In this document: positions 1 to 42,492 of the stretch, piece after piece
How the letters are laid out: each line of letters starts with the position of its first letter
Numbering within the stretch: position 1 is the stretch's first letter
Source: a virus
Reading direction: 5' to 3' (one strand)
Virus record (IMG/VR): IMGVR_UViG_3300043446_002040
Location: 1 to 42,492 of that record
Length of the DNA stretch: 42,492 nucleotides
The notes under the pieces: model-generated
What the model was told of the DNA's origin: nothing
The model's input: only the letters and a program-made list of their open reading frames with translations
Database searches by the model: none
Translations under genes and position numbers: made by a program

Positions 1-67
1 TGAACACATCTTGCGTGCATAGAGCTGAATCCAGCACCGCCTGCGCCGCAGGGCTCAGTTCAGCCAT
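1..67 (-). CDS. N-terminal part of coiled-coil hypothetical protein, cut by the window end
   Basis: The ATG at 67-65 follows a strong Shine-Dalgarno sequence (GGAGGGAACC) and opens a frame beginning MAELSPAAQAVLD that runs off the left edge. The same sequence recurs at the right edge, where the gene is complete (41954-42388). This is therefore the same gene seen twice because the circular sequence was cut inside it. It overlaps the stop of the upstream 94-residue gene by a few bases, which suggests translational coupling. See the 41954-42388 entry for the full description. Confidence 0.8.
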   Translation of the reverse strand, partial: MAELSPAAQAVLDSALCTQDVF

Positions 68-171
68 TGGTTCCCTCCAGCTCGGCGGCAATGGCGAGGA
101 GCTTGCGCCGAGTTGCAGCTCGTTGGTCTTGCTCAAACCCATCCGGTGTGATGGAACCAGTGCCGCCGGGT
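1..171. repeat. terminal redundancy, copy at the left end
   Basis: Bases 1-171 repeat at 42322-42492 with two mismatches (A90 versus G42411; C102 versus T42423). This is the overlap expected when a circular or terminally redundant genome is assembled as a line. The unit is then about 42,321 bp. The mismatches point to strain variants in the sample or sequencing error. Confidence 0.95.
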
Positions 172-344
172 CGCATCCCTCGACGGAGGGAGATTTCCAC
201 CGGCACCACCTGATCAGCAGCGGCGCGGAGGGCGGCGGCAAGGGACGGCTCGATGCTCATTGATGGTGCCTTCAAAAAAGCATCCAGCACCGCCTGCGCG
301 GCGGGGGAGAGGGGCTCAGCCACGGTCGGACTCTTGCTGCTCAT
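60..344 (-). CDS. hypothetical protein with LSPAAQAVLDA N-terminal motif (94 aa)
   Basis: Function unknown. Residues 12-22 read LSPAAQAVLDA, the same motif that opens the downstream gene (MAELSPAAQAVLDSA), so the two are partial paralogues. I recall this opening from small proteins of marine and freshwater Synechococcus and their phages; that is memory, not a search. The C-terminal half is basic and alanine-rich (RRKLLAIAAELEG). The start at 344 overlaps the end of the 167-residue gene by 29 bases. Met29 at 260 is a possible shorter start, but the conserved motif before it argues for 344. It belongs to the GC-rich accessory cassette behind the lysin. Confidence 0.65.
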   Translation of the reverse strand: MSSKSPTVAEPLSPAAQAVLDAFLKAPSMSIEPSLAAALRAAADQVVPVEISLRRGMRPGGTGSITPDGFEQDQRAATRRKLLAIAAELEGTNG

Positions 345-819
345 CAGCGATCACTTGGCGCAACCAGCGAGCAACATCAGCCCATCCCTGCCATCCGGTT
401 TCTTCAATTCGATCCGCCACCTCGCGGATTGCGGCGCGGGCGTTCTCTTCCAGCCCGATCCCGCCAGCGACCATGACCCGCTCCACCAGCCCACCGGCCG
501 GGGCGACCATTTTCTTTGCGTCAGGAAAATGGTCGGCGGCAGCCTCCAGCTTCACGATCCGAGCCCAGTTGCTCTCGTGCTGGACCTTGAGTCGATCCAG
601 CTTGGCGTAGATGTCCTCAATGACAGCCTTTTCGGTTTCGCGCTGGGCCTCCAGGGCGTCGATCTCCTCATCCGTCGGCCCCACCGGCTCTGGCTGGGCT
701 AGGGCGGCGTGGGCGCGGGCCAGGACCTCGGCGTTGGGGCCATCCGGGCTTGCGTAGCACTGCCATCCCTCCAGTTGTTTCGCCAGCTCAGCGCACAGGG
801 CGCGGAAGTCGGTGGTCAT
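316..819 (-). CDS. coiled-coil hypothetical protein, paralogue of the gene at 41954-42388 (167 aa)
   Basis: Function unknown. The middle (about residues 50-115) is a charged, probably coiled-coil segment containing LEAQRETEKA and KLDRLKVQHESNW, followed by DHFPDAKKMVAPAGGLVERV. This block recurs almost unchanged in the gene at 41954-42388, and at DNA level 476-547 is identical to 42105-42176. The C-terminal part (ARAAIREVADRI...ARWLRQVI) resembles the ends of the 41954 gene and of the gene at 25899. The ATG at 819 follows GGAGGTGAAGC and overlaps the preceding stop as ATGA, so translation is probably coupled. A cell-surface or structural role is possible, but nothing in the sequence proves it. 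Confidence 0.75.
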   Translation of the reverse strand: MTTDFRALCAELAKQLEGWQCYASPDGPNAEVLARAHAALAQPEPVGPTDEEIDALEAQRETEKAVIEDIYAKLDRLKVQHESNWARIVKLEAAADHFPDAKKMVAPAGGLVERVMVAGGIGLEENARAAIREVADRIEETGWQGWADVARWLRQVIADEQQESDRG

Positions 820-995
820 GCTTCACCTCCCAGTCGATCGGCGCCGGCTGCGAGGTCCATGTTACCCAGCAGCCTCTCGACGGAACTCAGCTCCCGCCAG
901 TAGAGGCGCCTGGCCACTGGTGATTGCTCTGCCCCGTAGAGCAGGGCGCGAGCGTTGATCGAGTGGCACAGGGCCACCTGCAGGTCGGGGGTCAT
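816..995 (-). CDS. small hypothetical protein (59 aa)
   Basis: A 59-residue protein beginning MTPDLQVALCHSINARALLYG. The start at 995 is chosen because GGAGGTGGAG lies just before it and the ATG overlaps the stop of the upstream 53-residue gene (ATGA); its own stop overlaps the next ATG at 819 in the same way. Residues 24-45 (EQSPVARRLYWRELSSVERLLG) look like an amphipathic helix. No known domain is recognised. Tight coupling on both sides supports real translation. Confidence 0.65.
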   Translation of the reverse strand: MTPDLQVALCHSINARALLYGAEQSPVARRLYWRELSSVERLLGNMDLAAGADRLGGEA

Positions 996-1153
996 CGCTC
1001 CACCTCCCGCTGCTGCTGCTGCTGGCTCTGCTGCTCCAGCAGGAATCGCGCCCAACCGATGTGGGTCATCAGGGCATGGGGGCCTGGTGGTGCTCCGGGG
1101 AATGATGCACTCCACCATGAACGAAACAGAACCTCAATTTGACTGTCATTCAT
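992..1153 (-). CDS. small hypothetical protein with PPGPHALMTHIGWARFLLEQ motif (53 aa)
   Basis: A 53-residue frame starting MNDSQIEVLFRSWW and ending in a Gln-rich tail with five consecutive CAG codons, then REVER. The ATG at 1153 overlaps the stop of the lysin gene (CGATGA), and its stop overlaps the ATG at 995. The segment PGPHALMTHIGWARFL resembles a short protein that I recall in cyanobacteria and cyanophages. Function unknown. The coupling and the recognisable motif make it a probable gene despite its size. Confidence 0.65.
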   Translation of the reverse strand: MNDSQIEVLFRSWWSASFPGAPPGPHALMTHIGWARFLLEQQSQQQQQREVER

Positions 1154-1845
1154 CGTTCTGCCCACAGCATGTAACCGTCATTGCCCTGCACCTCCCAACG
1201 TGGCAGCCAGTTCTTCCAGCTGTAGTGGACGTGATCTCCGCCGCTGCCCTGGCGTGCCCAGGTTCCGCTGCTGATGTTCAGCTCGCCATAGGGATCCAGG
1301 GCGATCACGCCATCGACATCGTGGCCGACAATCAGCATCCAGTGACCCCCGCCGGATGGGCTGCTCGCCTGGCCGTGGTGAAGGATGCCCGTGCCCACCG
1401 GGATGCCCTTGTCGAGTAGCTCGATCAGCTGCGCCTTCGTGCCGCTGGTGAGGTAGTGGGGCGTCAGGCCGAAGTCGGCCAGGGCTGCCACTTGGGCGTC
1501 AGCCGCGGTGCTATCCCCGTGCTTCTGACGGACGTGGTTGTAGGTGTTCTCGTCAGACACCTTGCCTGCCCAGGCGCAGATCATCGCTGCTGTTGCAGAG
1601 AAGCAATCACGCCAACCCTGGCCATCATCCATTTGCAGTTGACAGAAGTAGGGCGCGGGAATGATCTGCTGCTGGGAGTGAGGTTGCTCCTTGTGGAAGT
1701 TGGCAACCCAGCTGGCGTCCTCGCTCAGCAGCTCGGGATTGGCCGCTGCGATGGCTTGGCGCAGCTCCTCGACACCAGCAACCTGTTGAGGTTCATTCTT
1801 GAAGTTTCGCCAGAAGTCCATCCAGCGTTGAGGGGTGAAGGTCAT
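1150..1845 (-). CDS. C39-like cysteine peptidase, putative lysin (231 aa)
   Basis: Probably a papain-fold peptidase of the Peptidase_C39_2 type, proposed here as the lysin because no T7-type amidase is present. The N-terminal 60 residues (ELRQAIAAANPELLSEDASWVANF) look like a small helical domain. The core starts at GWRDCFSATAAMI with the likely nucleophile Cys81. His168 in GGGHWMLIVG and Asp184 in IALDPYG complete a plausible triad. Met at 1845 is chosen because the frame upstream runs through an intrinsic terminator at 1865-1899. The gene heads the coupled cassette that continues to 41635 across the ends. Substrate (peptidoglycan cross-link or protein) is inferred, not shown. Confidence 0.75.
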   Translation of the reverse strand: MTFTPQRWMDFWRNFKNEPQQVAGVEELRQAIAAANPELLSEDASWVANFHKEQPHSQQQIIPAPYFCQLQMDDGQGWRDCFSATAAMICAWAGKVSDENTYNHVRQKHGDSTAADAQVAALADFGLTPHYLTSGTKAQLIELLDKGIPVGTGILHHGQASSPSGGGHWMLIVGHDVDGVIALDPYGELNISSGTWARQGSGGDHVHYSWKNWLPRWEVQGNDGYMLWAER

Positions 1846-1864
1846 AAACCATCCATTGAATGTC

Positions 1865-1899
1865 AATAAAAAGGGGGCACGGGCTTGATCCCATGCCCC
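1865..1899 (-). terminator. intrinsic terminator after the cyAbrB gene
   Basis: On the minus strand, GGGGCATGGG (1899-1890) pairs over 10 bp with CCCGTGCCCC (1883-1874) including one G-U pair. The loop is 6 nt and a TTTTT run follows at 1872-1868. It sits between the cyAbrB stop (1931) and the lysin start (1845), so it should separate the structural/cyAbrB transcript from the lysis cassette or attenuate it. Confidence 0.85.
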
Positions 1900-1930
1900 T
1901 CTCCCATGCCCACGGGGTACGTCTTGAAAG

Positions 1931-2386
1931 TTAGGCCACCGCTGCCAGGTTGGCCAGGGGGGCAGCCTTCGACTTGCCCTTGCCATTTGACTTGGCTTTA
2001 TCGGTTGATTCACCTTCACCGCTGGTGGCATCACCCTCAGTGTCAGGTTCGAGAATCACACAGCCGTCCTCGATGACGACCTTGACGTAAGAGCCAGGCT
2101 GCATCTCGCATTGATCCGTGTAGGCACGGCTCACGGGAACCATGCCGTTGGGACCAACCTTCAGTCGATAGGTTGCGACCTTGCCGGTTCCATTGCCGGA
2201 GCCGCTTGTGGTTGCGCCGATCTCATGCCCGTTCGCAGAGGCAAGCGCCTCGAAAAACTTGGTGCGCTTCAGGCTTACCTTGCCGTTGCGGGTGAGGCAG
2301 TACCCCGCACGCTCGATCAGCTCATCACGGTCAACTCCCTTGTTCTCGTCAAGGAAGCTGAGCAGTTCCTGTCCCTTCAGTGCCAT
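1931..2386 (-). CDS. cyAbrB-type (AbrB-like) transcriptional regulator (151 aa)
   Basis: Resembles the cyanobacterial AbrB family (PF14250 type), DNA-binding regulators of carbon and nitrogen metabolism in hosts. The N-terminal half has the family pattern: KGQELLSFLDE, then RDELIERAGYCLTRNGKVSL, then FFEALASANG. The C-terminal half (GMVPVSRAYTDQCEMQPGSYVKVVIEDGCVILEP) is a swapped-hairpin-like AbrB fold, followed by a charged Lys/Ser/Gly tail. Met at 2386 is chosen because the family signature begins directly after it (MALKGQELL). It lies alone between an internal virion protein and a strong terminator. It could redirect host expression late in infection or compact DNA; both are inference. 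Confidence 0.8.
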   Translation of the reverse strand: MALKGQELLSFLDENKGVDRDELIERAGYCLTRNGKVSLKRTKFFEALASANGHEIGATTSGSGNGTGKVATYRLKVGPNGMVPVSRAYTDQCEMQPGSYVKVVIEDGCVILEPDTEGDATSGEGESTDKAKSNGKGKSKAAPLANLAAVA

Positions 2387-2416
2387 TGTCAGATGGTTGC
2401 GACCTGTCAATCATAC

Positions 2417-3568
2417 TCAATAGAAGCCCAACCCGCCACCTGGCCGTTGGTAACTGAACTGCATTGCGCCTTGGAAGCCTTGGCCGAGAGCGTTTGCAAT
2501 GGTGCTGAATGCGCTCGGGCCTGATGCCAGTGTCGGTGCGAGCATCTCCGGCTTCAGTCCTGCAATGGGTTCCAGCGGATCCATGTAGGTGTTGCCCCTG
2601 TAGGGACGTGCAGCCTGATCCAACACGCCCTGCGTCTGCAGCTTCAATGCGTCCAGCTCGCGTCCATACTGCTTGCCTGCCTGTCTGAATGTCGGAATGG
2701 TCAGCTCCTTAAGTGTCTGCTGTTGCATCAGGAAATCAGCATGGTAACGACCTGAGGTGTACTTCATCTTCTGGGCGGCGTCCTGCATTGCAATCGCGTT
2801 CTGCGCAAGCTCCTGTGACACGCTGGTGTTCATCGCTGCATTCATCAGATCCACCCTCAGGTTCCGATCCTGCGTCCTCAACACCAGCTCCCCGTAGGTG
2901 CGGCCAAGGGCCTGTGCGGCGTCCAGGCCCAGGCGCTGCGCAGTTGCCCCGCCACCCTGTCTGACCGCGGCCAGGCCCTGCTCCTCCGCCGCCTTGGCCA
3001 TCGCTGTGACCTGGTTGAGCTGCCAGCCAAGACTGTCCCGAACCTCCTCCATGGCCAGGCTCCCGATCAGCTGCTGTGATTCCTGTTGAACCTTGCTGAC
3101 CGTCTGCTTGCTTCGCAATGCAGTCTGGTTGATACCAGTGAGATACTGGGCAAGTGCTTCAGTGCTTTCTGCTCCCAGCTTGCCAACTGAATAGGTGTAA
3201 TCCAGGCCGGTCTGCAGTCCTCTTAGTCCCTCCTCAACGACATACCTGTCATATAGGGCACCCTGATTGATCCTGAGATTCTCCGTGGCAGCATCAATCA
3301 ACTGCCCCGTGTAGACGTTGTAATCAGCCTCCGCTTGTCGATCGTTGAATCTCAGCTGCGCAATGCGCGCCTTGTCCCATTCCCATTGAGCTGCTGCTTG
3401 CCACTTCTGGATATTCCAATCCTTCATGGCACGGTCATACTGCGCCTCTGCCTGCTCTTCGGCAGCATCGTTCATTGCGGCAGCCTGGCTTGATGCTGCC
3501 GAGGCTCCCGCAAATGCACTGAACAGGCCGGTTGCTGCTCCGATGGCAGCGAAGAATGGAAACACCAT
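2417..3568 (-). CDS. internal virion protein, gp14-like position (383 aa)
   Basis: Assigned mainly by position directly after tail tubular protein B, where T7 has internal core genes, and by composition. It starts with an Ala/Gly-rich hydrophobic segment (MVFPFFAAIGAATGLFSAFAGASAAS) that could enter a membrane. A long Gln/Ala/Glu-rich helical body follows (AEEQAEAQYDRAMKDW, DKARIAQLRFNDRQAEADYN). Such proteins are ejected to form the periplasmic conduit in T7-like phages. At 383 residues it is about twice T7 gp14. Its ATG overlaps the gp12 stop (TGATG), indicating coupling. Confidence 0.7.
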   Translation of the reverse strand: MVFPFFAAIGAATGLFSAFAGASAASSQAAAMNDAAEEQAEAQYDRAMKDWNIQKWQAAAQWEWDKARIAQLRFNDRQAEADYNVYTGQLIDAATENLRINQGALYDRYVVEEGLRGLQTGLDYTYSVGKLGAESTEALAQYLTGINQTALRSKQTVSKVQQESQQLIGSLAMEEVRDSLGWQLNQVTAMAKAAEEQGLAAVRQGGGATAQRLGLDAAQALGRTYGELVLRTQDRNLRVDLMNAAMNTSVSQELAQNAIAMQDAAQKMKYTSGRYHADFLMQQQTLKELTIPTFRQAGKQYGRELDALKLQTQGVLDQAARPYRGNTYMDPLEPIAGLKPEMLAPTLASGPSAFSTIANALGQGFQGAMQFSYQRPGGGLGFY

Positions 3569-6150
3569 CAGTTCAGACTCCTTGCTCGATCACTGTAAGT
3601 CCCCTCCCATGATGCTCCCGAAAGTGTCAGGGGAAGCCATGAAGCGCTCTCGATCAGGATTCGGCAGTCCGTATTCCTGCTGTAGACAGGAACACGAAAT
3701 GAACCCTGCGTCAACAGAACTCTGTCACTGTCAAGGTTGTTATTCTCGACGTTGAGAATGGACGACCAGAACTCATGCTTGCTATCTAGCTTGCGATTCT
3801 TTCGTTTTACGATCACGTCGTATGCTGCTGTTGACGTGTGATGCACAGTGAAGGTTGCCAGCTGAAGACGGCCAGACAGATCCCCGATGGTTCGCTGCCT
3901 GGCCTGATCCGTTGTTGGCTTGTATGGCGTTGAGAACTCATACAGAAACTTGTAGCTTCTGCCAAACACCAGCTTGTCATCCCTGAAGTCACCATTCTCT
4001 GTGCAGATCAGATTCTTTCCGTTGCTTGCAGTCGCAATCCGTAGGTGACGCTTGCGGCTATTGTCCCACCTGACGATCGCATACGTTATCCCAGCCATGC
4101 TGTATGGCAGGGTGAATGTTGTTATGTCTGTGCTGCTGTCCCATGTGGCCGTGATGTTGTTGCCGGTCAGCGCATCTTGATTGCACTCCGGGTATCGCAG
4201 CTTTCTGTCAAGGCAGTAGATCGGCTCATCCTCGACAACACCCTCAGACGTGGTGAGCTTGACGGTGTAGGTTCCGTCTGGATAGGTCATCACAATGTAG
4301 AGGTCGCCATCCATGAACCGAACCCATCGGACACGCCCATCAAACGTCCACTCAGACCAGCTTGATTGGAGCTTCGTGATTTGACTGGCAGTGTTGGCCC
4401 AGAGATACTTGTAGACGAATAGGGAGTTTTCCCGGTCTGGAGTGAAACACACAAAGTAATCCTCGCTTTCACCTACGTCCCATGCCTCGGCACTGCCAGG
4501 CACAAGGCTCGGCACGGCCAATGTGATGCTTGAGTTTGTGCCGACATTGAGGCCAATCCTTCTCGACTGCTCGTCGTAGAACTGATATTCACGGAAGCCA
4601 GTGAATCCATGCTCATTGGTTGCGAACACGATATTTGCTCCGCACAGCTTGGGACGAAGTTGTATGTTTGCGTCGATGTTGCTCAGCCTGTTGCATGACG
4701 CATTCCTTGGCGTCAGTACATCAGTGTTGACTGGCCGCACTTGGAACTGACTCCTGACCCCAAACACCAGAAGGCTCTCGTCGATTGGCAGCATCCACTG
4801 AAGTGACGAGCTGGATTCAGAGAAAGCCGTCAGGTCGATCGGATCGGTGTCCAGAACCTGAGTTGACGTTTGCATGAAGAAGTTGAATATCTCGTCAACC
4901 CTGCTCATCACAATGTTCTCGCCAGAGATCACTACATACCTGCCACGGAAGATGGCGTGATCCTTGATAGGTCTGTCAACGAAGCTCGGCGTTGGCACCG
5001 TTGTTTCATCACCCGCTTCCCGTTTCCCCCACTCAGGGAAGCGAAACTGCCTGCTGACACCGTTGAACACTCCCGATCGCAGTTCGCCATTTGCTGTGCC
5101 AACAAAGAACGAGTCGGGTGCCGCCCTGTAGATCACCAGCGGCATTGTGTTTACATTGAGTCCATACTTGATGTCAGGTGCAACAGTTTCAACCCATGTC
5201 CCTTCACCAAAGTTCTTGCCATCTCTTGTCTTGAATCTGACCCAGTAGTCATCCAATGTGGAATCCGGTGATCCTTCGATCTTCAGGATGAAGCCATTAG
5301 GTGCAGTCAGTGGCAACCCAGCAAACGAGGTCGTTGATCCCTTGAATGACCTGGCGAGAGTGTTGCTGCGGGAATCAGAGAAGCCGAGACTGAAGGCTGC
5401 TCCATCATCGCGCCTGACCCAAAGTACGCCGTTGATGTAGGTTGCACGAAAGCCGGACACCGCTTCAATCCGGTCTTTCAGTTCCTGCGCAACCTTGTTG
5501 ACGCTCAGGGTGTTGTTGGTATCTGTTGCCTTGGGTGTCGTGTAGGAAGGGAGATCCGCTCCATTCAGGGTGACGGTGTACTCAATCTCATAGGCAACCG
5601 ACTGAACGAAGATCAGCGCCTCATTCCTCTGTGACGGTGACAAGTCGGAATCCAGCTTGACATCGTGAAACCTGTTTAGTAGCAGGCCCAGTGGACCGTT
5701 GTTGATGAAGACATAGCTGTGTGCAAGGTCCAGGTTCTTATAGAGGTAGCTAGTGCTATCTCCTTCCACCTCACCATTGACAAGAGTGAGTCCCTGGCCG
5801 TGAAGATCAATCTTCACTGGGACGCCATTGCTGATGATGCTAAGCCTGACCTTATCTGTCGCCGTCTTGTAGATGAAGACCTGATACCGCTCTGCGTTCC
5901 TGACAGGCATTGTCTCTAAGTAGAAGTCCTCCAAGACTTCACTTGATAGTTTGTTGACAAACCTTGTCGGACGCCGCTTCTGAAGCCCATTAACCGGACT
6001 ACTCCATCCGTTGATCTGCTGTTCGCCCTGGCCAGTCTGTCGAAGATGCGCCGGTTGCTGACTGACACCTTGCGTCAGGGTGTCAATGTTTCCCTGAACA
6101 AGCGTGTTCGGAACCTGGCGCGATGCGTTCAGATTGGATTTGCGGGCCAT
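3568..6150 (-). CDS. tail tubular protein B, T7 gp12-like (860 aa)
   Basis: Nozzle protein that closes the short tail and carries the fibres. The N-terminal region has features typical of the family: QGNIDTLTQGVSQQPAHLRQTGQGEQQINGWSSPVNGLQKRRPT, followed by repeated beta-rich segments. DPIDLTAFSESSSSLQWMLPIDESLLVFGVRSQFQV and the following DANIQLRPKLCGANIVFATNEHGFTGFREYQF also match gp12 homologues as I remember them. The length is slightly above T7 gp12. It follows the gp11-like gene with a stop/start junction at 6150. Confidence 0.92.
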   Translation of the reverse strand: MARKSNLNASRQVPNTLVQGNIDTLTQGVSQQPAHLRQTGQGEQQINGWSSPVNGLQKRRPTRFVNKLSSEVLEDFYLETMPVRNAERYQVFIYKTATDKVRLSIISNGVPVKIDLHGQGLTLVNGEVEGDSTSYLYKNLDLAHSYVFINNGPLGLLLNRFHDVKLDSDLSPSQRNEALIFVQSVAYEIEYTVTLNGADLPSYTTPKATDTNNTLSVNKVAQELKDRIEAVSGFRATYINGVLWVRRDDGAAFSLGFSDSRSNTLARSFKGSTTSFAGLPLTAPNGFILKIEGSPDSTLDDYWVRFKTRDGKNFGEGTWVETVAPDIKYGLNVNTMPLVIYRAAPDSFFVGTANGELRSGVFNGVSRQFRFPEWGKREAGDETTVPTPSFVDRPIKDHAIFRGRYVVISGENIVMSRVDEIFNFFMQTSTQVLDTDPIDLTAFSESSSSLQWMLPIDESLLVFGVRSQFQVRPVNTDVLTPRNASCNRLSNIDANIQLRPKLCGANIVFATNEHGFTGFREYQFYDEQSRRIGLNVGTNSSITLAVPSLVPGSAEAWDVGESEDYFVCFTPDRENSLFVYKYLWANTASQITKLQSSWSEWTFDGRVRWVRFMDGDLYIVMTYPDGTYTVKLTTSEGVVEDEPIYCLDRKLRYPECNQDALTGNNITATWDSSTDITTFTLPYSMAGITYAIVRWDNSRKRHLRIATASNGKNLICTENGDFRDDKLVFGRSYKFLYEFSTPYKPTTDQARQRTIGDLSGRLQLATFTVHHTSTAAYDVIVKRKNRKLDSKHEFWSSILNVENNNLDSDRVLLTQGSFRVPVYSRNTDCRILIESASWLPLTLSGASWEGTYSDRARSLN

Positions 6151-6776
6151 CAGTTGCTCCTGAATCGAGTGCCTTCGGATGGGATGAAGCTGTTGCCGTG
6201 AGGTTGTCCCCTATCGTTGCCCCACAGGAGGTTGTGCTGAGAGCTGCGTTCCTCTCCACGAATGAGCATGGCACGGGCATACTCTTCGTCTTGATTCGTG
6301 TAGACGTAGACAGCACTGCTGTTGATGTATCTGTTACTGAAGATCCTGCCTGCCCGGATCATCACATACTGCTGTGCAGCATGGGGCATCTCCTCCCAGT
6401 CGAGTAGAAGGATGATCTCATCAATGACGATGGCGCCTTTGATGTACTCACCGATCTTGAACGTATGCTGTAGCTTGTCATACAGCCTCAGCCCCCTTCT
6501 CACATACTGTGTCTCGGGGTATCTGTTGGGTGACATTCTGATTGCCAACGTTGAAGGCGGCAACAGGAAGTGTCCACTGCTGTCAGCGACAACTGGATAG
6601 TCCTGTTCAGTGTTCCAATCCCAACCCTCTGCTTGAACGTCACGACACACCTCGTCGAGTGTCTTCTTGGCAAGGCACGAATCAGTGATCTCATTGACAG
6701 TTATGTCACTGATGCTGTCGATCGGTGCTTCGCCAATGATGCCAAGCAATCCATTGATTGCATCAAGCTCTGTCAT
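6150..6776 (-). CDS. tail tubular protein A, T7 gp11-like (208 aa)
   Basis: Adaptor ring between portal and nozzle. Typical features are the N-terminal ELDAINGLLGIIGEAPIDSI, the segment QAEGWDWNTEQDYPVVADSSGHFLLPPSTLAIR, and the later RAGRIFSNRYINSS. Its length is close to T7 gp11 (196 aa). The stop overlaps or abuts the gp12 start and the start overlaps the stop of the upstream 160-residue gene, so the tail genes form one coupled block. Confidence 0.92.
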   Translation of the reverse strand: MTELDAINGLLGIIGEAPIDSISDITVNEITDSCLAKKTLDEVCRDVQAEGWDWNTEQDYPVVADSSGHFLLPPSTLAIRMSPNRYPETQYVRRGLRLYDKLQHTFKIGEYIKGAIVIDEIILLLDWEEMPHAAQQYVMIRAGRIFSNRYINSSAVYVYTNQDEEYARAMLIRGEERSSQHNLLWGNDRGQPHGNSFIPSEGTRFRSN

Positions 6777-7255
6777 TTCAGAACCCTCGTCACAGTTCCG
6801 ATGACTGTTGCTGACGTGCCAGCTGCAGCGGTCGTCACAGCAACTGTGTCGCCAACTTCATAGCCATTCCCTGCGTTGTTCCCAACAGTCATCCCAGTCA
6901 CCTTCCCGCCAGCCGCGGTCAGGTTGACGGTCAACCCGGTTCCATTGGCCTGCGTGGTCGTCGCCAGGTTGGTCTTGGCGGTTGCCCCGCTGGTTCCGTC
7001 CTGCTCGACCTTGATCGTGGCGACTCGGGCGTTGAGCTTCACCTCGCTGCCGGGACTGTCGTCTGCAGCAGGAGGCTCCTCGACCACTGCAACCGGGATG
7101 GAGTCAACTCCGGGAGGGGGAGTGTCGAACGGCCAGCTGACCCATGGCTGCGGGCCTTTCGGGTTACGAATGGCAGTGGCTGGATCCCATTCCAGTAGCT
7201 CGACGGAATGAACGGCGTTGGCGCTGTTGCCGACGAGGTTGAGCTTGATGGCCAT
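6773..7255 (-). CDS. putative virion-associated protein with Gly/Thr-rich C-terminal domain (160 aa)
   Basis: Unrecognised. The N-terminus (MAIKLNLVGNSANAVHSVELLEWDPATAIRN) is followed by a Pro/Asp-rich linker. The C-terminal beta-rich part (VNLTAAGGKVTGMTVGNNAGNGYEVGDTVAVTTAAAGTSATVIGTVTRV) resembles small repeat domains found in phage structural proteins. Met at 7255 is chosen because it directly follows the T-run of the terminator at 7257-7280; the frame upstream would run through that hairpin. Between capsid and gp11 T7 has no such gene, so a head-decoration or head-tail accessory role is an inference from position. Confidence 0.65.
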   Translation of the reverse strand: MAIKLNLVGNSANAVHSVELLEWDPATAIRNPKGPQPWVSWPFDTPPPGVDSIPVAVVEEPPAADDSPGSEVKLNARVATIKVEQDGTSGATAKTNLATTTQANGTGLTVNLTAAGGKVTGMTVGNNAGNGYEVGDTVAVTTAAAGTSATVIGTVTRVLK

Positions 7256-7256
7256 G

Positions 7257-7280
7257 AAAAAAGGGGGCATCGCTGCCCCC
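7257..7280 (-). terminator. intrinsic terminator after the capsid gene
   Basis: On the minus strand GGGGGCA (7280-7274) pairs perfectly with TGCCCCC (7269-7263) around a 4-nt loop, followed by TTTTTT (7262-7257). It lies 24 bases after the capsid stop and abuts the next start codon at 7255. T7 has its main late terminator (T-phi) at the equivalent place after gene 10, so partial termination to favour capsid output is likely. Confidence 0.92.
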
Positions 7281-7304
7281 TATCCTGCCAGTGAGCCTGC
7301 GGAT

Positions 7305-8345
7305 TTACAGGCTGTTGTGGATCTCGACGATGGCCTCAGGTCGCAGATAGCCAAAACCACATGCGTATTTGGCAACCATCAGAGTTGACTGATACATGAC
7401 ATTGTAGTCATTGCCGGTCATCTGCATAGACAGATCCCGCAGCTTGAGAACGCCGACTGCACCCTTCTGGAAGGCGAGCATCTTCGACTTGCTCATGTCA
7501 ACACTGGACAGAACAGTGTCACTGCCGCCAAAGGTGAAACCCTGTTCGCCAGTCTTGGCAGTGACGTTGCCCTGCTTGATGTGGTTGGAGCTGTAGATGC
7601 TGAATCCAGCCAGCTGCGCAATCTGCCCCTTGGAGTAGGAACCGTTTGCGCCTTGCTGGTTGAAGTCGAAGTTCACAGCACGGCTCGATTGAACGAGGGT
7701 GTAGTAAACCTCGGGCGAGCACACCAGCACTCGACCATCGGAGGGCACGTCCTTCTCGTCCAGCGCACGGGCAGCAGCAAACACCGCTGCCACATAGTCG
7801 TCAGGGGTGGGCGTGGCCTTGTTGATGTCCACCCTGGTTCCCGTTCTGTAGGGATCGTCAGGAGCAAGGCCACTGGGCAGGTTGAGGGTCAGGTCTCCGC
7901 TTGACACTCGTGCGCCCAGCGTTAGAACGCGAGCGATGCGCTTGTCGTACTCACGGGCCAGGGCGTTGCCCAGTTCACGAGAGTAGATGCTGCGAATGTC
8001 ATAGTGATTCTTCGCTTCATCCAGGTCATACAGCGCAGCGTCGGCAATCAGCAGATCATCAATCTTGATGACTACTTCGTTCTGCGCCATGTTTCCTTGA
8101 CCCTCAATCATTTTGCCGGGGGTGTGGAACCGTCCGGTAAAACGACCAGTGACAGGGAACTGCGCAGATTTGCCGTTCTGAATGGTGCGCTCTTGGGCCA
8201 TGCCCTTGAACACGCACGCACGATCAAAGGCAGTGATGACTTCACCACTGAAGACCTTGAGGAAGAGGGCATTGTCCTTTGCCCATGTGCCACTGTCATT
8301 GTTGATGACACCTGGCCGTGAAAGCGTTACGTCGGGTGCTGCCAC
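7305..8345 (-). CDS. major capsid protein, T7 gp10-like (346 aa)
   Basis: HK97-fold shell protein. Recognised by LFLKVFSGEVITAFDRACVFKGMAQERTIQNGKSAQFPVTGR near the N-terminus, then IKIDDLLIADAALYDLDEAKNHYDIRSIYSRELGNALAREYDKRIARVL. The C-terminal part includes GVLKLRDLSMQMTGNDYNVMYQSTLMVAKYACGFGYLRPE. The length equals T7 gp10A (345 aa). It lies directly behind the scaffold gene and ahead of a strong terminator. A hairpin upstream (8423-8447) may process or stabilise its message. Confidence 0.95.
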   Translation of the reverse strand: MAAPDVTLSRPGVINNDSGTWAKDNALFLKVFSGEVITAFDRACVFKGMAQERTIQNGKSAQFPVTGRFTGRFHTPGKMIEGQGNMAQNEVVIKIDDLLIADAALYDLDEAKNHYDIRSIYSRELGNALAREYDKRIARVLTLGARVSSGDLTLNLPSGLAPDDPYRTGTRVDINKATPTPDDYVAAVFAAARALDEKDVPSDGRVLVCSPEVYYTLVQSSRAVNFDFNQQGANGSYSKGQIAQLAGFSIYSSNHIKQGNVTAKTGEQGFTFGGSDTVLSSVDMSKSKMLAFQKGAVGVLKLRDLSMQMTGNDYNVMYQSTLMVAKYACGFGYLRPEAIVEIHNSL

Positions 8346-8422
8346 CTGAGTTCTCCTGATGATGGATTGGTTGTTAAACCGTCACCATGCCGGTACAGGG
8401 GTGTCGCCTTCGGAGCCCTGGC

Positions 8423-8447
8423 GGATCAGTGGATGGTCAACTGATCC
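8423..8447 (-). promoter_or_regulatory. hairpin between scaffold and capsid genes
   Basis: GGATCAGT pairs perfectly with ACTGATCC over 8 bp with a 9-nt loop. There is no U-run, so it is unlikely to be an intrinsic terminator. It lies in the 118-bp gap between the scaffold stop (8464) and capsid start (8345), the longest gap inside the head block. RNase processing, message stabilisation or a late promoter region are possible. No RNA-polymerase-specific promoter motif could be confirmed by eye. Confidence 0.55.
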
Positions 8448-8463
8448 CAGTTATACCCCAGCA

Positions 8464-9171
8464 TCAGCGAGTCTGGAACACGTTGCTCACAGCAATCCTC
8501 CGCTCGACTTCCTTGATGTAGGCAGGATCTGGATTGTCACCTGAGTACCTGGGATCCTTCATGGCGGCTACAACCTGGGCCTCTGATTCGTAGCCACGGA
8601 TCTCATTGCTCGGCGCACGTCCTCCAGTCAGGCGCGGCTCATACCCGTTCTTCATCATGAAGTCGTACTGCAATCCCTTTAGTGAGTTAAGGATCGCAGC
8701 CTGATCCCCGGAAGACAGGGCCTGGTTGTAACTGTTCAGGCGCTCAGTGGGAATGTTGTTGGCTGCCCATGTTGCCAGTCGCTGATACTCAGCTTCACCT
8801 CCAACCTGTTGAAAGATTGATTCTTGAATCTGAGCTACCACTGCCGGGTCGGCGGATGGCGGGGCCTCCCCTTTCTCCGGGGCCTCCGCGGTGCCTGGCC
8901 TCTCGGGCATCGACTCCGCGGCCTCGCTGACCGGGGCCTGTCCGCTCTTGAGTCGCGTGTATTCACGCTGCAAACTCAAGTAGGCATTGGCAAGGTCTTC
9001 TGTTGATTGATACTTGCCAAGGATCAGGGAGCTGCCCCCCTCTTCCCCCGGTGCTCCAGTCGCCTCATCAACCAGCTCGGCCCTGGCTGCGTCAACGCGA
9101 GCAGCCTCTTCTGCGCCACCGGCAGCCTCAAACGAAGCAGCAGCGTCCTGACCCGTGATGATCTCAGGCAT
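8464..9171 (-). CDS. scaffolding protein, T7 gp9-like (235 aa)
   Basis: Capsid assembly scaffold, assigned by position between portal and capsid and by sequence style. It is an acidic, Glu/Ala-rich N-terminus with SLILGKYQSTEDLANAYLSLQREYTRLKSGQAP, a GC-rich Pro/Glu linker (about residues 85-110), then helical segments. The C-terminal end (YIKEVERRIAVSNVFQTR) is basic, as expected for a scaffold that contacts the capsid. The length is below T7 gp9 (307 aa). Confidence 0.88.
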   Translation of the reverse strand: MPEIITGQDAAASFEAAGGAEEAARVDAARAELVDEATGAPGEEGGSSLILGKYQSTEDLANAYLSLQREYTRLKSGQAPVSEAAESMPERPGTAEAPEKGEAPPSADPAVVAQIQESIFQQVGGEAEYQRLATWAANNIPTERLNSYNQALSSGDQAAILNSLKGLQYDFMMKNGYEPRLTGGRAPSNEIRGYESEAQVVAAMKDPRYSGDNPDPAYIKEVERRIAVSNVFQTR

Positions 9172-9394
9172 TGATGAAACCGTCAGTGATGATCATGTGG
9201 CCGCCATCAGGCAGTCGCTCAGTGTGCTGGCCAGGCTTGAGCATCACCTTTGCCTCATCAGACTGCTTGAGCTTGTTCGACTCCTCCTGCAGGGACTCCT
9301 GCTGCTCCTCCATCACCTGAGCCAGCTTGTCCTGCTGGCTGTGGCGCCTGCGTTGCTCCACTTTGGATTGCTCCTTGTGCAAGTTGCTGGCCAA
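9164..9394 (-). CDS. small charged protein between portal and scaffold (up to 76 aa)
   Basis: A frame distinct from the portal ends LPDGGHMIITDGFINA and overlaps the scaffold start at 9171 by a few bases. The full frame would overlap the portal C-terminus by 137 bp; Met at 9313 (MEEQQESLQEESNKLKQ) would reduce that. The sequence is a Glu/Gln/Lys-rich helix followed by KVMLKPGQHTERLPDGGHMII. I have a weak memory of a small gene in this place in other cyanopodoviruses. Start uncertain; function unknown. Confidence 0.5.
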   Translation of the reverse strand: MASNLHKEQSKVEQRRRHSQQDKLAQVMEEQQESLQEESNKLKQSDEAKVMLKPGQHTERLPDGGHMIITDGFINA

Positions 9395-10886
9395 GAATAG
9401 CCTGCTGCTGTTGTGCCTGCTCAGCCTCCAGCTGTTTCTGATCCTTCACCAGTCCAGCTGTGTCGATCCCATCTGCCGCGGCGAATCGTCGGATCAGTTC
9501 TGCTGGATTGATGTACTGCACAAACAACTGTGGTCCGATGTTGGTTGCAACTGTCTGGAGGAATGTCGTTAATCGCTGCTTGTCGTTGCCCCGTCCAATA
9601 GCCTCAAGACCCGTCGTAACCTGAGGCTCAACCAATCCCTTGGGAATCTCAGGCAGTTCGCCATCCTTCATCATCAGGTTCAGTACCCGTCGAATCAATG
9701 GCAGCTGCATTTCAGCGGACAGGACTGAGTAGACACCTCCCAGTCCCTGCTCAAGCTGCTCTGCCATCAGTCTGATCTCCTCTGCTGTCACCCGATCAGC
9801 GTCACGCTGCACTGCCTCATTCGCAAGGAAGGTGAACTGAAGCCTGCGTTCGATCATCTGCATGGCAGACAATGCAGTGCTGAAGTCGTTGTTCTTCTGC
9901 ACCTGCAGGAACTCGACATCCGCTGCGTTCCCCGGAACGATCGCCCCGTTCTCTGCCCTGGCCAGCACGTCGGCCCTGGTGACGCCGTTCGGGTTCACCA
10001 GGCCGATGGCCTTCGCTGCGATCAGGCTCCCCTGCACGATGGCTTTCGTCAGGCTCTCCAGGCTCTGCAGATCACCGATCACGTCCTCGACGAGGCCGCG
10101 GCCATAGTATTCACCAGCGACGCGATGCAGCCTCAATGGAATCCAGGGACTTGATTCAATGGCACTGAAGCCAACTGTTCCTTTCAGTCTTGCCCCGTCG
10201 TATTCTTGATACCATTCGACTTGAGGATCCCCTGTTGGATCAATCGTCACATGGGTGTAGACATCCTCTTGCCTATCTGAATCGTCATCCTTCCCCGTGT
10301 GTTCCGGCTCCCGTGCTGGCATGAACTTCTCAGCCACACGTTCACGAATCACAATCTCTGTGACGTTACCCTCAGGGTCACGATCCAGCACGAACGATCT
10401 CATTCCGTGCATACGGATGGTTTCGCTGCCCACATAGAGCAAGGCATTTCCACCTACAAGCAAATGCTTGATTGCCATGAAGACAGCATTCCTTGCCTGC
10501 AGCTTGTCGAACCTCATCAGCACCTGTCGCTCCATGGAGCTGAGCAGCTGATCCAGTCGTGACAGCACCTCGCCTTCATTCTGTGCTGTGCCCTGCTCCT
10601 GCATCCAGCCTCGAACCTTTCCAGCGTCGATCGTCAACCGGAAGAACGGCTGACTCGGTGGCATCAAGGCCAGCATCAACTTCGCCGCCAGGCTTGTGAC
10701 ACCGCGGGCACCAGCTCCCTGGTAGAGACTCGGCAGGGAGTTGAACGATTCGCCACTGCTTGCCTGATCTGATTCGGGAATCAGAGAAGGAATCGTCAGC
10801 TTGCTTGCGTCGATTGCTCGGCGCAGATACATGGATCGGTGGGATTCGAGATCCCTCCAACGCGAGGCAGCGGTGTCGTTCATCAA
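9258..10886 (-). CDS. portal (head-tail connector), T7 gp8-like (542 aa)
   Basis: Dodecameric portal through which DNA enters and leaves. Matches the family in RWRDLESHRSMYLRRAIDASKLTIPSLIP, SLYQGAGARGVTSLAAKLMLALMPPSQPFFRL, and later GEYYGRGLVEDVIGDLQSLESLTKAIVQGSLIAAK and DADRVTAEEIRLMAEQLEQGLGGVYSVLSAEMQLPLIRRVL. The length matches T7 gp8 (536 aa). The C-terminal 60 residues are a Gln/Ala/Gly low-complexity tail. The start overlaps the stop of the upstream gene (10883). Confidence 0.95.
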   Translation of the reverse strand: MMNDTAASRWRDLESHRSMYLRRAIDASKLTIPSLIPESDQASSGESFNSLPSLYQGAGARGVTSLAAKLMLALMPPSQPFFRLTIDAGKVRGWMQEQGTAQNEGEVLSRLDQLLSSMERQVLMRFDKLQARNAVFMAIKHLLVGGNALLYVGSETIRMHGMRSFVLDRDPEGNVTEIVIRERVAEKFMPAREPEHTGKDDDSDRQEDVYTHVTIDPTGDPQVEWYQEYDGARLKGTVGFSAIESSPWIPLRLHRVAGEYYGRGLVEDVIGDLQSLESLTKAIVQGSLIAAKAIGLVNPNGVTRADVLARAENGAIVPGNAADVEFLQVQKNNDFSTALSAMQMIERRLQFTFLANEAVQRDADRVTAEEIRLMAEQLEQGLGGVYSVLSAEMQLPLIRRVLNLMMKDGELPEIPKGLVEPQVTTGLEAIGRGNDKQRLTTFLQTVATNIGPQLFVQYINPAELIRRFAAADGIDTAGLVKDQKQLEAEQAQQQQAILGQQLAQGAIQSGATQAPQPAGQAGSGDGGAAGVPAGGVEQAQAV

Positions 10887-11674
10887 GCGATCTGCAATCC
10901 ACTCAGGCTAGTCCCGCCGATGGTCCGACTACCCCCGATTGCCATGGATCTCAGAGACGAAAGTGTATTGGAACTTACGCCTGCATTGCTCGACATATTG
11001 AGCACAGGTGCAACTGCTGACTGCGATGGAGCAGGAATGTAGGCACGGCTTAGCGCATCCGATTGGCGCAGCTGTTCGGCATAGGCAGCATCAGCTGCTT
11101 GGAGCTGCTGCCGTTGCAGGGCAAGTTGATCCTTAAAGGCAGTCCGCTGATTGATCATCAGCTTCTTAAGCATCTGAATCTGACGCTGCGCCGGATCAAG
11201 TGTTGAGCCTGAGCCGGTGAGATCGTCTACATTGATCGGATCTCCGCCTGATTCATCAACTGGTTTATTGTTATATTCATCAGCTGTGTCGCGTCCCTTC
11301 TGTCCCTGCCATTTGATGTTCTCTTCGATGTGACCGTACTCCCCATCGTTGGGAGCGGGCAGCTTGTCACCATCTGCTCCATTGTTACCCTTGCCACCAT
11401 TGCCACCACCATCCTGAATAGCCTTTCCCAGAATGGCGTTGGTGATCTGGTTGTAGTCCTTGACTGAATCGTAATCCTTGATGCCAAGTCTGGCGGCAAG
11501 GTCAAGGTAAAGCGGATCATTGAGGGTTGCGTTAAAACCCTCAGCCATTCGCCTTGCCGCAGGACTGCCAAGCCTCTTGCCTAGCAGCTTTTCTGCTTGA
11601 CCCTGAGCCTGCAGAATGCGCTCCTGTTCTGCATAGTTCGGTTGATCATAGAACCAGTTTGTCATGTTAGACAT
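10883..11674 (-). CDS. hypothetical protein preceding the portal (263 aa)
   Basis: Unrecognised. The N-terminal third is helical (YAEQERILQAQGQAEKLLGKRLGSPAARRMAEGFN). The middle is a flexible Gly/Asn/Asp-rich linker (about residues 88-100). A helical Gln-rich segment (MLKKLMINQRTAFKDQLALQRQQLQAADAAYAEQL) and a Ser/Gly-rich tail follow. The position just before the portal, with overlapping starts and stops on both sides, suggests a virion or assembly role. T7 has host-range gene 7 and gene 7.3 in the equivalent place, but no sequence link is claimed. Confidence 0.65.
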   Translation of the reverse strand: MSNMTNWFYDQPNYAEQERILQAQGQAEKLLGKRLGSPAARRMAEGFNATLNDPLYLDLAARLGIKDYDSVKDYNQITNAILGKAIQDGGGNGGKGNNGADGDKLPAPNDGEYGHIEENIKWQGQKGRDTADEYNNKPVDESGGDPINVDDLTGSGSTLDPAQRQIQMLKKLMINQRTAFKDQLALQRQQLQAADAAYAEQLRQSDALSRAYIPAPSQSAVAPVLNMSSNAGVSSNTLSSLRSMAIGGSRTIGGTSLSGLQIA

Positions 11675-11849
11675 CGCTCAAGCTCCGCAAAAAACGAATG
11701 ACTGATCTCTGACCAGAAGCGTACCTGATTGCGTCCAGGCTGTCCGTCAGTTCTGGAGATCGCTCAGGAAACAACTGATCCAATGCGTCAATCGCTTCCT
11801 CATTGATGTTGTGAGCAATGATTCGCTTTAGCGTGTCGGGGGATTCCAT
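11667..11849 (-). CDS. small hypothetical protein (60 aa)
   Basis: A 60-residue protein (MESPDTLKRIIAHNINEEAIDALDQLFPERSPEL...) overlapping the exonuclease end by 22 bases and the next start by 8 bases. It appears to be a small acidic helical protein, with RSVIRFLRSLSDV at the end. No domain recognised. Tight overlaps on both sides and lack of any other frame support expression. Confidence 0.6.
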   Translation of the reverse strand: MESPDTLKRIIAHNINEEAIDALDQLFPERSPELTDSLDAIRYASGQRSVIRFLRSLSDV

Positions 11850-12589
11850 AGTTTGACTGCGTGTGTGTTGAAGTCATACTCTCCTGCCTGCAGGATCTTC
11901 ACCAGTCTCGTCTGTTTCGTTGCGTATTCGGATGCGTTTGCCACACCCCCTTTCGTTTCATACGTCCGAACAATCTCTTGCCAGCAATCCAAAGGCTTGT
12001 AGATGTTGAGTTCATCGACGATGCGTTGCGCTCTGACTTCACCCATGCCTGGGCATCCTGTGACTCCATCCGTCCTGTCACCCGTGAGGATTTGTTTGTA
12101 AATGAATCGTCGTGCGTCACGCGGATCCTGCTCCCATGGTTCTTTATCAAGCCAGACGTGTTCGCCTGGTATCTGGTTCAAGTCCTTGTCACCTGATGCG
12201 ATGACAACCCTTTCATCATCAATCATTGTAGCGAAGATGCCGAGTACGTCATCGGCCTCGATCTCGTCGAACATGAATGCAGTCGATTCATTCATGATCT
12301 CGGCTCGCATCTTCTGGTAGCCAAGCGGCTTGACAGTTGCCTTCCTGTTCGCCTTGTAGTCAGGGCAGATCCGCCTTCTGAACATGCTGCGACTGGTGAA
12401 GCAATGCCAAACGTCATCAACGCTCATGTCTACCTGCTGGGCCAGGTCATCACACATATCCCAGTATTTCGCTCTTGCTTCTGGTAGTTCACTATGACGA
12501 GTGAACACATCGGGCAACACCTCAAACTCCACCTCTGTTGCTGTCATTGCCCTAAATAGCAACATGTCTGAATCAAGCAGCAGCTTCAT
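11828..12589 (-). CDS. 5'-3' exonuclease, FEN family, T7 gp6-like (253 aa)
   Basis: Removes RNA primers and degrades host DNA in T7-like infection. Metal-binding residues are visible in order: Asp6/Asp8 (LLLDSDML), the arch motif YKANRK (78-83), Glu111/Asp113/Asp114 (EIEADD), Asp134/Asp136 (SGDKDL), and Asp171/Asp174 before the helix-hairpin-helix TGCPGMGEVRA (177-187). The length is typical of phage FEN exonucleases and shorter than T7 gp6 (300 aa). It follows the primase-helicase with only small genes between; T7 has the DNA polymerase in that interval. Confidence 0.93.
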   Translation of the reverse strand: MKLLLDSDMLLFRAMTATEVEFEVLPDVFTRHSELPEARAKYWDMCDDLAQQVDMSVDDVWHCFTSRSMFRRRICPDYKANRKATVKPLGYQKMRAEIMNESTAFMFDEIEADDVLGIFATMIDDERVVIASGDKDLNQIPGEHVWLDKEPWEQDPRDARRFIYKQILTGDRTDGVTGCPGMGEVRAQRIVDELNIYKPLDCWQEIVRTYETKGGVANASEYATKQTRLVKILQAGEYDFNTHAVKLWNPPTR

Positions 12590-12789
12590 TGCCGTGCACC
12601 TCTGCGCTCAGTCGCTTTCTCCCTGATTCGCCTGGCGATCTCCAGTGTCTGCGTGTGGCAGACCCGGTGCATAGAAGCCTCAGGCGCCCAGCTCTCAACC
12701 TCGTCCGCCAGCTCAAGCATTGCCTGCTCCATCCGTGCTACGTCCTGCATGGTCGTATCCGATTGGAGCATCCAATAGGCATCGTTCAT
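12586..12789 (-). CDS. small hypothetical protein, start uncertain
   Basis: The coding part reads MNDAYWMLQSDTTMQDVARMEQAMLELADEVESW...EIARRIREKATERRGARQ, a helical, charged protein whose stop overlaps the exonuclease start (12589). The start at 12789 gives 67 residues. Met at 12732 has an AGGA about 10 bases upstream and would reduce overlap with the previous gene to 20 bases. The frame upstream of 12789 is Ser/Thr/Pro-rich shadow sequence and is excluded. Function unknown. Confidence 0.55.
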   Translation of the reverse strand: MNDAYWMLQSDTTMQDVARMEQAMLELADEVESWAPEASMHRVCHTQTLEIARRIREKATERRGARQ

Positions 12790-13144
12790 CCTCTCGATCA
12801 ACAAAGGGCTTTGCTTCGTCGCTGATCCTGGCAAGGGCGGCTCCGTACCCGTTCCAGAACGCTGCCGCATAGACGGACTTTGTGTTGTGGATTTGCTCAT
12901 TGAACCGGCGAGTGGCGTAGTGGATTGATTTGTTGACGGTATCAGCGTCAACGATGTACTTCTGTCCAGGCTTCAGACTTTGCCTTGGGAGGGCAAGGGC
13001 GAGAGGGAGCTGGATCCGATCACCTCCAGTGACAACAACTCCGGGTAGCGTCTCTGCGCATACTGCTTGGCCATCCTCAATGTCGATGCCCTGATCCACT
13101 CGATCAATGGAGCCTGCCCCCGTAGCTGAATGCGAAGTTTCCAT
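12713..13144 (-). CDS. small hypothetical protein, start uncertain
   Basis: The convincing part is KYIVDADTVNKSIHYATRRFNEQIHNTKSVYAAAFWNGYGAALARISDEAKPFVDRED, encoded below about 12970. The first ATG in frame is at 13144, but that would overlap the 88-residue gene on the same strand by 172 bp. A non-ATG start near 12965 (CTG or TTG) would avoid this. No known domain. It sits where T7 carries its DNA polymerase between primase-helicase and exonuclease, but it is far too short and has no polymerase motif. Confidence 0.5.
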   Translation of the reverse strand: METSHSATGAGSIDRVDQGIDIEDGQAVCAETLPGVVVTGGDRIQLPLALALPRQSLKPGQKYIVDADTVNKSIHYATRRFNEQIHNTKSVYAAAFWNGYGAALARISDEAKPFVDREDERCLLDAPIGYDHAGRSTDGAGNA

Positions 13145-13239
13145 AGTGGGTAGTTGCGGTTAACTGCATAGGTGATGCCAAGTTTCTTCGGATCCAGGAA
13201 TGGGCGATGGAACTTGTCAACAAACGAGTTGGATTTCAT
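12973..13239 (-). CDS. small hypothetical protein (88 aa)
   Basis: The core LGITYAVNRNYPLWKLRIQLRGQAPLIEWIRASTLRMAKQYAQRRYPELLSLEVIG looks like a small alpha-beta domain, of a kind seen in short cyanophage and cyanobacterial proteins. It starts at 13239, overlapping the end of the primase-helicase by 23 bases. Function unknown. The GC-rich end shares sequence with the alternative frame of the next gene, so one of the two overlapping frames may be shorter than drawn. Confidence 0.6.
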   Translation of the reverse strand: MKSNSFVDKFHRPFLDPKKLGITYAVNRNYPLWKLRIQLRGQAPLIEWIRASTLRMAKQYAQRRYPELLSLEVIGSSSLSPLPSQGKV

Positions 13240-14875
13240 GGAACCTGCAGCTTGGAAGGTAGTGGAGCTTTGACATAAGACCTAGTTCACCCTTGACACG
13301 GTTCTTCTTCAACCAGGCGTAGGTTGTGTTTGCTTCTACCTTGTCTTCATTGCGTGGGTTACGTTGTAGCATCACAACGAAGTCGGGGATCTGGGCTAGA
13401 GAGTGAGAGCCTCGTAGTTCGGACAAGGTTGGCTCTCCTCCCTCTTCATGCGTCGGACCAAACCCGTTACCCCTTGATAGGTGGCACACGACAAGCATTG
13501 TGAAGTTGAGTTCGACGCACAGTGTTTTGAGATCCTTGATGCAGCGATCAATAGCCCGACGCTGATCAGTAGCAAGCGAGATGCCATCTGCTAACAGAGA
13601 GAAGTGATCAAGAACGATGACTCGGCATTGCTCGCCAAGTACATAGTGTTTAATAGTGGCAACAAATGAGTCGAAGTCATCGCTGCCAAACTTGTCCAAC
13701 AGGAAGAGGTTGTCAGCAAACTTGTCAAGTGCATCCTTGATCACCTTCGGATCCCTCCCTGCCCGCTGCTCTGGGCTGTCCAGGTGGAAGCCCGGTGATA
13801 CCCCCAGCTCCTCACTCAGCATCCGCTCCAGGCTCGTCTCACAGCTCTCCTCCAGGCCGATGTAGGCCACCCGTGTTCCCGCCTTGCACAGGTTCAGGGC
13901 AATGCTCCGGGTGAACAGGCTCTTGCCGATTCCGGTGCCGCCGCTGATCATCACCAGCTGCCCCGGCTTCATCCCCTCGGTCATCTGATTCCAGCCGCTC
14001 CATGGGTAGGGCAGGCCAAACCGATTCTCTGGTTCCAGGATCTTGCCGAGCAGATCGGGAGCATGAACGATTGCATCCGGGCGTTGACGCTTGGCTGTGT
14101 TGATGGCCGTGATGATGGCATTGAAGTCACCAGCAACCCATGCCTCGTTTGCATCCTTGAATGGGAATGCTCCAACCACTGCAGCCGTAGGACCGATCAG
14201 TGTCACCAGGTCAGACGCTGCCTTGCGGCCTGGTTCATCCATGTCCATGAAGATGACAACCCGCTTGAATCCAAGGATCCAGCTGAGCTGAGCACTGCAT
14301 GACTTCTTAGCCCCTGCCGCACCGTTGGGGATCGAAGCAGCGACGAACTTCTCTCTGCTGTTGGTATGGGTGTAGAGACATTCATACACCGTCATCGCAT
14401 CAATCTCTCCCTCAGTCAGGATCAAAGTCCCTTCGCCGCCGAGATGCTGGCCGAACAGTTGAACCTGCGTTTCACCTATCCAGCCGAAACGCTTGCCAGC
14501 CTTGCGAGTCTTCTGTGCAACGACAGACCCTGCCTTGTCTCGGTAGTTCGCACACTGAATGCGCTCGCCATTTCTGTTGCCAACGATGTAGTCATACATC
14601 GTGCATGTTCGCTTGGTTATCTTCCTTGCCTCCAGGGATACATGCTCGCCATCGACAAGGATTGCCTTGACTGTGATCTCGTCTGTCCTTGGCACATCAT
14701 CAAGGATCTGCTGGCTATTCATTCCTTTCCTCCATGGTCGTCCTCCTCTGGTGTAACGTTGTTGACAACTAAAGCAGTAGACTGATCCATCGGGATACTC
14801 AACTGCTGCATCGGAACTGGTGCACTCGGGGCCTGGGCACGGTATGTGTACCTTGCGCCGTTCAGCCACTTGCAT
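13217..14875 (-). CDS. primase-helicase, T7 gp4-like (552 aa)
   Basis: Bifunctional replication protein. From Met at 14875: zinc site Cys13/Cys18/Cys34/Cys37, TOPRIM motifs TEGEIDA (Glu155) and FMDMDE (Asp211/Asp213), then the hexameric helicase with Walker A GGTGIGKS (312-319), GLEES, Walker B VLDHFS (421-426), CHLSRG and the LRGSHSLAQIPDFV/QRN end motif. The start is fixed by AAGGAG a few bases upstream; an ATG ten codons earlier lacks this. It overlaps the endonuclease I tail by 157 bp. Length matches T7 gp4A (566 aa). Part of the ATPase region (13.75-13.99 kb) is GC-richer than its surroundings. Confidence 0.96.
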   Translation of the reverse strand: MQVAERRKVHIPCPGPECTSSDAAVEYPDGSVYCFSCQQRYTRGGRPWRKGMNSQQILDDVPRTDEITVKAILVDGEHVSLEARKITKRTCTMYDYIVGNRNGERIQCANYRDKAGSVVAQKTRKAGKRFGWIGETQVQLFGQHLGGEGTLILTEGEIDAMTVYECLYTHTNSREKFVAASIPNGAAGAKKSCSAQLSWILGFKRVVIFMDMDEPGRKAASDLVTLIGPTAAVVGAFPFKDANEAWVAGDFNAIITAINTAKRQRPDAIVHAPDLLGKILEPENRFGLPYPWSGWNQMTEGMKPGQLVMISGGTGIGKSLFTRSIALNLCKAGTRVAYIGLEESCETSLERMLSEELGVSPGFHLDSPEQRAGRDPKVIKDALDKFADNLFLLDKFGSDDFDSFVATIKHYVLGEQCRVIVLDHFSLLADGISLATDQRRAIDRCIKDLKTLCVELNFTMLVVCHLSRGNGFGPTHEEGGEPTLSELRGSHSLAQIPDFVVMLQRNPRNEDKVEANTTYAWLKKNRVKGELGLMSKLHYLPSCRFHEIQLVC

Positions 14876-15258
14876 AGGAACTCCTTTGGAATAGGAATGG
14901 GACACCAGGCAATGCCATACTTCTCACACCATTGGGCATAAGTTGTGCGGCTGGCCTTCGACAGCCTAGTGTTCGGCCTCTGAAGTGCAACGAAGATCCG
15001 CAGTCTTGGATTGTGCATCACGACCGCAAGAAACTTCGTCCTCTCTGCTGATGGCCACCATCCTTTCACCTCGATATACACATCACCGATCTTGAAGTCG
15101 GGCGTGTACTTCTTGTGCAGAACATACGGCAGCTTCTCTGACTCGTACTCGGGAGAAAGACCCTGCTCTCGCAGGGCCAGCTCTACCTCTTCCTCAACGC
15201 CAGACCGATAGCCGTTGGCTCGGCTGTGCTTGACGCGATTAGAAGTCGTCGAGTACAT
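14719..15258 (-). CDS. endonuclease I, T7 gp3-like Holliday junction resolvase (179 aa)
   Basis: Resolves branched DNA and cuts host DNA in T7. Catalytic residues align with T7 Glu20, Asp55, Glu65 and Lys67: RSGVEEEV (Glu22-24), YTPDFKIG (Asp54) and YIEVKGWW (Glu63, Lys65). The conserved core ends around IPIPKEFLCKW; a 45-residue non-conserved tail overlaps the primase start by 157 bp. Met at 15258 is chosen because the T7-like N-terminus (KHSRANGYRSGVEEE) follows shortly after; it overlaps the SSB end by 20 bases. Confidence 0.92.
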   Translation of the reverse strand: MYSTTSNRVKHSRANGYRSGVEEEVELALREQGLSPEYESEKLPYVLHKKYTPDFKIGDVYIEVKGWWPSAERTKFLAVVMHNPRLRIFVALQRPNTRLSKASRTTYAQWCEKYGIAWCPIPIPKEFLCKWLNGARYTYRAQAPSAPVPMQQLSIPMDQSTALVVNNVTPEEDDHGGKE

Positions 15259-15850
15259 CAGGCGCCGGAATAGTGGGCACAGGGGCATCCTCGGCAATGA
15301 ACCCGCCAGCGATGGGAGCCAGTGTCAACGCTTCTGCTTCGTTTGTCTCCAGGTTGGCGATCTGAAATCCAGCAAGCTGGAATGAAACACCGATGTTCCT
15401 GCCAGCGGCAAAGGCATAGGGACTGAAGATCACTTTGCCTGTTGAACCCCGTCCGATATTGCCAACGCTGTCATTGACGATCGCACCACTCGCGTCATAG
15501 ATAATGGGCGGAGTGTTGCGTTCTTGCGCGCCGGACTTTCGCTTGACGATTGCCTTGCGCTTGAACTTCCAGACAAACTCACCATCTACAACCTCCTTGA
15601 CGCCTGCTGCGTTCTTCTTCATTGAAGCCCCCCAGGGAACAATGAGCTGCTCGTCAGGTGGATACTTGTCGTTCAACTTGCGCTGTTCTGCGATGATGGA
15701 TTCCAGCAATTTGAACATAGGCTGGGAATCTTCCTCGCTCAGTAGAAAGCCGCAGCTCCAGAAAGGGCCTTCGCCAAAAGGACTCTCCTGCTGTTGAACC
15801 AGTGAACCAAAAATGAACTTGCCGATCGGTGAAACTTCGTTCCGTGACAT
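15239..15850 (-). CDS. single-stranded DNA-binding protein, T7 gp2.5-like (203 aa)
   Basis: Assigned by position (between RNA polymerase and endonuclease I, as gene 2.5 in T7), by length (T7 232 aa) and by the acidic tail ending in an aromatic residue (PDVLDDF), which binds replisome partners in T7. The middle carries FIFGSLVQQQESPFGEGPFWSCGFLLSE and VGNIGRGSTGKVIFSPYAFAAGRNIGVSFQLAGFQIANLE, typical of cyanophage gp2.5 proteins. No Shine-Dalgarno sequence precedes the ATG. A host-type promoter lies just upstream (15926-15954). Confidence 0.85.
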   Translation of the reverse strand: MSRNEVSPIGKFIFGSLVQQQESPFGEGPFWSCGFLLSEEDSQPMFKLLESIIAEQRKLNDKYPPDEQLIVPWGASMKKNAAGVKEVVDGEFVWKFKRKAIVKRKSGAQERNTPPIIYDASGAIVNDSVGNIGRGSTGKVIFSPYAFAAGRNIGVSFQLAGFQIANLETNEAEALTLAPIAGGFIAEDAPVPTIPAPDVLDDF

Positions 15851-15925
15851 ACAAGAAATGATTGGATTGAGTTAGCCCGGACTTACATGCGGCAGTGGGG
15901 CCTACCGGAATGCCGGGACAGCTGC

Positions 15926-15954
15926 ATGTTAGAGCAGCAGTTGCAAGCTGTCAA
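15926..15954 (-). promoter_or_regulatory. sigma70-type promoter before the replication operon
   Basis: Minus strand TTGACA (15954-15949), exactly 17 bases, then TAACAT (15931-15926). The -35 element includes the stop codon of the RNA polymerase gene. The transcript would start about 70 bases before the SSB gene and cover SSB, endonuclease, primase-helicase and exonuclease. Flanking bases (TTGACAGC...TAACATG.CAG) are shared with a second site at 24957-24985. Confidence 0.75.
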
Positions 15955-18350
15955 CAAAAAAGGAATGGGTTTTCACCCAGCCGCGACCGCTCCAGTGTGT
16001 TCAACATTGGCGGCTCTGGAACCGGCTCCTGCACCAGCGTTTCAACCATGGCCTTGTGCCTGGCTAGGTAGTCAACGGAATAGAACCTTGCCCATTGATC
16101 GTTGAGTTCCTTGCGCATCGTCTCGACACTGCCAAGGGTGGTCCCAAAGCAGTCATGCACCGTCGAGATCGGACGCTGATACGTCTTCCAGTGCGCCACG
16201 AATCGCTGCATGAATGCAGCATCATGGCTATGCACAAAGTCTGGCACCAGTCTCCGGGCTGTGCGTTTCCTGTTGAACTGGCCAGGGGTTCCCTCAGTGT
16301 GAGAAAGGTGGATGGCTCTACCTGCCAATGTCAGTTCCATCTGATCTCTGGTTCCGGTTTCTGAATAGGACTCCACTGCTAGACCGTTTGGCGTGAACCA
16401 GTAGGGGCGAATCCCCTTGTCCATCATCAAGCCTGCAGCTGCCGCAAGCCATCTCGACAAGCCGAGGTAGTTCGGCAGTGCCTCCTTTGTTACCTCAAGC
16501 ATGATGCTTGCCATGACAGAAGCCAGCTCAACAATCCTTAGCCCTTCGTCGGCCAGGAAGTCCTTGACTTCATCCCTTAAGTACATGGCAATCGTGTCAC
16601 ACATGGCCATGTGAGTTTGACCATAGATCACAGGCATCAGTGCTTTCTTCCAGAACGAACGGGGAGGATCGTGCTTCAGCCACCACGCCGCGAACCTCGC
16701 TCGCCTCTCGTTGTCTGGATGATCCTCATTCTCTGCGATCCACCTCAACCTGCTAATCACCAGCTTGCCCAGTCCTGCATAGAGATCGCCTTTCTTCGTT
16801 CCGATCACATTCGTAAACAGTGCGAGCACTCCATCACTGGTGAGGCAGGCAACGTGTCCCCATCCTGAACACGTTTGATCTACCCAGTGGATCGTGCCCG
16901 TTGTATATCCAGGATCATTCAGGTATCCATGCCAGTCCCTGCACAACTGAACAAACCTGAATGGCTCCTTTGTCTTCTCAAGATATGGCAGTAACCCCAT
17001 TGGATTGGCACCTATCCTTCCTAGTACATGACTCATCTTGACGAGGTAGTTCCTTCTCACCTCCATGTCAGCCTGCAAACCATACGCTTCACCCAGGGAC
17101 CACGCAAAACTATCCTCATTCCCCTTCATCGGACTTCTTTCAGTGAAGCGAATGAGTGAACGCATGTGGTCCGGTCCCTGCGGGTTCACCTGTCCCCCCC
17201 TGCAGTAGCAACGACCACGCGAATCCATATACCAAACCCAGTGCAGGCTCCTCTGGTTCTGGAGCTTCTCATAGATGATCTGAGCATGAACAAAGCCAAC
17301 CCTGGAAGAGTTCTTTCGTTGATCTGACTTCCATCGCCACACTGCTTCCCAGTAAGCCCTTGGCCCTAGTCCCTTGATCTTGTATTCGTGATCAATGGGC
17401 TCACTCAGTCTGTTCATCGATGGCAACTTGCCAAGTGCGTGACCCGCCTGCCATAGAGCACGCTCGAACTCCATCTGTCCATCATCAAGGCAGTGGGGAA
17501 TGGTCTGAAGGTGATTGACTGCATCGACTACACAAGGCAATGCTTGCTTGGATACCTCTGGCCAGCGTTCCCATCCAACAGTGGACAGTTCGGTGCGTTG
17601 TGTGTAGTAACCACCGTCATCTACCTTCGTCCATGGCCGCGGCATTGCAATCATGGGTAGGCGAATAGTTCGATGCAGCTTTAGTGCCTCCTTCCATCTG
17701 CACTGAAACTCCCAGTAGACCATGCTTGCCCTGACATATCTCTGCTGTGATCGAATACTCTTGACCATATAAATCTCGATCATCTTCGTGGCTTCAGCGA
17801 TGCACTCAATGAAGAATCCACCCAGCGCAACCCTCTCAACACACTTGAGCTGCTTGTAGTAAGCAGCCTTGCGGAACCCCTTATCTCTAAGCCGTTTGAT
17901 AATCTTGCCCATACCCATATCGTTGTTGCTTGCCAGCTTCAGTCCCTTCAGGTGCAGAGACTTGCCCCATGATGGATGGGTAAGCCATAGCACATACTCC
18001 GCGCGCTGACCTAGTGTCATAGCAAGTGTCGTGTACTTCTGCTCTGTGTCGATGTGCGTCATCACATAGCAAAGGCTTTCGACGGCAACGTGATCGACTG
18101 CCTTCTCGCTGTGCATTAGATCCCATATATGTGCTTGCCTGCCTGGTGAATCCTTCGACTTCTGATAAATCTCCCGCACCTTCTCAAGATACAAACCAAC
18201 AATTCGATCCGTCAGATTGTTGGCTGCTCCCTTCTGCCAGCCATCCCTCAACGCTCGGCTTGCGCCTACCAGATTGCACCATTCTTCCAGCTCTACCTGC
18301 TCTTGATAGCCTGGTTGCATTGGTTGCTTGACTTCATTGAACGATTGCAT
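15951..18350 (-). CDS. T7-like single-subunit DNA-directed RNA polymerase (799 aa)
   Basis: Transcribes phage late genes. The palm motifs are all present: DSRGR (376-380), motif A DQTCSGWGH with Asp491, motif B KKALMPVIYGQ with Lys568 and Tyr576, and motif C VHDCFGT with Asp733 (T7 has HDSFGT). VPDFVHSHDAAFMQRF (702-717) is the family's penultimate motif. The protein ends FLFC, comparable with the FAFA foot of T7 RNA polymerase. At 799 residues it is 84 shorter than T7. No Shine-Dalgarno sequence is visible before the ATG. It follows the integrase gene after a repeat-rich gap. Confidence 0.96.
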   Translation of the reverse strand: MQSFNEVKQPMQPGYQEQVELEEWCNLVGASRALRDGWQKGAANNLTDRIVGLYLEKVREIYQKSKDSPGRQAHIWDLMHSEKAVDHVAVESLCYVMTHIDTEQKYTTLAMTLGQRAEYVLWLTHPSWGKSLHLKGLKLASNNDMGMGKIIKRLRDKGFRKAAYYKQLKCVERVALGGFFIECIAEATKMIEIYMVKSIRSQQRYVRASMVYWEFQCRWKEALKLHRTIRLPMIAMPRPWTKVDDGGYYTQRTELSTVGWERWPEVSKQALPCVVDAVNHLQTIPHCLDDGQMEFERALWQAGHALGKLPSMNRLSEPIDHEYKIKGLGPRAYWEAVWRWKSDQRKNSSRVGFVHAQIIYEKLQNQRSLHWVWYMDSRGRCYCRGGQVNPQGPDHMRSLIRFTERSPMKGNEDSFAWSLGEAYGLQADMEVRRNYLVKMSHVLGRIGANPMGLLPYLEKTKEPFRFVQLCRDWHGYLNDPGYTTGTIHWVDQTCSGWGHVACLTSDGVLALFTNVIGTKKGDLYAGLGKLVISRLRWIAENEDHPDNERRARFAAWWLKHDPPRSFWKKALMPVIYGQTHMAMCDTIAMYLRDEVKDFLADEGLRIVELASVMASIMLEVTKEALPNYLGLSRWLAAAAGLMMDKGIRPYWFTPNGLAVESYSETGTRDQMELTLAGRAIHLSHTEGTPGQFNRKRTARRLVPDFVHSHDAAFMQRFVAHWKTYQRPISTVHDCFGTTLGSVETMRKELNDQWARFYSVDYLARHKAMVETLVQEPVPEPPMLNTLERSRLGENPFLFC
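18312..18330. repeat. 19-bp direct repeat, copy 1 (in RNA polymerase N-terminal codons)
   Basis: TGGTTGCATTGGTTGCTTG occurs here and identically at 18480-18498, 168 bp apart. Each copy contains the internal repeat TTGGTTGC/TGGTTGC. This copy codes for part of the RNA polymerase N-terminus (residues 7-13, KQPMQPG region). Confidence 0.85.
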
Positions 18351-18533
18351 GGGCGTTCTCGGTTGTCTCAGTGAGGATCGTGGTTCTGACTCGATTGTTG
18401 ACAGCTGTCTGTCCAGGCGGGGACTGCTCAGACAGTCCTTAATCTAAGAAGCCCCGCCACAACTGTGATCTCAAGGCATTGGTTGCATTGGTTGCTTGCC
18501 ATCTTGCAACCAGTCTCAAGCGCTAGACAGCAT
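18351..18533. other. repeat-rich gap between integrase and RNA polymerase, candidate attP region
   Basis: The 183-bp gap holds a perfect 10-bp palindrome GACAGCTGTC (18400-18409), a nested hairpin (GGCGGGG 18416-18422 with CCCCGCC 18452-18458; GGACTG 18421-18426 with CAGTCC 18433-18438) without a U-run, the second copy of a 19-bp direct repeat, and an inverted repeat TGGTTGC/GCAACCA (18489-18495 with 18506-18512). Repeats of this kind beside an integrase can be arm- or core-type recombinase sites. No tRNA fragment, the usual cyanopodovirus attachment sequence, was recognised. RNA polymerase promoter elements are expected here but not identified. Confidence 0.4.
18480..18498. repeat. 19-bp direct repeat, copy 2 (downstream of integrase)
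   Basis: Identical to 18312-18330. It lies 35 bases beyond the integrase stop and overlaps an inverted repeat (18489-18495 with 18506-18512). The position next to the integrase gene suggests recombinase binding, but duplication by chance or slippage is possible. Confidence 0.85.
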
Positions 18534-19550
18534 TCAACATTCCATCAGCTGCTCCAGGTTGATAGCAGATCCATGCACATAGCGCTGCGTCACATTCAGC
18601 GACCCATGCCCTGCCCACTGGCAGATCGCAGGGGCAGACCACCCCTTCTGAGCCAGCCGAGTCAGGCAGGTGTGGCGCAGCGTGTGAACCACCCACTCGC
18701 GGCGCACGTCATCCGACAGGCGCAGTTTGTCACAGGCAGCGTGCTTTGACTCTGCATAGTGAGAGCGGAAGACCTTGTATGAAAGGCCGAACACCGTTGA
18801 ACCGCCGTGTGCTTCCATTGCCCGGAGGATTCCCTTCACAGGCTCCGGGATCGGCAATGAGCGAGGCTTGTTCCCCTTCGTCTTGACAAAGGTGATGCGA
18901 TTGCGTTGCAGATCAACCCGATCCCATGAAAGGCTGAGAGCTTCACTGACACGACATCCCATGTGCCACAGGAATAGCGTGAGCTGCATAGAGAGGCGAC
19001 GTTCTCTGCGTTCCATGTCATCCAGCAATTCAGCCAGCCATTCCTCCGGGAGCACAAGGCTGCGAGGCTCTGCCTCCTTGAGCAGCCGGGCCTCCGGGAA
19101 CAGGGGCATCGCGTCGATCAGCCCCAGTCGTTGAGCGCGCAGCAGCATCACCCGTAGGGCGCTCAGGTAGCGATTGATGGTGCCATTGCACAGCCCATCC
19201 GATCGGAAGCGCAGCAGCATGTCGTCGATCACTGCGGCTGTCACATTGGCGGGCCTAGTGAGCTGGCCTAGGGCCTTCACAAGGCGCTCCGCACGCATGG
19301 CCTGACTCTGATCCTTGCCCTGCCAGTCGATCTCCATGCAGGCCGTGAGCACAGCGGCCAGCGTGTCTCCGCTGTGCCGAGTCTCCCTGAGCCTGGCTTC
19401 CTGTTGACGTGCCTCGAACACGCCGACCTTGGCCTTCGCCTCCCAGGCCGTTGCCTCCTCCTCTGCCTGGAATGACCGGCTCACCCGGTCCCTGCCAGTG
19501 CCGACACTGGCAAACCAGCAACGGCGATCATTCCTGAATCGAACTGCCAT
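18534..19550 (-). CDS. int: tyrosine recombinase (phage integrase) (338 aa)
   Basis: Site-specific recombinase. Order: an N-terminal arm-binding-like part (FRNDRRCWFASVGTGRDRVSRSF), a SAM-like core-binding domain (about 60-155, NGTINRYLSALRVMLLRAQRLGLI), and the catalytic domain with Arg200 (GCRVSEAL), Lys near 223-225, His289 and Arg292 (HTLRHT), His315 (WAGHGSLNVT) and Tyr324 (QRYVHG). All catalytic residues are present, so it should be active. The gene is GC-richer than its neighbours. It overlaps the MarR-like gene by 23 bases, forming a two-gene operon. Integrases occur in some marine cyanopodoviruses. Confidence 0.95.
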   Translation of the reverse strand: MAVRFRNDRRCWFASVGTGRDRVSRSFQAEEEATAWEAKAKVGVFEARQQEARLRETRHSGDTLAAVLTACMEIDWQGKDQSQAMRAERLVKALGQLTRPANVTAAVIDDMLLRFRSDGLCNGTINRYLSALRVMLLRAQRLGLIDAMPLFPEARLLKEAEPRSLVLPEEWLAELLDDMERRERRLSMQLTLFLWHMGCRVSEALSLSWDRVDLQRNRITFVKTKGNKPRSLPIPEPVKGILRAMEAHGGSTVFGLSYKVFRSHYAESKHAACDKLRLSDDVRREWVVHTLRHTCLTRLAQKGWSAPAICQWAGHGSLNVTQRYVHGSAINLEQLMEC

Positions 19551-19845
19551 TAGTCAATGCCTCAGCAAGTGATACAAACTGTTCGCCTTTAGGTGTAAGA
19601 AACACCTGAAGGATTCTGTCATCGGATGGATTGCGCCGGGTTTCGATCAAGCCGTAACTTGATGACAACCCGTCGCGTCTACCACTACCACCTAGAACGT
19701 CAATGGCTCTAGAGATAGCAGCCAGTGTTAAGTTGGTTTCAATGGCAAGCTCGGTTTGAGTCAGCCCTGGCTTTAACTTAACAACAAGAAGAATCTCAAT
19801 CTGTGATGCCCTGATGGATGCGTTTAGGGATCTGAATAATCGCAT
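19528..19845 (-). CDS. MarR-like winged-helix regulator (105 aa)
   Basis: The order of elements fits a winged helix: helix (IRASQIEILLVVKLKPG), helix-turn-helix (LTQTELAIETNLTLAAISRAIDVLG), then the wing with the MarR-type pattern GLIETRRNPSDDRILQVFLTPKGEQFV. The C-terminal dimer helix is short. Met at 19845 is chosen because GAGGGA precedes it; the frame could extend nine codons to a TTG at 19872. It is cotranscribed with the integrase, so a role in controlling lysogeny or integrase level is an inference from context. Confidence 0.78.
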   Translation of the reverse strand: MRLFRSLNASIRASQIEILLVVKLKPGLTQTELAIETNLTLAAISRAIDVLGGSGRRDGLSSSYGLIETRRNPSDDRILQVFLTPKGEQFVSLAEALTNGSSIQE

Positions 19846-19900
19846 CAGATCCCTCAGTTTAGCGATATTCAAGATACAAGGTGATCAACACTGCCTTGTC

Positions 19901-19929
19901 ATCATACGTCAACGCTTGCCCGGTAGCAA
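19901..19929 (-). promoter_or_regulatory. probable sigma70 promoter for the MarR-integrase operon
   Basis: On the minus strand TTGCTA (19929-19924), 17 bases, then TATGAT (19906-19901). It lies 56 bases before the chosen MarR start. A direct or inverted operator for autoregulation was not resolved. Confidence 0.5.
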
Positions 19930-20106
19930 CAGTGACACACGCCTAGCGTCAAGCACGATAGTGGCATGTACCAGCAGCCACAGCTCGATTCGCCATGCCC
20001 GCCTGTCTGAGTCGGGATAGAAGCCAACCACAGTTGGAACATGGAGAAGCCTTTGCTTGGACAGGCTCAGTCCAACGTAGGCATCAACGGGAACCCAGAC
20101 TTTCAT
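19909..20106 (-). CDS. possible small protein (65 aa)
   Basis: Frame MKVWVPVDAYVGLSLSKQRLLHVPTVVGFYPDSDRRAWRIELWLLVHATIVLD... The composition looks protein-like and it fills an otherwise gene-free stretch. No Shine-Dalgarno sequence or homologue is known to me. It overlaps both the 43-residue frame upstream and the promoter proposed at 19901-19929. Low certainty. Confidence 0.35.
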   Translation of the reverse strand: MKVWVPVDAYVGLSLSKQRLLHVPTVVGFYPDSDRRAWRIELWLLVHATIVLDARRVSLLLPGKR

Positions 20107-20215
20107 GGAGACGATGCAGGTTGGAGAATGTGAAGAAGTGAGGATTGCCCAGTGAGACTGAATAGAACGAGAGCATCAGGCCGAGAGTGAAGCCGATGAC
20201 GTGAGATGGTTTCAT
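20084..20215 (-). CDS. possible small membrane protein (43 aa)
   Basis: A short frame beginning MKPSHVIGFTLGLMLSFYSVSLG, with one hydrophobic segment (residues 6-22) that could be a transmembrane helix or signal anchor, then a His/Phe-rich end. It ends inside the following 65-residue frame. No Shine-Dalgarno sequence. Reported because early phage regions commonly carry such mini-proteins; function unknown. Confidence 0.35.
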   Translation of the reverse strand: MKPSHVIGFTLGLMLSFYSVSLGNPHFFTFSNLHRLHESLGSR

Positions 20216-20261
20216 GGAGGGCGGATCAAAGGTCATTCGCAAGTGTTGACACTATACAACA

Positions 20262-20522
20262 TTAGTGGCAACTCCAGCGATTGCATGTCCTGTAACGGCC
20301 ATTCACTGTGCCCCTAAAGGTTGAACCATCAAGCGATCCCTGCACGCTGCGACCGTCGCCAGTGTTCCCCTGTATGAAGCCTGATCGGGGATCATAGAGA
20401 TACAATCCACCTCGATTGTCACCGCAGCTGTAGAGGTTGCCAGACTTCCAACATGATGCTTGTGCTGCCATTGGAGAGAGCGAAATGGCAGCGATAATGA
20501 GAGCGGAAAGGTTGAGTTTCAT
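20262..20522 (-). CDS. small exported Cys-containing protein (86 aa)
   Basis: A clear signal peptide (MKLNLSALIIAAISLSPMAAQAS, cleavage probably after AQA) precedes a mature region of about 64 residues with four cysteines (SCWKSG, YSCGDN, RTCNRWSC) and Gly-rich beta-like repeats (GNTGDGRSVQGSLDGSTFRGTVNGRYR). It should be exported to the periplasm and form disulfides. Exported small proteins are unusual in podovirus early regions; envelope modification or superinfection exclusion is only a guess. The start follows the ATTCTCAACC part of the conserved leader. Confidence 0.7.
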   Translation of the reverse strand: MKLNLSALIIAAISLSPMAAQASCWKSGNLYSCGDNRGGLYLYDPRSGFIQGNTGDGRSVQGSLDGSTFRGTVNGRYRTCNRWSCH

Positions 20523-20561
20523 GGTTGAGAATGGCAATGGGGAAGTGTAGGAATTGACAGA

Positions 20562-20828
20562 TCAGGGCATCACCGGAACGCCAAGGATTGCACAATGAGC
20601 AGAGAAGATTCCCATTGTTTCGATCGCCCATGTTTCACGATCCTCAAGCTGCTGTACTCTGAACCGTGCTTCATCCGGCAGCTGATACTTCCAGTCAGCA
20701 TGGTGCTCATCGAATAGTGCTAACATTTCCTTGCGACATTCAGAGGGAACATCACTGAGAGCTTGATACCCTTTGCGCAGCTGGTCTGCCGTCATGTTGA
20801 GAGAGATTTTTGCTGTAGAGGAAGCCAT
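20562..20828 (-). CDS. small hypothetical protein (88 aa)
   Basis: Starts MASSTAKISLNMTADQLRKGYQALSDVPSECRKEMLALFDEHHADW and is mostly helical and acidic. No domain recognised. It is preceded by the conserved leader (ACCTTGCAATTCCTAC) instead of a Shine-Dalgarno sequence, as for the neighbouring early genes, which supports expression. It lies next to the ArdC-like gene. Confidence 0.6.
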   Translation of the reverse strand: MASSTAKISLNMTADQLRKGYQALSDVPSECRKEMLALFDEHHADWKYQLPDEARFRVQQLEDRETWAIETMGIFSAHCAILGVPVMP

Positions 20829-20851
20829 GAGAGTAGGAATTGCAAGGTAAA
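20829..20851 (-). promoter_or_regulatory. conserved early leader, copy 5 (diverged)
   Basis: Minus strand TTTACCTTGCAATTCCTACTC immediately before the ATG at 20828. It keeps ACCTTGCA and the distance to the start but deviates near the ATG. Confidence 0.55.
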
Positions 20852-20907
20852 CAGGAGGGAATGAGCCTCCTAGAGAGCATCCGTAGATGCTCAGTAGGAG
20901 GTTCTAT

Positions 20908-21879
20908 TCAGGCTTCAGAGTGTGCATCAGGTAGCACAAGGTTCGCCGCCTTCGTTGCATCTGAAAGCACCTTGAATAGAACCCTTGGCCCTTCCTTTAG
21001 GATGCTTGCCCAGTGTGACAGATAGCTAGCGTGATTCTCAACCTGACTGCCAATCTCCAACCTACGAGTGAGCAGAAAGGATCCCAATTCAGCAACCAAT
21101 TCCTCCCTTGCATAATTGGCAGTGCCAAACCTGCCAGAAAGGTCACGTTTCAGCCTGAGACTATGGCCTGTACTGTGGATAATCTCATGCGCCCATGTTG
21201 AATAGAATCCCTCCGCTGTATGGAATGCCTGCCTCTCTGGCAACACAATTAGATCACTGGCGGGAACATAGAAAGCCTGGCTGCCACGATGCTGTAGCTT
21301 GCATTCTGTTGTCTCATGCCAACCATTCAACACTCGTTCAGCCTGTGCGATCCTTTCAATATCGGGACGGGATTCAGTGCTACCAATGATAGAGTCAATC
21401 GCTTCCTTTAATCCCTCGCCTTCGAGATCTACAGCATTAAAGAGACAGACCGGTTTGTAGCTTGTCCATGCTGTAACTTGAGGCTTGCCATCTTCACCAA
21501 TGACAGGCTTGCCATTATCATCCTCAACCTCTCTCGTGTTGAGTTGTGGCCGGATTGCATAGCATCCTTTGCTGCCTTTCTTGACGTTCCAACCTTTAGC
21601 TTTCGCTTGTGCGAAACCTGCCCACAGGGGTAGATCAGAATGCCTGCCTGCCATTTGAAATTCCAGCAGCGCAGGATTGCTGCCGCTGTAGCGATGACCC
21701 GTGATTAGGTTCTGATGATGGCAAGCGTTCGCCGTTATCCATGGTTTCTGCCAGGGAGATACTCCCTGTTCGATTAGAAGAATGAGGGAATCGACGATTT
21801 TCTGTTCAGGCGATGGGCCATCGGCCTGTCCCCTGCGGCTGGAATTGGCCGCCTTCCGGGCCTTTGTAGCTTGTGCCAT
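20908..21879 (-). CDS. ArdC-like antirestriction protein (ssDNA-binding domain plus zincin metallopeptidase) (323 aa)
   Basis: The N-terminal ssDNA-binding domain shows the ArdC pattern (ILLIEQGVSPWQKPW, GHRYSGSNPALLEF, WAGFAQAKAKGWNVKKGSKG). The C-terminal domain has the zinc protease motif HEIIHSTGH (231-239) with the third ligand likely in EELVAELGS (about 259). The family protects incoming plasmid DNA from restriction. Here it should protect phage DNA early in infection. Met at 21879 is chosen because the conserved leader ends there and MAQATKARKAANS follows. It is the largest gene of the early - block. Such genes are rare in podoviruses and typical of plasmids. Confidence 0.88.
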   Translation of the reverse strand: MAQATKARKAANSSRRGQADGPSPEQKIVDSLILLIEQGVSPWQKPWITANACHHQNLITGHRYSGSNPALLEFQMAGRHSDLPLWAGFAQAKAKGWNVKKGSKGCYAIRPQLNTREVEDDNGKPVIGEDGKPQVTAWTSYKPVCLFNAVDLEGEGLKEAIDSIIGSTESRPDIERIAQAERVLNGWHETTECKLQHRGSQAFYVPASDLIVLPERQAFHTAEGFYSTWAHEIIHSTGHSLRLKRDLSGRFGTANYAREELVAELGSFLLTRRLEIGSQVENHASYLSHWASILKEGPRVLFKVLSDATKAANLVLPDAHSEA

Positions 21880-21901
21880 GGTTGAGAAATGCAAGGTTTA
21901 C
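21880..21901 (-). promoter_or_regulatory. conserved early leader, copy 4
   Basis: Minus strand TAAACCTTGCATTTCTCAACC directly abutting the ATG at 21879. It differs from copy 3 at one base in the last 20 (TTTC for TTCC). CTTTAATT lies a little upstream in both. No purine-rich Shine-Dalgarno sequence is present. Confidence 0.75.
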
Positions 21902-21918
21902 GGTTGAATTAAAGCTAT

Positions 21919-22299
21919 TCAGAGAATGTAGACCCTCCCATCGTCGCCAACGTATGTCTCAACGTTTCCCTGATCCCTGGCAAGTGCATTTAATGCTGTG
22001 CTGACAATCCTGCCAAGGTCAGCATTGGCCCACGGGTCATCCCCGAAACTGACACCGTGACCCATGCGAGTGCACAGCCATACGAATTCAACATTGCGCC
22101 AAAGGTCATCCAAGGATTCGTCACCTAAACCATTGGCGATTAGAACGTCTCCGGCCTTGTCGCTGAATTCGTAGAATTCGTCAGCGAGAGATTCCAGCGT
22201 TTCACTGTCAATATCATCGATCTCCTTCGCGCCTACATCATCACAAGACAGGCCGAGAAGGTTCACAGCGAGGTTGAGTTTGCGCTCAGAGAGTGCCAT
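21919..22299 (-). CDS. acidic hypothetical protein (126 aa)
   Basis: Very acidic early protein: MALSERKLNLAVNLLGLSCDDVGAKEIDDIDSETLESLADEFYEFSDKAGDVLIANG. It ends NVETYVGDDGRVYIL. No domain recognised; acidic small proteins in such positions are sometimes DNA mimics, but that is speculation. Met at 22299 is chosen because the conserved leader abuts it. It sits between the ArdC-like gene and a DUF6926-like gene. Confidence 0.65.
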   Translation of the reverse strand: MALSERKLNLAVNLLGLSCDDVGAKEIDDIDSETLESLADEFYEFSDKAGDVLIANGLGDESLDDLWRNVEFVWLCTRMGHGVSFGDDPWANADLGRIVSTALNALARDQGNVETYVGDDGRVYIL

Positions 22300-22321
22300 G
22301 GTTGAGGAATGCAAGGTTTAA
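22300..22321 (-). promoter_or_regulatory. conserved early leader, copy 3
   Basis: Minus strand TTAAACCTTGCATTCCTCAACC directly before the ATG at 22299. A TTGACAGGC sequence 20 bases further upstream (22343-22335) resembles the -35 part of the other candidate promoters, but no good -10 follows at 16-18 bases. Confidence 0.75.
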
Positions 22322-22341
22322 CAATTAAAGCCTGTCAACGA

Positions 22342-22611
22342 TCAAGCAGCAGACTCTACGGGATAGTACAGGATGCAATCGTGCACGTCACAAGGTAGGA
22401 CGCCATAGCTTCTTGCATCATGATAGTGAGCAAAATAGCCTTCTTCGCTCACAACTTCTACTGTTGCGTTCTTTACCTCATGCTCACAGAATGCCAAGTA
22501 GGCTTGATAATCCCTTTCATCATCATAGTAATCAAACGATGACTCGTCACCGTTGATAATTGCTGGAAGCCAATGGGAAGGAATGGTAAACTCTACGGAA
22601 TCGAATTTCAT
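22342..22611 (-). CDS. hypothetical protein, DUF6926-like (89 aa)
   Basis: MKFDSVEFTIPSHWLPAIINGDESSFDYYDDERDYQAYLAFCEHE... and later EEGYFAHYHDARSYGVLPCDVHDCILYYP. The pattern (short beta strand, W..AIINGD, aromatic/acidic middle, HDAR..GVLPCDV) reminds me of DUF6926, a family of plasmid and phage proteins of unknown role, often next to ArdC-like genes. Met at 22611 is chosen because a variant of the conserved leader precedes it. Strongly acidic. Confidence 0.65.
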   Translation of the reverse strand: MKFDSVEFTIPSHWLPAIINGDESSFDYYDDERDYQAYLAFCEHEVKNATVEVVSEEGYFAHYHDARSYGVLPCDVHDCILYYPVESAA

Positions 22612-22633
22612 TGGAGGGAATACAAGGTTTAAC
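22612..22633 (-). promoter_or_regulatory. conserved early leader, copy 2 (variant)
   Basis: Minus strand TTAAACCTTGTATTCCCTCCA before the ATG at 22611. The upstream half matches the other copies; the last bases differ. Confidence 0.65.
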
Positions 22634-22652
22634 GAATTGAACAGAAAGGGAA

Positions 22653-22916
22653 TCAATCCTCAGCATAGGCGGACTCGATTCTGTTGCTGCAGTGATCGCA
22701 GTACAATTCGGGATCCTCCCAGTTCACTTGTACCGCTCCAATGCACCACCCATCGTTGCCTGTTGTGGTTGCAATCTGTTCGCGCTCAGTCTTGCAACAT
22801 TCAGCGCAGAGTGCCGCACCGTCTGTTGTGCAAGCGTAAAGAGGGTAGCCGCCGATGGAACTGTAGGGCCTTCCTGCAAGCTGATCGGCAAGAGAGAGGG
22901 AGAGAGAAAGTGTCAT
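22653..22916 (-). CDS. small Cys-rich, probably zinc-binding protein (87 aa)
   Basis: After MTLSLSLSLADQLAGRPYSSIGGYPLYACTTDGA come two pairs of cysteines, ALCAECC and ELYCDHC, separated by about 30 residues, then SNRIESAYAED. This is the layout of a zinc-ribbon protein that I recall from many bacterial and phage genomes (YPLYA.T.DG..LC..C, NWEDP.LYCDHC...IESAY). Function unknown. Met at 22916 is supported by the adjacent leader. It overlaps nothing and ends close to the next start. Confidence 0.7.
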   Translation of the reverse strand: MTLSLSLSLADQLAGRPYSSIGGYPLYACTTDGAALCAECCKTEREQIATTTGNDGWCIGAVQVNWEDPELYCDHCSNRIESAYAED

Positions 22917-22938
22917 GGTTGAGAATTGCAAGGTTTGC
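22917..22938 (-). promoter_or_regulatory. conserved early leader, copy 1
   Basis: Minus strand GCAAACCTTGCAATTCTCAACC directly before the ATG at 22916. The consensus across copies is AAACCTTGCATTYCTCAACC-ATG. Confidence 0.75.
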
Positions 22939-22964
22939 GGTTGGTTGTTGAATGGTGGCAAGGA

Positions 22965-23288
22965 TTAATCCCAATCAATGGGATGGAATCCCAGGCACGC
23001 GGGATCCCCTTCGCTACCACCGAAATAGAAGCCTTTCGGCGCCAGCTCCCCCAGCAGATCCTCGGCTGCTTCCAAAGCGAACCATTGGCTGTCAGTGGTC
23101 TCTTCAGGTCCGACGAGATCGCTGGCATGACTGGCCAGCTGAGCCAGTTCTGCCCTGTGCCATTCGCCGATGGCCATTCCGGCGCCTAGGGCATCCAAAG
23201 CGGAGAGATAGGCGGCCGCCAAGTCACAGCAGCGGAGAGTCCCCTCTGAGATGATCCATGGCATCCCAGGAAATGAACGATTGATCAT
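22965..23288 (-). CDS. hypothetical protein, first gene of the leftward arm (107 aa)
   Basis: Starts MINRSFPGMPWIISEGTLRCCDLAAAYLSALDALGAGMAIGEWHRAEL and ends KGFYFGGSEGDPACLGFHPIDWD. The C-terminal pattern resembles short proteins of phages and plasmids that I cannot name. Met9 at 23264 is an alternative start. It lacks the conserved leader of the genes behind it, consistent with its being the promoter-proximal gene. Function unknown. Confidence 0.6.
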   Translation of the reverse strand: MINRSFPGMPWIISEGTLRCCDLAAAYLSALDALGAGMAIGEWHRAELAQLASHASDLVGPEETTDSQWFALEAAEDLLGELAPKGFYFGGSEGDPACLGFHPIDWD

Positions 23289-23314
23289 TGATGCTTCATT
23301 GATTGAACAAACGC

Positions 23315-23344
23315 ATCATGCCCACACTGCTTGCAACCTGTCAA
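23315..23344 (-). promoter_or_regulatory. candidate promoter for the leftward early genes
   Basis: Minus strand TTGACA (23344-23339), 18 bases, CATGAT (23320-23315). The -35 flank TTGACAGGTTGCAA resembles that of the site at 15954 (TTGACAGCTTGCAA). The -10 is weak (4 of 6). It lies 27 bases before the first gene of the arm. Confidence 0.4.
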
Positions 23345-23408
23345 GCATCAAGCACTGGCATCGTCATCCTTTCTGTAGCACCACGAGCACTGGCACCAGC
23401 AGATCCAT

Positions 23409-23449
23409 TGCAACCACTGCCATCTATGCCAGTGAACATGGTGGTTGCA
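23409..23449. other. 9-bp perfect inverted repeat with 23-nt loop
   Basis: TGCAACCAC (23409-23417) pairs with GTGGTTGCA (23441-23449). It lies between the candidate leftward promoter and the tandem array. It could be a protein-binding site or an RNA hairpin if transcription starts further right. No U-run. Confidence 0.5.
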
Positions 23450-23517
23450 TTTCGCAATGAACAGGCAATCCTGCCCGCATCCCTGCAACCATCCATAGGC
23501 TCAACCGTTGAATAAGT

Positions 23518-23765
23518 AGGTTCTACATAGGTTCTACATAGGTTCTACATAGGTTCTACATAGGTTCTACATAGGTTCTATGTGGCTCTACATAGGTTCT
23601 ACATAGGTTCTACATAGGTTCTATGTGGCTCTACATAGGTTCTATGTGGCTCTACATAGGTTCTACATAGGTTCTACATAGGTTCTATGTGGCTCTACAT
23701 AGGTTCTACATAGGTTCTACATAGGTTCTATGTGGCTCTACATAGGTTCTACATAGGTTCAACAT
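23518..23765. repeat. tandem array of 11-bp and 21-bp units (iteron-like)
   Basis: Unit A is AGGTTCTACAT (11 bp). Unit B is 21 bp: AGGTTCTATGT followed by GGCTCTACAT. The order is A5-B-A2-B-B-A2-B-A2-B-A, then a last degenerate unit (AGGTTCAACAT). Units are exact copies. Each B contains the inverted repeat CTATGT/ACATAG with a 6-nt centre; A does not. Lengths of 11 and 21 bp are one and two helical turns, so all units face the same side of the helix. There are no spacers, so it is not a CRISPR. An origin-type protein-binding array is the best guess. Confidence 0.95.
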
Positions 23766-23925
23766 TCAACCATCCCTATCCCTATCCCCCCCTCTCAACA
23801 CTATCCCTTCCCACGCTCAACGTGGCCTTTCTCTTCTCCCCTCAACCACACACATCCTCACCACATCTCCCTACATCTCAACCCCTACACCTTCTCCTCC
23901 CCGACTTAACCCTCCCTCCTCAGCG
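23766..23925 (+). other. pyrimidine-rich, G-poor tract
   Basis: Directly after the array the + strand is almost free of G for about 150 bases and rich in C and T (runs such as CCCTATCCCTATCCCCCCCT). Strong strand asymmetry beside a repeat array can mark a DNA-unwinding element or a binding tract for single-stranded DNA protein. A hairpin CCTCAG/CTGAGG closes it near 23918-23940. No gene is supported on either strand. Confidence 0.7.
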
Positions 23926-24217
23926 CAGCTGCTCCTGAGGGATGGGTCGGCAGTGAGAATGTATGTAGAGGATGAACTGTTAATCCATTCCCCAATCCCT
24001 ATCCCAATCATCCCTCTCACATCAGGTTGCGCAACCACCCTGGGATGGTGCATCCGCTGACCTGCAGTGCCTGCCTGAGAGGGTGCTTCGCACCGTCAAG
24101 CAGGAAACAGTCTGCATAGTGCAGCGCATGGACCCCCGGAGGGGGGACAGGCGCATCTGTGTGTGTCAGGTGATGCCCTTGGGAATTAGGAATGGAACAG
24201 AGTGTAGCTACAGGAAG

Positions 24218-24303
24218 CCTACTGAAGCTAAGGGGTTGTTGAGTGCTAGATCGCTTGCTGGCGCAAGCTCAACTAGCTATACAACAAACTTAGCTACAGT
24301 AGG
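24218..24303. other. long bulged hairpin 1 (31 paired bases)
   Basis: An imperfect palindrome with five stacked stems: CCTACTG/CAGTAGG, AGCTAAG/CTTAGCT, TTGTTG/CAACAA, GCTAG/CTAGC and the apical GCTTGC/GCAAGC with loop TGGC. The stems are separated by 1-4-nt internal loops. The apical 25 bases (24249-24273) recur with one loop change in hairpin 2 (24375-24399). Because the structure works as DNA cruciform or as RNA from either strand, its form cannot be decided from sequence. No coding potential. Confidence 0.8.
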
Positions 24304-24339
24304 TTGATGTAGATAGAAGGTGGATTCTGTAACCAGTTG

Positions 24340-24442
24340 AACTGACGTACATGCAACCGTGTGATTCATGGGTGGATCGCTTGCTGACGCAAGCTCAACC
24401 ATCCCATGAGATTCATGGTTGATATGGACGTAGGATACAGTT
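24340..24442. other. long bulged hairpin 2 (about 31 paired bases)
   Basis: A second imperfect palindrome 36 bp after the first: AACTG/CAGTT, ACGT/ACGT, CAT/ATG, CAACC/GGTTG, CATGGG/CCCATG, GG/CC and the apical GCTTGC/GCAAGC with loop TGAC. Only the apical part is shared with hairpin 1; the lower stems differ in sequence but keep the architecture and the number of pairs. This argues that structure, not sequence, is conserved. Confidence 0.75.
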
Positions 24443-24537
24443 GAATGCGATGAATGTTTCGCAGTCTGGAGGTGTTGATCAAGGCAAAGGTGTCTGTAAC
24501 AGCCGGTTGCCTTTGGGTGAGCCTCCCCGTAGCCTTG

Positions 24538-24616
24538 CGTTCTCCACCTAGCCGGGCGAGCCCGGAGGCGGAGAACGAGGACTAGAGCCGGGGGTTCATC
24601 CCCGGCGTTCTCCGCC
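24538..24616 (+). promoter_or_regulatory. GC-rich element with mutually exclusive stems, possible attenuator
   Basis: CGTTCTCC occurs twice (24538-24545 and 24606-24613). The single GGAGAACG (24570-24577) can pair with either; with the downstream copy the pairing extends to 10-11 bp (GGCGGAGAAC with GTTCTCCGCC). Inner hairpins CCGGG/CCCGG (24552-24565) and GCCGGGG/CCCCGGC (24587-24606) fit the two states. It lies about 160 bases before the first + gene, where a leader RNA switch could act. No U-run follows. Confidence 0.6.
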
Positions 24617-24735
24617 GCAGGGATCATACGCATCCTAGAAAGGGAAGGAAATGTTAAGGAGCCAATGAGAGACTGGTGTTTGGTTGAACGCCGAAGGCGA
24701 CCTAGAGAATGCTGTAACAAACTGAAACACAGGAG

Positions 24736-24751
24736 AGGAGGCGTTAGCCTC
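24736..24751 (+). other. small hairpin before the first rightward gene
   Basis: GGAGGC and GCCTCC pair around GTTA, 21 bases upstream of the ATG at 24773. It lies in the presumed leader of the rightward early operon. No U-run; could affect message stability or translation. Confidence 0.5.
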
Positions 24752-24772
24752 CGGGGAGCTGCAAGGACAGGG

Positions 24773-24982
24773 ATGAGGCTGAGCTGGACAGAGATCCTGG
24801 AGGCAGGTGGGATACCAGAAGCACCTGGTTATGTAGAAGCGAAAGAGAAGATGAGGTTGAAGAGGGAGAAGGAGATAGAGGAGGGGGTAGTGGTTGTGAA
24901 GAAAGCAGGGGCAAGGAAGAGTGCAACCAGAAGGAAGGCAAAGGCTCGGGTAACTGTTGACAGCATTCAACAGACCCTGTAA
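24773..24982 (+). CDS. small basic hypothetical protein, first rightward gene (69 aa)
   Basis: MRLSWTEILEAGGIPEAPGYVEAKEKMRLKREKEIEEG, then a Lys/Arg-rich tail (ARKSATRRKAKARVTV). The SWTEIL..AGIPE.PG opening is, as I recall, found in short cyanophage proteins. Met at 24773 is chosen because AAGGAC precedes it and the conserved-looking part starts there. The frame opens at 24665 after AAGGAG but with unlikely Arg/Cys-rich sequence. The basic tail suggests nucleic-acid binding. Its stop codon forms part of a -10 element. Confidence 0.55.
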   Translation: MRLSWTEILEAGGIPEAPGYVEAKEKMRLKREKEIEEGVVVVKKAGARKSATRRKAKARVTVDSIQQTL

Positions 24983-24985
24983 CAT
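24957..24985 (+). promoter_or_regulatory. sigma70-type promoter for the rightward early operon
   Basis: TTGACA (24957-24962), 17 bases, TAACAT (24980-24985). The -10 contains the stop codon of the preceding gene. Together with the minus-strand site at 15926-15954 it shares TTGACAGC, CAAC a few bases later, TAACATG and a nearby CAG, so the two may be co-regulated. Transcription would start just before the DUF6378-like gene. Confidence 0.7.
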
Positions 24986-25014
24986 GGCAGTGTTGTTCAC
25001 AGCTGCTGATAGCG

Positions 25015-25293
25015 ATGCAAAGCCTGGAGGAGATCCTTGAGGAAAGGGGATCGCAGTATGGGGACTTCATGGGTCACTCTGAGATCACCCAAGGGTTGAA
25101 GTCAGTGATCATTGGAAGCACTGGCTATGAAAGGCTACAGCTGGATCAAATGGAAGCACTCGATATGATCTTCCATAAGATTGGAAGGATCATCAATGGG
25201 AATCCTAATCATGTTGATAGCTGGCAGGATATAGCTGGTTACTCACAGCTGATTGTTAACCGTCTCCAGCAGAATGAGGAGGTTCCATTTTGA
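25015..25293 (+). CDS. DUF6378-like (MazG-like) phage protein (92 aa)
   Basis: The sequence LEEILEERGSQYGDFMGHSEITQGLK, LDQMEALDMIFHKIGRIINGNPNHVDSWQDIAGYSQLIVNRL matches the DUF6378 pattern seen in many phages. It resembles all-alpha nucleotide pyrophosphohydrolases in its EAL-D-H-K-RI..GD..H.DSW.DIAGY motif. A role in nucleotide pools fits the dCTP deaminase gene that it overlaps by four bases, but no catalytic activity is established. The start at 25015 is the first ATG after the promoter at 24957-24985. Confidence 0.82.
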   Translation: MQSLEEILEERGSQYGDFMGHSEITQGLKSVIIGSTGYERLQLDQMEALDMIFHKIGRIINGNPNHVDSWQDIAGYSQLIVNRLQQNEEVPF

Positions 25294-25895
25294 TCAAGAA
25301 TGATCACTGGATCTACGACATGGCCAGGCAGGGGATGATTGTTCCCTTTGAGCCGAAGATCGTCAGACGTGTGTTGACGAATGATCCCAACCAGGACATC
25401 ACCAGAAAGGTGTTGAGTTATGGGTGTTCATCCTATGGGTATGACTTGAGGTTGTCAGATAGGGACTTCAGAGTGTTCAAGCATGTGCCTGGGACAATCA
25501 TGGATCCCAAGGACTTCAACCCCAGAAACCTGGAAACTGTTGAGTTGAACACTGATGAGAAAGGTTCTTACTTCATCCTTCCTGCTCATTCGTATGGGTT
25601 GGGTGTGGCAATGGAACGGCTGGAGATCCCTGAGAACGTCACTTGTTTGTTTGTAGGTAAGAGCACCTACGCACGAATGGGAGTGATTGCTAACCTCACG
25701 CCTGGAGAGGCTGGATGGAAGGGACATCTTACGTTGGAGTTCAGCAATAGCAGTGGTGCTGATTGCCGGATCTATGCCAATGAAGGGATCGTGCAAGCGT
25801 TGTTTTTTGAGGGAGATCCCTGTTTCGTTACTTACGATCAACGGTGTGGTAAGTACCAGGATCAATCAGAGGAAGTCACCATTGCCAGGATCTGA
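25290..25895 (+). CDS. dcd: dCTP deaminase (201 aa)
   Basis: Converts dCTP to dUTP, feeding dTMP synthesis. Trimeric dUTPase-fold motifs are clear: GYDLRLS (50-56), FVGKSTYARMGVIANLTPGEAGWKGHLTLEFSN (121-153) with the catalytic glutamate probably Glu150, and IYANEGIVQALFFEGD (161-176). The length is normal. It could also dephosphorylate dUTP like bifunctional DCD-DUT enzymes; the sequence does not decide. No separate dUTPase or thymidylate synthase is visible. It overlaps the preceding gene by four bases. Confidence 0.93.
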   Translation: MIKNDHWIYDMARQGMIVPFEPKIVRRVLTNDPNQDITRKVLSYGCSSYGYDLRLSDRDFRVFKHVPGTIMDPKDFNPRNLETVELNTDEKGSYFILPAHSYGLGVAMERLEIPENVTCLFVGKSTYARMGVIANLTPGEAGWKGHLTLEFSNSSGADCRIYANEGIVQALFFEGDPCFVTYDQRCGKYQDQSEEVTIARI

Positions 25896-25898
25896 GCT

Positions 25899-26249
25899 AT
25901 GAGTGTTACCGCGAAAGAGCTGATTGAACGGTTGTTTAGTCTTGCTGAGATGGCAGTTGAGGCTGCTATGGAGTTTGACTACGGGGATCCTGATGATCGG
26001 TTCATCCATCGAGAGCTACAAGAGTTGAGGCCACTGGTTGCAGCAGCCACTGCTACACCATCTCCCAGTTGCCCCCGATCAGAGAAGGTGTTGATAGAGC
26101 AGGTTCATTCCTGCATTGTCGGGGAACCGGAGTGTGGCCACACGCAAGCTCGCGCTGCAATCAATGCAGTAGCTGACTGGTTGGACGGACAGCGTGTCGG
26201 TGCTGGTGTTGCTGCTGCTCGCTGGTTGAGAAAGGAGGTAGAAGTGTGA
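25899..26249 (+). CDS. hypothetical protein sharing a C-terminal motif with the lysin-side cassette (116 aa)
   Basis: Two parts: an acidic N-terminal helix (KELIERLFSLAEMAVEAAMEFDYGDPDDRFIHRELQEL) and a C-terminal segment ARAAINAVADWLDGQRVGAGVAAARWLRKEVEV. The latter closely resembles the end of the gene at 41954-42388 (ARAAILAVAEWL...AAAWLREEVE), so this short helical module is used in at least three proteins of the genome. Its stop overlaps the methyltransferase start. Function unknown. Confidence 0.68.
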   Translation: MSVTAKELIERLFSLAEMAVEAAMEFDYGDPDDRFIHRELQELRPLVAAATATPSPSCPRSEKVLIEQVHSCIVGEPECGHTQARAAINAVADWLDGQRVGAGVAAARWLRKEVEV

Positions 26250-26809
26250 TTTGTTATGACGTGATTGTTACTGATCCGCCATGGCATTACTACGGCTCAA
26301 CTCATAACATGGGTGATGCTGCTAAAGAGTACAGCCTGATGTCCGATGGAGACATTCTCAACTTTGCATATCCGCTCACGCCCAATGGCGTGCTATTCAT
26401 GTGGGCAACATGCCCACGTCTTGACTTTGCGGTTGACTACATCCGTCACCTAGGGCTGCACTATCGGGGTGTTGCATTTGTGTGGATCAAGACTAAGCAA
26501 GATGGTACGCCAATAGGTGCGCAGGGTGTTAGGCCATCCATTGTCAAGCCAATCACGGAGCTGGTGATCGCTGCGTCACCAGTGGCAAAGGGTCGTCCGC
26601 GCCCGCTTGCATCAGAGTCTGTTGTTCAGACAGTGTTTGCGGCACGGGGGAAACACAGTCAAAAACCAGAAGAGGTGCAAGACCGAATTGAGCAAATGTA
26701 TCCAACAGCCAGAAAGGCTGAATACTTTGCTCGGCGGCATCGCGCAGGCTGGCATTGCTTTGGCAATGAACTGAATGTCAACTCGTTACCTGAGGAGGTA
26801 GAAGTGTGA
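26246..26809 (+). CDS. MT-A70-family DNA adenine methyltransferase (187 aa)
   Basis: N6-adenine methyltransferase. The catalytic motif DPPW is at residues 10-13 (VIVTDPPWHYYG). Later landmarks are NGVLFMWATCPRLDFAVDYI, VWIKTKQDGTPIG, and the SAM-side KHSQKPEEVQDRI...AEYFARRHRAGWHCFGNEL. No restriction enzyme is nearby, so it is an orphan methylase that probably masks phage DNA from host nucleases, complementing the ArdC-like protein. The GTG-free start at 26246 (TTG or ATG near it) follows AAGGAGGTAGAAG, a very strong Shine-Dalgarno sequence; ATT-like codon use at the start should be checked. Confidence 0.88.
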   Translation: MICYDVIVTDPPWHYYGSTHNMGDAAKEYSLMSDGDILNFAYPLTPNGVLFMWATCPRLDFAVDYIRHLGLHYRGVAFVWIKTKQDGTPIGAQGVRPSIVKPITELVIAASPVAKGRPRPLASESVVQTVFAARGKHSQKPEEVQDRIEQMYPTARKAEYFARRHRAGWHCFGNELNVNSLPEEVEV

Positions 26810-27018
26810 GGATTCAGCAGTATCAGGCAGGAGCTGTCACCATTCAGTGTCGCTTCTACGATGGTGCAGTGATCCTGCTGTGCTGGGACAGTACATCGTC
26901 CCTGTTCTGCAGTGACATTGAAACAGTCATCAGGTTTGCCAATCGAACCCTGTTGGGGCACGGCCTGGCTGACATCAGGGACTGGCTAACGTTGATGGTC
27001 ACGGGAGGCAGACTGTAA
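26806..27018 (+). CDS. small hypothetical protein (70 aa)
   Basis: MRIQQYQAGAVTIQCRFYDGAVILLCWDSTSSLFCSDIETVIRFANRTLLGHGLADIRDWLTLMVTGGRL. No domain recognised; three cysteines and a beta-rich first half. Its start overlaps the methyltransferase stop and follows GAGGAGGTAGAAG, an excellent Shine-Dalgarno sequence, so it is translated with the methylase. Confidence 0.65.
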   Translation: MRIQQYQAGAVTIQCRFYDGAVILLCWDSTSSLFCSDIETVIRFANRTLLGHGLADIRDWLTLMVTGGRL

Positions 27019-27044
27019 CAGTGTTGCCTGACAGTTGACACTGT
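27018..27044. promoter_or_regulatory. inverted repeat before the last early gene
   Basis: ACAGTG (27018-27023) pairs with CACTGT (27039-27044) around 15 nt that contain TTGACA-like sequence. It could be an operator or weak terminator between the 70-residue gene and the gene at 27081. Confidence 0.35.
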
Positions 27045-27080
27045 GCTACTGTTGCCGTTGTCGAGTGAACCTTGTATCTC

Positions 27081-27434
27081 ATGGCCTACCAAGTCACCAT
27101 CTACACTCCAGCCGAACGAGCTGCGCAGCGTGCTGAACTCCAGAAGCGTGCAGCTCGCGCTTGCTTTCGCTATTGCCCCCGCAGGGATGGATGGTTCAGT
27201 GCGCAAGACGAGCACATTCAAGCAAACTTCGGCAGACCCGAAGGCAACCTGACAACCAACAGTGAGTGGCTCAATTCACTTGAGCGCCACCTCGCCAAAC
27301 TTGATCTACCAGTTGCCGACAAGCTGCGCCTACTTGAGGATGACAAGGTGTATGTGCTGATGGGCAGGACTCTCAATCATAGTCGCTGCCTGAAGGAGTA
27401 CGAGAAGAAAGCTCTTATTAAGAGCCTCCACTGA
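27081..27434 (+). CDS. hypothetical protein before the terminase (117 aa)
   Basis: MAYQVTIYTPAERAAQRAELQKRAARACFRYCPRRDGWFSAQDEHIQANFGRPEGNLTTNSEWLNSLERHL...; mostly helical and charged. Met at 27081 is chosen over an ATG three codons earlier (MYL) because of its better codon context; neither has a clear Shine-Dalgarno sequence. It is the last gene before an intrinsic terminator. The place before TerL would suit a small terminase, but a better TerS candidate lies at 30273-30545. Function unknown. Confidence 0.6.
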   Translation: MAYQVTIYTPAERAAQRAELQKRAARACFRYCPRRDGWFSAQDEHIQANFGRPEGNLTTNSEWLNSLERHLAKLDLPVADKLRLLEDDKVYVLMGRTLNHSRCLKEYEKKALIKSLH

Positions 27435-27455
27435 TCCTTGCCACCATTTCACAGT

Positions 27456-27480
27456 AGCCTCGGGAAACCGGGGCTTTTTC
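27456..27480 (+). terminator. intrinsic terminator of the rightward early operon
   Basis: AGCCTCGG pairs with CCGGGGCT (one T-G pair) around a GAAA tetraloop, followed by TTTTTC. It lies 22 bases after the stop of the 117-residue gene and abuts the terminase start, so it separates early genes from the packaging/virion block. Confidence 0.9.
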
Positions 27481-27481
27481 T

Positions 27482-29200
27482 GTGACCGACATTCCTCTGC
27501 CGCAGTTCATCACGTTGCTCATGCGTGAGTTGAACATGGCAGAAACACCGACGCCAGTTCAGCTGCAGATCAGTGACTACCTGGAGAAGGGACCGAAACG
27601 CCGGGTGATTGCAGCGTTCCGTGGTTGCGGTAAGAGCACACTGTCTGCGATGTATCTGCTATGGAAGCTGTATCACAATGCGGACGAGAAGTGTCTGATT
27701 ATCTCAGCCTCGATGAGCCGATCAGAAGCCATGACGGCATGGATGTTGCAGACGATCGGCAGGGTGCCATGGTTGAAGCACATGCAACCTGATAGCCACG
27801 ATGGTAGATACAGCCGGATCAACTTCGATGTTGGAACCTGCCGCAACATTGAACAGAGTCCGTCAGTGCGAGCTGCGGGAATTACGGGACAGATCACTGG
27901 TAGCCGTGCAAGTACAATTCTGGTTGACGATGCAGAAACTCCCCAGACTTGCCTTACTCAAGTGCAGCGCGAGAAGTTGCGCAATTCGTTGAATGAACTG
28001 GAGGCAATTCTGAAGCCTGGTGATGAACCAGAGATTGTGTATCTTGGCACTCCACATAGCAGCACGGATAGTATCTACTTTGCGTTGCAGAGGGATCTGA
28101 ACTATGACATGCGAATGTGGCCAGCCAGGGTGCCAGCCGATCCGACTCCCTATAAGGGTGCATTGGCGCCGTTGATCGAGAAGCGTGTTGGCGCAGCCAA
28201 TGGCAGGCCCACTGATACCCGCTTCAGTGATGATGAGCTGAGGCAGCGTGAGCTGAGTATGTCACCGACTCAATGGAGACTTCAGTTCCTCCTCGACGCA
28301 ACGCTCTCTGACATTGAGCGGTATCCGTTGCGTTGTGGCGACTTGATGGTGATGACGATTGATGGCCACCTTCCAGAGATCGTCACCTATGAGAAGGCCA
28401 AGCAGCTCGCGCTCGATGACCTGCCCTGCGTCGGCATGGCTCACGATCCTCGGTTCTACCGGCCAGCTCAGGTGGAAGGCACCGTTCCGGTGGCAGAGGT
28501 GCCTACGGTGATGGCACTGGACCCCGCTGGCGGGGGCAGTGATGAGTTCGCTTGGGCGGTGGTCAAGGCATGGGCTGGCAACTACTACCTGATGGAGTCC
28601 GGTGGTCGCCTGGGGGGCGTTGGCGAGAGCTTGTGGGAGAAGCTGGCGATGATCGCCAAGCGTCATCATGTAAACGAGATACTGGTGGAGACGAACTTTG
28701 GTGGCCTGGAGGTTTACTCCCAGTTGCTAAAACCATTCCTGGTGAAAGCGCAGGCTGAGTGCAGAGTCGAGTCAATCAGAAGCAATCAGCGAAAGGAACT
28801 GCGCATCATTGACACGCTGGCTCCAGTGATGCAAACGCATCGGATGGTGGTCGATCGCCGCGTCATTGAGCAGGATGCTGACCTACTGAAACAGGCGAAT
28901 GATGAGCGGGGGGCAAGTTACTCGTTGTTCTATCAGCTTACCCGCCTCACTGCTGACCGGGGCAGCTTGTTCCACGATGACCGATTGGATGCCTGGGCCA
29001 TGGCCGTCCAGTGGTTCCAAGAGCAGGCAGCGCAGGATCAGCTTGTGATGCGTGACGCCAGGTTGAGCGAGATGCTCGATGCTGAGATTGCAGATTGGCG
29101 CGGCAGGGTTCTGATGACACCGGATCGCGCTGCCATGGGGATGAGCCTGGAGCAGGCCAGGATGGCTGATGTAGGGACAGGGGGGTGTAGTTGGTTGTAG
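27482..29200 (+). CDS. terL: terminase large subunit, T7 gp19-like (572 aa)
   Basis: DNA packaging motor and nuclease. ATPase: Walker A FRGCGKST (46-53), Walker B ILVDDAE (146-152), coupling motif YLGTPHS (188-194). Nuclease: ALDPAGGGSDEF with Asp347, LVETNFGG with Glu403, and HDDRLDAWA with Asp499/500. Length equals T7 gp19 (586 aa). The GTG start at 27482 directly follows the terminator T-run and has no Shine-Dalgarno sequence; ATG at 27521 (MRELNMAE) or 27536 (MAETPTP) may be the true start. The small subunit gene lies on the opposite strand at 30.3 kb. Confidence 0.95.
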   Translation: MTDIPLPQFITLLMRELNMAETPTPVQLQISDYLEKGPKRRVIAAFRGCGKSTLSAMYLLWKLYHNADEKCLIISASMSRSEAMTAWMLQTIGRVPWLKHMQPDSHDGRYSRINFDVGTCRNIEQSPSVRAAGITGQITGSRASTILVDDAETPQTCLTQVQREKLRNSLNELEAILKPGDEPEIVYLGTPHSSTDSIYFALQRDLNYDMRMWPARVPADPTPYKGALAPLIEKRVGAANGRPTDTRFSDDELRQRELSMSPTQWRLQFLLDATLSDIERYPLRCGDLMVMTIDGHLPEIVTYEKAKQLALDDLPCVGMAHDPRFYRPAQVEGTVPVAEVPTVMALDPAGGGSDEFAWAVVKAWAGNYYLMESGGRLGGVGESLWEKLAMIAKRHHVNEILVETNFGGLEVYSQLLKPFLVKAQAECRVESIRSNQRKELRIIDTLAPVMQTHRMVVDRRVIEQDADLLKQANDERGASYSLFYQLTRLTADRGSLFHDDRLDAWAMAVQWFQEQAAQDQLVMRDARLSEMLDAEIADWRGRVLMTPDRAAMGMSLEQARMADVGTGGCSWL

Positions 29201-29208
29201 CAATAGCG

Positions 29209-29991
29209 TTACTGCTTCAGTTGGGACCAGTGCTCGACAGGTTTGATCATCATTCTTGACGCATCTAGCATGTTCAGCATTCCCTGTCGCCTTGTTTCGT
29301 TCCATTCATAAAGCAGGTCGTTTCCCATCTTGCGCAGTTCGTAGTTCATCGTACCTGGCAGATCCCACCTTGCCAGCTCACTTCTGCCGCTGCTTTTTGC
29401 CTTGGCATCTAGGTAGCGAAAGAGCTGGCCCTTTATCTCAGAGGCCATCTTGTCACTTACAAGTTCGGATACGTCATGGTCAATCTTCGCGTTTCTCCCA
29501 CCCGGAAGACTGGCGTTTGCGCTAATCAACTCATTGCGGAGCTTTCTTACAAACGGATTCAGCGCATCATCAAACGCTTCGCGTGATGGAGCTGCCAGTC
29601 GGCTTCTGGGGTTTGTGTTGGCATTGTTGAACCGCTGCTTCAACTCTGCTTCAAGTGGGTTCCAGTTGAGGATTGCTTCCCTTGCCTTCACGTTTCTCTC
29701 AATCGTGAGCTTGTGCAGTTCCGGGTCAACATTCCATCGTGCTGCAGGTGATCTGCCCCGTGCGGGTTCATTGATCCTGTCTGGATTCCCCCAGACGGGA
29801 TTCCTGCGTTCACTGCGCGGAACGCTGTTGCTCATTGGCCTACCCGCCTGCCTGAGCATTCGTCCAGTAGGTAGAGGCTGCAAGCCAGCTTGCTCCCCCA
29901 GATCAACCTCCATCGCGGATGTGTCGATCGGAGCTTGAGGTTCCGGTTGCTGAGTGGGCGCCGGATCTTCCTGGTCAATGAGTCGCAGCAT
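29209..29991 (-). CDS. hypothetical protein in the reversed island (260 aa)
   Basis: The first 85 residues are a Pro/Gln/Arg-rich disordered region (DQEDPAPTQQPEPQAPIDTS). The rest is helical and charged (HKLTIERNVKAREAILNWNPLEAELKQRF; DALNPFVRKLRNELISANASLPGG; SELVSDKMASEIKGQLFRYLDAKAKS). No known domain. It is the last gene of the leftward island, ending 8 bp from the TerL stop (convergent). A packaging accessory or lysis role could be guessed from neighbours only. Confidence 0.65.
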   Translation of the reverse strand: MLRLIDQEDPAPTQQPEPQAPIDTSAMEVDLGEQAGLQPLPTGRMLRQAGRPMSNSVPRSERRNPVWGNPDRINEPARGRSPAARWNVDPELHKLTIERNVKAREAILNWNPLEAELKQRFNNANTNPRSRLAAPSREAFDDALNPFVRKLRNELISANASLPGGRNAKIDHDVSELVSDKMASEIKGQLFRYLDAKAKSSGRSELARWDLPGTMNYELRKMGNDLLYEWNETRRQGMLNMLDASRMMIKPVEHWSQLKQ

Positions 29992-29994
29992 TGA

Positions 29995-30276
29995 TTACTG
30001 TCCCGATGGATGATTGAACTGCACCATAAGAGCAAGAATCACCTCAAGCCACTTGTTCAGGTTGTTCTCTGCTCTTGCACGCAAGTCCGGGCAGACTTCC
30101 GTGAATGAGATTGTTTTATTCATTTTGTCCTTGTCGCTTAGTGCCTTGACTTCACCGTAAAGAGCCTTCTCGCAGAATACAAGGGCTTCTCGGTTTGCCC
30201 ATACACTATTTAGCAGTAGCACGCCAAGTAGCCCAAGCAGGATCATTGGCGCTTTAATCTGCGGAAGTTTCGTCAA
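29995..30276 (-). CDS. small membrane protein, possible holin (93 aa)
   Basis: One N-terminal transmembrane segment (APMILLGLLGVLLLNSVWANREALVF, residues 9-30) with positive charge before it, a charged middle (KALSDKDKMNKT), and a moderately hydrophobic C-terminal helix (WLEVILALMVQF). The size and topology fit a small holin, and T7 has its holin (gene 17.5) just before the small terminase gene. It overlaps the small terminase stop by four bases with a TTG start; Met at 30246 is an alternative. A spanin or other membrane role cannot be excluded. Confidence 0.55.
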   Translation of the reverse strand: MTKLPQIKAPMILLGLLGVLLLNSVWANREALVFCEKALYGEVKALSDKDKMNKTISFTEVCPDLRARAENNLNKWLEVILALMVQFNHPSGQ

Positions 30277-30545
30277 TCGGGTGTTAACTGCATGAGTTTC
30301 TCCAGTTCATCAGCGGTGGGCATGGCGGCTTTGATCCGTTGCAGGGGGACAGATGCCTCAACAGTGCTGGTGATGTTGTTGTCTTTCAGGAATCGCATGG
30401 CCTGGCCGAGCGCAGATGCGCGAACGATGGGATCTTCAGAGTGAAGTTGATTGAGCAATTCCTGGCCGACCATTCCATGAATTTGGGCGAGCAGGTCTTC
30501 CGAAGCGCGGGACATGCGAGTAGTCTGCGAAGAGCTTGACACCAT
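30273..30545 (-). CDS. terS: terminase small subunit, T7 gp18-like (90 aa)
   Basis: Recognises DNA for packaging. Length equals T7 gp18 (89 aa). The pattern SEDLLAQIHGMVGQELLNQLHSEDPIVRASALGQAMRFLKDNNITSTVEASVPLQRI matches small terminases of cyanopodoviruses (helical start, then A..L..A..FLKDNNI). It is the first gene of a leftward island while TerL is rightward, an unusual arrangement. The start is only 27 bp from the divergent internal virion gene. Confidence 0.75.
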   Translation of the reverse strand: MVSSSSQTTRMSRASEDLLAQIHGMVGQELLNQLHSEDPIVRASALGQAMRFLKDNNITSTVEASVPLQRIKAAMPTADELEKLMQLTPD

Positions 30546-30572
30546 TTAAGCAACAATCCGGCAAGAGGCTGA

Positions 30573-33500
30573 ATGACATACACCAGGCCAGGGACGAGCA
30601 CCGTCAATGCGCTGCAGCTGCCCCAGCCATATCAGCCGTTGGGATCGCCCGATGAGCAGAGGGTTCGGGTCACTTCCAATGGTCCGTTGCTCGATTTCAT
30701 CAACCCTGCGCAGGCTGGGCGGAATGCGGGCCAGGATGCTGCTGCGATCAGCAATTTCCTGGATACAGCCCTGAAGGTAGGTGGGCCAATTTTGGCGAAG
30801 TCGCTTGAGGAAAGAGCGCAGACTGAAGCCACTGACTTCCTGAATAAGAACACGAACATTGCTGCTTTATATGGCGCAGCTGATCAGGCGGGCAGGGATA
30901 CATTGCGCAGCCTCAGTGGCCGAGCGCAGGACATTGTTGGCACTACCACTGCGCAGGCTGCGGCCAACGAATACCTGCAGATATACAGAGCAAATAGAAG
31001 CAACAGTAGGGTGTTCATCTCGCCTGGTGCGCCACCTGAGCAAGTTGCCGCAGCGGATGCAAAGGCAAAGGAGGCTGCTCTTAATCAGAGCGGTCTTTCG
31101 GCAATTCCATCTCGATACCTTGCGAATTACACTCCCGGCATTCTTGAGGGTGAAGGAAGGATTCGCGCAGAGGGTTACACGCTGCGGCTTGAGGAAGAAA
31201 GGAAGCTCACTAATGAGAGGTTTTCTGACGCCTACAGCAAGCTAGTCAGGAATGCGATTGACGATAGAATCGCTGGCCTGGCAAGTGCTGGCGGTGCAGG
31301 AACGCCAGAAGGTGTCGACTTTGCACTTAGATGGCGAGATGGTCAAGCGAAATACTACGAGGGCGAGCTAAAGCGTGTCCTCGCCTCTGAGGTTTATACG
31401 CCACAAGAGTTTGCTCAGATTGTGTTCAATGGCTGGAAGTCCGCAATCATAAGCAAGCGCATAGAGAATGATGCAAATGGTGATCCAGATGTAGAGGGCC
31501 TGCTCAGCATGGTTCAGTTGATGCGTGGCGTCACCTCCACTGATGTCAAGACTGCTGATGGGGTGAGCTTGTGGGAGCTTGATATTGGCGAAGGTGGCAG
31601 CATTAGAGATCGCCTTGGGCAGATGGAGGCTGATCTGCAGCCTGAGTATGAGAGATGGAAGCAGAAGCAGGCACTGCTGCCATTTATGCCCAACCTGGTC
31701 GGCATTGCACAGGGAGCGCCTGGCGCAAGGGAGGCCGCAATCAATGCACTGCCAATGCTGTCCTCAAACCCTGAGGCATTCCAGAACGTACTTGGCCTGT
31801 TGTCTCAAACTCAGTCAACAGCTAACACCTCGTCTAAGCAGCAAGACGTGGAGTACGGAAAGATGCTGGATCAGATGAATGCTCCGAACAGGGATCGCAA
31901 TGCTATGTCCAGGGCCATTGCACAGATGGCTGCTTCAGGGAGGATCACTATTCAGCAGGCCAATGATCTTCGTGGGAAGAATCAAGAGAACACTGACCCG
32001 TCTGCGGCGCAGGCATACACCGGCATTGCACGCAATGAGGCTGAGATCAGGAATGCCGCAACGCAGATTTTCAAGCAGGGTGTCGCGTCTGGTCGAATCA
32101 CGCTTTCCTCGGGACAGTCTGCCAGTGATGTGATCAGCCAGATTGAGGTTGACCTTAGGTCGAAGGTTCAGCGGCAAACGACTGAGCGAATCAAGGCGCT
32201 TCGCACAAGTGGCAAGGACGTAACTGATACACAGGCTTACGAGTTCTCCCGCGATTTTGTTGACAGCTATCGTGAAGAGAAGATCAAGTCTTTTGGTGAT
32301 TCCGGCAATCAACCTCAGATGCGCACACCTGCGCAGCGAGCGCTTGAGACTGCGCAGACGGTGCAGGCCAACCTGAATCGGACTGGTGGTGTTGGAACCA
32401 TTGCGGTGTTTCCGCCTGATGTCATCAATGCTGCAAAGGCCGCTGGCGTTCCAATCGACTACCGCAATGTGCAGAAGTTCTACCTTCGCCAGCTTGCGGG
32501 TTTCAAGGATACGAACGGCAAGCCTTTGTTTCCTGATCCTCAAAAGGCGTATCAGGAAATGGTGAAGCGTGCACAGGAGGAGGCGAGGAGGCGAGGCGGC
32601 GCCCGTCCCATTGGCCCCCAGTCCGCTGCCCCCCAGCAGGCGCCCAGTGTCAGCAGCAATCCGGTGGGCACCTTCCTTCAGGGCCTGGCTCAGTCGGTCG
32701 GCCTGGCCCCCGTCCAGACGGCAAGTCGATCGCCGGGGACCAGCTCGCAACCAGCTCAGCCTCGATCGGGCGGCGGGCAGCAGCGAGGGCAGCAGGCCAC
32801 CCAGCGGAACCCGGTTGAGCGCTTCCTTTCTGGCGCCCTGGGAGCGGCGGTGGGAGTCCTCGATCAGCCGGTTTCGGCGGCTGAGCTTCCAGCGGGGCAG
32901 GCGCCTGGCGGTGGGAGACAGCCTGACGCGGGGGGCGGCACCAGGAACATGACGGAGGAGGGCATGGCAGTGATGGCGTCCCTGTGGAGGGGCGTGCAGC
33001 CGATGACTCCAACGACACCACCCTTGCCGCAGGTCGATGGTGCAGCGATGGCGCCACCGATTCAGTTCGCAATCTCCAATCCGAACCATCCGTTCTTTGT
33101 TGCCATTGGCATCAATGAAGGGACTCGCACTCCCAGTGGTGGATACACAAGTGCTTACTACGGACACACCGATCCTGGTAACGGTAAGCACAATGTTGGA
33201 ACTGTCAGCGGCCAGCAGGGTGGAACACCTCAATCAACGGATCGTCGATGGATGGGCACACTGACGCAGCGACAGTTGCAGATGGCGCCTGTCCTTCAGC
33301 AGCTTGGCCTGCAGCCCGGTTCGGTTGCATTCAATCGAGTCATGTTCAACGTGCTCGATCTCACGGTTCAGGCGCCCGCTGCGGTGCCTGACTTCATCCG
33401 CATGTTGCCAAGGGTGGTCGCCAGTGGTGCATCCATTGAGGCGATTGCCAAGGCCAGGACGGATTCATTCATCAACCCTGCCACTGGTCGTCTCGAAGCC

Positions 33501-33584
33501 AGCGGTTTCGGCAATAACTACTCCCGCCTGTTTGCGGATCAACGCAGCAGAGCTGGTGCATTCGATTACAAACGGAGGTTCTGA
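30573..33584 (+). CDS. internal virion protein with C-terminal lysozyme-like domain (1003 aa)
   Basis: Large ejected virion protein. Residues 1-650 are helical, Gln/Ala-rich (DQAGRDTLRSLSGRAQDIVG; AYTGIARNEAEIRNAATQIFKQGVASG). About 665-800 is a GC-rich Pro/Gly/Gln linker. The C-terminal part (829-1003) has FFVAIGINEGTRTPSGGYTSAYYGHTDPGNGKHNVGT with a likely catalytic Glu849, then RQLQMAPVLQQLGL and a helical end; such domains in cyanophage virion proteins are thought to open peptidoglycan during entry. T7 carries its transglycosylase in gp16 instead. AAGAGG lies shortly before the ATG. Confidence 0.8.
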   Translation: MTYTRPGTSTVNALQLPQPYQPLGSPDEQRVRVTSNGPLLDFINPAQAGRNAGQDAAAISNFLDTALKVGGPILAKSLEERAQTEATDFLNKNTNIAALYGAADQAGRDTLRSLSGRAQDIVGTTTAQAAANEYLQIYRANRSNSRVFISPGAPPEQVAAADAKAKEAALNQSGLSAIPSRYLANYTPGILEGEGRIRAEGYTLRLEEERKLTNERFSDAYSKLVRNAIDDRIAGLASAGGAGTPEGVDFALRWRDGQAKYYEGELKRVLASEVYTPQEFAQIVFNGWKSAIISKRIENDANGDPDVEGLLSMVQLMRGVTSTDVKTADGVSLWELDIGEGGSIRDRLGQMEADLQPEYERWKQKQALLPFMPNLVGIAQGAPGAREAAINALPMLSSNPEAFQNVLGLLSQTQSTANTSSKQQDVEYGKMLDQMNAPNRDRNAMSRAIAQMAASGRITIQQANDLRGKNQENTDPSAAQAYTGIARNEAEIRNAATQIFKQGVASGRITLSSGQSASDVISQIEVDLRSKVQRQTTERIKALRTSGKDVTDTQAYEFSRDFVDSYREEKIKSFGDSGNQPQMRTPAQRALETAQTVQANLNRTGGVGTIAVFPPDVINAAKAAGVPIDYRNVQKFYLRQLAGFKDTNGKPLFPDPQKAYQEMVKRAQEEARRRGGARPIGPQSAAPQQAPSVSSNPVGTFLQGLAQSVGLAPVQTASRSPGTSSQPAQPRSGGGQQRGQQATQRNPVERFLSGALGAAVGVLDQPVSAAELPAGQAPGGGRQPDAGGGTRNMTEEGMAVMASLWRGVQPMTPTTPPLPQVDGAAMAPPIQFAISNPNHPFFVAIGINEGTRTPSGGYTSAYYGHTDPGNGKHNVGTVSGQQGGTPQSTDRRWMGTLTQRQLQMAPVLQQLGLQPGSVAFNRVMFNVLDLTVQAPAAVPDFIRMLPRVVASGASIEAIAKARTDSFINPATGRLEASGFGNNYSRLFADQRSRAGAFDYKRRF

Positions 33585-33586
33585 CA

Positions 33587-36500
33587 ATGGTTGCCGTCTA
33601 CCGCAACGGAAAGTGGATTGATGACTCTGAAGATCAGGCGCTTCAGTCCGTTCAGCAGCCTGCCGGTCAGCAGGTTCCGATGGACTTTGTTGATGAGGCG
33701 AATGCCAGCTACGCCCAGCAGCGTCAACTGGAGCAGGCTCAGCTCGATCAGCAGTACCAGCAGCAACTGAAGAGTGGTGGTGATGATCGCCCGTTCTGGG
33801 CGTCAGGTCCGGGCGCAGCGATAGGAGATACGGTCAAGATCGCAGCAAATGCTGGTGTTTCAGTTGCAACCGATCTGCTCGATCTTGCCGCTGGAGTCGG
33901 TGATGTTGCAGTTCAGACTGGCAGCCTGATCTCAGGCAACGGTTGGGACTGGAATCGGGTGATGGATGATTCGGACAACCCGTGGACGGTTGCTCGACGC
34001 AACGCATTCAAGACCGAAAGCCAGGCGGGTCAGGCTGTAAGCAATCTTGTACGGATTGGCGTTGCTTTAATTACGCTGCCGAAAGCGGTTACGTCCCTTG
34101 GAGCCAAGGGCTTGGCTGCAGCTGGCGGTGCAAACACAATCGAGAAAGCCGCCAAGTCGGCGGGGTTACTTGAGAAGCTGGGCGCAAAGTCGCTGGAGGC
34201 CATCACAGGGTTTGCGAAGGCGAGCGGGGAGGCGCAACAATCAGCGCTTGCCGGTAGAGCAATCACGGCCGCCGCCAAGGGCTTCGCCCGCACAAGTCCG
34301 GGTGCGAAAGCTCTTGACATTGCTGCCAAGGACAAATGGCTTTTTGCCACCCTACAGGATGTAAGTGAGAGCGTGAACAAGGCGCCGGAACTGGTTGGCA
34401 TCAGCGCATGGGCGGCAAATGTTCAGGAGGGTGCAAAGGCACTGACTCAGCTTGGCAAGGGATCGTCAGTTGCCAAGATCCGCACCGTTGGGGAAGCACT
34501 GGCGTGGGACGCCTTTGTTGCCTTCAACGTGTATGGCGAAGGTGATAGCCAGATGGATGAAACGCTGGGCGATCTTGCGGCATCCAGCAACATGCCATGG
34601 CTTCGTGCGATCGGTGCTCCCACTGCAACGATGGCAGAGGATAGTGGCCTCATTCGGAAGGCGAAGCAGCTCACTGAGGGCCTGGTAACTGGCGCTGCTG
34701 TCAGTGCCGCGATTGATACCTGGCGTGTGTATCGCTATGCCAAGAATTTCAGAAAGGCTGGACCCGAAGGACAGCGGGCGATTCTTGAGGCGATGAATGT
34801 CAATGCGCAGGACATTGGCAACAGTCTTGGAAAGGCGCTGCCATCGAATCCAGCGCTGCCCTTTGGCGTTGATCCGTCCCCCGCCGGACTGCTGCCGGGA
34901 GTGGCGCCAGAGGCCCAGAGGTTGCGTCACCTCGATGCGCTCTATGAGCAGCTGGCCCAGGCCCGTAGCAACCCTGAAGCGGATTGGGCAGCTTCCCGTG
35001 CGAACGACGTTGCCCCCTGGCGTCAGCCTGGACAGCCTCGGCTTCCTGGTGGTCCCGACGACCTGAACAGTCCGCTGCAGAACCGGCTGGCTCAGATGGA
35101 GGGACTGGCCTCCCAGCTCGATCTCAACGACGATCCCCTGTATCAGCAGTGGCTGGCAAGCAAGGCTCCGGCTGAGACGTTCATGCCACCCAGCGCCGGG
35201 GGCAGTCCGGCGTTGGAGCAGTTTCAGCGGCAGGGACCGATGCCCCAGTCGCAGGGTGACGACCTGTCTGCCTACCGGGCCTGGCTGGAGGCCAAGGCGC
35301 GGATGCCTGAGGGGGAGCTGGATCCACGGGTGCAGCAGTCGCTGCGGCGCCTCGATCGGATCGGGGAGCTGGTTCCCTCCCCTGGCGGCCAGCTCGCCGC
35401 GGGGGGAGAGGGTGCTGCGGCAGGAGAGCCGGGACTGGCCGGACTGTTGCCAGGTGGACCCGAAGCGAAGCCCCCTGGTGCGTCTCCGGCTGGCCTGCTG
35501 GGCGCCGGGGGGCCTCCGGTCCCGGCGGGGATAGAGCCGGTGCGGGTGTCGGAGATTCGCCCCCCGGAGCCAGCGGTGACACCGCAGACGATCCGCCAGG
35601 CATTTGAGGCCGATGCGTTTTCTGCATGGAAGCAGGCGCAGGAGCTGACGCTGGAGCAGGGAGCCGATGGGGTGTTTCGCAGCATTGCCGAGGGAGTTGA
35701 GCAGCTGATGCCTCGCACCCGCGTGGATGCGATGGAGTACCTGCGCACATTCTCTCCCGTTACGAATGAATATGGTGTGCTCAGTGCGTCCGACTCTGTT
35801 TGGACAAACTTTCTGTATGACAAAGGACTGGCCGAAGGATGGGCCAGCATTGATCCTGAAACGATGGCGGTCCGGTTCAACCGGAACACCGCACTCCAGT
35901 TGGATCGGGCAGATGTTGCCATCATTCAAGCAGAAAGCCTTGACGAGATTCGTTATCAGGAATGGCTATGGAATAAGGAGGCCGTCAATGGCAGTCCGCA
36001 AATGCGGCCAGAGGTGCAGGACAACCTTGGCAAGATGGAAGCCAGGGATCAATATGACGAATGGGAAGCTCAACAGGCGGCGCAGCGTGATCTTGTCAAT
36101 AAGAACTACGATGTATGGGAGTCCCAGCAGTCCGGTGAGCGTGTCCTACAACAACAGGCTGCTGACGCTGCAGGTGCTGCAGATCGGTTCGACAACGCAG
36201 AGAATCTGCGCCTGGCCGATGCTGCAGCCAAGAGGCTGTCCGGCGATCTGACCGACGAGCAGGCCGTCAGGGAGTTCACCGGCACCACCCTCGACTCGAT
36301 CGAACCGCCCATCGTTCAGAAGGCGGAGGGTGGCCGGGGATGGGAGGTGTTCGATCGAAATGGCGAGCTGCTCGGCCAGGCCCGCACGAAGGCCGCGGCG
36401 CAGAAGCTGGCCGATCAGCAGGTCAAGCAGGACCGAGATGCGCTGATCGGGAAGGCCCGTCAGCTTGAGGCTGATTCGGGTGATCAGGTGTTCGATCAAC

Positions 36501-36919
36501 CGATTGGAGGTCCGGTGTATGACGGCAGCGTGATGGGCAAGATTCAACTGACGGATGCGCAGATCAAGGCAGTTCAGGGAATCAGTCCTCAGCTTGATTC
36601 ACTGCTTGATGAAGCGTGGGTTGCCAAGCGTGGCGGTTCTGCATTCTTCAACCTGAATGAGCTTGGGGTGCAGAAGCGCACATTCGAGATGGAGCAGGGT
36701 GATCTGCTTGCCCTGCAGGATGCTTTGCGTTCTGCCATTCAGAATGCAGGTGCGCTCAAGGGGAGTCAGCGACTGCGGGCATTAAAGAATCTCGCGGATA
36801 AGCTGGACACTCAGATCAAACTGCTTGAGCCTCAGGCAAGAGCTAAACGGTTCGCTGACAGCATCGTTGCTGACACCGAACAATTCATTCAACACGGCGA
36901 ACACTGCGACTTCTTCTAA
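33587..36919 (+). CDS. very large internal virion protein (1110 aa)
   Basis: Begins MVAVYRNGKWIDDSEDQALQSV and is helical throughout, with an Ala/Gly-rich amphipathic zone (about 75-260: AGVSVATDLLDLAAGVGDVAVQTGSLISG; KAVTSLGAKGLAAAGGANTIEKAAKSAGLLEKLGAK) that could be membrane-active. A GC-rich Pro/Gly/Gln linker occupies about 430-670. No domain is recognised. GGAGG precedes the ATG. By position it corresponds to T7 gp15/gp16, proteins that build the trans-envelope channel. Confidence 0.75.
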   Translation: MVAVYRNGKWIDDSEDQALQSVQQPAGQQVPMDFVDEANASYAQQRQLEQAQLDQQYQQQLKSGGDDRPFWASGPGAAIGDTVKIAANAGVSVATDLLDLAAGVGDVAVQTGSLISGNGWDWNRVMDDSDNPWTVARRNAFKTESQAGQAVSNLVRIGVALITLPKAVTSLGAKGLAAAGGANTIEKAAKSAGLLEKLGAKSLEAITGFAKASGEAQQSALAGRAITAAAKGFARTSPGAKALDIAAKDKWLFATLQDVSESVNKAPELVGISAWAANVQEGAKALTQLGKGSSVAKIRTVGEALAWDAFVAFNVYGEGDSQMDETLGDLAASSNMPWLRAIGAPTATMAEDSGLIRKAKQLTEGLVTGAAVSAAIDTWRVYRYAKNFRKAGPEGQRAILEAMNVNAQDIGNSLGKALPSNPALPFGVDPSPAGLLPGVAPEAQRLRHLDALYEQLAQARSNPEADWAASRANDVAPWRQPGQPRLPGGPDDLNSPLQNRLAQMEGLASQLDLNDDPLYQQWLASKAPAETFMPPSAGGSPALEQFQRQGPMPQSQGDDLSAYRAWLEAKARMPEGELDPRVQQSLRRLDRIGELVPSPGGQLAAGGEGAAAGEPGLAGLLPGGPEAKPPGASPAGLLGAGGPPVPAGIEPVRVSEIRPPEPAVTPQTIRQAFEADAFSAWKQAQELTLEQGADGVFRSIAEGVEQLMPRTRVDAMEYLRTFSPVTNEYGVLSASDSVWTNFLYDKGLAEGWASIDPETMAVRFNRNTALQLDRADVAIIQAESLDEIRYQEWLWNKEAVNGSPQMRPEVQDNLGKMEARDQYDEWEAQQAAQRDLVNKNYDVWESQQSGERVLQQQAADAAGAADRFDNAENLRLADAAAKRLSGDLTDEQAVREFTGTTLDSIEPPIVQKAEGGRGWEVFDRNGELLGQARTKAAAQKLADQQVKQDRDALIGKARQLEADSGDQVFDQPIGGPVYDGSVMGKIQLTDAQIKAVQGISPQLDSLLDEAWVAKRGGSAFFNLNELGVQKRTFEMEQGDLLALQDALRSAIQNAGALKGSQRLRALKNLADKLDTQIKLLEPQARAKRFADSIVADTEQFIQHGEHCDFF

Positions 36920-39780
36920 TGACACTTGGATGCTCCCCTGTTCCTCGTCCTCGCTTCCTTGAGCGGACTGAGGCCAATGATCGTGGTGAGATGCTGGGCG
37001 CGGCACTGCGAAGCGCAGAAGCCAGCGGCATCTACACAAAAGAACGTGTTGGGTTTGATGCAGCTACGAAGCGAAAGCTGATTGAGTACGTTGACGCCAT
37101 GCTTCCCATGGACTTCAACGAAGTCACGAATTACTTTGTGGCTAACAAATGGCTAAGCCTTGATAAAGCAGCGACTACCAAGGCTGCTCAAAAAGGGATG
37201 CCTGATCCCGTCTACAAGGCAACGCGAGACGTTGAACAGATCGGACTGGCTGCTGCTGTTACGAAGACATACCTTGAGTCTGTTGGCGGTGGCATCAAGC
37301 AGCTTGCCGATAACTTCCTCCGCAAGGTTGAAGCGGGTGAGTCGGCAACGATCGAAGGGATGCAGTTTGCCCAGCAGATGCAGGGTATGTCTCGCTTTGG
37401 GGGTTATGTCCTTGGCTGGGATCAGGGCTATGGCCGAGCAATGCGAACCCAGGCATTGAGGAATGGTGGCTGGGATATGCAGGCCGATAGAGCACTGAGC
37501 GAGATTACGGACAAGCTGGGCAACATTGGCCAATACGAAGACAAGTTTCAGGAGATTGCTCAGAAGATGGGCGATCCATCAACTCGCATAGATGGTATCA
37601 ATGAGTTAATCAACCTGGCCAAGCGTGTTCAGTTTCTGGACAACCCAACTGACATCATCAAGGTTTCAGCGGGAATGCACATTGCCGGGAACGCATGGAA
37701 TGAAATCTTCATCAATGGCCTCTTGTCGGCACCAGCGACATTTGCGACTAACGCTGCTGGTATGGCGTGGACCGCCATTCGCCCGATGCTTCAACTTGGA
37801 GCTGCGAAGGCTTATGCCATGACAGGTCTTGCTGGCGCGAGAGTTGCAGAGGAGGTTGCTGCTGAGGCCAGTGCATCGCTGGCTGCCATGTATGCAGGCT
37901 TCAACGATGCTACTCGACTTGGCTGGCACGCATTCAGCACTGAGAGGACACTGTATCAAGCTGGCGCAAAGGATGGAATGGAGCGCTTTGGCATCTCTGC
38001 GAAGGCCGTTATTGATGTATATGACGGAATGGGGAAAGAAGCCCCTGACGCACTTGTCGATACTGTTCACCGGATCGGTCAGTTCGTTCGTCTCCCGTCA
38101 AGAGCGTTGTTAGGCACAGACGAGATGGCGAAGCATCTTGCTATTCGCGGGGAGATTGCGGCTCAGGCTGTCAAGCGTGCATTCAAGGAAGGTGTTGATA
38201 TTGGCGACAAGGCTGCACTTGACGCCTACATCAAGACCGAAATGGACCATGCTTTCAGTCTGCACAAACCTGAGCTGTGGGAGAAGTACAAGATAAAGAG
38301 TGCATACAGTCTTGAGAATCCAGTCCTGAAAGAAGCTGACCGCGCAACCTTCCAGGAACCCAACGCACTCGCTCAGAGTGTGAATGGTTTGCTGATGAAG
38401 GCTCCCTATCTTCGCCCGTTCGTTCCATTTGTGCGCACACCGCTCAACATTCTCAAGCAGGGTTTCGTTGAATCCACGGGGTTTGGCGCATTGATGAATG
38501 CAGCCAAGATCGCAGGTGATGCCAGGCTGAATCCAACGGTGATGAAGACGCAGATCATTCAGAAGCTGCTTGAGGATCCCGGCGAAACCTTTCGGGTGTC
38601 TGGGCAGATCGCATTGATGTCCGCCATTGCTGGCACCTTCTACATGGGTGCAACGAACGGAACCATCGTTGGCGGCGGTCCAGGTCGATGGGCACAGGGC
38701 GGCAAGGATGCACCTGCACAGAAGGCATGGGAGGCGATGATCAACGAGCAGGGCAAGACTCCCTACTCGATCAATCTTGGCGATGGAACCTCAATCCCTT
38801 TCAGCAGGCTGCCTGAGCCAATGGCGGGAATGATGCGGATGTTTGCTGATATGGGGATGTTCAGCAGCTACGTCAGCATGGAGTCACAGGAGGAATGGTT
38901 GGCCGCAATGGCAGGCATTATGGTCAGTGGCCTATATCAGGCATCATTCCTTAAGGGTATCAACGATATAGTTGATCTAGTTGGGAATCCCAACACCACG
39001 ATGGGTGTGAAGGGTGGCAAGGCGATTCAGAATTGGATGGCAACTCAGACACCATTTGGGGGTCTGTTGTCATACGTTGATCAAGCCAGCGATCCCTTCA
39101 AGCACGCCTATCAGGGTGCAACACTGGGCGAAGTGTGGAAGGTTCATGAGGATGCGTTTGGCACTGGCATTTTTGCCAAGATCGCTGATCGCATTCCTGG
39201 CTTTAATGGGACTCCAGTGATGATTGATCAGATCACTGGAAGGCCGGTGCCGACCTTTCCCGGCGGTGGGCCTGGTGGCCTGAACCCTGCGCAGCTGGCG
39301 ATCCCTGTGCTGCCGCGGGGCTTCCAGGGAGCGGATGCTGCATGGGCGGCGATCTTCAAGATCAAGGGGAGCTACGTCGAGAAGACGCCAAATGGAAGGC
39401 TTGGCTACAAATTGTCAAATGCTGAGCAACAGGAACTGAACAAGCGAATGGCTGCCACTGTCATCAATGGCAAGACACTTGAGCAGGCCGTCCTTGAATA
39501 CTACAATCGACCTGACGTTCAGCAATACGTCAACAAGAAAGGGGCGGCATTCATGGATGTTCGTACAGGCATTGAGGCCGGACTGGACAGGATCATTAGC
39601 GACTACTTCGACGCTGCATTGATGAGATACGGTGCTGAGGTTCCTTCGATCGGAAGGCGTCAGATCCTGGCAGAAGGCGCCAAGCGTGCGGCCATGGGGA
39701 ATGATCTCTCGACTGCCACGCAGATGCGTTCAGAAATTGATGCTCTATTCGACGAAGCTCGCTTGAGAGGTGTGTTCTGA
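36919..39780 (+). CDS. large internal virion protein, C-terminal partner (953 aa)
   Basis: Starts at TAATG, overlapping the preceding stop, so the two may act as a split gp16-like unit. It is mostly helical with hydrophobic stretches (INGLLSAPATFATNAAGMAWTAIRPMLQLGAA; GQIALMSAIAGTFYMGATNGTIVGGGPG; LAAMAGIMVSGLYQASFLKGINDIVDLVG) that could insert into the host membrane during ejection. The segment VPFVRTPLNILKQGFVESTGFG is, as I recall, shared with other phage internal virion proteins. No enzyme motif seen. Confidence 0.75.
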   Translation: MTLGCSPVPRPRFLERTEANDRGEMLGAALRSAEASGIYTKERVGFDAATKRKLIEYVDAMLPMDFNEVTNYFVANKWLSLDKAATTKAAQKGMPDPVYKATRDVEQIGLAAAVTKTYLESVGGGIKQLADNFLRKVEAGESATIEGMQFAQQMQGMSRFGGYVLGWDQGYGRAMRTQALRNGGWDMQADRALSEITDKLGNIGQYEDKFQEIAQKMGDPSTRIDGINELINLAKRVQFLDNPTDIIKVSAGMHIAGNAWNEIFINGLLSAPATFATNAAGMAWTAIRPMLQLGAAKAYAMTGLAGARVAEEVAAEASASLAAMYAGFNDATRLGWHAFSTERTLYQAGAKDGMERFGISAKAVIDVYDGMGKEAPDALVDTVHRIGQFVRLPSRALLGTDEMAKHLAIRGEIAAQAVKRAFKEGVDIGDKAALDAYIKTEMDHAFSLHKPELWEKYKIKSAYSLENPVLKEADRATFQEPNALAQSVNGLLMKAPYLRPFVPFVRTPLNILKQGFVESTGFGALMNAAKIAGDARLNPTVMKTQIIQKLLEDPGETFRVSGQIALMSAIAGTFYMGATNGTIVGGGPGRWAQGGKDAPAQKAWEAMINEQGKTPYSINLGDGTSIPFSRLPEPMAGMMRMFADMGMFSSYVSMESQEEWLAAMAGIMVSGLYQASFLKGINDIVDLVGNPNTTMGVKGGKAIQNWMATQTPFGGLLSYVDQASDPFKHAYQGATLGEVWKVHEDAFGTGIFAKIADRIPGFNGTPVMIDQITGRPVPTFPGGGPGGLNPAQLAIPVLPRGFQGADAAWAAIFKIKGSYVEKTPNGRLGYKLSNAEQQELNKRMAATVINGKTLEQAVLEYYNRPDVQQYVNKKGAAFMDVRTGIEAGLDRIISDYFDAALMRYGAEVPSIGRRQILAEGAKRAAMGNDLSTATQMRSEIDALFDEARLRGVF

Positions 39781-39786
39781 GCTGCT

Positions 39787-39825
39787 CGCAGCGGTAACGT
39801 TCTGAAAGAAACTTGAGCCGCTGCG
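39787..39825 (+). promoter_or_regulatory. hairpin just before the tail fibre start
   Basis: CGCAGCGG (39787-39794) and CCGCTGCG (39818-39825) form a perfect 8-bp stem with a 23-nt loop, ending three bases before the ATG at 39829. The loop contains GTAACGTTCTGAAAGAAAC. It would sequester the ribosome-binding region of the fibre message. No U-run, so not an intrinsic terminator. Confidence 0.6.
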
Positions 39826-39828
39826 ACG

Positions 39829-41625
39829 ATGGCCACGTCAGTTCCGACCTATTCGGGTGTCAACTATGAGAATCCTCCTATTGGCACAAAAACGTTTCCA
39901 CTGGTTACGTCTGGTGGTCTTGATATTGACTACTTACTGCCATCGCACATTCACGTTTACAAGTCAGTCGTAGGTGACAGCAGCGAAACTGAGCTGATGC
40001 GTCCCTCTGGCTGGGACTTTGACAGCACCGGCAAGGTGGTTGTCTTGACTTCTGGGATCCAGAATGCCAACAGGCTAATCAGGATCCAACGGATCACGCC
40101 GAGCGCTCATGCTTTCACTGTGTTCCAGAAAGGGACACTGCTTACGGCTGATCAACTTAACGCCTCAGCCATCTTTACGCTTTGCGTTGTCCAGGAATAC
40201 TACGACACCGTAAGCAGTGGCTCAGGGGGCGAAGATGCAGTCCTTGCGCTTCAACGTGCCACTGAAGCGCTGGCACGTTCCAATGATGCAATGATTGCTG
40301 CTGGTGACGCAATCACAGCTGCTTACGATGCCGAGGCGGCTGCCAACACTGCAGCTGGAACCGCCAACTCCGCGCTGACAAGCTCAAGTACAGCGACGAA
40401 TACTGCAAACACTGCGAAGACAACGGCTGATTCAGCTCTTTCCCAGATCAGCACCGTTGACACGAAGGCAACCAATGCGCTCACTAAGGCGGATGCGGCA
40501 TTGAGTGCTGTCAGCAGTGCCTCTATTTTCGTTCCTGTTGACAACGTAGCTGCGATTCCAGCCAGCCCAACGGCAAACAGTAGGGTTGAAATAAGGAATT
40601 CGACTGGAATCGAGAATGTCAGTCCGCGCATCACAGGGCTGCCGTCTGGTTTTGTTGGCAATTCAGCGCTGTATGTGAGGATCGACTGGTCGGGTACGGA
40701 ATGGAGATACAACGCTTATGGTGCCAATGACCCTGAAGCTCGCTATGTTGCCGCCCCCTTGCCTACAGCTTCTGCTTCGCAGGCTGGCATTGTCCAGTTA
40801 TCCAATACCACAAGCGATACAAGCACTGTCAAGGCTGCAACTGCGGCAGCACTGAAGTCCGCGTATGACCTTGCGCAAACTGCCATTGCAGATGCTCAGG
40901 CAGCAGCTGCTGCTGTGAGCGCCAAGGCGTCATTGGCTAGCCCCAGTTTTACGGGTGTTCCAACTGCTCCGACAGCTCCTGTAAATACCAGCACGACACA
41001 GCTTGCAACGACAGCGTTTGTCAATAATGAAATCGCCAATGATGCACCAGGCAAGACAGGTGCTGGAGCGAGCGGAACGTGGCCTATCTCCATCTCGGGA
41101 AACGCCGACACAGCGAATACGGCAACTGCACTGGCAACGTCTCGAACCATCTCACTAACTGGTGACGTAAGCGGATCCGCTTCATTCAATGGCACGGCCA
41201 ACGCAAGCATCACGACAGCTGTTGCTAACGATAGCCACACTCATACAAGCGCCACAGTAACCGACCTTGCGGCGGGTACTTACACGCCAACCGTGTCTGC
41301 TTTGTCGAACCTTGGCGCTGCAACGATCGGCAGTGGTGACTTCATGTATCAGCGGGTTGGAAACATTGTCACCGTCTCCGGGAAGATGACTCTCACAGCC
41401 ACGGCTGCTAACTCAATCTGCACTTGTGCAATCACGGTGCCGGTTGCTCGCACCAGTGGCAACTTCACGAATACCTTGGGCGCAGCTGGCTCCGGGTCCG
41501 ATGATCTTGGCACTGGTCAGATCAGGATTCAGTCTGCATCAGGCGGGCAGCTGGTGACGATTCGCAGTAGCTGCACTGCCACTACCGCAAAGGAATATGG
41601 CCTGACCTTCTCTTACATCCTGTGA
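39829..41625 (+). CDS. tail fibre, T7 gp17-like N-terminus (598 aa)
   Basis: Receptor-binding fibre. Residues 1-130 form the T7 gp17 attachment domain (GTKTFPLVTSGGLDIDYLLPSHIHVYKS, WDFDSTGKVVVLTSG, RITPSAHAFTVFQKGTLLTADQLNASAIFTLCVVQEYYD). About 135-230 is an Ala/Thr/Ser-rich coiled-coil shaft. A repeat-type segment (ASQAGIVQLSNTTSDTSTVKAATAAALKSAYDLA) and a short Ser/Thr-rich C-terminal tip with possible receptor contact follow. It ends the rightward arm, 9 bp from the convergent leftward cassette. A Shine-Dalgarno sequence is not evident; a hairpin precedes the start. Confidence 0.92.
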   Translation: MATSVPTYSGVNYENPPIGTKTFPLVTSGGLDIDYLLPSHIHVYKSVVGDSSETELMRPSGWDFDSTGKVVVLTSGIQNANRLIRIQRITPSAHAFTVFQKGTLLTADQLNASAIFTLCVVQEYYDTVSSGSGGEDAVLALQRATEALARSNDAMIAAGDAITAAYDAEAAANTAAGTANSALTSSSTATNTANTAKTTADSALSQISTVDTKATNALTKADAALSAVSSASIFVPVDNVAAIPASPTANSRVEIRNSTGIENVSPRITGLPSGFVGNSALYVRIDWSGTEWRYNAYGANDPEARYVAAPLPTASASQAGIVQLSNTTSDTSTVKAATAAALKSAYDLAQTAIADAQAAAAAVSAKASLASPSFTGVPTAPTAPVNTSTTQLATTAFVNNEIANDAPGKTGAGASGTWPISISGNADTANTATALATSRTISLTGDVSGSASFNGTANASITTAVANDSHTHTSATVTDLAAGTYTPTVSALSNLGAATIGSGDFMYQRVGNIVTVSGKMTLTATAANSICTCAITVPVARTSGNFTNTLGAAGSGSDDLGTGQIRIQSASGGQLVTIRSSCTATTAKEYGLTFSYIL

Positions 41626-41642
41626 TCTTGATTGTTAGATCA
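41620..41642. terminator. possible weak bidirectional terminator at the convergent junction
   Basis: GTGATC and GATCAC form a 6-bp stem with a 10-nt loop (TTGATTGTTA) across the end of the tail fibre gene and the end of the leftward cassette. There is no U-run on either side, so termination is uncertain, but no other candidate separates the colliding arms. Confidence 0.35.
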
Positions 41643-41964
41643 CTGTGCGGGTCTGAAATTGAGGATCCGATTCGTCCAGGCCGTTGGCCTCCGGTCCCCA
41701 GCCGGTTGCTTTGATCTCGTCGCTCAGTCCCTCCTGCCTGGCCTGGGGGGCCTTGGCGGCATCACGCCGCTCCAGATCCTGCAGCCAGGCCCGCAGTGCA
41801 TCGCCGGTAGGTGTCTTGGCTGGCCATTTGTAGAAGGCCAGCACTTCCCTGGTGCTGCAACGGAAGACTGAGGTGCTCTTGGTTGAGCACACAAACACCC
41901 GCCGATCTCCCTCAATGAAGGTCTCCAGGAACAGGGAGGCGTGAGGAAAGCGCTCACGCTTCAC
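41635..41964 (-). CDS. hypothetical protein, last gene of the leftward cassette (109 aa)
   Basis: Protein beginning (M)KRERFPHASLFLETFIEGDRRVFVCSTKSTSVFRCSTREVLAFYKWPAKTPTGDALRAWLQDLERRD. The GTG start at 41964 is chosen because GGAGGTGGAGC precedes it and the start overlaps the stop of the upstream gene; the longer frame from 42123 is a shadow of that gene. Beta-rich first half, helical middle, Gln/Glu-rich end. Unknown function. It ends 9 bp from the convergent fibre gene. Confidence 0.6.
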   Translation of the reverse strand: MKRERFPHASLFLETFIEGDRRVFVCSTKSTSVFRCSTREVLAFYKWPAKTPTGDALRAWLQDLERRDAAKAPQARQEGLSDEIKATGWGPEANGLDESDPQFQTRTVI

Positions 41965-42388
41965 GCTCCACCTCCTCCCGCAGCCAGGCAGCGGCAATTT
42001 CGAGAGCCGCTGGACGTGGAGATTCATACGATTCCAGCCACTCCGCCACAGCCAGGATCGCGGCGCGGGCATCACGCTCGCTGCCGCAATCCTGCGCCTG
42101 GCGCACCCGCTCCACCAGCCCACCGGCCGGGGCGACCATTTTCTTTGCGTCAGGAAAATGGTCGGCGGCAGCCTCCTCCAGCTTCACAATCCGAGACCAG
42201 TTGCTTTCGTGCTGGACTTTGAGTCGATCCAGCTTGTCGTAGATCTCCTGGATACAAGCTTTCTCCGTCTCGCGCTGGGCTTCCAGCTTCTGGATCCGCT
42301 GCTCGGCCAATGCCAAGCGGGTGAACACATCTTGCGTGCATAGAGCTGAATCCAGCACCGCCTGCGCCGCAGGGCTCAGTTCAGCCAT
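41954..42388 (-). CDS. coiled-coil hypothetical protein, paralogue of the gene at 316-819 (144 aa)
   Basis: Starts MAELSPAAQAVLDSALCTQD at 42388 after GGAGGGAACC. It contains LAEQRIQKLEAQRETEKACIQEIYDKLDRLKVQHESNWSRIVKLEEAAADHFPDAKKMVAPAGGLVERV, a probable coiled coil, and ends ARAAILAVAEWL...AAAWLREEVEREA. The central block is nearly identical to the gene at 316-819 (72 bp identical DNA), and the N-terminus matches the 94-residue gene, so the cassette has been built by duplication and shuffling. In the circular genome it directly follows the 94-residue gene. Function unknown. Confidence 0.78.
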   Translation of the reverse strand: MAELSPAAQAVLDSALCTQDVFTRLALAEQRIQKLEAQRETEKACIQEIYDKLDRLKVQHESNWSRIVKLEEAAADHFPDAKKMVAPAGGLVERVRQAQDCGSERDARAAILAVAEWLESYESPRPAALEIAAAWLREEVEREA

Positions 42389-42492
42389 TGGTTCCCTCCA
42401 GCTCGGCGGCGATGGCGAGGAGTTTGCGCCGAGTTGCAGCTCGTTGGTCTTGCTCAAACCCATCCGGTGTGATGGAACCAGTGCCGCCGGGT
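42322..42492. repeat. terminal redundancy, copy at the right end
   Basis: Second copy of bases 1-171, differing at 42411 and 42423. It falls inside the 94-residue and 144-residue genes and so is unlikely to be the natural packaged end of the phage, which remains unplaced. Confidence 0.95.

Follow-up and report, generated by a model that had tools for sequence, protein, structure and literature searches.

What does a tandem array of short repeats do when it lies, at close to helical spacing, in the spacer from which the two arms of a viral genome are read in opposite directions? The window, i.e. the whole stretch of DNA analysed, is a virus record of 42,492 nucleotides (IMGVR_UViG_3300043446_002040), and its profile matches (PHROG) indicate a T7-like genome. 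Our preferred reading, to which we give a probability of just under one half (0.48), is that the genome terminus (concatemer junction) lies in the spacer and that the array is a phased repeat tract for end processing or packaging.

The array and its genomic setting

Profile matches in the regulatory and replication part of the leftward arm comprise an antirestriction protein, a MarR-like regulator, an integrase, a single-subunit RNA polymerase, SSB, an endonuclease, a primase-helicase and an exonuclease; those in its structural part are portal, scaffold, capsid, tail tubes and endolysin. The rightward arm matches a dCTP deaminase, a methyltransferase, the terminase large subunit TerL (27482–29200, plus strand; PHROG_38, 1e-86) and a tail fibre, and large proteins occupy the place of the internal virion proteins. 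TerL is inverted relative to the T7 order. Among named phages, Krakvirus S39C11 (AP013549; TerL 72%, RNA polymerase 40%) is nearest. A block of ORFs on the minus strand (29209–30545), between TerL and the large genes after it, runs against the right arm and holds two unknown ORFs and a candidate terminase small subunit (30273–30545, minus strand; PHROG_891, 2.6e-13), which may bind the terminus region. A short ORF at 25015–25293 matches PHROG families, one of them annotated as phosphofructokinase.

Between the early, RNA polymerase and head genes on the left and the TerL, internal virion protein and fibre genes on the right lies a non-coding spacer of about 1.38 kb (23289–24664), flanked by the initial ORFs of the leftward (23288) and rightward (24665) arms and supported by the ORF list, PHROG matches and synteny in relatives. 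An Rfam search of the spacer gave just one sub-threshold chance match, and a nucleotide search of phage records with it gave short chance matches only. A prophage in a cellular genome was rejected as a source, the sole match being to a Planctomycetia MAG contig whose integrase is a distant relative (39%).

The array occupies positions 23517–23765, starting one base to the left of 23518, where the sequence-only reading had placed it. The call rests on exact parsing and TRF (scores 351–446). Exact parsing bore out the composition and order reported earlier: 12 exact copies of an 11-bp A unit (TAGGTTCTACA), one degenerate end unit A' (TAGGTTCAACA, 23754–23764) and five copies of a 21-bp B unit (TAGGTTCTATGTGGCTCTACA), arranged as A5-B-A2-B-B-A2-B-A2-B-A-A'. 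Chance is excluded as an explanation, since all 12 occurrences of the core GGTTCTACA in the window fall within the array. The B unit reads as two 11-bp units minus one base, with about three substitutions. It does carry the inverted repeat CTATGT/ACATAG, as the sequence-only reading had noted, although not as the only such element, the A-A junction being a near-palindrome too (CTA-CA-TAG). The accompanying claim that all sites face one side of the DNA holds for neighbouring units, which are in helical phase, but not for the array as a whole: at 10.5 bp per turn successive unit starts shift by about 190 degrees in total (roughly half a turn) over its length, and at 11.0 bp per turn the five 21-bp units cause an opposite drift.

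Few parts of the spacer are as AT-rich as the array, which has a GC content of 39%, compared with 55% for the genome. A coding function was rejected, as the unit length is not a multiple of three and both strands carry stop triplets. Directly adjoining the array, the minus strand of 23766–23788 holds a G-run stretch (GGGGGGGATAGGGATAGGG) with the potential to form a G-quadruplex, and relatives are likewise C-rich on the plus strand at the matching site.

A probable genome-end element in the spacer

The first and last 171 positions of the window (1–171 and 42322–42492) are identical but for two mismatches. Relatives are circular permutations of one gene order, several of them reading through the window's end junction, and because of this overlap of about 171 bp and these permuted relatives the assembly is a circle: a closed contig with population variation, though its record lists no end repeat. 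The window ends were rejected as genome ends on the same grounds and because the overlap lies inside ORF-bearing DNA. Contig ends found inside the spacer were also rejected as physical ends, since they fall in low-complexity or array DNA. P-SSP7 was assembled as a circle too, yet it has direct terminal repeats of 206 bp that were mapped experimentally (PMC3350473), and the circular closure and permuted relatives are compatible with a terminal repeat collapsed in the same way.

The part of the spacer right of the array contains a conserved block made up of a stem-loop, a CCCCC...GGGGG hairpin and an AATTAG motif at a fixed distance. Stem-loop I (GGGAT...ATCC, 24042–24055) shows compensatory changes in its pairs across relatives. 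Hairpin II (CCCCCGGAGGGGGG, 24133–24146), about 370 bp from the array, has no counterpart elsewhere in the window, and the motif GGAATTAG (24182–24189), also single-copy, follows at about 43 nt, a distance that is fixed in the clade. A single-copy CCCCC/GGGGG hairpin with a loop of at most four nucleotides, always in the spacer, was found in the window and in nine relatives, one of which is a near-identical sister. Genome G002 has a four-C version, and the hairpin is absent from G013 and from G011, whose contig has no spacer. Wherever the AATTAG motif was found in this context it is present once per genome, and a phage promoter was rejected as its function on that ground. In one relative (L114, G032) a second copy of CACAGGAATTAG lies about 50 nt past the conserved AATTAG motif.

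Hairpins of the same make are known from genome ends. Counterparts lie at nt 26–38 of T7 (CCCCCATAGGGGG) and nt 27–40 of P-SSP7, both inside the terminal repeat, and P-SSP7 has the hairpin only in the two copies of that repeat. P-RSP2 and P-SCSP1u each have one hairpin, near TerL, and P-RSP2 has ATTAG at a similar distance from it (53-nt span). Motifs of the type CCCC(C)(A/G)TAG occur about 25–35 nt from the record starts of T3, K1F, SP6 and phiKMV. P-SSP7 further resembles the window in a stem-loop lying further in than the hairpin, which is itself 26 nt from the end, and in the place of the element between terminase and early genes; it differs in having no clear adjoining repeat array, a terminase that is not inverted and a DNA polymerase gene.

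Because these counterparts sit 25–26 nt from the left ends of T7 and P-SSP7, inside the terminal repeat, the divergence point is probably the packaging terminus. Judged by position and resemblance together, we consider it very likely that the spacer is where the circularly assembled genome has its terminus. From the T7 and P-SSP7 hairpin-to-end distances and the conserved block we predict a direct terminal repeat at approximately 23945–24171; the hairpin is known here from assembled contigs, so its distance to the real end is a prediction. The motif GGGTCGG (23944–23950), which most relatives carry some 200 nt to the left of the hairpin, is a candidate for the inner boundary of the repeat. No contig was found to end at the predicted boundary.

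The sequence-only reading had taken the divergence of the arms for a constant property of the genome. Self-closure of the contig, permuted relatives and a hairpin of the T7 and P-SSP7 genome-end type in the spacer all speak against this for the virion. Should the hairpin region be the terminus, each arm would point from one end of a linear genome towards its middle, and divergence would be confined to concatemers or circles.

Period, sequence and copy number in relatives

Periodicity was tested in the 600 nt to the left of the hairpin. Over twelve spacers the 11-bp lag gave a mean z of 2.3, the highest of 37 lags, and in eight mutually dissimilar spacers it again came out as the highest lag, with 0 of 1000 shuffles reaching the observed value. 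Coding controls and the sequence right of the hairpin gave no group signal at this lag. Part of the signal is low complexity, because lag 4 also exceeds the null. In the same test the SRL of T7 showed a period of 13 (z 8.1–8.4) and SP6 a period of 12 (z 4.9).

The units themselves are not shared. Those visible in relatives all differ (AACTCCTAAGT, ATGCATCCCCT, CATCAACACCT, CAACGACAACT and GCACTTGTGGT), and an exact-pattern scan of IMG/VR recovered the array sequence in the sister contig only and in no other lineage. Judging from these comparisons, the relatives as a group appear to keep the 11-bp spacing but not the sequence. The expectation of a conserved architecture with varying copy number was borne out for period and copy number; the sequence is not shared. 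More distant relatives have arrays of 23 bp (L086, 5.4 copies), 29 bp (L090, 5.3 copies) and 20 bp (L089, 1.9 copies) in the matching spacer. No clear array was detected in the spacers of P-SSP7, AP013549 and K1F, and the array is not universal in T7-like phages.

Sister contig and window align mismatch-free for 25,624 bp, with a single gap that consists of added units in the array; these copy numbers come from assemblies, and the repeat is probably longer than a read. Isolates of MPP-C, a group of T7-like cyanophages already known to lack a DNA polymerase (PMC9860041), have an 11-bp array about 55–85 nt from the same hairpin, with three copies in P-SCSP1u and two in 1b, 1d and 1k. P-SCSP1u and its siblings thus share with the window the missing polymerase, the inverted terminase, the hairpin and a nearby 11-bp tandem repeat of variable copy number. 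Their arrays differ in having two to three copies and another sequence, and that of P-SCSP1u is found on the side of the terminase instead of that of the early genes.

Tandem duplication that is selfish or neutral, arising by slippage or by end repair during concatemer resolution and tolerated in non-coding DNA, fits the lineage-specific sequences and the copy-number difference between otherwise identical genomes; a fresh, functionless 11-bp duplication would look similar. It accounts poorly for the recurrence of one 11-bp period across unrelated sequences, and twelve perfect copies with identical B units interspersed imply recent homogenization and not only drift. We regard this explanation as distinctly unlikely.

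The array might instead be a set of operators through which a regulator, for example the MarR-like protein encoded at 19528–19872, controls early promoters of one or both arms. It is followed, about 170 bp downstream in the leftward direction, by a candidate early promoter of sigma70-like type (TTGACA-18-CATGAT, 23315–23344, minus strand), which on its own does not exceed shuffle expectation; by eye, a TTGACA-like box is found at the matching place in several relatives. A MarR-type gene adjoins the integrase in the window's clade, in P-SSP7 and in S-SRP02. This gene and the integrase are conserved, yet the array sequences are completely different, and early promoters of the T7 type are usually read at once by the host polymerase. 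Such transcriptional control is, in our judgement, very unlikely.

A possible replication origin or end-processing tract

The window and ten relatives contain no DNA polymerase of family A or B, which makes the Krakvirus-related clade a second polymerase-less T7-like group beside MPP-C. The clade keeps a T7-type primase-helicase, SSB and exonuclease. It had been proposed that the array compensates for the missing polymerase. This idea fails because the presence of an array does not track polymerase loss: T7 and SP6 encode a polymerase and have comparable arrays, and AP013549 lacks both a polymerase and a detectable array.

The broader idea of a protein-bound origin or regulatory array fared better, in that a real array at the scale of the helical pitch lies in the control region and is plausibly protein-bound; an origin or regulatory role is possible. 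As an iteron-like origin, the array would be bound by an initiator or host factor that opens nearby DNA for a replisome driven by the host polymerase. The retention of primase-helicase and SSB in a genome that lacks a phage DNA polymerase agrees with this, as does the AT-richness of the array, and in most relatives the GC skew turns from C-rich to G-rich across the spacer as at an origin, a flip equally expected from divergent transcription. Like plasmid and phage iteron origins, the array consists of tandem repeats of protein-site size at helical spacing; unlike them, it comes with no initiator gene, DnaA boxes or unwinding element that we could find. The window-clade spacer has no DnaA-box cluster and no box at one mismatch or fewer, and no initiator candidate is among the profile matches, many ORFs having no assignment. 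With arrays at the same place in polymerase-encoding T7 and SP6, and none in polymerase-less AP013549, we consider an origin unlikely.

The T7 genome end offers a close comparison for the preferred reading, in which the array serves the terminus. In T7, short repeats (SRL and SRR) lie beside the direct terminal repeat. To our knowledge these repeats have been known for decades and have no settled role. The array lies between the terminus element and the early promoter, as do the T7 SRL and SP6 arrays. Its position fits as regards hairpin and early arm, with about 180 bp between it and the boundary of the predicted terminal repeat. It consists, like a T7-type SRL, of short direct repeats near one helical turn. 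Differences from T7 are the unit (11 and 21 bp, with no sequence in common with the CCTAAAG that T7 has at 13 bp), the inversion of the terminase arm, such that the arms diverge on the circular map, and the presence of an array on one side only, whereas T7 has both SRL and SRR: right of the hairpin neither a TRF array within the spacer nor a group signal at lag 11 was found.

We infer the cut position, the bound protein and the role in processing or packaging from these comparisons. In a T7-like, Krakvirus-related phage that assembles as a circle, the spacer would be the concatemer junction, and the array would be a fast-evolving tract next to the direct terminal repeat, on the side of the early genes. 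Numerous copies of a DNA-binding protein would most likely occupy it next to one another, and the terminase small subunit, the MarR-type regulator and a host architectural protein are candidates. The bound array may then help the junction to be recognized, held or processed into ends, and subsequently packaged. Granted the location of the terminus, such a role is somewhat more probable than even.

A wider generalization, which we think rather unlikely to hold, is that terminus-adjacent arrays of T7-like phages form a sequence-free module of rapid turnover and conserved pitch. Spacing of about one helical turn would be selected, and the bound sequence would be replaced lineage by lineage in concert with a packaging or replication protein, in phages that, having lost their polymerase, need to draw host enzymes to the genome ends.

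Many independent versions of the array within one clade, equal in period and different in sequence, amount to a natural experiment on what such an array must keep. In virion DNA the seemingly divergent arms would be convergent. For uncultured T7-like phages whose genomes assemble as circles, the terminus element provides a simple marker with which to predict the ends.
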